Positions 1-36,711 of a stretch of 36,711 bases of DNA are shown piece by piece. A program made the translations under genes and the position numbers. The notes beneath the pieces are model-generated. The model ran no database searches, had not been told where the DNA came from, and saw only the letters and a list, made by a program, of their open reading frames with translations. The stretch is from a virus, in IMG/VR virus record IMGVR_UViG_3300015245_000028, positions 1 to 36,711 of that record, one strand, 5' to 3'. Within the stretch, counting starts at the first letter, position 1, and every line of letters starts with the position of its first letter.

Positions 1-77
1 AGTGACCGAGATAGTTAACTCAAAAAAACCCATAAAGTTGAAATAAGAAATATCCTTATTTCAAGAATGAAGCACAT
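1..77. repeat. Left copy of the 77-bp terminal direct repeat
   Basis: Bases 1-77 are identical to 36635-36711. Bases 1-46 are the last codons and stop of the RusA gene; bases 67-77 are the first codons of the next gene. The length equals a common assembler k-mer (77), so the simplest reading is a circular or circularly permuted genome cut open here, not a biological terminal repeat. Confidence 0.95.
38..64. other. Perfect 10-bp stem-loop between rusA and terS
   Basis: TTGAAATAAG (38-47) pairs perfectly with CTTATTTCAA (55-64) around a 7-base loop. It overlaps the rusA stop codon (44-46) and ends 2 bases before the terS start. There is no T-run after it, so it is a poor terminator. A packaging recognition site or a translational control of terS are possible but unproven. 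The same element recurs at 36672-36698 because of the contig overlap. Confidence 0.6.
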
Positions 78-570
78 TATGAAACAAGATAATAAGATTA
101 TGGTAAAAAGATCGAAGCCTAACACAGATAATGGAATGCTGTCTTCCACACGAACACTAATAGATTTTTTCGATGAGGCAGGTCTTTCGAACTTTCCTCA
201 GAAGGACTCATGGAGAAAACGCCTTTGTTTTACCATGGTTAATTGGTCAAGAGGCGAAGAAGCTTTAGATCTTGTTCAGTTTTGCCAACAGTATCAAATA
301 CCAAGAACATCACTTTATGAATGGGCCGCTAAATATGAAGATGTACGTAATGCCCTTTCAGAATTGCGTATAAACATAGGCTGTACTAGACGTATAGGTT
401 CAATGAAGAAGAAGCTTGATGGTACGTATGCCTACAAGGACATGCATCTCTACGACAAAGAATGGTTAGCTATAAACAAATACCATAGTGATATGAAGAA
501 AGAAGAAGATAAGCAGCCAACAACATTTATTATTAATACCGAGAAACCGAAGGTTCAAAATAAGCCATGA
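67..570 (+). CDS. Terminase small subunit candidate
   Basis: A 167-residue protein. Its middle (about residues 75-110, DLVQFCQQYQIPRTSLYEWA) has the helix-turn-helix layout of small terminase subunits, which bind the packaging site and hand DNA to the large subunit. The C-terminus is charged and ends in a TFIINTEKPKV-like tail. It lies after the resolvase gene and about 1.2 kb before TerL, the usual place for TerS. No clear ribosome site precedes 67; in-frame ATGs at 79 and 103 are alternatives. The assignment rests on HTH plus position; a plain regulatory protein cannot be excluded. Confidence 0.65.
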   Translation: MKHIMKQDNKIMVKRSKPNTDNGMLSSTRTLIDFFDEAGLSNFPQKDSWRKRLCFTMVNWSRGEEALDLVQFCQQYQIPRTSLYEWAAKYEDVRNALSELRINIGCTRRIGSMKKKLDGTYAYKDMHLYDKEWLAINKYHSDMKKEEDKQPTTFIINTEKPKVQNKP

Positions 571-737
571 GTAATGGGAAAAAAAGTAATAAAACTAATC
601 CTAATTCAAAGAGAAGCTACCAACCATTACCACACGAAATGGATATAGCAGCTGATATTTTCAATAACAGAGTAACTGAGAATAAAACGCATTCTTTAGA
701 GATAAAGAGGGAAGAAAAAGAAAGAGGAAAGAAATGA
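567..737 (+). CDS. Small basic hypothetical protein
   Basis: A 56-residue, Lys/Arg/Asn-rich protein (starts MSNGKKSNKTNPNSKRSYQP, ends in a charged EIKREEKERGKK helix). It starts in an ATGA overlap with the terS candidate and its stop overlaps the next start, so all three are probably translationally coupled. I do not recognise the family. Small size and low complexity limit confidence, but the overlaps and uninterrupted frame favour a real gene. Confidence 0.6.
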   Translation: MSNGKKSNKTNPNSKRSYQPLPHEMDIAADIFNNRVTENKTHSLEIKREEKERGKK

Positions 738-1015
738 TATGTAGTTTACGTTTGTGTAGATTCAAGTTCTTTGAATGTACCTGGCAACAAATGTGTAGAG
801 ATTTTGAGAAAACACATCTTGAGAAGTCAAATGAATTGGCAGCATTAAAACTTGATTTGGGGTTAGCAACCGAGAAGAACGATCTCTGGATACTTTTTGC
901 AGATAAGTTAGAAGGAGAGAAGAATGAACTTATAAAAGAAGTTTCATTCTTAAAAGAAATGGTAAAGGTTGTTAAGAAAAGAGGACGAGGAAGACCAAGA
1001 AGAGAGGGAAACTAA
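734..1015 (+). CDS. Coiled-coil protein with AT-hook-like C-terminus
   Basis: A 93-residue protein preceded by GAGGAAA. Residues about 25-80 form a charged amphipathic helix (probable coiled coil), and the C-terminus is KKRGRGRPRREGN, which contains the RGRPR core of AT-hook minor-groove binders. This suggests a DNA-associated dimer or oligomer, perhaps acting with the terminase genes on either side. The N-terminus is Cys/Phe-rich. Its stop overlaps the next start by one base (TAATG). The role is inferred from the motif only. Confidence 0.65.
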   Translation: MICSLRLCRFKFFECTWQQMCRDFEKTHLEKSNELAALKLDLGLATEKNDLWILFADKLEGEKNELIKEVSFLKEMVKVVKKRGRGRPRREGN

Positions 1016-1584
1016 TGGGCGTCTATCATTACTTTGGAAACGAATCATTGAAGGAATATCTCGAATGTCCTTCAAGATGCCCTGTAAAATGGGGTGGGCA
1101 TTGGTCAGGCCAGAATTGTTCCTCAAGACTTTTTGTGTTTCTAATAACAACTGATTGGGAGCACGGAGAAAAATGTTATTATTCTGACTCGAGCCAACTT
1201 CCATGGGATAAAGAAGAGGGATGGGTTAATATTACTTCTTTTGTATGGTCAAAAATTGAATCTAATCCAGGTATACTAGAACACTTTAAGGACATAAGGT
1301 GTTTTGATGAAGTTAGTAAGATAAAAACAAAGCAGAAATACTTAGTCTGTGGTACACGAGATATAGGCGGAAAAAGAGAAAGAGATTTTTACATAGCCTT
1401 CAAGAATGAATATGGAAGCTGGGTTTCAGACGATGGACGTGAAATCTCTAATGTTTCATCAGCAAAACCACTTCACCGCAACAAATTTCCTGATAAGCAA
1501 AGACGTGGACCGACACAAGAAGAGCGTCTTTGTAAAAGCTACTGTACCCTTAAATGCTGTATTGGTGATGGAAAGATGAAATAA
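1015..1584 (+). CDS. Unknown protein, MGVY/LECP family (long form)
   Basis: A 189-residue protein I do not recognise. The N-terminal 75 residues are clearly related to the protein at 32271-32594: both start MGVY, carry YLECP at about 15-19, then G-x(4-5)-G-x-NC, a hydrophobic L-x-FL(I/L)T stretch and a D/E-rich segment with PW. This copy has about 100 extra residues, ending in a Cys cluster (LCKSYCTLKCC). The hydrophobic strand is short and not a clear membrane span. It sits between TerS and TerL but nothing ties it to packaging. Confidence 0.75.
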   Translation: MGVYHYFGNESLKEYLECPSRCPVKWGGHWSGQNCSSRLFVFLITTDWEHGEKCYYSDSSQLPWDKEEGWVNITSFVWSKIESNPGILEHFKDIRCFDEVSKIKTKQKYLVCGTRDIGGKRERDFYIAFKNEYGSWVSDDGREISNVSSAKPLHRNKFPDKQRRGPTQEERLCKSYCTLKCCIGDGKMK

Positions 1585-1761
1585 ATGGAAGAAACAAAAA
1601 ATAATGTACTTTCGTTTAGGCGTTTTTGTAATCTATCTTGCCTATGTGAAAACTGCGAGAAAAAGAAGGCTTTCGATGATGCGCATAGAGAAGAAATAAA
1701 ACACGCTCTTGAAAATTCTGTTTTCACCTTTTCCTTTAAAGAAGTAGAAAAGGGAGAGTAG
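1585..1761 (+). CDS. Small Cys-rich protein upstream of terL
   Basis: A 58-residue protein starting directly after the preceding stop (TAAATG). Residues 15-24 carry four close cysteines (FCNLSCLCENCEKKK), a likely metal-binding knuckle, followed by a charged helix. The NCE motif is shared with two other small proteins of this genome (29244-29507 and 34408-34737). It ends one base before the terL start codon. Function unknown. Confidence 0.6.
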   Translation: MEETKNNVLSFRRFCNLSCLCENCEKKKAFDDAHREEIKHALENSVFTFSFKEVEKGE

Positions 1762-1762
1762 T

Positions 1763-3175
1763 TTGAAGGATGAAGCACACCAAGAATTAAGATTAGAGAA
1801 AAATGTAGATCTCCACGCCAACTTTCAATTGCGTTGGTATCAGGAAGAGGTTTGGGATCTTATTGAAGGTGGTGATATTCGTAACGTGCTTCTTGTGGCC
1901 GCTCGTCGATCAGGTAAAGATATTCTTGGATGGAACCTTGCCGTTCGCCAATGCATAAAGAAAGTGTGTCTTGTATTCTACATACTTCCTACTTATGGGC
2001 TTGCTCGCAGAGCAATATTTGACGCAATAACCAACGATTCTAAGCATTTTCTTGATTACATTCCTAAAGAATTGATTGAATCTATAAATCAATCAGATAT
2101 GAAGATACGATTCAAGAATGGATCTATACTACAGTGCTTAGGCGGTGACACATTTTCTAAATCAAACGTGGGTACTAATCCCTATGCCGTTGTTCTTTCA
2201 GAATTCTCACTATTGCCACCCGACATCTTCAATTTTATTTCTCCTATCCTTGGTGCAAATGGAGGTTGGTGTCTTATAGTTGGTACGCCTCGTGGCAAAA
2301 ACCATCTATGGCATCTCTATAAGCTTGCGCAACAACTTGATGACTGGAGGGTTATCTACCAGCCAGTTTCACTCATAAAACACATGACAGAAGAGTTTTT
2401 AACACGCGAAAGAAGAAGGCTTTCCCTCAGTGGCGATGATGGTATGTACTTACAGGAATATGAATGCAGCTTTGATAGAGGTATTAGTGGAAGTTATTAT
2501 GGGACACACTTAGATAATCTTCGTCTAAAGTCTCAAATAACTTCAGTGTCATGGGAACCAGGATTACTGGTACATACCGCTTGGGATATAGGTGTTAATG
2601 ATCCAACAACCATTATATTTTACCAGACAGTTGGTGAAGGAACTGTTGTTCGCATAATAGATAGTTACTCTAATACGGGTCTTGGTATCGACCACTACGC
2701 AAAGATATTGCAGGATAAGCCTTATCGTTATGGTACTCACTGGGCGCCACATGACATTAAGGTTCGTGAGTTTGGTGGAGGAGCTATAACTCGTTATGAG
2801 AAGGCTCGCCAACTTGGTATTAACTTTAGCCTTGTTGATCAAGTTCCCATCATTGAAGGCATAGAAAATGTCTGGACGCATTTCGGTAAATTGTGGATTG
2901 ATGCCGATAAGTGCAGATCTCTTATTGATGCACTAGAGAACTACCGTAAGCAATGGGATGAGCGCAATGAAATATTTTTAAATAAGCCAGTGGATAGAAA
3001 CTGGGCTAACCACTATGCAGATACACTGCGTTATCTTTGTTTATCCCTTTATAGGAATAATAAAGGATTAACGGCTGAAGAGTTTGAGAGAAAAAGAGCA
3101 GAAGCAATTTATGGCAATAACAACTTACCACCGGTCTTTAGAAATGATATTAAATATGATCGATATGGAAGATGA
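1763..3175 (+). CDS. terL: Terminase large subunit (ATPase-nuclease)
   Basis: A 470-residue packaging motor that pumps DNA into the procapsid and cuts it. Seen directly: an Arg-rich Walker A, AARRSGKD, at about residues 47-54; a Walker B-like VVLSE near 144; the coupling motif GTPRGKNHLW near 174; and three nuclease-domain acidic sites in HTAWDIGVNDPTT (about 272), WAPHDIK (about 329) and ANHYADTLRY (about 418). Length is normal for the family. The start is TTG, supported by AGGGAGA 6-12 bases upstream and by the close upstream gene; no in-frame ATG lies nearby. Confidence 0.95.
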   Translation: MKDEAHQELRLEKNVDLHANFQLRWYQEEVWDLIEGGDIRNVLLVAARRSGKDILGWNLAVRQCIKKVCLVFYILPTYGLARRAIFDAITNDSKHFLDYIPKELIESINQSDMKIRFKNGSILQCLGGDTFSKSNVGTNPYAVVLSEFSLLPPDIFNFISPILGANGGWCLIVGTPRGKNHLWHLYKLAQQLDDWRVIYQPVSLIKHMTEEFLTRERRRLSLSGDDGMYLQEYECSFDRGISGSYYGTHLDNLRLKSQITSVSWEPGLLVHTAWDIGVNDPTTIIFYQTVGEGTVVRIIDSYSNTGLGIDHYAKILQDKPYRYGTHWAPHDIKVREFGGGAITRYEKARQLGINFSLVDQVPIIEGIENVWTHFGKLWIDADKCRSLIDALENYRKQWDERNEIFLNKPVDRNWANHYADTLRYLCLSLYRNNKGLTAEEFERKRAEAIYGNNNLPPVFRNDIKYDRYGR

Positions 3176-3420
3176 AGATAAAAGAACTCGTAAGGCTTTA
3201 CTCAAGGGACAAATTTATAATAACTCGCTCACTATTTTGGGAGTGGTTCTTTGTAACTTTTAAATATTATAAAAAAATAACACCATATATTATCTTTCTT
3301 CACAATGGAAAGTATATGCGCAGAATATGGGCTTATAAATTCGATAACAACTTTATCGTTAATGGTGATGCCGACATAAAAAATTACTATAAAGATAATG
3401 ATAGCGCTAACAATAAATAG
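3172..3420 (+). CDS. Hypothetical protein after terL
   Basis: An 82-residue protein in an ATGA overlap with terL. It is rich in aromatic and basic residues (SLFWEWFFVTFKYYKK at about 20-35), giving a hydrophobic patch too interrupted to be a sure membrane helix. The C-terminus is polar (DNDSANNK). I do not recognise it. Confidence 0.6.
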   Translation: MKIKELVRLYSRDKFIITRSLFWEWFFVTFKYYKKITPYIIFLHNGKYMRRIWAYKFDNNFIVNGDADIKNYYKDNDSANNK

Positions 3421-3428
3421 GAGTAAAT

Positions 3429-3680
3429 ATGGCTAGTGCATATGATAAAATTAAACAAGACATACAAACTTATGCTGATCAAGTAGTTGCTGTTAACAAT
3501 AAATATGGTCCGCTTGAAGCTGCTTTGTTTATAAGAACAGTTAATGAAATTGGAAGTGGAGTAATGAAAGAAATAGCAACGGCGATTGGCGATGAAGATT
3601 TTCAAAAACTTCTTGGTTTCGTTTCAAATGTACCATCCCCAATAACTCAGATTGAAGGCAAAGGCCCTGAATATAATTAA
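3429..3680 (+). CDS. Hypothetical helical protein before portal
   Basis: An 83-residue, mainly helical, slightly acidic protein with a good ribosome site (AGGAG, 5 bases before the ATG). It starts MASAYDKIKQDIQTYADQVV. Position between terL and portal suggests a packaging or head role, but no family is recognised. Confidence 0.65.
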   Translation: MASAYDKIKQDIQTYADQVVAVNNKYGPLEAALFIRTVNEIGSGVMKEIATAIGDEDFQKLLGFVSNVPSPITQIEGKGPEYN

Positions 3681-3699
3681 CATCATTAAAGAAATAGTC

Positions 3700-3728
3700 T
3701 TGTGATATCGGTATCTACTTTCTACAAT
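3700..3728 (+). promoter_or_regulatory. Sigma70-like promoter upstream of portal
   Basis: TTGTGA (3700-3705), 17-bp spacer, TACAAT (3723-3728), predicted start near 3735, about 33 bases before the portal ATG. It fills most of the only sizeable gap (87 bp) between terL and portal. The -35 matches consensus at 4 of 6 positions, the -10 at 5 of 6. Confidence 0.5.
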
Positions 3729-3767
3729 GCAGCATATTAGACTTGAAGAAATTAAGGAGAAAACTAT

Positions 3768-5834
3768 ATGCTCATGCGTCAACCTGAAAGTATATACACT
3801 GATTACAGTGCCATTAAAAAGAAGATGGATAATTCTTGGACTGCCAATCAGGCCATATGGCAGATCTTCCAAACAGAGGCAACACTGAATACTCGTCTTG
3901 AGGCTGGTGATACCTCCATGATGGCAGAACTTAATATAACCGGTATGAACTCAAACAGAAACTCATATTTCTTTAATAGAACAAGACCTATAGTTGCATC
4001 AATAGAAGGCCACCAAATACGAAATCGTAAATCAACCATTATGGTTCCCTATGAACGCGGTGACCAAGCCACTGCTGACCAATCAACAAAGTTACTTCTT
4101 GGTATATATAAGCGTGAGCATATAAACCAGAAGATATCTGAAGCGTTTAGACAAGGAGCCCTTATATCTGGCCTTAATCTACTCCATGTTTATCTTGATT
4201 GGACGCTTGACCCAATAAACGGTGATATAAAGGTAGATAACCTAGATTATAATTGCTTCTTTATGGATCCTTATTGGAGAAAAAAAGATCTTTCTGACTG
4301 TGGATTTGTTTGGCGCAGAAGTTTCCTTTCGCACAGTGCCGCAGCCATGCTATTTAAAGATAATTATGAAGAAATAATGGATCTTCCTGGAAATCCTACT
4401 GGTCTTGGTCGAGACGGTCGCTTTCAGTTTATGCCAGAATCATACGGTATGACGCAAACCAATTTACTTACTTATGATGAATACTATTATCGTGATTATC
4501 GCAAACAAAAGTTGTTCTTTGATAAGGAAACAGGAGAAACGTGGGAAATACCTTTTGTTGATAGGATGGATATTGATACTTACCTTGATCATTATCCACA
4601 GATAATCATTAATGAACAGACAATACCAACAGTAAGACTAGCAATTCAAGTTCAGGGTAAGATGTTTTATGATGGGCCCCAACCACTGGGCCTTGATGTA
4701 TATCCTTTTGTTCCTGTTGTTGGTTACTATAATGCCGCAATGCCGTACTTCTATTCACGTATACAAAGCGTGTGTACATCATTAAGAGATCCTCAAATAC
4801 TTTATAATAGAAGAGTAATGCTTTCAGTCGATGCTGCAGAGTCTGTTACTTATACCGGTTGGATATTTAAGGAAAATGCGGTACTTGATATTAAGCATTT
4901 GTTTCAAACGGGAGCAGGTAGAGTGATACCACTCAAGACTGATGCCCAAATGACCGATCTTCAACAGATTCAGCCACCAAATATTCCACCATATGTCTTC
5001 CAGATAGCCGAGGGATTTTCACAAGAACTTAACTTTGTTTCTGGTGTTAATGATAGCATGATGGGTCTTAATGCTGAGGATGAAAAATCTGGCTGGCAAA
5101 CAGCATTACACCAGTCGGCTGGTATAACTACGCTTCAGCATTTATTTTCAAATCTTGATGATTCAACTGAAATTCTTGGCGATATTGTCTTTAAGGCGGT
5201 TCAAATGAACTGGACTCCTGGAAAGATACAGCTGATCCTTGAAGGAGAAAGACCTGCCCCTCTTTTCTATAACAAGGCATTTGGTAAATACCATGCCACT
5301 ACTGAGCTTGGATTTGATACTCAAACACAGAAGCAAATGGAGTTCTTGCAGCTTATTAAGCTTATTGATACGGGTATTCAGATACCACAATCAATACTTA
5401 TTGAATCTGCTACCATACAGAACAAGGATAAAATTCTTCAGATGATGGAACAAGAGAAGAAACAAGCACAACAAATGCAACAGGCGCAAGATCAAGCTGC
5501 TATGCAAGAACAACAAGCAAGAATACAGCTAGCACAAGCCCGTGCCATTGCTGATAAGGGTCTTGGTGCTGAACGTTATAGCCGTATACAGGAAAATCAG
5601 GCTCTGGCTGAAGAACGAAGAGCAGAAGCGCTTAAGGATGAAGATATGGCGTTGCTTAATAAAGTACGTGCATTGAAGGAGCTTGAAACTATAGATATTA
5701 ACCATCTTCGTGAGTTGATTTCTCTATCGACAACTCTCAAAACACAAGATAGTGTACAACATGATATTGAAGACAAACGTCGGCAAGTCGTCGATGCTTC
5801 ACAGACAATTGAACCTATAAATCAAGGAGCCTAG
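3768..5834 (+). CDS. Portal protein (P22/N4-like podovirus type)
   Basis: A 688-residue protein that would form the dodecameric ring at the packaging vertex. It resembles P22-type portals in length (P22 is 725) and in features: the early NRTRPIVASIEGHQIRNRKS segment (about 69-88), a Trp/Tyr-rich wing region (HVYLDW, FFMDPYWRKKD at about 165-173), a stem/crown region around residues 400-520, and a Gln-rich coiled coil at about 550-620 where P22 has its barrel helix. It follows a promoter candidate and an AAGGAG ribosome site, just downstream of TerL as usual. The end of the protein is a long charged helix. Confidence 0.85.
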   Translation: MLMRQPESIYTDYSAIKKKMDNSWTANQAIWQIFQTEATLNTRLEAGDTSMMAELNITGMNSNRNSYFFNRTRPIVASIEGHQIRNRKSTIMVPYERGDQATADQSTKLLLGIYKREHINQKISEAFRQGALISGLNLLHVYLDWTLDPINGDIKVDNLDYNCFFMDPYWRKKDLSDCGFVWRRSFLSHSAAAMLFKDNYEEIMDLPGNPTGLGRDGRFQFMPESYGMTQTNLLTYDEYYYRDYRKQKLFFDKETGETWEIPFVDRMDIDTYLDHYPQIIINEQTIPTVRLAIQVQGKMFYDGPQPLGLDVYPFVPVVGYYNAAMPYFYSRIQSVCTSLRDPQILYNRRVMLSVDAAESVTYTGWIFKENAVLDIKHLFQTGAGRVIPLKTDAQMTDLQQIQPPNIPPYVFQIAEGFSQELNFVSGVNDSMMGLNAEDEKSGWQTALHQSAGITTLQHLFSNLDDSTEILGDIVFKAVQMNWTPGKIQLILEGERPAPLFYNKAFGKYHATTELGFDTQTQKQMEFLQLIKLIDTGIQIPQSILIESATIQNKDKILQMMEQEKKQAQQMQQAQDQAAMQEQQARIQLAQARAIADKGLGAERYSRIQENQALAEERRAEALKDEDMALLNKVRALKELETIDINHLRELISLSTTLKTQDSVQHDIEDKRRQVVDASQTIEPINQGA

Positions 5835-5836
5835 TC

Positions 5837-6097
5837 ATGGCATCAAGAGAAATGATGAGCGGCAAGCGAAAAATGGAAAAATCAGCAGGTATGGAAATGA
5901 AGAACTATTATGGTCTTCTTTCTGATGATCCATCAAAACCTTGCAACCTTCCTACCGAAGTTATGAATAAACCATGGCCTAAAGGTGATGAATACCATAT
6001 GGGCGGAGAAGTTGATGATCTATTTAGAGGTGTTCAAGCACAGCAAAGAGAAGATCATGCTGGTATGAAGAGAGCTTCTAAGCCTGGTAAATATTAG
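5837..6097 (+). CDS. Small Met/Lys-rich head-region protein
   Basis: An 86-residue polar protein (MASREMMSGKRKMEKSAGME...), with AAGGAG before the start and only 2 bases after the portal stop. No membrane segment or known motif. Similar short Met/Lys-rich proteins are common after portals in podovirus genomes; the function is unknown to me. Confidence 0.65.
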   Translation: MASREMMSGKRKMEKSAGMEMKNYYGLLSDDPSKPCNLPTEVMNKPWPKGDEYHMGGEVDDLFRGVQAQQREDHAGMKRASKPGKY

Positions 6098-6105
6098 GAG
6101 TAGCT

Positions 6106-6255
6106 ATGCCAGGTCAAATAAGGCCAAACAAGGTTGCTATGAAAATAGCTTATAAGATACTTAATACGCCAAAAGAGTTGCAACAAAAGAATGAACCCAA
6201 ACCTTCTGCTTTTAGAACTAAGGAATGGTTCAAAGATTCTTGTGTAGCACAATAG
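6106..6255 (+). CDS. Small basic hypothetical protein
   Basis: A 49-residue protein (MPGQIRPNKVAMKIAYKILN...), preceded by AGGAG overlapping the previous stop. Basic N-terminal half, Trp-Phe near the C-terminus. Too short for family assignment; kept because of the ribosome site and snug fit between the neighbouring gene and the stem-loop at 6267. Confidence 0.55.
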   Translation: MPGQIRPNKVAMKIAYKILNTPKELQQKNEPKPSAFRTKEWFKDSCVAQ

Positions 6256-6266
6256 ACGAGAGACGT

Positions 6267-6308
6267 GTGGTAGGGATGGTTTGTTTTTCCTTTTTCCATT
6301 CCTACCAC
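6267..6308 (+). terminator. Strong stem-loop, probable terminator or attenuator
   Basis: GTGGTAGGGATGG (6267-6279) pairs with CCATTCCTACCAC (6296-6308): 13 pairs with one G-T. The 16-base loop is almost all T. Four T's follow, then A's. This could stop part of the transcripts before the DUF6496 gene or mark an RNA processing site. Confidence 0.65.
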
Positions 6309-6328
6309 TTTTAAAAATAGGAGTTAAG

Positions 6329-6625
6329 ATGATAGACGTTGTAGTAAGAAAGAAAAGCGGAAAAAGAAGACCTGCAGCCAAGGCAACACCGGCTCACGCA
6401 AAAAAGACACCGGCACAAAAACACGGTGAACGAGCGGTTAAAAGCCATGCCAAAACATCTCGTAAGGGCCTAAAACAACGAGAAAAGATTAAGAAGGTAA
6501 TGCACGAATATTCAAAAGGTGGCTTGAGAAGTGGCTCTAAAGCTGGTCCACGCGTAAAAAGTAAAAAACAGGCTCTTGCAATAGGATATAGCGAAGCAAG
6601 AAGAGCCAACAAGAAAAAGAAATAA
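6329..6625 (+). CDS. DUF6496-like highly basic protein
   Basis: A 98-residue protein, about one third Lys/Arg. The C-terminal half has the signature of the DUF6496 family: KIKKVMHEYSKGGLRSG (about 54-70) and a VKSKKQALAIGYSEARRA-like end. Family members are small basic proteins of unknown function; the charge suggests DNA or RNA contact, for instance packaged with the genome. The ATG at 6329 is chosen because AGGAG lies 5 bases upstream; a TTG further upstream would put coding sequence through the stem-loop. It is flanked by stem-loops on both sides, so its dose may be set separately from its neighbours. Confidence 0.75.
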   Translation: MIDVVVRKKSGKRRPAAKATPAHAKKTPAQKHGERAVKSHAKTSRKGLKQREKIKKVMHEYSKGGLRSGSKAGPRVKSKKQALAIGYSEARRANKKKK

Positions 6626-6664
6626 AAAAACCTTTACTGACGCGGTTTACACTGCTGCTTACTT

Positions 6665-6696
6665 CTCCCTCCCCGTCTTTGGGAGGGAGTTATTTT
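6665..6696 (+). terminator. Rho-independent terminator after the DUF6496 gene
   Basis: CTCCCTCCC (6665-6673) pairs perfectly with GGGAGGGAG (6681-6689), 7-base loop, followed by TTATTTT. A GC-rich 9-bp stem with a T-run is a textbook intrinsic terminator. Confidence 0.85.
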
Positions 6697-6705
6697 AAGG
6701 AATAC

Positions 6706-7230
6706 ATGAGTAATGAACGCAAAACAGCTGGTCAGATAATCCTTGAACATGATGCTAAACGTATTGATCTTGAAGATGATGTTCGAGAATATAGAGCAGC
6801 CATGACGCCATCTGTTATAGATATGATTCATAAGACAGCCATGAAGGCCAAAGGACAATATCCTTATATAAATAAAGACTTCTATATTGTATTTACCTTC
6901 ACCAATGATCGAGTTCTTCAACAACCAAAACCAATGGTATGGGCACGACAATCGTGTCCAACTCCTGTATATAAACAATCGGTGTGGAAGTATATGCATA
7001 ATTCGGGAAGTCTTGAGTATTTATGGACAATACCAGATATGTTTAAGTATTGGGATATTGTAAAACGACCACAATTTTATTTGCAGGACAAAGAAAGGGC
7101 TCAAGGGGCCCAGTTTGTTCTACTAATGGAATCTGGTGAACTCCTCCAATGGGTTAAAAAGGAAAACGGCGAGAAGATAGATGCAGTAATCAAAATTATT
7201 CCTAAGGAGAATGAATGTTTGATCCAGTAG
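6706..7230 (+). CDS. Unknown protein in the head gene region
   Basis: A 174-residue soluble protein I do not recognise. It begins with a charged helix and then an aromatic-rich mixed region (DFYIVFTFTND, PMVWARQSCPTPVYKQSVWKYM) and ends with beta-like hydrophobic strands (AVIKIIPKENECLI). The start at 6706 follows AAGGA; the preceding terminator makes any start further upstream unlikely. It overlaps the scaffold gene by 16 bases, so the two are probably coupled and it may work in head assembly. Confidence 0.7.
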   Translation: MSNERKTAGQIILEHDAKRIDLEDDVREYRAAMTPSVIDMIHKTAMKAKGQYPYINKDFYIVFTFTNDRVLQQPKPMVWARQSCPTPVYKQSVWKYMHNSGSLEYLWTIPDMFKYWDIVKRPQFYLQDKERAQGAQFVLLMESGELLQWVKKENGEKIDAVIKIIPKENECLIQ

Positions 7231-7946
7231 AACAAGCAATACAACCAGTAGAACAACAACAAGAAGCACCACAACAAGCACAAGATAAACAAGATACATC
7301 AAAAGAACATAACATGAGGGTTATGAGAGAGCGTGCAGAATCTGCTGAAAGAAGGGCACAGGATCTTGAACGCATGATGATGCAAAACTCTGCTCGTGAT
7401 TCACAACTACAAAAAGTAGAGCAAGAGGTTGATGATACACCCGATATTAGTGACGATAACTATATAGAAGGCAAACAACTTAAGAAATATGTAAGAAGCC
7501 TTAGACAAGAACTAAAAAGCACCAAGCAGCAATTTGAAGAAGAGCGTAAACAATTAGCCTTATCAACAGCAGAAATGCGTTTAAAGTCTCAATTTGAGGA
7601 TTTTAATACCGTAGTAACAAAAGAGAACCTTGAGAAGCTTGCTAGACAAAAACCTTCATTATACAACTCAATCATTGCCACAAAAGATGTGTACGATCAA
7701 GGTTATTCAGCATATGATATGATAAAGGCTAGCGGAATTGCAAACGATAACTACGAATCGGTTGATAGAAGAATAGAAGAAAACAGGAATAAGCCTAAAT
7801 CAGCATCAACGTTATCTGCTTCGTCTGGTAATGATTCTGCATTAGCTAAAGCTGCTAACTACGATCAAGGAAGACGTATTCTTACGCAGGCTGATAAGGA
7901 TAGACTGATGAGACAGGTTGAAGAAGCAAAAAGGAATAAGAGATAA
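7215..7946 (+). CDS. Scaffolding protein candidate
   Basis: A 243-residue, strongly charged protein with a Gln-rich start, long coiled coil (about 30-125), an acidic stretch (EQEVDDTPDISDD near 74-86) and a basic C-terminal tail ending QVEEAKRNKR. This composition, with a basic C-terminus that contacts coat protein, and the place before the major capsid gene, match phage scaffolds. Ribosome site AAGGAGA precedes the ATG. The evidence is architecture and position only. Confidence 0.7.
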   Translation: MFDPVEQAIQPVEQQQEAPQQAQDKQDTSKEHNMRVMRERAESAERRAQDLERMMMQNSARDSQLQKVEQEVDDTPDISDDNYIEGKQLKKYVRSLRQELKSTKQQFEEERKQLALSTAEMRLKSQFEDFNTVVTKENLEKLARQKPSLYNSIIATKDVYDQGYSAYDMIKASGIANDNYESVDRRIEENRNKPKSASTLSASSGNDSALAKAANYDQGRRILTQADKDRLMRQVEEAKRNKR

Positions 7947-7948
7947 GC

Positions 7949-8182
7949 ATGAGTAATGATTTATTAACAGCATGGATTTCTGTAAAAGAAAAGCTACCAA
8001 ACGAAAGGGGCCTTTTCCTTGTTGCTAACGAGAGGGAATCGCAGGTTTATCTTGCTCTTTGGTCATGGGTAACACAAACATTTCATCAACATGAACCAAG
8101 TATCTATACTAAACCACCAATTGATGTAACCCATTGGATACAGTTACCTCCTTCTCCGTTTTATGATAAAAAAATAAAATAA
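7949..8182 (+). CDS. DUF551-like protein, copy 1
   Basis: A 77-residue protein starting 2 bases after the scaffold stop. The pattern AWISVKEKLPNERG near the start, then VT-HWIQLPPSP near the end, is that of DUF551 proteins, small phage/prophage proteins of unknown role with WI-x-(V)-x-E-x-LP and THW-x-LPxxP. Two further DUF551-like genes lie at 31083-31280 and 33140-33748. Its place inside the head genes is odd, since the family normally sits in accessory regions. Confidence 0.75.
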   Translation: MSNDLLTAWISVKEKLPNERGLFLVANERESQVYLALWSWVTQTFHQHEPSIYTKPPIDVTHWIQLPPSPFYDKKIK

Positions 8183-8207
8183 GTTTTTCGATCTTCGTTC
8201 GTGTGTA

Positions 8208-8244
8208 GGCCAGAGTTGCTTAAACCTCCTCTCTGGCCTTTTTT
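8208..8244 (+). terminator. Rho-independent terminator before the capsid promoter
   Basis: GGCCAGAG (8208-8215) pairs perfectly with CTCTGGCC (8231-8238), 15-base loop, then six T's (8239-8244). It closes the transcript that includes portal and scaffold. Confidence 0.85.
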
Positions 8245-8245
8245 C

Positions 8246-8275
8246 TTGTCATTTCATATTTCTTCTTATTATAAT
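8246..8275 (+). promoter_or_regulatory. Strong sigma70-like promoter for the capsid operon
   Basis: TTGTCA (8246-8251), 18-bp spacer, TATAAT (8270-8275, perfect consensus). It begins two bases after the T-run of the preceding terminator, so it restarts transcription. Predicted start near 8282, which is the first bases of the hairpin array described next. Confidence 0.75.
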
Positions 8276-8280
8276 GCCCA

Positions 8281-8387
8281 TAGCGTAATGTGACTTCGCT
8301 AATCACAGGCGTATAGAGTTTCGCCAACTCGTTCTTATTTTGGCGTATTAGGCCTCGCCAGCTCTGCACGTATGAGAGACTCGTGCA
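8281..8387 (+). repeat. Four-hairpin leader upstream of the major capsid gene
   Basis: Four consecutive short inverted repeats share one design: TAGCG/CGCTA (8281-8285, 8297-8301), GGCG/CGCC (8308-8311, 8322-8325), TGGCG/CGCCA (8341-8345, 8356-8360) and TGCACG/CGTGCA (8365-8370, 8382-8387). Each stem ends in CG, each loop is 10-11 bases, begins with TA and ends with T, giving CGTA-N(7-8)-TCG in all four. The stem sequences differ yet keep pairing. The predicted transcript begins at the first hairpin and the capsid ATG follows 48 bases after the last. It may stabilise the mRNA, bind a protein, or be a regulatory RNA; no known RNA family is recognised. Confidence 0.7.
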
Positions 8388-8435
8388 TCTCAAGGTCAAA
8401 TAATATCTATATGTTTGTGCTTATGGGAGTAGGGT

Positions 8436-9380
8436 ATGATTACAACCCCTAATACGCTTCCAGCTCCGGTTCAACAAACCATGGACGATGTGCTTCTTTC
8501 GGTAAGAACTCCAAATCTTATTATGAAATTAGCTGCTATATCCAAGCGTTTGCCAGACAAGGGTGGAAGAACGTTACGCATGGCGCGCTATGATAGATTG
8601 CCAACCGCTCCGGTTCCTTTGGGGCCCAGTGGTGCAACACCTCCAGCCACGCCATTAACTCGTGTTGATATAGATGCAACTATGTCTTTTTATGGGTTAT
8701 ATGTTGCAATTAACCAACAAGTAACATTGCAAAACCAAGATCCGGTACTTAACGAAACAGCTGAATTACTCGGTCTTTCATTACGTATGACTGAAGATCA
8801 AATTACACGTGATATGTTAGCGGCAACAGCCTCTATATATAACTGTACTGGTGGTGGCAATGGAGACCTTCCAACAGATTTATCACTTTCAGACATTGAT
8901 GATGTTACTTCGGCATTGTTAACTAACGATGCATGGATGATTCTCGATGCTATTGGTGGTGAAGATAAGTTTGGAACAGGTCCAACTCGTGATGCCTACT
9001 TAGCATTAGGACACACGAAATTATCCAAGGATCTTAATAATATCAATGGATTTATTTCAAAGTGGAACTATTCATCTGCGGATAGAGTATTGAGATCAGA
9101 ATGGGGTTCTGTAAACAACGTTCGTTTCATGCTTTCTTCTGTGGCATCAGTATCGCCTCTCGCTTCTGGTTTAGGCAACGATGTTTATAACGTTTTTGTT
9201 CAAGGTATGGAATCATTGGCGGTAGTTGAGCAAGATAATTTCTCTGCTCAATTTTTATACAGACCGCCAGTATTCTCAGATCCTTTATTCCAAAATGTTA
9301 CAATTGGATATGTTTTTGCAGAAGTCCCACGTATATTGAACGATCTTTGGATCACATCAATGCGTTGCACGCTAGCATAG
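8436..9380 (+). CDS. Major capsid protein, N4 gp56-like
   Basis: A 314-residue protein with the pattern of the N4 gp56 major-capsid family (HK97 fold): an N-terminal segment leading to LPDKGGRTLRMARYDRLPTA (about 40-59), then DIDATMSFYGLYVAINQQV (about 79-97), the DPVLNETAELLG helix and TRDMLAAT (about 129-136). The end has beta-strand-rich GYVFAEVPRILND. It would build the icosahedral shell around the scaffold. Preceded by GGGAG and by its own promoter and structured leader, consistent with the highest expression in the genome. Confidence 0.9.
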   Translation: MITTPNTLPAPVQQTMDDVLLSVRTPNLIMKLAAISKRLPDKGGRTLRMARYDRLPTAPVPLGPSGATPPATPLTRVDIDATMSFYGLYVAINQQVTLQNQDPVLNETAELLGLSLRMTEDQITRDMLAATASIYNCTGGGNGDLPTDLSLSDIDDVTSALLTNDAWMILDAIGGEDKFGTGPTRDAYLALGHTKLSKDLNNINGFISKWNYSSADRVLRSEWGSVNNVRFMLSSVASVSPLASGLGNDVYNVFVQGMESLAVVEQDNFSAQFLYRPPVFSDPLFQNVTIGYVFAEVPRILNDLWITSMRCTLA

Positions 9381-9391
9381 GGAGGGATACA

Positions 9392-10699
9392 ATGAGTGTT
9401 GTTTTTTCAGGAACTAATCAAGGTCGTTTTGTAGCTAACGGTAAGAACGTATTTATACCAATGCCTTCTGGTGCTGATTATATTCACGTGCTTAATGAAA
9501 CCCAATCATATCTAGCTCCAGTAATTATTGGTATTACATCAACAACTGGTGGATTTACCGGTACCTATCTTGGACCAATTATAGGTCAGGGTTTCTACAT
9601 TAATGGTCAAATTTATACCATTACTGGGGCTACTGGTGCTTTAACTACAACGGGTACGGGAGCTGGTACGTTTAACGTATCAACTGGTGCACTTACCTTT
9701 ACCGGTGCTGCAAACTCGTCTTCTATCTATTTTGTACAGACACCTGCTGCTGGTAATACTGGTGTAATATTTGACTGGTACTTAGGTGACGCTATTGGTC
9801 GCGGTACTGTTGAATATGTAAATATGCCAACAACCGGAGCTTTGAATATAGCTTCTATAGGAATAGCTTCTGGTTTTTACTTTATTAATACTACCAATAG
9901 CATACCGGGACCATTAAATAATGGTTCTACTGCTATAACCGCTATATCTACAGCAACTCCTCCAAGAGTTACTGTTGGATCTACGGCTGGTATGTTTAGC
10001 GGTCAAACGGTTGAGCTTTATAACATTACTGGTGCACCACAACTTAATGGGTTGCAATTCACCATTACTGTTATTGATGCTACGCATTTTGATCTTACTA
10101 ATGGTCCCGTGCTTTCTGTTGCGGCAACAGCTGGTTCATTTAGGGTTATACCTTATCAACCATTGTTTGTTGCACCAACAACAAAGGGCGTGACCAATTT
10201 AACTACATTGCAAGATCCATATTGGTATCCTACCTACAGAATAATTACCAACATATCACAAGCAACTCAGGCAATAATTACGATGTCGGTAACGCATACT
10301 TATACCGTTGGACAATCAGTCATGTTGCAGATACCTACGGTTACTGCGGCAGCGTTTGGTATGCCAACACTGAATGATCTTCAATCAGTTACTATTGTTG
10401 CAATAAACCAGGCTGATACTAATGGATTTACCAATACCATTACTGTCAACTTGGATACTACTCAAATTGGACCGTTTGCATTCCCATTAGCTGCTGCTCC
10501 TGGATTTACTCCAGCTACAGTAAATCCTAGTGGTATGAACACGGCACAAGCACTGAGCTCTGCTACAAACATATTGGCTGATGCTACCGTAAACCAATCT
10601 TCATTCGGATTCTTATTGATTGCTGGAGCCCTATCTCCTGCTGGCCAATCTGGAGACGTAATAGAATGGGTAGCCGGTAAGTCTTTCAATGGTGTTTAA
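9392..10699 (+). CDS. Virion structural protein with FCCH-like beta domain
   Basis: A 435-residue, Gly/Thr/Ala-rich, beta-sheet protein directly after the capsid gene (ribosome site GGGAGGG, ATG at 9392). Residues about 175-250 have the pattern of the small beta domain that databases call ubiquitin-activating E1 FCCH in phage proteins (PPRVTVGSTAGMFSGQTVEL ... GLQFTITVIDATHFDLTNG), and a second related stretch lies near 295-370. Such domains decorate phage capsids or tails. A capsid decoration or tail protein is likely; the exact role is not visible. Confidence 0.65.
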   Translation: MSVVFSGTNQGRFVANGKNVFIPMPSGADYIHVLNETQSYLAPVIIGITSTTGGFTGTYLGPIIGQGFYINGQIYTITGATGALTTTGTGAGTFNVSTGALTFTGAANSSSIYFVQTPAAGNTGVIFDWYLGDAIGRGTVEYVNMPTTGALNIASIGIASGFYFINTTNSIPGPLNNGSTAITAISTATPPRVTVGSTAGMFSGQTVELYNITGAPQLNGLQFTITVIDATHFDLTNGPVLSVAATAGSFRVIPYQPLFVAPTTKGVTNLTTLQDPYWYPTYRIITNISQATQAIITMSVTHTYTVGQSVMLQIPTVTAAAFGMPTLNDLQSVTIVAINQADTNGFTNTITVNLDTTQIGPFAFPLAAAPGFTPATVNPSGMNTAQALSSATNILADATVNQSSFGFLLIAGALSPAGQSGDVIEWVAGKSFNGV

Positions 10700-10713
10700 T
10701 AATTAACGGGTAA

Positions 10714-10733
10714 AGGGGGTGTAAAAGCCCCCT
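10714..10733 (+). terminator. GC stem-loop, weak terminator or attenuator
   Basis: AGGGGG (10714-10719) pairs with CCCCCT (10728-10733), 8-base loop. Only a short, interrupted T-run follows (AACCTTT), so readthrough into the next gene is likely. It may lower expression of the downstream tail genes relative to the capsid gene. Confidence 0.5.
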
Positions 10734-10750
10734 AACCTTTAAGGAGAACT

Positions 10751-11266
10751 ATGAATAAACCAGAAGTAATGGGTAAGCCAGAAGCGGCACCTGAAATAAA
10801 ATCGGGTAGAGTTTCTGCTCAACCAAAAAATTTAAAAATGAGTAAGGACGATCTTAAAAAGAAGATCAAATCTATGCGTGATAGAGATGCAGAAACTCTT
10901 GTAGGCATATTTAGAAACTTTGAACACAGATCAAATGCTGGATCAACAGGAACATTGCTGTTTTCGTTTAAAATGTACCCAGGCGAAGAAAATGCCATGT
11001 ATGAACTCCAAGATGGTGAACGCTATGCATTACCTCGCGGTGTTGTTCGTCATATCAAGAACAACTGTTATTGGAAAGAATATGTTCAATTGCCAGGTGA
11101 AATGGGAAGGGGAATGCAACAGGGCGTTCCTGATGGTAAATACGTAACCAAGAACATGCAGGCATCACGTAAAGTACATAGATTTGGTTTTGATTCATTA
11201 GAGTTCATGGATGATGATCACGACCTTAAGGTAGCTAATCTTATTGAAGTTACCGTAACTCCTTAA
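10751..11266 (+). CDS. Conserved-looking head/neck-region protein
   Basis: A 171-residue protein with AAGGAG before the ATG. The N-terminal 45 residues are charged and probably disordered or helical; the rest is a compact beta-rich domain (GTLLFSFKMYPGE, YALPRGVVRHIKNNCYWKEY, KVHRFGFDSLEF). The order LEFSFK-like strand, ALPRGVxRHxNN and HRFxFxSLEF occurs in structural proteins of several podovirus groups, but I cannot name its function. Head completion or connector part is the best guess. Confidence 0.7.
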   Translation: MNKPEVMGKPEAAPEIKSGRVSAQPKNLKMSKDDLKKKIKSMRDRDAETLVGIFRNFEHRSNAGSTGTLLFSFKMYPGEENAMYELQDGERYALPRGVVRHIKNNCYWKEYVQLPGEMGRGMQQGVPDGKYVTKNMQASRKVHRFGFDSLEFMDDDHDLKVANLIEVTVTP

Positions 11267-11274
11267 GGATAATC

Positions 11275-11658
11275 ATGGCTAATTACTATGCACAACCATT
11301 TCCCGTATTTCAACGAGCAATGCGCAATATATTAACGATAACCAATAGCGCACAAGCTTTGGTTACTACTACCTTTGATGGCATTAATCCTGGTGCTCAT
11401 TCGTACAATACAGGTCTTATATTACGTTTGGTTATTCCCAATGGATTTGGCATGGTATTACCTGATGAGTCTTATGGTCCTATTACTGTAGTTAATTCAA
11501 CTCAATTTACGATACCTATAGATACTACGATGTTAGATGCATTTGTTGTGCCGGCCTACGAACCAGGTCACTTCGGAACTCCGGCACAAACAGTGCCCAT
11601 TGGAGAGGTGAATGAACTATTAACTGAGGCAACACAAAATGTTTTGCCCTATACATAA
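11275..11658 (+). CDS. Structural protein, head-tail region
   Basis: A 127-residue beta-rich protein (MANYYAQPFPVFQRAMRNIL...), 8 bases after the previous stop with AAGGA upstream. Contains two strands around NTGLILRLVIPNGFGMVLPD and a PITVVNSTQFTIPIDTTMLD segment. Position between capsid and adaptor suggests a neck or tail component. No family recognised. Confidence 0.65.
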   Translation: MANYYAQPFPVFQRAMRNILTITNSAQALVTTTFDGINPGAHSYNTGLILRLVIPNGFGMVLPDESYGPITVVNSTQFTIPIDTTMLDAFVVPAYEPGHFGTPAQTVPIGEVNELLTEATQNVLPYT

Positions 11659-11671
11659 GGAGTAACCACCA

Positions 11672-12682
11672 ATGGCAGATGCAACGCTACAAGCTATACG
11701 CATAAAAACGAGAAGATTAACAAGAAGCAACTCACTTTCACAGTTGAGTGATGCAGACTTAGATAACTACATAAATACATTTATATTGTATGACTTTCCA
11801 GAACAACTTAGATTGTTTTCTTTACGTAAGTTGCTCACATTTTATACGCAACCAAATGTAGATTCATATGCTACAAACACAACAGATACTACCAATGCAT
11901 TGTATAATTTTCAGAATAAATATATAGCTGTTCATCCACCGGTTTATCTTGCTGGTGTTCCCGGGTTTTATACTCAATGGCGCGATGTATTTTATGGGTA
12001 TTGGCCACAAACAAATACGATTGCAAAAACAGGATTGGTTGGTAATGGAACTTCTGGCACCTTTACTGGTACGGTAACCGCATCACCAATGCTACAGAAT
12101 AATGTTACTTTCAATTGCCTTGATACTTCTGGAACTTCAATGGTACTTGTTGATTATCCCGTATCAAATCAAATTGGTGCATTGGGGTTACCAAATCAAC
12201 CGCAGGTATTACCATCACCGTATGGCCAAATAAATTATGTTACTGGTGCTTTCTCGCTTGTATTTCCTAACCTAACGCAAACTAGTGCGCCAATAACAGT
12301 AGAGAACATTGCCTACCAACCTGGTAAACCAATATCAATATTATATTATGATAATACTTTTACCGTACGTCCTGTACCAGATCAAACATATTCAATTCAA
12401 ATCGAGGTTGACGTTAGACCAACGGAATTGATTCAATCATCTGATGTTCCCCAACTTGAACAATGGTGGCAGTATATCGCTTATGGTGCAGCTAAGAAGA
12501 TATTAGAAGATAAGATGGATCTTGATACGATACAAAAGATATTACCTGAGTTTAAACAACAAGAACTTTTTGTGCTGAGAACTACTATTGTTCAACAGAC
12601 TAATGAACGTACGGTAACTATATATACTCAGGGTAAACAATATGGATGGGGTTGGTTCGGAGCTGGCGGTTGGCCATACTAA
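11672..12682 (+). CDS. Head-to-tail adaptor candidate
   Basis: A 336-residue protein. The N-terminal helices (DATLQAIRIKTRRLTRSNSL ... LSDADLDNYINTFILYDFPEQLR) and C-terminal helices (SSDVPQLEQWWQYIAYGAAKKILEDK, about 255-280) flank a beta insert of about 150 residues. Such a helical frame with an inserted beta domain is typical of podovirus adaptor proteins that dock under the portal. The C-terminus is Gly/Trp-rich (GWGWFGAGGWPY). Assigned by architecture and position. Confidence 0.65.
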   Translation: MADATLQAIRIKTRRLTRSNSLSQLSDADLDNYINTFILYDFPEQLRLFSLRKLLTFYTQPNVDSYATNTTDTTNALYNFQNKYIAVHPPVYLAGVPGFYTQWRDVFYGYWPQTNTIAKTGLVGNGTSGTFTGTVTASPMLQNNVTFNCLDTSGTSMVLVDYPVSNQIGALGLPNQPQVLPSPYGQINYVTGAFSLVFPNLTQTSAPITVENIAYQPGKPISILYYDNTFTVRPVPDQTYSIQIEVDVRPTELIQSSDVPQLEQWWQYIAYGAAKKILEDKMDLDTIQKILPEFKQQELFVLRTTIVQQTNERTVTIYTQGKQYGWGWFGAGGWPY

Positions 12683-12695
12683 TTAAGGAGATAGA

Positions 12696-13274
12696 ATGCC
12701 ATTAAATAATGTGCCACTTGCTGGGCAGGATCTTTTAACAACTCGTGATGCTATATCGGGAAACTTTAGTGTTATTAATACTGCTTTTACGGTAGACCAT
12801 GTATCATACAATCTAACAGGACAAGGTAAACACAATAAGATTACCCTTCCAGTACAAGGCGTAGCGCCAACATTTGCTGCTGGAGAAGAGGGAATTTATA
12901 ACTTACCATTTAATAATGGTACCAATACAAAAAATGAAACTTTTATACATAAGCAAACACTTGCTGGAACTGCAGATATACCATTTACAGCATCAAGTTT
13001 AAGCTCAACGGCTCCTGCTAACAATCAACCAGGATGGCTTTATTTACCTTCTGGACATCAATTGCGTTGGGATACTGTCAATGCTCCTTCAACCGGTAAC
13101 AATATTATTACTATACGTGCCTCATTTCCCGCGTTTACAAACTTTCTATGGGTAGGTGGTATCGTTCCAACATCAGCAAGAACAATTATTTTATTGGGTA
13201 TTAATTCATCTACAACGTTTACCGTAAATATGTCTGGGCCTGGTTCATTTGTGTACTTTGCTATAGGGGTATAA
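12696..13274 (+). CDS. Tail/fibre-like structural protein
   Basis: A 192-residue beta-rich protein with AAGGAG before the ATG. The early DQGKHNK-type segment (here LTGQGKHNKITLPVQG, about 41-56) is common in small phage tail proteins that follow a fibre-attachment stem, and the C-terminal two thirds look like a jelly-roll or lectin-type fold. It may be a tail tip or appendage. Family not certain. Confidence 0.65.
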   Translation: MPLNNVPLAGQDLLTTRDAISGNFSVINTAFTVDHVSYNLTGQGKHNKITLPVQGVAPTFAAGEEGIYNLPFNNGTNTKNETFIHKQTLAGTADIPFTASSLSSTAPANNQPGWLYLPSGHQLRWDTVNAPSTGNNIITIRASFPAFTNFLWVGGIVPTSARTIILLGINSSTTFTVNMSGPGSFVYFAIGV

Positions 13275-13275
13275 A

Positions 13276-15522
13276 ATGCCTACAGATCGTTTTTTTATAG
13301 CTCCTTATGATCAAAAATCTGGTATGCAAACTAATGTTAAACCGTGGTTAATACCAGACGAGGCATTCTCACAATTAATTAATGCTTATGTGTTTAGAGG
13401 TCGTGTAAGAAAAAGATTTGGATCAAGATATTTTGGTAATTCAGCAAATCTATCGAGATTAAAGATTCTTGTTGATACATCTGATGGTGGTGGATCTTCT
13501 TCTGGAACAGTTCCTTCAGCTTCAGGTGCTATAGGACAAGCGTTTTCCATAGGAACAAACTTTTTTACGGTTAATGCTTTAGGAACACCTGCAAATTTGC
13601 TTATATCGGGAGCGGCTTCAACGGCAACATTTAATACATCTACAGGAGTTTTTGTATTTACTGGTGTAACAGCACTTACTTCAGTGTATTGGTATCCAGC
13701 ATTGCCGGTTATGGGCTTATTAACTTATGAAAACAACCCATTACAGAACGAGTTTTTGATTGGTTTTGACACTAAATATGCTTACCAATATGTTACTGCT
13801 ACTGGATGGGAACGATTAGCAACAGAATCAGATGTAGGAGCCGCCACATGGATAGGTAATAATTCTCAATTCTTTTGGTCCACTACATGGTCTGGTACAA
13901 ACGCTTCTGATAGGGTGTTTTTTGTAACAAACTTTAATCAAAATGAAACAAACTTCATGAGATACTTTGTATCATCTTCATGGCACAACTTTGTTCCTCA
14001 AATTGATGCAACACCAAACTATTTAATGAGTGCTCGTGTTCTTGTGGTGTTTAAGAATAGATTACTTGCTTTCAACACTTGGGAAGGACCAGGACCTACT
14101 GTAACAGGCACTAACTATATAAATAGATGTAGGTATTCTGCACTTGGATCACCGCTGGATTCAATGGCATTTCGTCAGGATATACCAGGAAAAGGAAATG
14201 CAGTCGATGCACCAACATCTGAAGCAATAGTAACTGTTGAATTTGTTAAGGACAGGCTTATAGTTTTTTTCGAGCAATCAGCATGGGAAATAATATATCA
14301 AGGAAACCAAGCTTATCCATTTGCCTGGCAAAAAATTAATCCTGAACTGGGAGCAGAATCGACATTTTCAATTATACCTATAGCTTCGTTGGCAATTGGA
14401 GTTGGTAATGTTGGAGTAATGGCATGCAATGGTTCAAGTGTAGAACGTATTGATGAAAAAATACCAGATGAAGTCTTCAAGATTCACAATGCTGATAATG
14501 GTATATTTAGAGTTTATGGCATACGAGATTATTATGTAGAGATGCTTTATTGGACATTCCCAAGTGGTGATGCCTCTAGCATATTTCCCTATCCCAACAG
14601 AATTCTTGTGTATAACTATAAGAATGGTACATGGGCTTTCAACAATGACTCAATAACGGTATTTGGATACTTCCAACCACAAACTGGTATTACATGGGAT
14701 TCGACTACAGTTACTTGGGATGACGCTGTTTCATGGGATAGTGGTTCAGTACAAGCCCTGTTTAGACAGGTTGTTGCTGGTAATCAAGAAGGATTTACAT
14801 TTATAGTTGATGCTGATGTACCAACCAATGCTTCGGTAATACAAATTACTAATCTTACGGTAACAGCAAACATAGTAACGATTACTGCTATTGATCATAA
14901 TTTTAGACAGGATGAATATATATACTTACAAGGTATAACTGGTACAGGAAATTTAAATCTTATAAATGGTAAGATATTTAAGATTATAAATAGCAGTGCA
15001 AATCCAATAACAGCTAATACTTTTAGTTTTATATATAAGGATGATAGTGGAACAATTATTGCTGGTACTTATTCTGGTAGTGGTCTTATATCTCGGGTCA
15101 GCAATATAGATATTAAAACAAAAGAATATAATTTTTATGCTCAAGAGGGACGTAACGCTTATGTGTCTCAAATTAATTTTATGGTCGATACTACTTCTGC
15201 TGGTGCTATCCAGGTTGATTTTTTTGTTTCTACTTCGCTAACTCCCTTGCTTCAAGATAGTCAAGGACAAGGAGTTCTATTGGGAACTGGTACTCTAGAT
15301 ACATTTCCCTATACTGCTGCCAATGTTCCAGCACCTGTACAATTCGAAGAGAATACAAGCCGCGTATGGCATCCTGTGTATATATTTGCTGATGGTGAGG
15401 TTATACAACTACAACTTACTATGAATGATGCCCAAATGAGAGATACGGATATACGCACCTGTGATTTTCAATTGCATGCTATGTGTATCTATGCTGAACC
15501 TACAAGCTTTAGACTTCAATAG
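13276..15522 (+). CDS. Large tail hub/tube protein (P22 gp10 / T7 gp12-like)
   Basis: A 748-residue protein starting 1 base after the previous stop. The start, RFFIAPYDQKSGMQTNVKPWLIPDEAFSQLINAYVFRGRV-like in content, is typical of podovirus tail hub proteins, which set out how many loci they cover and then form a beta-propeller. Propeller-like strands run through the middle (RLLAFNTWEGP, DRLIVFFEQSAWEI, NRILVYNYKNGTWAFNN). An FCCH-like small domain is inserted at about 515-600. It would form the nozzle below the adaptor, through which DNA leaves. Confidence 0.75.
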   Translation: MPTDRFFIAPYDQKSGMQTNVKPWLIPDEAFSQLINAYVFRGRVRKRFGSRYFGNSANLSRLKILVDTSDGGGSSSGTVPSASGAIGQAFSIGTNFFTVNALGTPANLLISGAASTATFNTSTGVFVFTGVTALTSVYWYPALPVMGLLTYENNPLQNEFLIGFDTKYAYQYVTATGWERLATESDVGAATWIGNNSQFFWSTTWSGTNASDRVFFVTNFNQNETNFMRYFVSSSWHNFVPQIDATPNYLMSARVLVVFKNRLLAFNTWEGPGPTVTGTNYINRCRYSALGSPLDSMAFRQDIPGKGNAVDAPTSEAIVTVEFVKDRLIVFFEQSAWEIIYQGNQAYPFAWQKINPELGAESTFSIIPIASLAIGVGNVGVMACNGSSVERIDEKIPDEVFKIHNADNGIFRVYGIRDYYVEMLYWTFPSGDASSIFPYPNRILVYNYKNGTWAFNNDSITVFGYFQPQTGITWDSTTVTWDDAVSWDSGSVQALFRQVVAGNQEGFTFIVDADVPTNASVIQITNLTVTANIVTITAIDHNFRQDEYIYLQGITGTGNLNLINGKIFKIINSSANPITANTFSFIYKDDSGTIIAGTYSGSGLISRVSNIDIKTKEYNFYAQEGRNAYVSQINFMVDTTSAGAIQVDFFVSTSLTPLLQDSQGQGVLLGTGTLDTFPYTAANVPAPVQFEENTSRVWHPVYIFADGEVIQLQLTMNDAQMRDTDIRTCDFQLHAMCIYAEPTSFRLQ

Positions 15523-15529
15523 GAGAATA

Positions 15530-15730
15530 GTGAATAGAATAACGGGAACTATGATTCTTGAATTGAAACAAATGATAGAACTTCAAGGATTGTTGGAAGA
15601 AAGAAAGAAGAAAAAACCTCGCAATGGAACTGGTGAAGAATATGTTGATAACCTTAACAAGCTAGAAGTATATCTTGAACACGAAATACTTAAAAACATA
15701 AATGATATTGCCTACAACGAAAGACTGTAA
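15530..15730 (+). CDS. Small helical tail-region protein
   Basis: A 66-residue, strongly charged helical protein (LELKQMIELQGLLEERKKKK). I choose the GTG at 15530 because AGGAG lies 4 bases upstream; the alternative ATG at 15551 has only a weak site. The stop overlaps the next start (TAATG). Function unknown; helical length suits a small assembly factor. Confidence 0.6.
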   Translation: MNRITGTMILELKQMIELQGLLEERKKKKPRNGTGEEYVDNLNKLEVYLEHEILKNINDIAYNERL

Positions 15731-16260
15731 TGGCATATACACCAGATCAACAAATAGATACCGGTTCATTTATACCTACTACGAATGTTTTAGATGTTGC
15801 CAGGCTTTATGAGGTAAATGTTCAAAGTGATGAATTTAAAGAGCTTCTTGTTCGTCTTTATCAAACAGTAAACAATATAGCCATAGTGCTTAATAACAAA
15901 GAATCTGGTTATCACATACTTGAAGAGTTTGTAAGTGGTGCAGTTTATTTTAATCCCAATGACACCAGCCCATTAAGCCTAAGGCCCGAGTTTCAAAAGT
16001 TTATAAATGTTGGGGTGCTTGGTGCTGGAACTACAACAACTGCTCATGGATTAACCATAACTTCAACATGGAAATTTGTAAGTGCAATAGGAATGGCTTC
16101 AGATACCATAGGATTTAACTATTATCCATTGCCATGGGCAAGTTCTGCTGGCGCTACAAATATACAAGTAACGGTGAACGCTACCAATGTTGTCATCATT
16201 AATAATAGCGGTGTAAGCTTTACCGATTGCTATATAAATTTAAAATATTTGAAGTATTAA
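15730..16260 (+). CDS. Tail structural protein
   Basis: A 176-residue protein. The first 75 residues are mixed and helical (VQSDEFKELLVRLYQTVNNI); the rest is a beta domain (TTTTAHGLTITSTWKFVSAIG, NATNVVIINNSGVSF, YINLKYLKY). The TAHG-x-T-x-TW-x-F-x-IG pattern occurs in small C-terminal domains of phage tail appendages. One-base overlap with the previous gene indicates coupling. Confidence 0.65.
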   Translation: MAYTPDQQIDTGSFIPTTNVLDVARLYEVNVQSDEFKELLVRLYQTVNNIAIVLNNKESGYHILEEFVSGAVYFNPNDTSPLSLRPEFQKFINVGVLGAGTTTTAHGLTITSTWKFVSAIGMASDTIGFNYYPLPWASSAGATNIQVTVNATNVVIINNSGVSFTDCYINLKYLKY

Positions 16261-16270
16261 AGGAGCAACT

Positions 16271-16906
16271 ATGGCAAATGATGTACCTTATGGTCCTTAC
16301 CTTCCTGGTCAAGATCCATCAGGAATGCAGTACATGCAACAACAAGGACAACAGCAACCAAAGAAGCAAGGATTTTGGCAAAAGTTTAAAGAATCGGCAT
16401 TTGGACAACCGGCACGTATAGAGCAAGTAAACAAATATAATCCATTACAACAAAGTGCCAGACAACAGCTTATTTTAAGCGCTCTATCACAACTACAAGA
16501 TCCAACTCAAGGTTTTCAACCAATAGAAGATAAAGCACGTACACAGTTCGAGCAACAAACATTGCCTGGTATGGCTGAAAGATTTAATTCTATGGGAGAC
16601 AATGCATTATCTTCTCCAGCATTTCAATCACAGAAATATGGCCAACAATCAGATTTTGAACAAGGCATAGCGGCATTAAGAGCACAATATGGATTGCAGA
16701 ATCAATCACAATTATATCAATTATTGGGACTTGGGTTAGAACCAGAATATGATAGTTATCAATTGCCATCATCATCAGGGTGGGGACCAGCAGTTGCAAG
16801 AGCTGGATTGCATATAGGAGCAGCTGCAGCAACTGGCGGAGCAACAGCAATACCATCAGCTCTTTCTGAATTAATGTCTCTCTATTCATCAAATATAGGT
16901 AAATAA
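16271..16906 (+). CDS. Probable internal virion (ejection) protein, Gln-rich
   Basis: A 211-residue protein with a Gln/Pro/Met-rich N-terminus (MQYMQQQGQQQPKKQ), a helical middle and an Ala/Gly-rich segment near residues 177-200 (AVARAGLHIGAAAATGG) that could insert into a membrane. Such composition and the place after the tail hub fit the ejected proteins of short-tailed phages, which extend the tail across the cell envelope. Assignment by composition and position. Confidence 0.6.
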   Translation: MANDVPYGPYLPGQDPSGMQYMQQQGQQQPKKQGFWQKFKESAFGQPARIEQVNKYNPLQQSARQQLILSALSQLQDPTQGFQPIEDKARTQFEQQTLPGMAERFNSMGDNALSSPAFQSQKYGQQSDFEQGIAALRAQYGLQNQSQLYQLLGLGLEPEYDSYQLPSSSGWGPAVARAGLHIGAAAATGGATAIPSALSELMSLYSSNIGK

Positions 16907-16916
16907 AGGAGATATC

Positions 16917-17822
16917 ATGCCAAGCATACCTCTTGAAAGTAATGCTGCACGAATTGGTACAGCTCTGGGCCGTCCATTGAATCAAGGTCTAGATTATCTT
17001 GTACAACAAAAAATGGACAAGATGACGAGACAAAAAGAACGTCAGGGACTGGTAGATCTTTATAAAGGCGTTAAATATGATGAAGCAACTGCAAATCTTC
17101 TAGCTGACTTATCATTAAGAGACCCAGGAAATATTCATAAAATTTTATCTACTCTTGGTGCTGGTGGTTATGGACAAGAAGAAACACCACAATCAGCCTT
17201 ACAATCATTGCAACCACAACAGATGGGTATGCCACAAACACAAATAGCTGAAAAGGTTCAATCACCTTTTCTTAAGGCATTAAATAAAGGTACTCAAGCT
17301 GAAAAAGGAATGTCAGCAGCCCAAGAGCAACATCTAGATACTATAAGAACACAAAGAGAATCACTTGAAGATCTAGTAACTACTACTGATAGAATGTTAC
17401 AAAGCTTACCTAAAACTAATGTTGGTGTTATTTCACACTTAAAATCAAAGGTAGCACCAACATGGCTTGATGAAACAACAGAACTATTTGATAAAGATGC
17501 TGCCCATGTTGTTAATCTTACATCCCAGAACATAAAGGGTGTTCCGAGTAAGTTTAGGGTTCAGCTCATTGAAAAAGAAAAACCTGGAGTTTCTCATAGC
17601 CTTAAGGTAAATGAACAGATACTTAAACGTCTTAATAAAGACGCAAAAAGATCATTGGGTTCGTTAGATAAGCAATACCCAACTTTAAAAGAATTGAGAG
17701 AACCAGAAGAAAAATCAGAGGGTCTTCCACCTGCCGCTGAATTTAAAGGAAAAAAAGCTCGTAATAAAAAGACTGGTCAGATTATGCAAAGCAACGGACA
17801 AGAATGGATTGAGGTGCAATAA
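16917..17822 (+). CDS. Probable internal virion (ejection) protein
   Basis: A 301-residue, mostly helical protein (AAGGAG before the ATG) with an early N-terminal helix pair, a disordered Gln-rich linker near 90-115, and a charged helical domain at about 135-260. The C-terminus is basic and ends KKTGQIMQSNGQEWIEVQ. It overlaps the next gene by one base (TAATG). It groups with its neighbours as the ejection proteins, but no specific family is recognised. Confidence 0.6.
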   Translation: MPSIPLESNAARIGTALGRPLNQGLDYLVQQKMDKMTRQKERQGLVDLYKGVKYDEATANLLADLSLRDPGNIHKILSTLGAGGYGQEETPQSALQSLQPQQMGMPQTQIAEKVQSPFLKALNKGTQAEKGMSAAQEQHLDTIRTQRESLEDLVTTTDRMLQSLPKTNVGVISHLKSKVAPTWLDETTELFDKDAAHVVNLTSQNIKGVPSKFRVQLIEKEKPGVSHSLKVNEQILKRLNKDAKRSLGSLDKQYPTLKELREPEEKSEGLPPAAEFKGKKARNKKTGQIMQSNGQEWIEVQ

Positions 17823-19147
17823 TGGCTTCAGGAGATTGGGAAATATTAGATGATGCTGTATCTCAACAACAACAAGGACGACCACAGTATAAAGTTCCAG
17901 AACAACCATCATCGCTTGCTGATAACACATTAATTCGTGGAATAGGTCGTAATATAGCACGAGGTGTTGAAGGAACAGCAGGTGCTTTGGGAGATGTTGC
18001 TAGGTTTTTACCATCTATGACTAGTGGTAACCCATTGGAAATAGCATCATCGTTAAAAGGTATACAAGAACAACCAACTGCAGAGAATATACGAGAGAAT
18101 GTTACTAAGAAACTAACGGGTAACTATCTTGAACCACAATCTCCATCAGAAGAAGGTGTCGATGAAATCTTACAAGACACGGCTGCATTATTATTGCCAT
18201 TTCCCAACAAATCAAAATCATTAACACGTAAATCTATTCTTGGAGCACTTGGTAAATCTGCATTGGGTAATTTTGCAAAGTGGCGAGCTGAAGAAGTAAC
18301 TGGTTCTAAACTGGCAGGAGCAGGCGTTAAAATAGGAACAATACTTCTCGCAAATACAGCTGGCGGTAGAAAAGAGATCAACGAAATAAGGTCTGAAAAA
18401 TATAAAAACGCACTTTCAAACATACCTGAAAACACCCTATTTGATATATCTCCAGAAAAGAAAAAAATAGATGCGATTTCTCGTTCTTTTAGTAGGGGCG
18501 ATCACCCAGATAAAAAATTTATTCTTGAACGCTTAGATGCCCTTGATAATTTGGGTGCTTTGAGTAATAAATACAAACCACAAGATCTTATAAGTTTAAA
18601 ACAGGATTGGAATAAGTATCTTCAAGAGCCATCAGTATCTAAATCAAGCAAAGATACATTAAAAAGAGCCGTTAACATTGTTAATGAGGGAATAGCTCGA
18701 TATGGAGAAAAAAATAATAAGTTTTATGGTCCATATAAGATGGGTGAAGAACTAACAAGGGGATTAAACAGTTCTAATTATGTTCAACGTATTCTATCAG
18801 AACATCCGGCTCTTAAAGATAATATAAGTAACCCTATTTTAAAGAAATTGTTGTTTAGTGGCGGTGGCGTTGGTCTATCATATCTAACTTCAATACCAAC
18901 AAGCGTGGCTACAGGAGCCGGAGCAATTGGAACATACAATTTAGTAAAATCTATACACTTATTTGCCCAAAGCCCAGAGGCTAGAAAGTATTACTATAAA
19001 GTCATAAATGATGCTTTAAAGGATGATTCTATTGCTTTAGCAAAATCACTAAAAGGTCTTGATAAAGCAACTAACAAAATAACTGAAAATAACCCAGAGT
19101 TTAATCAACCAGAATCACAGGGATCTGATTGGGAAATTATTGATTAG
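17822..19147 (+). CDS. Probable ejection protein with DWEI motif at both ends
   Basis: A 441-residue protein, last of the virion-core operon. It starts MASGDWEILDDA and ends GSDWEIID, the same short acidic-aromatic motif at both termini, with a Gln/Pro-rich linker after the first. In between: Gly/Ala-rich membrane-active-looking stretches (about 38-60 and 345-375, GGGVGLSYLTSIPTSVATGA) and a soluble helical part (about 190-320). Dispersed hydrophobic stretches fit an ejected protein that crosses the envelope. The terminal motifs may be docking tags to a partner in the virion. Confidence 0.6.
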   Translation: MASGDWEILDDAVSQQQQGRPQYKVPEQPSSLADNTLIRGIGRNIARGVEGTAGALGDVARFLPSMTSGNPLEIASSLKGIQEQPTAENIRENVTKKLTGNYLEPQSPSEEGVDEILQDTAALLLPFPNKSKSLTRKSILGALGKSALGNFAKWRAEEVTGSKLAGAGVKIGTILLANTAGGRKEINEIRSEKYKNALSNIPENTLFDISPEKKKIDAISRSFSRGDHPDKKFILERLDALDNLGALSNKYKPQDLISLKQDWNKYLQEPSVSKSSKDTLKRAVNIVNEGIARYGEKNNKFYGPYKMGEELTRGLNSSNYVQRILSEHPALKDNISNPILKKLLFSGGGVGLSYLTSIPTSVATGAGAIGTYNLVKSIHLFAQSPEARKYYYKVINDALKDDSIALAKSLKGLDKATNKITENNPEFNQPESQGSDWEIID

Positions 19148-19234
19148 GTTGTATATCCATGATTGAAAATATGATATACCAAACCACAAAACAAAATATA
19201 ATTTTAACCATTTGTTGTCCCATCCCACACTTAT

Positions 19235-19387
19235 TTAAATTTCACCATTTTCTTTCTTAATACGCTCTTGAATTGCCCTATGCAACCAAAGATTGATACT
19301 AATACCCCTCTTTGCAGCCAATATCTTTATGATTTGATGTATTTCTGGGTTGATATCAAATGCTATCTGTTTACGCTTCTTTTCCAT
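19235..19387 (-). CDS. Ribbon-helix-helix DNA-binding protein
   Basis: A 50-residue protein on the strand opposite to its surroundings. AGGAG lies 4 bases before the ATG. The order is basic start MEKKRK, beta strand QIAFDI, helix PEIHQIIKILAAKRG, turn, helix SINLWLHRAIQERIKKE: the Arc/MetJ/CopG fold, whose dimers bind DNA with the strand. It lies beside a perfect inverted repeat (19405-19504) and a promoter candidate, so autoregulation and control of the fibre genes are likely. It could alternatively be an antitoxin-type protein, but no toxin partner is next to it. Confidence 0.75.
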   Translation of the reverse strand: MEKKRKQIAFDINPEIHQIIKILAAKRGISINLWLHRAIQERIKKENGEI

Positions 19388-19404
19388 TCTGCTCCTATTT
19401 GAAT

Positions 19405-19504
19405 CCTGTACCAACCATTTAGGAGCTTTTTTGAAAATTAATATTCAAGTAGTGCTACAATGATTATTAGTCGTCATCAAAACAGGAGTTATGGTTGGTA
19501 CAGG
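19405..19504. repeat. 14-bp perfect inverted repeat around a promoter candidate
   Basis: CCTGTACCAACCAT (19405-19418) and its exact reverse complement ATGGTTGGTACAGG (19491-19504) lie 72 bp apart. Read outward, each arm is identical and begins ATG GTT GGT ACA GG, with stop codons 5 (plus) or 7 (minus) codons on. The arms lie between the promoter region and the genes on each side: fibre genes to the right, the ribbon-helix-helix gene to the left. They suit paired operators; an invertible promoter segment is a less likely alternative, since no recombinase gene is visible. Confidence 0.8.
19431..19461 (+). promoter_or_regulatory. Promoter candidate for the fibre genes
   Basis: TTGAAA (19431-19436), 19-bp spacer, TACAAT (19456-19461), predicted start near 19468. 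The spacer is longer than ideal, so this is only moderately supported. It lies between the two arms of the inverted repeat. The 120 bases downstream hold no gene. Confidence 0.45.
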
Positions 19505-19583
19505 TTAGTTTTATCCCCTTCTAACAATCTAACATTCTAGCGGATATTGTTCAAGCCTATTGTGACATGACTTCTTATTTCTT

Positions 19584-19605
19584 TAACTGTGGTCAAATAC
19601 AGTTA
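19584..19605 (+). other. Hairpin just before the fibre ribosome site
   Basis: TAACTGT (19584-19590) pairs perfectly with ACAGTTA (19599-19605), 8-base loop, 9 bases before the AAGGAG of the fibre gene. No T-run, so not a terminator; it may modulate translation. The rest of 19148-19625 holds only the ribbon-helix-helix gene, inverted repeat and promoter candidate. Confidence 0.4.
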
Positions 19606-19625
19606 CCCCATCTAAGGAGATAGTT

Positions 19626-20558
19626 ATGCCTACTCAAAGACCAAGAAGAAATACACTATATGGATTCCCAAACCCATTAAAAGGCTTACAACAAGAGCCA
19701 TTAATTGAAGTACGTGCCCCTACGGTTCAGGATGATGCAGAACTTGGTACGGTATGGGTTAATAAGGTTGCTTCTACCTTCTATATAATAGTAGCCCGTG
19801 CTCCTAACGCTAACATATGGATTGGTGTTGGTGGTGGAGCTGCAGGAGTATTTTCATCTCTTACCGTAACTCCTGGACCAATTAATCTTACGGGAGCATT
19901 TACTCTTACTGCCGGTACAAACACAGCCCATATAGCCGATGATGCATCTGATCATACAACCCAGCTTGGTAGCGTTACTGGTGTTTCAAATACAAGTATT
20001 GGCGCAGGAACAGGCGTACTTCAATTAGAAACTGGAGTAACCGGTTCTATAGCGGTTGGTTTAGGCAACATGACCGGTACAATTTTCTTGGGTCAAAGTA
20101 CTGCCGGACAAACTATTGATATTGGTAATGCTATAAATACTGGCGCTCAGGTTATTAACATAGCAAGCGGTGCAGCTGCTGCAGTAACAACCGTTAACGT
20201 ACTCAATGGTATAAATACTGCAGGAACCCAGAACTTTAACTTAATGAACCAAGCCGGTGGTCAAGCTGGTGCTATTAATATAGGTACAGGAACAGCAGCT
20301 CATATTGTTCGCGTTGGATCATTCACCGGTGCTGCTACAACTACCATTCTTGGTGGAACGGGTGGCGTTGTCTTATCTGCTCCATTCGTTCTTCTTAATG
20401 GAAATGTTCATATCTATACAGGAGCTGGTGCTCCAGCTGGTGGACTGGCATTGCAAACAGGTGATCTTTATATTAACACTACAGCAGCATCTGCGGTGAC
20501 TAGACTATATATAGCAACAGGAGTCGGGGCCTGGACATTCTTCACGGCTAATGCATAG
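19626..20558 (+). CDS. Tail fibre, virion-proximal type
   Basis: A 310-residue Gly/Thr/Ala/Asn-rich beta protein with AAGGAG upstream. The N-terminal 70 residues (polar, Pro-rich, then DDAELGTVWVNKVASTFYIIVA) look like an attachment part; a similar LGDLWMN phrase is in the last fibre (23682-25775). Residues about 80-260 are repetitive short strands (GSIAVGLGNMTGTIFLG, QTIDIGNAINTG, AINIGTGTAAHIVRVG) typical of a trimeric beta-helix shaft. The end (LQTGDLYINTTAASAVTRLYIATGVGAWTFF) is a capping domain seen in many phage fibres. Confidence 0.75.
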   Translation: MPTQRPRRNTLYGFPNPLKGLQQEPLIEVRAPTVQDDAELGTVWVNKVASTFYIIVARAPNANIWIGVGGGAAGVFSSLTVTPGPINLTGAFTLTAGTNTAHIADDASDHTTQLGSVTGVSNTSIGAGTGVLQLETGVTGSIAVGLGNMTGTIFLGQSTAGQTIDIGNAINTGAQVINIASGAAAAVTTVNVLNGINTAGTQNFNLMNQAGGQAGAINIGTGTAAHIVRVGSFTGAATTTILGGTGGVVLSAPFVLLNGNVHIYTGAGAPAGGLALQTGDLYINTTAASAVTRLYIATGVGAWTFFTANA

Positions 20559-20586
20559 AAATTAATAACCTTTATACGGAGTAATC

Positions 20587-20808
20587 ATGGAAAATACACA
20601 AGCAATGTATTACGGAAGCATGACCATAGAAGTCTTTAAAAATAATCGTAAGTTTCAATTCATAGTACAAAACGATGCACCATTTGATGATATTGAAGAA
20701 GTAATTTACGACTTAAAGAGATGTGTTGCTGAAATAAAACAAAGAACCATTTCTCAGCAACAACCAGCACAAGAAGCTCAACCACCTAAAGAAGGAGAGC
20801 CAGTATGA
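20587..20808 (+). CDS. Small protein in the fibre operon
   Basis: A 73-residue acidic protein with GGAG before the ATG. The core (TIEVFKNNRKFQFIVQNDAP, then DDIEEVIYDLKRCVAEIKQR) looks like a small alpha/beta unit; the tail is Gln/Pro-rich (SQQQPAQEAQPPKEGEPV). ATGA overlap with the next gene. Possible fibre assembly chaperone or virion protein; unproven. Confidence 0.6.
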   Translation: MENTQAMYYGSMTIEVFKNNRKFQFIVQNDAPFDDIEEVIYDLKRCVAEIKQRTISQQQPAQEAQPPKEGEPV

Positions 20809-21176
20809 ACTCTGCCACTAGTATACGAATAGAATATGATGCCCTACGGGTATTAAGTTATACCGGAATATCAAATACCTATGCACCCGTTGGAACGGTC
20901 TTTCTGTTTCCTATACGGATGCTAAAAATAACTAATACCACTGATAGCGATATTTTGGTTACCTTTGGGACTTCATTCTTTACCAATGAAAACACCGATC
21001 TTGATGTAGTACCCGCAAAGAGTGCTTATATTTATGATTATTGTTCCAATAGAGCTGATAAGGCTGGATTATTAGAACAATCGGCAGGAAGTGTTATTTA
21101 TGTGCGTACCGTAACAGGTAACCCAACGCTCGGCGCTGTATATGCAACAGTAATTCATGTTACTCAAACACTTTAA
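20805..21176 (+). CDS. Virion surface protein, beta-rich
   Basis: A 123-residue protein made of alternating strands (VLSYTGISNTY, TVFLFPIRMLKITNTTDSDILVTFG, KSAYIYDYCSNRA, GSVIYVRTVTG). It looks like a jelly-roll of the type used in small fibre or capsid accessory proteins. Coupled by ATGA to the preceding gene. Role inferred from composition and operon. Confidence 0.6.
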   Translation: MNSATSIRIEYDALRVLSYTGISNTYAPVGTVFLFPIRMLKITNTTDSDILVTFGTSFFTNENTDLDVVPAKSAYIYDYCSNRADKAGLLEQSAGSVIYVRTVTGNPTLGAVYATVIHVTQTL

Positions 21177-21186
21177 GGAGTAACCA

Positions 21187-21654
21187 GTGTCACAGATTAC
21201 ATCATTTTTCAATGGAAGCCTTTCACTAGAAACATTAACCGGTAACTCTGGAGGTGCTGTTTTTCCTAGTGCTGGAAATATAAATATATTGGGTGGAACT
21301 GGTATAAACGTTGTTGGTAATCCAGGAACTCATACCTTAACCATATCAGGAACTGGTACAACAAATCTTAATTACGTTACTACCATTTCTACTCCTTATG
21401 TAGTACAAGCAACTGACGACTTTGTATCCATGAACTCTTTTGGAGGAGCCAGAACAGTCCAACTTCCCAATGCTCCGGCAACAGGACGTGTATTTGTAAT
21501 AAAGGATCATGCTGGAACAGCTGGTTCTAATAATATAACTATCACCACTGTTGGTGGTGTTGTAATTATAGATGGTTCAGCAACGTTTGTTATGAATACC
21601 AATTACCAATCCATTCAGGTTATCTTTAATGGTTCCAACTACGAAGTATTCTAG
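21187..21654 (+). CDS. Short tail fibre/tip protein
   Basis: A 155-residue beta-rich protein starting with GTG (AAGGAG 5 bases before it). It opens with a fibre-shaft-like stretch (NINILGGTGINVVGNPGTHTL-type, common in phage fibres) and ends in a compact domain (YVVQATDDFVSMNSFGGARTV ... VFVIKDHAGTAGSNNITIT) found at the tips of many phage side-tail proteins. Confidence 0.7.
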   Translation: MSQITSFFNGSLSLETLTGNSGGAVFPSAGNINILGGTGINVVGNPGTHTLTISGTGTTNLNYVTTISTPYVVQATDDFVSMNSFGGARTVQLPNAPATGRVFVIKDHAGTAGSNNITITTVGGVVIIDGSATFVMNTNYQSIQVIFNGSNYEVF

Positions 21655-21663
21655 GAGAGTATT

Positions 21664-23673
21664 ATGGCGTATAAACGAATTAGCCCGATGCCTATTGTTG
21701 AAGGAGGAACGAATACTTCAACATTAACAACTACTGATGGTGTTATATATTTTGATGGTACAAAATTAGCTACCACTACCGCAGGAACTTCTGGTCAGGT
21801 TCTTACATCTAATGGTCCAGGAGTTGCCCCTACATATCAAGCGTCAAGTGCCATAACTACTATTGATGGTGATTCTGGAAGCGTAACGGGGACAACGGTC
21901 ACTCTTAGCGGTGCTGATAGTGGAGCATTATTTACTGGTTCTGGTAGTACTATGAACACCAGTTTTGATTTTTTGGCTATGGCTGATTCAGTTGATTCAA
22001 CCCATGGTTATCTTAAAATAGGTGATGGTGTTTTTCTATCGGCTTATCCAGGAATAGACCCTTGCGGTATTTTGATAGGATTAAATGCAGGAAATTATGG
22101 TGCATCAGCTGTTGTTATAGCCATTGGAGCGAATTCGTGTAGTGGAATTATAAATGCCGGTGCAGATGTTATAGCCATTGGAACACTCGCTTTGTCACAT
22201 TTGCCTGGTAGCGTTTCTGGTAATGCTGTGGTTGCCATAGGCCGTGATGCCCTTGGAAATTCAACATTAGCTACAAATACTGTTGCCATTGGTGATGGTG
22301 TTGGGGCTACAGAAAGCTCTGGTCTTGATACCGACAATACTTACCTTGGATACTTTTGTGCTGCTCAAATAAATGGTGGTGTACATAATACATTTGTTGG
22401 AAGTAAGGCCGGAGAAGGATACACTGGAACTGAATCTTCTAATATAGTTATTGGATCTCAGGTATTAGGAACTCCTGCAGAATCCCATACCATAAGAATA
22501 GGTACAGATGGTTCTGGAACGGCACAGCAAAATAAATGCTTTATAGCTGGCATTAAGGGAATTACTGTATCATCCGCTCAAATGGTAACTATTAATAGTT
22601 CAACTGGGCAGATGGGATCGGCTACTATACCAACTGGTGGCATTGTTACGCTGAATGGTGACAGTGGATCTGCCACTGGCACTACTGTTACTCTAGCTGG
22701 AACGGCCAATAAAATTACAACATCGGGTACATCTGCAACAGTAACACTTACTTTACCAAATCTTAATTTCTACCATTCAACGACAAATACATTTCTAGGT
22801 ATTAATGCTGGTGCTAGCGGGACTACGGGAACAAGTTGTACAATTATGGGGAATGCGGCATTACAGAATCAAACGAATGGTTTTGCAAATAGTGCCGTTG
22901 GGACAAGTTCTTTAAATATATTAAGTTCTGGCCATAGGAATTGTTGTCTTGGAAATAATACTCTAGACCAAGGAAATGGTTCAGATAACGTTGCTATAGG
23001 ATATACAGCAGGAACCAATTATGTTGGAACTGAATCTTCTAATATTCTTATAGGTTCTGCGGTTGGTGGAACAGCTTCTGAAAACAATACACTTAGAATT
23101 GGATCTGGAACTGGTGCTGGACAAGGTAATCTTGCTCAAGCCTTTATTCAGGGGATAGCCGGTGTTACTGTCTCTAATACAAATATGGTTACTATTGATA
23201 CTAGCACAGGACAGATGGGATCGGCAGCGGTGCCAACGCCGCCAGCAAATGGTTGCGCGTTCTTTGCGTTCAAAACAAGTAATCAAACAATCACTGCGGC
23301 AACGTCGTCACAAGTGACCTGGGATACTATTGTAGTAAACCAAGGATCGGTGTTTGCTGGTAATACGTTTACGGTTCCAACAAGTGGTAAATTGTATTAT
23401 ATACATGCTCATATTGATGCTACGAGTGCAAGTATAACCGATGATGTTCAAATATTGGTTAATGGTGTTCCATTTGCTACAAATTCAAACGCTGCAGTAG
23501 CTGCTACTAATACCGGTGTAGATGTGGTTATTATATTACCACTTACTGCAGGCAACACGGTAACGGTTAACTATGTAAACAATGCTGTTGCAACATCCGC
23601 TACTGTTGGTGGGCAAGCGGGACCAGGAGCCAATCCATTCTTAACATGGTTTGAAGGTTATCAACTTAATTAG
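21664..23673 (+). CDS. Tail fibre with adhesin-head repeats and C1q-like tip
   Basis: A 669-residue fibre (ribosome site AGGAG). N-terminus: MAYKRISPMPIVEGGTNTST, a motif seen at the start of many fibre modules. The shaft carries YadA-head-like repeats (NAVVAIGRDALGNSTLATNT, DNVAIGYTAG). A longer module, Y(T/V)GTESSNI-x-IG ... IRIG ... FI-x-GI-x-G(I/V)TVS ... STGQMGSA, occurs twice (about 258-325 and 456-525). From about residue 530 the C-terminus is a C1q/TNF-like jelly-roll (CAFFAFKTSNQTITAATSSQ ... GKLYYIHAHIDAT ... WFEGYQL), probably trimeric and receptor-binding. Confidence 0.8.
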   Translation: MAYKRISPMPIVEGGTNTSTLTTTDGVIYFDGTKLATTTAGTSGQVLTSNGPGVAPTYQASSAITTIDGDSGSVTGTTVTLSGADSGALFTGSGSTMNTSFDFLAMADSVDSTHGYLKIGDGVFLSAYPGIDPCGILIGLNAGNYGASAVVIAIGANSCSGIINAGADVIAIGTLALSHLPGSVSGNAVVAIGRDALGNSTLATNTVAIGDGVGATESSGLDTDNTYLGYFCAAQINGGVHNTFVGSKAGEGYTGTESSNIVIGSQVLGTPAESHTIRIGTDGSGTAQQNKCFIAGIKGITVSSAQMVTINSSTGQMGSATIPTGGIVTLNGDSGSATGTTVTLAGTANKITTSGTSATVTLTLPNLNFYHSTTNTFLGINAGASGTTGTSCTIMGNAALQNQTNGFANSAVGTSSLNILSSGHRNCCLGNNTLDQGNGSDNVAIGYTAGTNYVGTESSNILIGSAVGGTASENNTLRIGSGTGAGQGNLAQAFIQGIAGVTVSNTNMVTIDTSTGQMGSAAVPTPPANGCAFFAFKTSNQTITAATSSQVTWDTIVVNQGSVFAGNTFTVPTSGKLYYIHAHIDATSASITDDVQILVNGVPFATNSNAAVAATNTGVDVVIILPLTAGNTVTVNYVNNAVATSATVGGQAGPGANPFLTWFEGYQLN

Positions 23674-23681
23674 GAGTAAGT

Positions 23682-25775
23682 ATGAGCAATAGATTAGGCG
23701 GTAAACAAGGAACTTCTTATTTAGGTACAAATGCCAATCAACCACCAAATTGGACCTTTAATACCCGTGATCCAAACCAATATGATACACAAAATGTAAG
23801 CCTTGGTGACTTATGGATGAATACCGATACCGATATGCCATGGATTTTAGTTTCACTTACTGGTAATTCAACATCAAAAGGAATGCTTGCGACCTGGATA
23901 GAATTGACAGGCAATGGTGCTAATGAATTCATAACCAATGCTGGAACAGCGGTTCCACTTGTAGGTGTTCTTAATGTTTTGGGAACTTCTCCTATAACAA
24001 CAACTGGTGCTGGAAATACCGTTACTATTCTTACTGATGGAACTCTAGCAACAGAGTATGTCACTAATAGTGGTACTGCGGTACCAGCTGGTGGCATATT
24101 AAATGTTTCTGGTGGCCATGGTTTAAATACTTCTGGTGCATTTAATACCGTAACTACCTCTATAAACAATTCGATAATACTCGGTGATTTAACCCCTATT
24201 GCAGCTGGTTCTGATGCTATATCATTATCAAGTGGTGATCTATTCTTTGCTGGAAACAATCTTGTTGCTGCCACTAATCAGATGATACGGTTTGCAAACG
24301 CTAATCGTATATCATTCTTTCTCAATAGTATTTTTATGGGATCAGGATCAGGTAACACTACCTGTACTGGTCTATTTAATTATGCTTATGGTGCTTCAAC
24401 AATGCCAAATATTACTTCTGGAAACAGAAATTGCGGTTTTGGTAATGGAGCACTTAATGATGTTACGACCGGAGCTGCTAATTGTTCAATGGGCTATGTA
24501 GCTGCTTCATCGATTACTACAGGAAATAGCAATACGTATCTAGGTGACTCGTGTGGCGAGGATGCAACCACAGGAAATGGAAATACGGCTGTTGGTCAAT
24601 GCGGATTGTGTAATCTTACGACAGGGTCAAATAATACGGCGCTTGGTAATAATACAGGAACAAATGGTATTACGACTGCCGGAGTAACAACTGGGTCAAA
24701 TAATATAATTATTGGTCACCTATCAGCTTCAACATGGACCTCAAGTGAAAGCAATAACATAATAATTGGAAATGCAGCAGTAATTGCCGATGCAAATATA
24801 ATTCGTATTGGTGCATATGGTACTAGCGCTGATCAACAGAATAAGTGTTACATAGCATCTTGCTATGCAAATCCAGGAACGGCTAATACATTTGTTGGTG
24901 AACTTTCTGGAAATATAACATTAACCGGTGCGGGTACTAACACTGCCGTTGGATTCACTTCTCTTCACGCGGTAACTACTGCTTCTGGAGTAACTGCTGT
25001 TGGTAATTTAGCATGTTCTTCTATAACAACCGGTGGCCCAAATGAAGCATTTGGAAGTGGTGCTCTTCAATCAGAAACAACCGGTGGATCAAACGTAGCC
25101 ATTGGTTTTACCGCAATGCAACAAGCTAATGGTTCTACGTTTAATGTTGCTGTTGGTCAAGGGGCTCTAAATAAATTAACTACCGGTACAGCAAATACAG
25201 CTGTTGGTAGAGTGAGTATGGATCAGTTATTAACTGGTTCAAATAATACAACTCTTGGAGTGCAAGCAGGCCATGCATATACCGGTGCAGAAAGTAGCAA
25301 TATTATAATAGCTAATTCTGGAACCAACGGTGAATCAAACGTAATAAAAATAGGTGTTTCTGGAGCTGGCTCTGGCCAACAAAATCAATGTTTTATTGCG
25401 GGTATACGAGGTATAACAACAGGTGCGGCTGATGCCATTCCGGTTCTTATATCATCCACCGGACAACTTGGTACCGTATCATCTTCTATGCGCTATAAAG
25501 AAAACATTAAGCCAATGGCTGATGCCTCTTCACCAATAATGAATCTAGAGCCAAAGACGTTCAATTTCAAATCAAGACAAACGAAACAGTATTCATACGG
25601 GTTGATAGCAGAAGAAGTACAAAAAGTTATGCCTCAATTGGTTGTATATGATAATGAAGGGCAACCAGATTCGGTAATGTATCATGACTTACCGGTATTG
25701 TTACTTAATGAAATGAAAAAGCTTCAACAAAGAATTATAGATCTTGAATCAAGGATGAACGCATGTCAAAAGTAA
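23682..25775 (+). CDS. Tail fibre with S74 intramolecular chaperone
   Basis: A 697-residue fibre. N-terminal attachment part contains TRDPNQYDTQNVSLGDLWMN; the shaft has many GN-x-NTA(L/V)G-type repeats (about 225-590) like bacterial adhesin heads. Near 540-600 it carries the same ESSNI...QQNQCFIAGIRGIT...STGQLG module as the preceding fibre. The last about 97 residues, SSSMRYKENIKPM ... YGLIAEEVQKVMPQLVVYD ... LLNEMKKLQQRIIDLESRM, are a Peptidase S74 chaperone, which folds the trimer and then cuts itself off; the Ser before MRYK and the Lys fit the catalytic Ser-Lys pair. Confidence 0.88.
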   Translation: MSNRLGGKQGTSYLGTNANQPPNWTFNTRDPNQYDTQNVSLGDLWMNTDTDMPWILVSLTGNSTSKGMLATWIELTGNGANEFITNAGTAVPLVGVLNVLGTSPITTTGAGNTVTILTDGTLATEYVTNSGTAVPAGGILNVSGGHGLNTSGAFNTVTTSINNSIILGDLTPIAAGSDAISLSSGDLFFAGNNLVAATNQMIRFANANRISFFLNSIFMGSGSGNTTCTGLFNYAYGASTMPNITSGNRNCGFGNGALNDVTTGAANCSMGYVAASSITTGNSNTYLGDSCGEDATTGNGNTAVGQCGLCNLTTGSNNTALGNNTGTNGITTAGVTTGSNNIIIGHLSASTWTSSESNNIIIGNAAVIADANIIRIGAYGTSADQQNKCYIASCYANPGTANTFVGELSGNITLTGAGTNTAVGFTSLHAVTTASGVTAVGNLACSSITTGGPNEAFGSGALQSETTGGSNVAIGFTAMQQANGSTFNVAVGQGALNKLTTGTANTAVGRVSMDQLLTGSNNTTLGVQAGHAYTGAESSNIIIANSGTNGESNVIKIGVSGAGSGQQNQCFIAGIRGITTGAADAIPVLISSTGQLGTVSSSMRYKENIKPMADASSPIMNLEPKTFNFKSRQTKQYSYGLIAEEVQKVMPQLVVYDNEGQPDSVMYHDLPVLLLNEMKKLQQRIIDLESRMNACQK

Positions 25776-25930
25776 ACTTAATATTCTTTTCAGTGTTTTT
25801 AGTGATGTTATGCGCCTGCATTTGGGTAACCAGTGAAGAACTTCTTCTTGATAATTTTATTGATTGTACCGTAGAGGAATCTGCTGAGAATGCATACGAT
25901 AAAACACCAGATTTTTGTACTACTAAATAG
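25763..25930 (+). CDS. Small membrane or lipoprotein-like protein
   Basis: A 55-residue protein overlapping the end of the S74 fibre by 13 bases. Residues 4-22 are hydrophobic (VNLIFFSVFLVMLCACIWV) with an LCAC end that resembles a lipobox, followed by a short acidic part with two more Cys. Such overlapping small secreted proteins are sometimes lysis components (spanin-like), but the sequence alone does not show this. Confidence 0.55.
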   Translation: MSKVNLIFFSVFLVMLCACIWVTSEELLLDNFIDCTVEESAENAYDKTPDFCTTK

Positions 25931-25959
25931 GCTTCATTACTCCTGTTTTTTTACTGCTT

Positions 25960-26010
25960 AACCCATCCCCATTAGTTATTAAGACTTCCTAATGGGTGTG
26001 GGTTTTTTAT
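25960..26010 (+). terminator. Strong terminator at the end of the fibre operon
   Basis: AACCCATCCCCATTAG (25960-25975) pairs with CTAATGGGTGTGGGTT (25989-26004), 16 positions with one mismatch and one G-T, 13-base loop, followed by TTTTATT. It lies between the convergent plus-strand fibre operon and minus-strand cassette. Confidence 0.85.
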
Positions 26011-26240
26011 TATGGATTTTTTAATTTAAGACACTTTTTTACTTCTGCTCGTATCAATGATTCATTAAGATCAGAGAAAGTACCTACCAGATGCCAATGA
26101 GGACTGTCTTTAGACTTACTTGATTGTACATAGATCTCATATTCATCGATAGTTGATGTCTTGCATTTACACACAGTACCATATGCAAGATGATCATACT
26201 TTGTTGGTGCTGAGTTTCTTTGTAACATTTCCCATGGCAT
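26010..26240 (-). CDS. Small hypothetical protein, end of minus-strand cassette
   Basis: A 76-residue protein with AAGGAG 8 bases before the ATG. Its first 47 bases overlap the 3' end of the upstream gene in another frame. Central part (EYEIYVQSSKSKDSPHWHLVG) looks like a small beta sheet and the end like a helix. Contains a CKC pair near residue 24. Not recognised. Confidence 0.6.
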   Translation of the reverse strand: MPWEMLQRNSAPTKYDHLAYGTVCKCKTSTIDEYEIYVQSSKSKDSPHWHLVGTFSDLNESLIRAEVKKCLKLKNP

Positions 26241-26523
26241 TACGTTTATCTCCTTTAGATCTTAACTCATCTCTAATTTGAAGTAATATTTCATTCTGCT
26301 TGTTTAAGGACTTCATTAAATCAAGATGCAGTTCTCTTATAGATAAATTTTGCTGTTGTGACAAGTTTAGTAAATCAATATGCATTGATCTCATACCTCT
26401 ATGCATATCTCTAACACTGTTTTCAATTCCCTTTGCAAGATCGAAATTGGTATACCAAGTCACACATTCTATAGTATGAAGTGATAATAAAGTAATCAGT
26501 ATAAAAACAATTTTATATTTCAT
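26194..26523 (-). CDS. Exported coiled-coil protein
   Basis: A 109-residue protein with AGGAG upstream. Residues 4-20 (KIVFILITLLSLHTIEC) form a signal peptide or N-terminal anchor ending in Cys, possibly a lipoprotein. The rest is a long amphipathic helix (about 27-90, SVRDMHRGMRSMHIDLLNLSQ ... EILLQIRDELRSKG), so it would be a periplasmic coiled coil tethered to the inner or outer membrane. That layout is also seen in spanins; function unproven. Confidence 0.65.
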   Translation of the reverse strand: MKYKIVFILITLLSLHTIECVTWYTNFDLAKGIENSVRDMHRGMRSMHIDLLNLSQQQNLSIRELHLDLMKSLNKQNEILLQIRDELRSKGDKRNAMGNVTKKLSTNKV

Positions 26524-26653
26524 AACAATCTCCTATAATTAACACCCTATAGATAAACTAGTCATGAAGCCATTGCGTGGTTTTTTATTCCATCAAAAAA
26601 TAGACGCCCAGCAATCACACCCTAGTAACCTATAGGATGTAGTACGCGTTTGC

Positions 26654-26788
26654 CTATTTAAATTTAGAAATAACCCATCCCATAAAATATATAGCCATAA
26701 AAGTAGCTAAAACTTGTAATGCTAACCAGACATATGATCCATATATTAATACGTGGCATACACCCGTTTCAAGAGAATTTGGTGGCAT
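26654..26788 (-). CDS. Tiny single-span membrane protein
   Basis: A 44-residue protein beginning one base after the upstream stop, with AAGGA before the ATG. Residues about 14-40 are hydrophobic (LIYGSYVWLALQVLATFMAI), then a short basic end (KFK). Size and layout fit a holin or antiholin partner, but also a generic host-interfering membrane peptide. The 130 bases downstream of it hold no gene. Confidence 0.55.
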   Translation of the reverse strand: MPPNSLETGVCHVLIYGSYVWLALQVLATFMAIYFMGWVISKFK

Positions 26789-26789
26789 A

Positions 26790-27038
26790 TTATTCCTTAT
26801 TTTTTCTGTTTAATTTCATTTCTTCTATACATACCATTTTTGAAAGCGCAAGAGATATATTTTCAGTATAGATAGCAATCTTTTTTAAACTCCACGATAT
26901 CTCAATAGACCAATCAAGAAGATAGTTAAGAATTGAGGCAACCAATCCAACATTGGCAGCCCACCCTAATCCAATATGATGAAAAACTACATAAACAGAT
27001 ATTAAAAATGCTCCATAAAGATAATTTGGCAATTTCAT
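26790..27038 (-). CDS. Two-span membrane protein, holin candidate
   Basis: An 82-residue protein. Two hydrophobic segments, about 5-23 (NYLYGAFLISVYVVFHHIG) and 27-44, are followed by a charged cytoplasmic-looking helix ending KLNRKNKE. This is the layout of class II-type holins. Adjacent tiny membrane genes on the same transcript support a membrane-targeting cassette. It starts directly after the preceding stop (TAAATG). Confidence 0.6.
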   Translation of the reverse strand: MKLPNYLYGAFLISVYVVFHHIGLGWAANVGLVASILNYLLDWSIEISWSLKKIAIYTENISLALSKMVCIEEMKLNRKNKE

Positions 27039-27245
27039 TTACTTTTCCTTGCTCATAGCATGTAAGTAATGATCAGATATCTTACTCATAAGAGTTATTA
27101 TATTATGTGAACAATCTCGAATTTCGTATTGAAACTTCTCTGATAAATTATCTTTTTCACCATCTAATAATGGTATGCAATTTACAACCAATAATAGGGC
27201 CTCCGATAAATTTTCTCTTATTTTATCGTGATTTTGTTTAATCAT
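27039..27245 (-). CDS. Helical hypothetical protein
   Basis: A 68-residue helical protein (MIKQNHDKIRENLSEALLLV...), with several His/Cys. I choose the Met at 27245, just after the upstream stop; an upstream in-frame Met at 27326 would overlap the previous gene by 77 bases and lacks a ribosome site. The chosen start has only a weak, distant site (AAGAGA). Function unknown. Confidence 0.55.
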   Translation of the reverse strand: MIKQNHDKIRENLSEALLLVVNCIPLLDGEKDNLSEKFQYEIRDCSHNIITLMSKISDHYLHAMSKEK

Positions 27246-27249
27246 AAGT

Positions 27250-27447
27250 CTATTTATTTCTCTTATCGTAATGGTTTCTATCACAGGTATAACACAATGG
27301 TCTCCATGAATAACGAGTGAATTCATTGCATTGGGGACATTGTTGTAATTCTTCTGGCTTATCCTTGGGTACTATCTTTATGCGAACACGGGATGGTTCT
27401 TCACGGTCTTGAAGGTGTAATGTTCTTTCACGAATTGCTTTACTCAT
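27250..27447 (-). CDS. Small zinc-ribbon protein
   Basis: A 65-residue protein (MSKAIRERTLHLQDREEPSR...). CPQCNEF ... PLCYTCDRNHYDKR gives a C-x2-C ... C-x2-C zinc ribbon at about residues 37-58, after a basic N-terminal region. It overlaps the upstream gene by 8 bases. The ATG is preceded by AGGTGG; an upstream TTG is unlikely. Phage zinc ribbons of this size often bind nucleic acid or host RNA polymerase; unproven here. Confidence 0.65.
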   Translation of the reverse strand: MSKAIRERTLHLQDREEPSRVRIKIVPKDKPEELQQCPQCNEFTRYSWRPLCYTCDRNHYDKRNK

Positions 27448-27646
27448 CGTGGCCACCTGGATAAATATCAATACAGACAACCTGATCTTTTCTTATAATT
27501 TGACCCTTTAATATCCACCATGGTTGTTCTGGATTAGATAAGAATAGATTAATAAGAGCAGCACCTTGTTCTACTGATTTTATGGGATAGGTGATCCATG
27601 AATCATAATTAATCAATTTAATCTTTAAAGTTCTAGTGTAGTGCAT
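27440..27646 (-). CDS. Small hypothetical protein
   Basis: A 68-residue protein with AAGGA before the ATG. Mixed alpha/beta, with two or three hydrophobic strands (TLKIKLINYDSWIT, PWWILKGQIIRKDQVVCIDIY). Overlaps both neighbours by 8 and 14 bases, so it is translated in a tight chain. Not recognised. Confidence 0.6.
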   Translation of the reverse strand: MHYTRTLKIKLINYDSWITYPIKSVEQGAALINLFLSNPEQPWWILKGQIIRKDQVVCIDIYPGGHDE

Positions 27647-27941
27647 TGTTAGGTCCTTCTTGTGCTGAACTTGCTCGTTCTAAATCTTTTAAGAATTTAC
27701 CGTATTCGGTAGCAGCATTATTAGCAAACTTCTCACGAGTAGCTATGAAGTGTAAAGCTGGATATATCTCAGCAAACATCTCCTGTATATCTTTAAGCAG
27801 TCTATTTACCTCAGGAAGATCTGTTTCTGATATTGGCTTACCTTTATGACTATGGAGCTCTTCATGAAGTCTTACATACTCACCCCATTTATTAGTGAGC
27901 TCTTCATTCAATTCATCAACCAACTTCTTTATTAGTTTCAT
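27633..27941 (-). CDS. Helical hypothetical protein
   Basis: A 102-residue, acidic-helical protein (MKLIKKLVDELNEELTNKWG ... LKDIQEMFAEIYPALHFIA). AAGGAG lies 5 bases before the ATG at 27941, which is preferred over an upstream in-frame Met without a site. Probably an all-helical coiled-coil protein. No family recognised. Confidence 0.65.
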   Translation of the reverse strand: MKLIKKLVDELNEELTNKWGEYVRLHEELHSHKGKPISETDLPEVNRLLKDIQEMFAEIYPALHFIATREKFANNAATEYGKFLKDLERASSAQEGPNNALH

Positions 27942-27949
27942 ATTTCTCC

Positions 27950-28099
27950 TTATATGGAATATTTGAACCAACAGCTTTGACAATATCTTTTATCATTAAT
28001 TTTATCATATTCTACAGCTTGATATTCAAAGCACATCTCACAAACAAACTCATCTATCATCTCAGGTTGATTGGCAAAACTGTATTTTTTATCTTCCAT
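27950..28099 (-). CDS. Small zinc-finger protein, first gene of the minus-strand operon
   Basis: A 49-residue acidic protein with AAGGGA before the ATG. Cysteines at 20, 23, 40 and 43 (VCEMC ... RYCQSCW) make a C-x2-C-x16-C-x2-C zinc ribbon. Being first after the divergent promoter, it would be made earliest from this strand and could act in gene control. Not recognised as a named family. Confidence 0.65.
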   Translation of the reverse strand: MEDKKYSFANQPEMIDEFVCEMCFEYQAVEYDKINDKRYCQSCWFKYSI

Positions 28100-28136
28100 A
28101 GTATCCCTTATTAACTAAACTAACTTACTTAATTCA

Positions 28137-28164
28137 ATATTAAACTATATATTAATTAAGTCAA
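28137..28164 (-). promoter_or_regulatory. Promoter for the minus-strand operon
   Basis: On the minus strand, TTGACT (28164-28159) is followed by a 16-bp spacer and TAATAT (28142-28137), start near 28130, 30 bases before the first ATG. The -35 is inside the palindrome at 28158-28174. Confidence 0.5.
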
Positions 28165-28174
28165 TAGTTGACTT
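28158..28174. promoter_or_regulatory. Operator-like palindrome between divergent promoters
   Basis: AAGTCAA-TAG-TTGACTT is a perfect 7-3-7 palindrome. Its left arm carries the minus-strand -35 and its right arm abuts the plus-strand -35 (28175-28180), so a bound repressor would shut both. The adjacent HTH protein (28234-28431) is the natural candidate. Confidence 0.6.
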
Positions 28175-28203
28175 TTGTGTATAATAAGTATTAACTATAT
28201 ATA
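28175..28203 (+). promoter_or_regulatory. Promoter for the rightward early operon
   Basis: TTGTGT (28175-28180), 17-bp spacer, TATATA (28198-28203), start near 28210, 24 bases before the HTH gene. TTGACT at 28168 is a second -35 choice but with a poorer -10. A perfect TATAAT (28179-28185 region) has no -35 at normal spacing. Confidence 0.45.
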
Positions 28204-28233
28204 AATTTGTACTATTAAACAAGAAAGGATTCA

Positions 28234-28431
28234 ATGAATGATCTTATTGAATATAGATCTACGATAAAAGCCATTATGCAAAGAAATGGCATGCCTCGAT
28301 CTGAGGCAGCACGACAAATAGGTATATCGTGGGGGTGTTTAGAGAGAGTTTTAAATGAAAACAGCGAGCAAACAATACAATATAAGACTCTACAAAAGAT
28401 GAAAAAGTTTATTGAAACCAATAAGGATTAA
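28234..28431 (+). CDS. Cro/CI-like helix-turn-helix regulator
   Basis: A 65-residue protein with AAAGGA before the ATG. RNGMPRSEAARQIGISWGCLERVL (residues about 17-40) is a XRE/Cro-type helix-turn-helix, followed by TIQYKTLQKMKKFIE. It is small enough to be a Cro-like repressor acting on the palindrome directly upstream. It is the first gene of the rightward block, so it would repress its own operon and the opposing one. Confidence 0.75.
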   Translation: MNDLIEYRSTIKAIMQRNGMPRSEAARQIGISWGCLERVLNENSEQTIQYKTLQKMKKFIETNKD

Positions 28432-28432
28432 C

Positions 28433-28849
28433 ATGCAAAGATCTGATGAATTCATAGAAGAGATAGATTCTTTAAAAGAGCTTCGTAGAGTTTTTATAGA
28501 AGAAACAGAAAGAATGAATTTTTTAATCAAAGAATGTGAAGAAGCATTAATATCACTTACTTGTGGTGGGCTCAATTTTAATCATGAATTATATTGCGAT
28601 GGTGGTTGGGGCAATGATAAAAATCATTGGTTTTTATCATGGGAATATTTTAAAAAAGAAGACGGATTTTCATTAATGGTAGTTGGTAGGATAACAAAAG
28701 ATAGTAGCAACAACATTTTTTCTGTGCCACTTAGAGAAATGCCTTTAGGTGGAAGGGTTACTTTTTCAAAATATTTAAAGAATTTTCTTGGATCATTTTC
28801 TGAAAATTATTCTTCGCAACTTATAAAATTGTTTGATATCAAGGATTAA
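28433..28849 (+). CDS. Unknown early protein
   Basis: A 138-residue protein; the ATG at 28433 has AAGGA upstream (an upstream TTG is rejected). Charged helical N-terminus (about 1-45, a likely coiled coil) followed by a beta-rich domain with a Trp cluster (CDGGWGNDKNHWFLSWEYF) and VPLREMPLGGRVTFSKYLKNF. It precedes SSB by 2 bases and may be functionally linked to replication; family unknown. Confidence 0.65.
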   Translation: MQRSDEFIEEIDSLKELRRVFIEETERMNFLIKECEEALISLTCGGLNFNHELYCDGGWGNDKNHWFLSWEYFKKEDGFSLMVVGRITKDSSNNIFSVPLREMPLGGRVTFSKYLKNFLGSFSENYSSQLIKLFDIKD

Positions 28850-28851
28850 CT

Positions 28852-29244
28852 ATGAATATAAATAAATTAATAATGGCTGGTAGATTGGCTCGTGATCCTG
28901 AATTTAAGGAAGTAAGACCAAATCTATTTGCTTGTAAGATAACCATAGCAACTAATCATGAAACAAGATCAAAAGATGGACAGGTTAAGAAGGAAGTTTG
29001 CTTTATTGATTGTACTTTATGGAATCAACAAGCAAAGGACGCACATGAAAGGCTCAAGAAGGGATCTTTAGTGGTAGCTGAGGGTAGACTAGCCACCGAG
29101 AAATGGGTTGATCCTACAACCAAAATTGAGCGAACAAAGCAGATTCTTAAGTGTGAGATATTAATTATACCAGAACCTATACCATCAACCGCTACAACTA
29201 CCAATGATAGTTCTGATAGTTTTGATGAAGAGATGCCATTCTAA
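28852..29244 (+). CDS. ssb: Single-stranded DNA-binding protein
   Basis: A 130-residue OB-fold protein. MNINKLIMAGRLARDPEFKE, then FACKITIATNHE, VCFIDCTLWNQQAKD and GSLVVAEGRLATEKWVD follow the bacterial SSB family in order, with the usual aromatic residues. The C-terminus is acidic and ends DSFDEEMPF, the standard SSB tip that recruits replication and repair partners. Strong start: the stop of the upstream gene, then ATG. It overlaps the next start by one base (TAATG). Confidence 0.93.
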   Translation: MNINKLIMAGRLARDPEFKEVRPNLFACKITIATNHETRSKDGQVKKEVCFIDCTLWNQQAKDAHERLKKGSLVVAEGRLATEKWVDPTTKIERTKQILKCEILIIPEPIPSTATTTNDSSDSFDEEMPF

Positions 29245-29507
29245 TGAAAAAAGAAAGAAAAATTATACCTGATTGCACTGGTCTTGAATGTGAGGGTTTG
29301 AACTGTGAATCAACAAAACTTAAATGGGAAGAAGACTATGTAACCCTAAAAATACCCCTTTGGGTTTTTAGGGATTCTTCTAAAGAAGAATGCATAGAAA
29401 GAGGAATGGAAACATTTGAAGCATTGTTTTTAGGTTATCGAGGAATGGAACATAGTAATAATAATAAGGTCTCAATTTCATATGACAATAACAAAAAAAC
29501 AGATTGA
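29244..29507 (+). CDS. Small Cys-motif protein
   Basis: An 87-residue protein. N-terminal DCTGLECEGLNCESTKLKW carries three cysteines in the ECxxxNCE pattern shared with 34408-34737 and, in part, 1585-1761. The middle is beta-like (YVTLKIPLWVFRD) and the end Asn/Lys-rich. Overlaps the next gene by 26 bases. Function unknown. Confidence 0.65.
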   Translation: MKKERKIIPDCTGLECEGLNCESTKLKWEEDYVTLKIPLWVFRDSSKEECIERGMETFEALFLGYRGMEHSNNNKVSISYDNNKKTD

Positions 29508-29802
29508 TGAGATACAAAGAATTTTATTAACAACCCATGCAGAATGTTTTAAGAATGAATCGAGATATCGACATTTCATGTGGGGCTGCTTTCCTCAAGA
29601 TGCACTACAAGATATAAAGAAAATGGATCATTACATACCAGTTGAAAACTATGGTATGAAAGATTTGGCTCGCAAGGGAGAAATTGGTTGTGTAAGTAAT
29701 CTTAGAATTGCCGAATCAGTCTTTGGAGGAGATTGTCAGACATGGCTTGAATGCGAATGTGGCGTTCTACCAGAGGTTAAATGGTTTAAATTAAAGGATT
29801 AG
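29482..29802 (+). CDS. Hypothetical early protein
   Basis: A 106-residue soluble protein, helical N-terminus and several Cys (HMWGCFPQDAL, GCVSNLR, CQTWLECECGVLPEVKWF). Overlaps the previous gene by 26 bases; the ribosome site is weak. The C-terminal CECG knot may bind metal. Not recognised. Confidence 0.55.
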   Translation: MTITKKQIDEIQRILLTTHAECFKNESRYRHFMWGCFPQDALQDIKKMDHYIPVENYGMKDLARKGEIGCVSNLRIAESVFGGDCQTWLECECGVLPEVKWFKLKD

Positions 29803-29803
29803 T

Positions 29804-30205
29804 ATGAACGCTCAAGGATTTGATTCAAAGGGTGCTGTTATCAAATGTGATCATTGTGATAAAGATGCTGGTGAGCATTACCAGGGAATAGATTATAGAA
29901 AATCATATTGTGAAGATCATAGTCCATCAGGAAAAATAGAAGCCAGTTTTGTATACAAAGATCAAGCAAAAATGACACCAGAAGAAAGATATGATCAATT
30001 AGCTAATTATCTTTTAAATAAAGAAATTGATTCTAAGGACAAATTTCACTTTATGGCAAATGTTGATGCCCTATTAATAGGCATTAAAGAGCAAATATTA
30101 AATGACAGTTCTGAACTTTATTATAAAAAATATCTAGATCACATTATTAAAAAGCGTGTTGAATTAAAAAAGGATAGTTATGGCAAGGCACAACATGAAA
30201 GATAA
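29804..30205 (+). CDS. Zinc-finger protein with duplicated helical module
   Basis: A 133-residue protein. KCDHCDKDAGEHY ... SYCEDHSP (about 14-44) is a C-x2-C ... C-x2-H zinc finger. The C-terminal 60 residues (KEIDSKDKFHFMANVDALL ... YYKKYLDHIIKKRVELKK) are related to the protein at 30848-31096. Thus this copy is that module fused to a zinc finger. The function is unknown. Confidence 0.65.
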   Translation: MNAQGFDSKGAVIKCDHCDKDAGEHYQGIDYRKSYCEDHSPSGKIEASFVYKDQAKMTPEERYDQLANYLLNKEIDSKDKFHFMANVDALLIGIKEQILNDSSELYYKKYLDHIIKKRVELKKDSYGKAQHER

Positions 30206-30428
30206 TGTAGTAGATATATCAACTATAGTAGACAAGCTTAAATTAGCTGGGATTGTAAAAGAAGTTTCCTGGGGAATGACTGGTGAATTTTCTATAGAAA
30301 ACCATAATCATTTATTAACTGCAGAAGAGTTAGAAAAGTTCTTGTTTGTTCTTCATCTAGCATCACCAGATCATGATAAAGAATGTACTGATCTGCACAG
30401 TTTTAACTTTAAGTATTTTGAGGATTAA
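30180..30428 (+). CDS. Hypothetical early protein
   Basis: An 82-residue protein with AAGGA before the ATG; overlaps the previous gene by 26 bases. Alpha/beta pattern (VDISTIVDKLKLAGIVKEVS ... LTAEELEKFLFVLHLAS) and His/Asp-rich C-terminus. Not recognised. Confidence 0.55.
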   Translation: MARHNMKDNVVDISTIVDKLKLAGIVKEVSWGMTGEFSIENHNHLLTAEELEKFLFVLHLASPDHDKECTDLHSFNFKYFED

Positions 30429-30430
30429 CA

Positions 30431-30601
30431 ATGGCAGCAGCAACAGCTATTACGTTATTAATATCATTATCTGGTATGACTTGTATTACTGGACTCACAT
30501 TAAAACTAACAAGCATTGAAGAACCACCAAGAGAAACACCAGTAGTTAGAATTTCTATACCAAGGCCACCAGTATGGATTGATGAAAGAAAGACACGATG
30601 A
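30431..30601 (+). CDS. Tiny membrane-anchored protein
   Basis: A 56-residue protein; GGA site, ATG at 30431. Residues 2-24 (AAATAITLLISLSGMTCITG) are a hydrophobic N-terminal anchor; the rest is Pro/Arg-rich (EEPPRETPVV ... IPRPPVWIDERKTR). ATGA overlap with the next gene. Not recognised; the layout is that of a small inner-membrane protein. Confidence 0.6.
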   Translation: MAAATAITLLISLSGMTCITGLTLKLTSIEEPPRETPVVRISIPRPPVWIDERKTR

Positions 30602-30855
30602 ACCATAAAGAATATCAAAAGATTACCATAGATGGCATACAAGAATATGTGGACTATTTAAACTCTATAAATACAGACCCAACTTGTCTACCGGCTGTTA
30701 TGCATTACATATTCAAAGTAGATCTTATAAATAAAACTCTTATGAATAAAATAAAAAAAGAATGCCCTGAAACATGGGAACTTTGTAATAAGGTTGCTAA
30801 TAAAGCTCTTAATGAAGGAAAATTTGTATTTACCGTAGGAGTTGAAAATGAATGA
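30598..30855 (+). CDS. Hypothetical early protein
   Basis: An 85-residue helical, Lys/Asn-rich protein (MNHKEYQKITIDGIQEYVDYLN...) in an ATGA overlap with the preceding gene. One Cys-x-x-x helix (KKECPETWELCNKVAN). No family recognised. Confidence 0.55.
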   Translation: MNHKEYQKITIDGIQEYVDYLNSINTDPTCLPAVMHYIFKVDLINKTLMNKIKKECPETWELCNKVANKALNEGKFVFTVGVENE

Positions 30856-31096
30856 CGATGAAAAATTGTATCGAGATGTTATTCGTTTTTTACAAGATAA
30901 AGCAATAGATATGGATATGAAGATGAGACTTGTAGCAAACTTAGATGCTTTATGCTGGCAATTAGTGGAAGAAGCCTTAGATAATAATGGAAAGAAAATA
31001 TATAAAGAACATATTGAATTTGTAAAGAATGAAAGAATAAAAAGCTTTGGTGATTTTAAGAATTATTTAAAAGAACAAACCGATGGAATGGATTAG
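30848..31096 (+). CDS. Helical early protein, paralogue of 29804-30205
   Basis: An 82-residue helical protein. AGGAG lies 7 bases before the ATG at 30848, which I prefer to a TTG two codons earlier. The sequence KAIDMDMKMRLVANLDAL ... IYKEHIEFVKNERIK aligns with the C-terminal part of 29804-30205 (KEIDSKDKFHFMANVDAL ... YYKKYLDHIIKKRVE). It lacks that protein's zinc finger. Confidence 0.65.
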   Translation: MNDDEKLYRDVIRFLQDKAIDMDMKMRLVANLDALCWQLVEEALDNNGKKIYKEHIEFVKNERIKSFGDFKNYLKEQTDGMD

Positions 31097-31280
31097 TGTT
31101 AAGGACTCTGTCCCAGAAGATTATTCTCTGAAGATTGTTTGTGTCGTTGATGGAGAAAGGGAGATTGTTACAGTGGCGAACTTCTTTCTGGCAACAAAAA
31201 AGTGGTTTACTTTTGATGACCAACAGGTAACTCCAACCAACTGGATGATTTTACCCGAACCGCCAATAAATAAGGAATAA
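31083..31280 (+). CDS. DUF551-like protein, copy 2
   Basis: A 65-residue protein. MEWISVKDSVPEDYSLKIVC, then FFLATKKWFTFDDQQ and TNWMILPEPPI, is the full DUF551 layout (opening WISVxxxxP, closing W-x-x-LPEPP). Overlaps the upstream gene by 14 bases. DUF551 has no established function; members are common phage accessory proteins. Confidence 0.8.
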   Translation: MEWISVKDSVPEDYSLKIVCVVDGEREIVTVANFFLATKKWFTFDDQQVTPTNWMILPEPPINKE

Positions 31281-31281
31281 T

Positions 31282-31479
31282 ATGGCCGCATTATCATGCA
31301 TTACTTTTACTTTAAGTTGTTTATTTTGGGGAACAAACTGTATTGAGATGAGCAGCGCTTTATACTACAGAAACGCAATAAATAGACGTTTGCAACATAA
31401 CCAAGTACAACAGCCACAAGTTCAACCCCTTGCTAGACCACCATTTGCTGCTACAAGAATGTATGCGCTGAGGAGTTAA
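31282..31479 (+). CDS. Small protein with hydrophobic Cys-rich start
   Basis: A 65-residue protein. Residues 2-20 are hydrophobic with Cys at 6, 13 and 20 (AALSCITFTLSCLFWGTNC), probably a membrane segment or lipoprotein-like start; then Asn/Gln-rich (NRRLQHNQVQQPQVQP). The end, PPFAATRMYALRS, lies in the 39-bp repeat that recurs at 32230-32268. Function unknown. Confidence 0.6.
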   Translation: MAALSCITFTLSCLFWGTNCIEMSSALYYRNAINRRLQHNQVQQPQVQPLARPPFAATRMYALRS

Positions 31480-31481
31480 AT
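31443..31481 (+). repeat. 39-bp junction repeat, copy 1
   Basis: Matches 32230-32268 at 36 of 39 positions; begins ATTTGCTGCTACAAG and ends GAGTTAAAT. It carries the final codons of one gene and the ribosome site (AGGAG or GGGGAG) of the next. Shorter relatives, GTGTATGCGTTGAG (32041) and GTGTATACGTTGAGG (32594), lie at two further gene junctions. Confidence 0.85.
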
Positions 31482-31781
31482 GTGGATGACTTGAACTGTT
31501 TTCACTGTATTCCCGAGAAGAGAGCTGGTTGGTGTGATTTTCATTTGGGAATGAACCACAATTGTCAGCATAAAGGGCCGTTCACACATGATATTTTTAT
31601 AGATTGTCCTAATGATTGTAAGGATAGGGTAAAAACAAAAGAAAAAAAACTTTATCGTGTTATACCAAATAATGAAAAAGATAACGATAAGGCGCTTCTT
31701 TTAGAAACAGTACTTAATACAGAAATTGGATGTGATTATATAATAAATTATTTGATTAAAACAATGAAAGAAACAGAATGA
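31482..31781 (+). CDS. Cys/His-rich early protein
   Basis: A 99-residue protein starting with GTG, AGGAG 6 bases upstream (within the junction repeat). CFHC, CDFHLGMNHNCQHKG and DCPNDCK give at least eight Cys/His ligands in the first 50 residues, enough for two zinc sites. The C-terminus is charged and helical. ATGA overlap with the next gene. Unrecognised. Confidence 0.65.
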   Translation: MDDLNCFHCIPEKRAGWCDFHLGMNHNCQHKGPFTHDIFIDCPNDCKDRVKTKEKKLYRVIPNNEKDNDKALLLETVLNTEIGCDYIINYLIKTMKETE

Positions 31782-32032
31782 ACAAATATAACCCAGAAGA
31801 CTTAGAAAAAAGTTATCGTGTTTTTGAATCGTGCATCGATGCCTTTATTGATGAGTTTAGTAATAGGTATACCCAAATTAATAAAACAAAAAATGCATAT
31901 ACCCAAGAACCAACCGAGCACCTATCAAATCAATTAAAAATTCAAGACGATGAAATAAAAAAGCTTTTAAATGGATTTTTGATTATTGAAGAAGCGAAAG
32001 AATATTGTACCGATTTATTAAAATCTAGGTAG
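31778..32032 (+). CDS. Helical hypothetical protein
   Basis: An 84-residue acidic helical protein (MNKYNPEDLEKSYRVFESCI...), two helices joined by an Asn/Thr-rich link (YTQINKTKNAYTQEPTE). Starts in ATGA overlap with the preceding gene. Not recognised. Confidence 0.55.
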   Translation: MNKYNPEDLEKSYRVFESCIDAFIDEFSNRYTQINKTKNAYTQEPTEHLSNQLKIQDDEIKKLLNGFLIIEEAKEYCTDLLKSR

Positions 32033-32069
32033 CAATGGAGGTGTATGCGTTGAGATAGGGGTGATAATT

Positions 32070-32216
32070 ATGGCTGTGTTTTTTTGTGTATGGAAGTTTT
32101 ATTCTAAAGCGGCATATCTTTATTGGTTATGGTTCGTGATTCCTGCGCCACCAAAAGGGACAAAGTTGAAGTCTGGTATATTTGATCTTGAATATTTTGA
32201 TGGAGATAACCAATGA
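32070..32216 (+). CDS. Tiny membrane protein
   Basis: A 48-residue protein. Residues 2-25 are hydrophobic and aromatic (AVFFCVWKFYSKAAYLYWLW), then PAPPKGTKLKSGIFDLEYFDGDN. The ATG at 32070 follows GGGG at a normal spacing, just after a short copy of the junction repeat. Its stop overlaps the next small frame. Membrane location inferred. Confidence 0.5.
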   Translation: MAVFFCVWKFYSKAAYLYWLWFVIPAPPKGTKLKSGIFDLEYFDGDNQ

Positions 32217-32266
32217 GATTATATCAAACATTTGCTGCTACAAGAATGTATGCTTTGGGGAGTTAA
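32213..32266 (+). pseudogene. 17-codon remnant of the 31282-31479 gene end
   Basis: An open frame encoding MRLYQTFAATRMYALGS, whose end repeats the C-terminus PFAATRMYALRS of the gene at 31282-31479 because it lies in the second copy of the 39-bp repeat. Looks like the leftover of a duplicated gene; it might still be translated as it overlaps the previous stop (ATGA). Confidence 0.45.
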
Positions 32267-32268
32267 AT
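32230..32268 (+). repeat. 39-bp junction repeat, copy 2
   Basis: Second copy of the repeat at 31443-31481, with 3 mismatches, all near GCTTTGGGG/GCGCTGAGG. It provides GGGGAG as the ribosome site of the MGVY gene at 32271, as copy 1 does for 31482. Confidence 0.85.
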
Positions 32269-32270
32269 AC

Positions 32271-32594
32271 ATGGGAGTTTATTATGCCTGGGCAAATTTA
32301 AGCAAAAAGCAATATCTTGAATGTCCTGCTGGCAATTGTGGTCCAAAAATTAGTGGGTATTTACACGAAGGAAATTGTTGCAATCTTTTATTGATTTTTC
32401 TACTCACTGAAAAATGGAATAGAGATCAAATTGGTTTCTTAGGGGATGACAGTAAACCATGGACTGATTCAGATGAAGAGTTTGCCGAATGGCGCGATGT
32501 ATCAAGAGAGGCCTTTGATGAAATGAAAAAATACTATAGGCCTAGCTACGTAGAAGACTTTATTAAAGAGATCTCTATATGCCATGGAAAATAG
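32271..32594 (+). CDS. Unknown protein, MGVY/LECP family (short form)
   Basis: A 107-residue protein, paralogue of the first part of the protein at 1015-1584: MGVY start, KQYLECPAGNCGPK, GYLHEGNCCNLLLIFLLTEKW, then DDSKPWTDSDEE. The ATG follows the 39-bp repeat (GGGGAG 8 bases before). It lacks the Cys-rich C-terminal part of the long form. Function unknown; two copies in one 36-kb genome imply a useful role. Confidence 0.7.
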   Translation: MGVYYAWANLSKKQYLECPAGNCGPKISGYLHEGNCCNLLLIFLLTEKWNRDQIGFLGDDSKPWTDSDEEFAEWRDVSREAFDEMKKYYRPSYVEDFIKEISICHGK

Positions 32595-32627
32595 TGTATA
32601 CGTTGAGGCCTTAAACGAAAGAAAATA

Positions 32628-32786
32628 TTGAATGCTAAACTATTTTTGACAATAACAATGTTTATTCTTTTTTCTATGGCACTCTTTTTTCTTGGTTATT
32701 TGATAGCAATAGATATTGGAAATGTAATTCTTCGAGAAAGTAAACCAATAATAATTCATAGTGCTCGTCTGGTTAATCGAAAATGA
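32628..32786 (+). CDS. Tiny membrane protein
   Basis: A 52-residue protein, TTG start with only a weak site (AAAGA). Residues 5-27 are strongly hydrophobic (LFLTITMFILFSMALFFLGY), followed by IAIDIGNVILRESKPIIIHSAR. An ATG at 32631 in another frame stops after five codons, so TTG is preferred. A single-span membrane protein or signal-anchored peptide. Confidence 0.5.
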   Translation: MNAKLFLTITMFILFSMALFFLGYLIAIDIGNVILRESKPIIIHSARLVNRK

Positions 32787-32865
32787 AATGGTTGCCAAAG
32801 CCAGGGATATACTGCTAAGAATAAAGAAGTCGAGGTAACTACTCTATAACCACAAGGGGCTTCTT

Positions 32866-33207
32866 ATGAATAAGATTATGATGGTGGCAATGCTACTTAA
32901 TGCTTCAGCTTCTTTTTGTTCGTCTAATGCCAAATTGGTTGCTGTTGAATCACCAAGCAATCATCCAAAGTTCATAAGAATTATAAATGTAGATAATGTT
33001 TCTTCAGATTCAAATAGCAGCACTCCAAGACACAGAAGAAATAATATCACATGGGGAGCGTTGTTTATATATACCGTCTCTGTATATATAGCTTATGGGA
33101 TTGGACAGATTGATGCAGAATCAAAACAAAGGAAACTATATGAAATGGATAAATCCAAAGGAACAATTGCCCTTGGACAAGCAGATAGTATGGTGCCTGA
33201 AGAATAG
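32866..33207 (+). CDS. Exported/membrane protein
   Basis: A 113-residue protein with a signal-peptide-like start (MNKIMMVAMLLNASASFC, possible cut after ASAS or a lipobox-like Cys), a polar middle, and a hydrophobic segment at about 63-81 (WGALFIYTVSVYIAYGIG). It would have one or two envelope-associated segments. Its last 68 bases overlap the next gene in another frame. Unrecognised. Confidence 0.6.
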   Translation: MNKIMMVAMLLNASASFCSSNAKLVAVESPSNHPKFIRIINVDNVSSDSNSSTPRHRRNNITWGALFIYTVSVYIAYGIGQIDAESKQRKLYEMDKSKGTIALGQADSMVPEE

Positions 33208-33748
33208 TGACGCCTATTTTTATAACGATAAAACAACACTACCTCATGCTGACATTTTTCTGGCACAAGCTGGTAGTAGAGGTCTTTTCATAAACGTTTA
33301 TGAAATTCACTATAAGGGCTATGCAAATGAAGTTCATCATTTTCACGAGAAATATCCACGTTCATTTGAAGAAAATGAAATAGATTGGTTTACCACTCCC
33401 AATCACTGCAAAACAATTAGAGCATGGATGCCCTATAAAGATGGAGATCTTCCTACTTTTGAGCCTATGAATGCTTATGAATGTGAAGAATTCTATTTAA
33501 ATCACCCATTCTTTAGTGCTTGGATTAATGAACAAAAAATAAAGAATGTAACCAATAGACTTAATGTAGATTATCTCTATACATCTGAATGCTACCCACA
33601 AGAAGATGGTCAATATGTAGTTATAAATAATGGTGGTACATGGCTTATACCATATACCATGAGCATGGAGAAGAATTGGTTGGCTCCTAATGGAATGGCT
33701 GTTAAAGCTTGGTATCCCATACCCCAGGGCTGGAATAAAGGAAGATAA
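33140..33748 (+). CDS. DUF551-like protein, copy 3 (two-domain)
   Basis: A 202-residue protein. AAAGGA lies 5 bases before the ATG at 33140, so coding overlaps the previous gene by 68 bases. The start MKWINPKEQLPLDKQIVWCL and the end YPQEDGQYVVINNGGTWLIP ... VKAWYPIPQGW both follow the DUF551 layout, so the protein seems to be a DUF551 unit with a long insertion or a doubled unit. Aromatic-rich middle (HFHEKYPRSFEENEIDWFTT). Role unknown. Confidence 0.65.
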   Translation: MKWINPKEQLPLDKQIVWCLKNSDAYFYNDKTTLPHADIFLAQAGSRGLFINVYEIHYKGYANEVHHFHEKYPRSFEENEIDWFTTPNHCKTIRAWMPYKDGDLPTFEPMNAYECEEFYLNHPFFSAWINEQKIKNVTNRLNVDYLYTSECYPQEDGQYVVINNGGTWLIPYTMSMEKNWLAPNGMAVKAWYPIPQGWNKGR

Positions 33749-34054
33749 ATGAAAAACAAGAATAAGAGCTATGTATTCGATAAGTTAAATCTAAGAAATG
33801 TATTATTGAGTCATACTATTTACATAGCCAATAGAGCTAGAATGCTTTTATCACAAGGTGTAGATATTAGAGATGTAACTGATGAAAACAGAGAGCAATG
33901 GGCAATTGATTTTATAGAAAATAAGTTGGATCCAATTTCTACAAGCATGGAAGATCTGCTTGATGATGCTGATAATATATTCAAACATATACATGGAATG
34001 TCTACTTTAGAATTGGCTGAAAAGATGAAAAGTAATAAAAAGGATATAAATTGA
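33749..34054 (+). CDS. Helical hypothetical protein
   Basis: A 101-residue helical protein starting right after the preceding stop (TAAATG), with GGAAG before it. Pattern: basic N-terminus (MKNKNKSYVF), then helices (VLLSHTIYIANRARMLLSQG, DLLDDADNIFKHIHGMSTLE). Not recognised. Confidence 0.6.
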   Translation: MKNKNKSYVFDKLNLRNVLLSHTIYIANRARMLLSQGVDIRDVTDENREQWAIDFIENKLDPISTSMEDLLDDADNIFKHIHGMSTLELAEKMKSNKKDIN

Positions 34055-34119
34055 GCTGGTTTAAACAAGATGGAAGGAAATTTGTAAATGATATCTCGTC
34101 TTACTATTGCCACAGGTAA
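34051..34119 (+). CDS. Possible 22-residue peptide
   Basis: TTG start overlapping the previous stop, AAGGA upstream; encodes MSWFKQDGRKFVNDISSYYC plus two residues. Fits the tight overlap pattern of this block but is very short, and the TTG weakens it. Confidence 0.3.
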   Translation: MSWFKQDGRKFVNDISSYYCHR

Positions 34120-34402
34120 AGCAGCACAGCGATATAAGCAATTTCTAGCATCAATGCGTAAACATCATGGTAGAGATTATAAAATGATTAAAAATACTGG
34201 CCTATTAAGCTTAGCTTGGGGACAGATATGGCGCTATAAACTTGTACATAGAGAAAACAACCTTATATATAATGATTCTGAATACAATATATATATATCA
34301 AATCATTATGATCAATGGGCTAAAAAACATCCCTTTGAGTCCTTTATATGCGAACTGTGTAAATATGGTGGTCCTTTTGAACCATTCACAACAGAGAAAT
34401 AG
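34088..34402 (+). CDS. Basic hypothetical protein
   Basis: A 104-residue basic protein (MISRLTIATGKAAQRYKQFL...), AAGGA upstream. Helical start, central aromatic strands (RYKLVHRENNLIYNDSEYNIYI), and a CELCKYGG motif near the end that could be part of a metal site. Not recognised. Confidence 0.6.
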   Translation: MISRLTIATGKAAQRYKQFLASMRKHHGRDYKMIKNTGLLSLAWGQIWRYKLVHRENNLIYNDSEYNIYISNHYDQWAKKHPFESFICELCKYGGPFEPFTTEK

Positions 34403-34407
34403 CCGCT

Positions 34408-34737
34408 ATGAAATATAAGCCTTGTTGTGATATTGAATGCGTTAGAATGAATTGTGAAATTCGTGATAATGGTGGATGTTATTGTTTATGTAGATTGATT
34501 GATTATAGAAATAGAAATTATCAGGTTATGAAGCCAGACCACACAGGTATTATTAATAAAGAAGGTGGTTATACATGGTATGCAGATGAAAATGAATTTA
34601 AAAAAGACTGGGATAACTTGAAAAAAGAAGACAGAGATTGGCACATAAACTATATAACTAATGAAGCACCATTACACATTAAAGAATTAGATAGAAGAAT
34701 TAAAGAATATGAAGATCTACTTTACAGTTCAATATAA
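34408..34737 (+). CDS. Cys-motif protein related to 29244-29507
   Basis: A 109-residue protein. The start (CCDIECVRMNCEIRDNGGCYCLC, about 6-28) holds seven cysteines; the ECxxxNCE part matches the protein at 29244-29507. The rest is charged and aromatic (GYTWYADENEFKKDWDNLKK) and ends in a helix. Last gene before a terminator. Metal binding likely; function unknown. Confidence 0.65.
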   Translation: MKYKPCCDIECVRMNCEIRDNGGCYCLCRLIDYRNRNYQVMKPDHTGIINKEGGYTWYADENEFKKDWDNLKKEDRDWHINYITNEAPLHIKELDRRIKEYEDLLYSSI

Positions 34738-34770
34738 ATCTGTAATCTACGCGAAGAATCCATAAAAACA

Positions 34771-34800
34771 CAAACGGCCCCCAATTACGGGAGCCATTTG
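34771..34800 (+). terminator. Terminator or attenuator before the replication genes
   Basis: 34771-34782 pairs with 34789-34800 (CAAA, GGC and CCC blocks with two C-A mismatches; 6-base loop AATTAC). Followed by TTTAACACTTTT, a weak T-run. It lies in a 184-bp gap between the early gene cluster and the initiator candidate; no clear promoter is seen after it, so readthrough is likely. Confidence 0.6.
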
Positions 34801-34921
34801 TTTAACACTTTTCCTTCACTCTTATCCTATTGCTGCTGGGTACTGAGACGAAGAGAAAAACCCTAAGAAATCAATGAACCGTTAAGTAACTAAGGCCATT
34901 AAAATCAAAAAGATATAAGTA

Positions 34922-36130
34922 ATGTACAGCACATCAGAAATAAATCAATCTACAAATTCCCAAAAAAGCCTAATAAAAATAGATAAACTTCCCAAAAGTG
35001 GCATGGGATGGGAAATATTTAAAGAAATATATAAAAAAAGAAATCTTGATTGGATATGCATCAAGAATGAAACAATAGCAAAAAAGGTTGGATGCAGTAC
35101 ACGTACTGTTAAAAGATGGACTAAGAAATTTGTACAATGGGGCTTTGTAGTAAAATTACAACATACTCGTTGGTCTCCCAATGAATATATTTTAAAAATA
35201 ACTTCTGAAGATTCTCCACAGTTGTGGGGAAAAAGTCTTGATGATCATCAAATATACATGAGAAGAAGATACGGCAAATTCGTTAAAAAAAAAAGTCCAT
35301 TGCCCCTCGAAATGAACCTTCTAGCGCTTCGTGACAATCGTGTCACACAGAATAAGAATATTAATATTAATTATTATTTAAATAAACCCATTGTTACGCG
35401 CATACGCGCGCGAGATGGGATTGGTTTTAGTGAAGAAGAAAGAAATAGAAGAGATGGTATAAGAAGGGGTATCTCTATGTTGAGTGAGATACAGAAGCAA
35501 TGGGTTAGGGATAATAAAAGTAAACCTAACATCAAAGAATTACTTGAATCTGAAAGAATCAAACCTCATCTCATTACCCCTTTGATGGAAAAGATTATCA
35601 AGCTTCTTGATCTTGATGAAAGAGAACGATTAAAGCTCATAGCATTCCCTGACGAAGCGTTACAGGAAGCATACCAAGCGATGAGGGATATCGCTGAAGG
35701 AAATAGACTTAAAAGAGAACCAATAGTGGATCGCTTTGGGTACTTCGTTACCCTTTGTAGAGCTTATTGTACTCAGCATAATTTATCTCAGGATTGGGTA
35801 TTTTACTTTGAGGTATGTCAGATACTTGGTTTAGAAGCAATAAAACATAATGAGCTTCCGCGGCCGTTCGTGGCTGCCCCGCCGGCTCGTACCAAGAACA
35901 TAGGCTTTTCTCCCTACGATGAATATAAATCAAAGCCAGTTGATTCTCTGGCTGTACGCATGACAAGGCTTAAGAAAGATATTCAAGACGCTCAACGATG
36001 CCTGCAAGACCCATCGACAATACCTGCATTTTTAAGGGAAGAAACTATCAAGGCAATGAAGGAGACAGTGGCTTTTTCCACACAACAGCTTATGCTTTTA
36101 GAAGAGGAATGTGCCCAGACTATTCATTAA
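34922..36130 (+). CDS. Replication initiator candidate (lambda O-like layout)
   Basis: A 402-residue protein with a winged helix-turn-helix near residues 30-95 (IFKEIYKKRNLDWI ... NETIAKKVGCSTRTVKRWTK ... GFVVKLQHTRWSPNEYIL), a low-complexity linker (about 135-165, NRVTQNKNININYYLNKPIV), and a long helical C-terminal half (about 165-402). This N-terminal DNA-binding plus linker plus C-terminal partner-binding layout is that of phage initiators such as lambda O. The start has no good ribosome site. It precedes RusA; no helicase-loader gene is recognised beside it. A transcription regulator is the alternative. Confidence 0.6.
   Translation: MYSTSEINQSTNSQKSLIKIDKLPKSGMGWEIFKEIYKKRNLDWICIKNETIAKKVGCSTRTVKRWTKKFVQWGFVVKLQHTRWSPNEYILKITSEDSPQLWGKSLDDHQIYMRRRYGKFVKKKSPLPLEMNLLALRDNRVTQNKNININYYLNKPIVTRIRARDGIGFSEEERNRRDGIRRGISMLSEIQKQWVRDNKSKPNIKELLESERIKPHLITPLMEKIIKLLDLDERERLKLIAFPDEALQEAYQAMRDIAEGNRLKREPIVDRFGYFVTLCRAYCTQHNLSQDWVFYFEVCQILGLEAIKHNELPRPFVAAPPARTKNIGFSPYDEYKSKPVDSLAVRMTRLKKDIQDAQRCLQDPSTIPAFLREETIKAMKETVAFSTQQLMLLEEECAQTIH
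35331..35410 (+). other. Candidate replication origin inside the initiator gene
   Basis: GTGACA-ATCG-TGTCAC (35331-35346) is a perfect palindrome; then comes a 36-base stretch (35351-35386) with a single G and no C, then two ACGCGC repeats (35396-35401, 35404-35409). Binding site plus easily melted tract inside the initiator's linker coding region resembles lambda ori within gene O. No clear iteron array is visible. Confidence 0.4.
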
Positions 36131-36139
36131 GGAGAATGG

Positions 36140-36244
36140 ATGAAGGCCTTTTTACTACAAACCTATCCCATTACGCGCTCAATCGCGCAACATAAAACCG
36201 TTTATTCCCTCACTGTATCTTTGCCAGGAGAAGTAAATGAGTAA
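36140..36244 (+). CDS. Possible 34-residue protein coupled to rusA
   Basis: Starts 9 bases after the initiator stop, after AGGAG, and ends overlapping the rusA start (36237-36244), so ribosomes finishing here could start rusA. Encodes MKAFLLQTYPITRSIAQHKT plus 14 residues. Too short to classify. Confidence 0.4.
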   Translation: MKAFLLQTYPITRSIAQHKTVYSLTVSLPGEVNE

Positions 36245-36680
36245 AACGTTTATAATTAACGGAATCCCTATTGCATGGAAACGTCCTGGTCAAACATCAC
36301 TAGGCATACGCTATGATATGCAGAAAGAAATCAAGGAAGATATATTTTATGAACTGCGCCTACAAAAACAGAAAACACGACTTGATATAAATGTGGTTCC
36401 ACCTAAAGGACCACTTAAGCTAGATATCACCTTCTTCATGCCATTGCCACCAAGCTGGTCAAATAAGCGACGAAATGATACAGATGGTATGTACCACGCC
36501 ATAAAGCCAGATACATCAAACATGATTAAGTTTTATGAGGATGCCGCTACTGGTCTCTTATGGCACGATGATGCACAGATATGTTTTATAGAAGCACGAA
36601 AAATATACTCAACCCAACCACGCACAGAAATTACAGTGACCGAGATAGTTAACTCAAAAAAACCCATAAAGTTGAAATAA
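36237..36680 (+). CDS. rusA: RusA-family Holliday junction resolvase
   Basis: A 147-residue protein, normal RusA length. The family signature is clear: IKPDTSNMIKFYEDAATGLL followed by WHDDAQIC (about 83-109), where the three or four Asp residues bind the metal for cutting, preceded by a strand LDITFFMPLPPSWSNKRR. RusA resolves branched DNA made during replication and recombination so that packaging can run through. The ribosome site is AGGAG; the C-terminal 14 codons lie in the terminal repeat, and the terS candidate follows on the circle. Confidence 0.92.
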   Translation: MSKTFIINGIPIAWKRPGQTSLGIRYDMQKEIKEDIFYELRLQKQKTRLDINVVPPKGPLKLDITFFMPLPPSWSNKRRNDTDGMYHAIKPDTSNMIKFYEDAATGLLWHDDAQICFIEARKIYSTQPRTEITVTEIVNSKKPIKLK

Positions 36681-36711
36681 GAAATATCCTTATTTCAAGA
36701 ATGAAGCACAT
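36635..36711. repeat. Right copy of the 77-bp terminal direct repeat
   Basis: Exact copy of bases 1-77. It contains the end of rusA (stop at 36678-36680), the 10-bp stem-loop (36672-36698) and the first bases of the terS candidate. Removing one copy gives a circle of 36,634 bp. Confidence 0.95.

Follow-up and report, generated by a model that had tools for sequence, protein, structure and literature searches.

What purpose could be served by a row of small, matched stem-loops directly ahead of the major capsid protein gene of a tailed phage? The question is raised by IMG/VR record IMGVR_UViG_3300015245_000028, the whole of which (36,711 nucleotides, hereafter the window) was analysed. It comes from a tailed phage and encodes, in 36.7 kb, a terminase, a P22-like portal and a major capsid protein that is N4 gp56-like.

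Anatomy of the capsid leader

The terminase, the portal and neighbouring head genes lie upstream of the capsid gene, and a terminator (8207-8239) and a promoter (8246-8275) stand between them and the capsid start at 8436 (Table 1). Both elements had been proposed in a first-pass annotation of the sequence, which called the promoter near-consensus, and both were found where expected; the terminator hairpin has an energy of -15.5 kcal/mol (z -3.4). The same annotation listed four hairpins downstream. All four are present between 8281 and 8386, each of the form CGTA-N-TCG, with the stems TAGCG/CGCTA (loop of 11 bases), GGCG/CGCC (10), TGGCG/CGCCA (10) and TGCACG/CGTGCA (11). With a stem of at least 4, the leader holds this motif four times; no further copy was found on either strand of the window, and none of 5000 dinucleotide shuffles of the leader contained two or more such hairpins.

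The capsid mRNA leader is structured, as had been claimed, but it is not a series of plain hairpins, since a pairing between loop and 3' flank had been overlooked. In each unit, part of the loop can pair with the sequence that directly follows the stem on its 3' side, perfectly in three of the four and imperfectly in unit 3. The resulting order, S1a-L1-S2a-L2-S1b-L3-S2b, in which the two helices interleave, is the layout of an H-type pseudoknot. Three strict pseudoknot units are observed in 112 bases, against a mean of 0.027 in shuffled sequences, and none of 2000 shuffles reached three. Minimum-energy nested folding of the leader gives no signal (z -1.05), because pseudoknots lie outside its model.

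Table 1. Features at the capsid gene of the window
Feature	Position	Strand	Description
Intrinsic terminator	8207..8246	+	AGGCCAGAG / CTCTGGCCT, then T run; closes the upstream transcription unit
Promoter	8246..8275	+	sigma-70-like, TTGTCA-18-TATAAT; -10 ends 5 bases ahead of unit 1
Pseudoknot unit 1	8281..8307	+	S1 TAGCG/CGCTA, S2 TGTGA/TCACA; first bases are the predicted transcript start
Pseudoknot unit 2	8308..8330	+	S1 GGCG/CGCC, S2 GAGTT/AACTC
Pseudoknot unit 3	8341..8365	+	S1 TGGCG/CGCCA; S2 weak, AGGCCT vs AGCTCT, mismatch or bulge
Pseudoknot unit 4	8365..8392	+	S1 TGCACG/CGTGCA, S2 TGAGA/TCTCA
Spacer	8393..8424	+	A+U-rich, from array to ribosome-binding site
Shine-Dalgarno region	8425..8435	+	GGGAGTAGGGT
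Major capsid protein gene	8436..9380	+	PHROG 1357 major head protein, N4 gp56-like

A small GTACGTTTGTAC hairpin lies directly ahead of the Shine-Dalgarno region in many relatives, and a decayed form of it, TATATGTTTGTGC, is seen in the window (8393-8435). Within the run of structural genes there is also a 480-base gap (19148-19625) with no listed forward reading frame, from which the capsid-leader motif is absent.

Conservation of the two helices in related phages

A capsid-protein search of IMG/VR yielded 79 loci at first and, with alignment, at least 569 relatives, from which we retained the 80 best. Capsid relatives with about 42-93% identity carry the same kind of array in the same place but in other letters, with 2 to 8 units (five in L100, four in L054). 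At least two full units were detected in 64 of 100 distinct leaders, compared to 0.65% of shuffled leaders. The 36 leaders missed by the detector were, by reading, mainly shifted-bulge variants, cases where an intron near codon 12 misplaces the start, other array types or too-distant relatives; some relatives have other array types, or no array. Cultivated distant relatives (23-29% capsid identity; phages of Pseudoalteromonas, Stenotrophomonas, Bacillus and Pseudomonas) have no array, and short gaps or other genes precede their capsid gene.

To avoid circularity in testing S2, units were chosen by S1 alone. Among 152 distinct units from 61 leaders, the S2 score was 9.13 with a unit's own 3' flank and 4.82 ± 0.29 when flanks were swapped between units. 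Covariation was assessed on 56 distinct ungapped 24-mers (set A2). The two-helix structure is 88.8% paired in this set (S1 99.6%, S2 77.9%); both sides have changed in 124 cells, where shuffles give 41 ± 8, and a covariation score of 0.544 compares with 0.209 ± 0.016 after shuffling and no more than 0.133 after sliding. The comparison with related phages that the first-pass annotation had proposed thereby brought out both the paired stem changes and the kept CGTA/TCG edges. Since the folds are kept while most letters have changed, the folds themselves must matter.

On these data, S1 (NNCG-[U]A / UCGNN) and S2 are most simply read as interleaving within each unit to give a compact H-type pseudoknot. 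The unit consensus is GGCG-U-A-N-S2a-C-U-CGCC-A-S2b, with a length of about 24-28 bases, and S2 keeps the same diagonal with respect to S1b in 111 of 121 units, whereas the null is broad. Within the 24-mer set, the G4-C15 pair is invariant and A6-U14 is found in 55 of the 56 units. The CGTA/TCG edge, first taken as a loop motif, is kept, but it corresponds to a bulged U and to the A6-U14 pair, which extends S1; in CGAA variants the A-U pair is retained and the bulge is absent. C13 and A19 are common and lie opposite each other between S1 and S2.

The loops are short (mean lengths 3.6 for L1, 2.3 for L2 and 0.6 for L3). In most units L3 has 0-1 bases, too few for a classical coaxial pseudoknot geometry, which is unlikely. 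In a coarse rigid-helix model, clash-free arrangements with both helices formed were obtained, whereas none could be obtained for a classical pseudoknot whose L3 has one base; the model leaves the fixed register of S2 unexplained. We infer that S1 and S2 form simultaneously. The interleaving of the helices and the shortness of the loops would also suit mutually exclusive hairpins, in which S1 and S2 never coexist and each unit would switch between two hairpins in response to the ribosome, a protein or a ligand, and each stem can form alone (mean -5.1 kcal/mol for a lone S1, -3.1 kcal/mol for a lone S2). Such switching is improbable: S1 wins in 86 of 105 units, the coarse model fits both helices together sterically, some units keep an S2 of only 3 bp, too weak as a free hairpin, and four or more independent switches in tandem would be unparsimonious.

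Inside S2, G-U is not favoured over A-C (11 versus 9), so that wobble pairs cannot serve as separate proof of selection on the RNA strand. A DNA-level reading, either as a cruciform or as a protein operator, was also considered; it would leave unexplained why interleaved covarying helices are locked to the predicted start, and the G-U versus A-C count does not separate the strands.

The transcript start had been predicted to fall on the first hairpin, and the relatives bear this out. We looked for a -10 box with at least 5 of 6 matches ending 3-9 bases before the first unit. It ends 4-8 bases (mode 6) before that unit in 39 of 58 leaders, compared to 6.4% at random positions, and the 5-base spacing in the window falls within this range. 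Transcription should therefore start at the very beginning of unit 1.

The link to the capsid gene was examined by a capsid-blind scan of 2.9 million viral contigs, using a DNA pattern of two adjacent units and no gene reference. It matched 48 stretches. Every genuine array among them precedes this capsid gene, except those of L141 and L182, which end at the edge of the stretch; L182 is the contig of L034, in which the array does lead into the capsid gene. The arrays of L145 and L165 lie ahead of exon 1 of an intron-split capsid gene, and the same spacing is seen in L169 and L176. The other stretches hold no array and are read as chance matches. Such arrays were thus found only at this capsid gene in the scan. 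So far as sequences can reveal it, comparison shows both helices to be under selection in a fixed register, in an array linked to the capsid gene and placed where the mRNA is predicted to begin.

Possible roles of the array

The explanation that we favour, at a probability of roughly 0.4, is that the array would act as a 5'-terminal protection of the capsid mRNA against RppH and RNase E. Both enzymes depend on an unpaired 5' end, so that structure there lends stability to an mRNA (PMC3997798). With a promoter of its own behind a terminator, the capsid mRNA would start directly with the tandem array, and a 5' end locked in structure would give no foothold to RppH or to 5'-end-dependent RNase E. 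Several redundant units would keep the end closed, while the A+U-rich spacer and the Shine-Dalgarno region would stay open, and the outcome would be a long-lived, heavily translated capsid mRNA. Pairing within a few bases of the 5' end, the mark of 5' stabilising structures, is found here at the predicted transcript start. We rejected a direct masking of the ribosome-binding site, since some 30 bases separate the end of the array, at 8392, from the Shine-Dalgarno region.

The nucleases of the host bear on this proposal. Capsid relatives were found in 8 of 234 Chlamydiota genomes (L082, L084, L115-L129; best E values 1e-157, 1e-88, 1e-86 and 1e-82), one of which, L124, carries the array. In the comparison groups, 240 Patescibacteria gave one strong match, on a 3-kb contig, and 249 Pseudomonadota gave weak matches only. 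The hosts may be environmental Chlamydiota, with binning artefacts possible. RNase E/G was found in all six candidate Chlamydiota host genomes and RNase J above the cut-off in none of the six, which we count in favour of 5'-end protection. It counts against this role that one ordinary 5' hairpin would suffice; protection alone therefore leaves unexplained the 3-8 units, the conserved S2, G4-C15, A6-U14 and C13...A19.

The main rival to 5'-end protection, which we hold to be rather doubtful, is a protein-binding operator: the capsid protein or another phage protein would bind the repeated pseudoknots, spread over the A+U-rich spacer and repress capsid translation when in excess, as gp32 does. 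The succession of pseudoknot, A+U-rich spacer and ribosome-binding site is the layout of the T4 gene 32 leader (PMC3014915). Near-identical nucleotides at the S1/loop edge (CG-UA...U-CG, with an A after S1b) would suit one recognising protein, and tandem sites would suit cooperative binding. The A-U pair and the fold can, however, account for these edge nucleotides; arrays range from 2 to 8 units, and sequence turnover is fast.

The array stands directly at the predicted transcript start, with structural genes running over about 17 kb of a single strand behind it, an arrangement that would also fit nascent-RNA antitermination as at HK022 put, with the array modifying RNA polymerase to read through the long late operon. 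There is, however, no excess of downstream terminator-like sites (10 found versus 12.5 in shuffles, both strands). HK022 put consists of two stem-loops of conserved sequence and differs in this from a variable pseudoknot array, and we regard antitermination as very unlikely.

Least probable of all would be an RNA decoy, by which a host RNase is titrated away or a type III antitoxin such as ToxI is imitated. The thought is prompted by ToxI itself, which is made of tandem repeats folding into H-type pseudoknots and of which a phage can evolve a pseudo-ToxI (PMC5086642). Sequence differences between the units of a single leader are the rule, in contrast to ToxI repeats, and the capsid gene is the only one with which the array is associated. 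ToxN was unmatched in the window and in the six candidate host genomes, in a search whose control was likewise unmatched.

Relation to known RNAs and variation among leaders

Rfam 15 gave no gathering-score match in the whole window or in ten relatives, and the sole match to the leader at E values up to 10 was a chance snoRNA over the terminator. No description of a capsid-leader pseudoknot array was found in the searched literature. Several known RNAs invite comparison. The gene 32 leader of T4, T2 and RB69 is also a phage leader in which an H-type pseudoknot (here, interleaved covarying helices) is followed by an A+U-rich spacer and a ribosome-binding site. It has a single classical coaxial pseudoknot, whereas the capsid leaders have 2-8 short-loop units from the predicted 5' end, and it precedes the gene for a ssDNA-binding protein rather than that for the major capsid protein; the SSB gene of our phage lies at 28852-29244. 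ToxI shares the tandem H-type pseudoknot repeats, which resemble the eight units of about 24 bases in L186. Its repeats are, however, 34-36 bases long, are processed by the toxin and have the toxin gene downstream, while the capsid units are divergent and about 24-28 bases long, and the capsid gene, not ToxN, follows every true array with enough sequence. The 5' stabilising stem-loops of papA and ompA are likewise structures at the 5' end, or close to it, of mRNAs in heavy use, with an expected block to RppH and RNase E, but each is one simple hairpin as opposed to an array with a second conserved, interleaved helix. Finally, xrRNAs are compact pseudoknotted viral RNAs, sometimes in tandem, and can block bacterial RNase J1 (PMC5760640). 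They differ in secondary structure and lie in the 3' UTR, while the present array is at the 5' end in phages whose candidate hosts have no RNase J above the cut-off.

We class the array as a new family among the structured leader RNAs of viruses; its putative function is most likely to protect or control the capsid message. In L186 most of the eight units are nearly identical, and arrays therefore appear to grow by unit duplication. More tentatively, and with some doubt, we propose a new class of viral cis-acting RNA, in which modular pseudoknots of the same fold and variable sequence would stand at the extreme 5' end of capsid mRNAs; unit duplication would let the array grow or shrink, unit number would set mRNA lifetime or capsid dose, and unrelated pseudoknot arrays of the same use would replace it in some relatives. 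Few phage leader pseudoknots are known, and a 2010 review considered T4 gene 32 to be perhaps the only viral pseudoknot used for translational autoregulation (PMC3014915); the conserved modular array described here occurs in a large family of uncultured phages. It stands on the capsid mRNA, which is probably in heavier use than any other message of the phage, and offers a testable model in which mRNA life or capsid dose would depend on 5' RNA architecture. A portable element with which to stabilise bacterial mRNAs may also come of it.

The leaders vary in other ways. Different repeated pseudoknot-like arrays occupy the same place in L091 and L092 (AGACC-CAAAAGCAAT-TTAGG-AATT-GGTCT-AG-CCTAA) and in L042 and L076 (GGGT-GTAAA-GTAAC-AA-ACCC-CG-GTTAC), as if one array type had been replaced by another. 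In L003, L005, L014 and L038, extra hairpins are lodged within loop L1 of single units, leaving S1 and S2 undisturbed. The capsid gene is itself split near codon 12 by a group-I-like intron in L020, L025, L037, L039, L051, L064, L071, L145 and L165, and some of these introns carry a homing-endonuclease-like reading frame.
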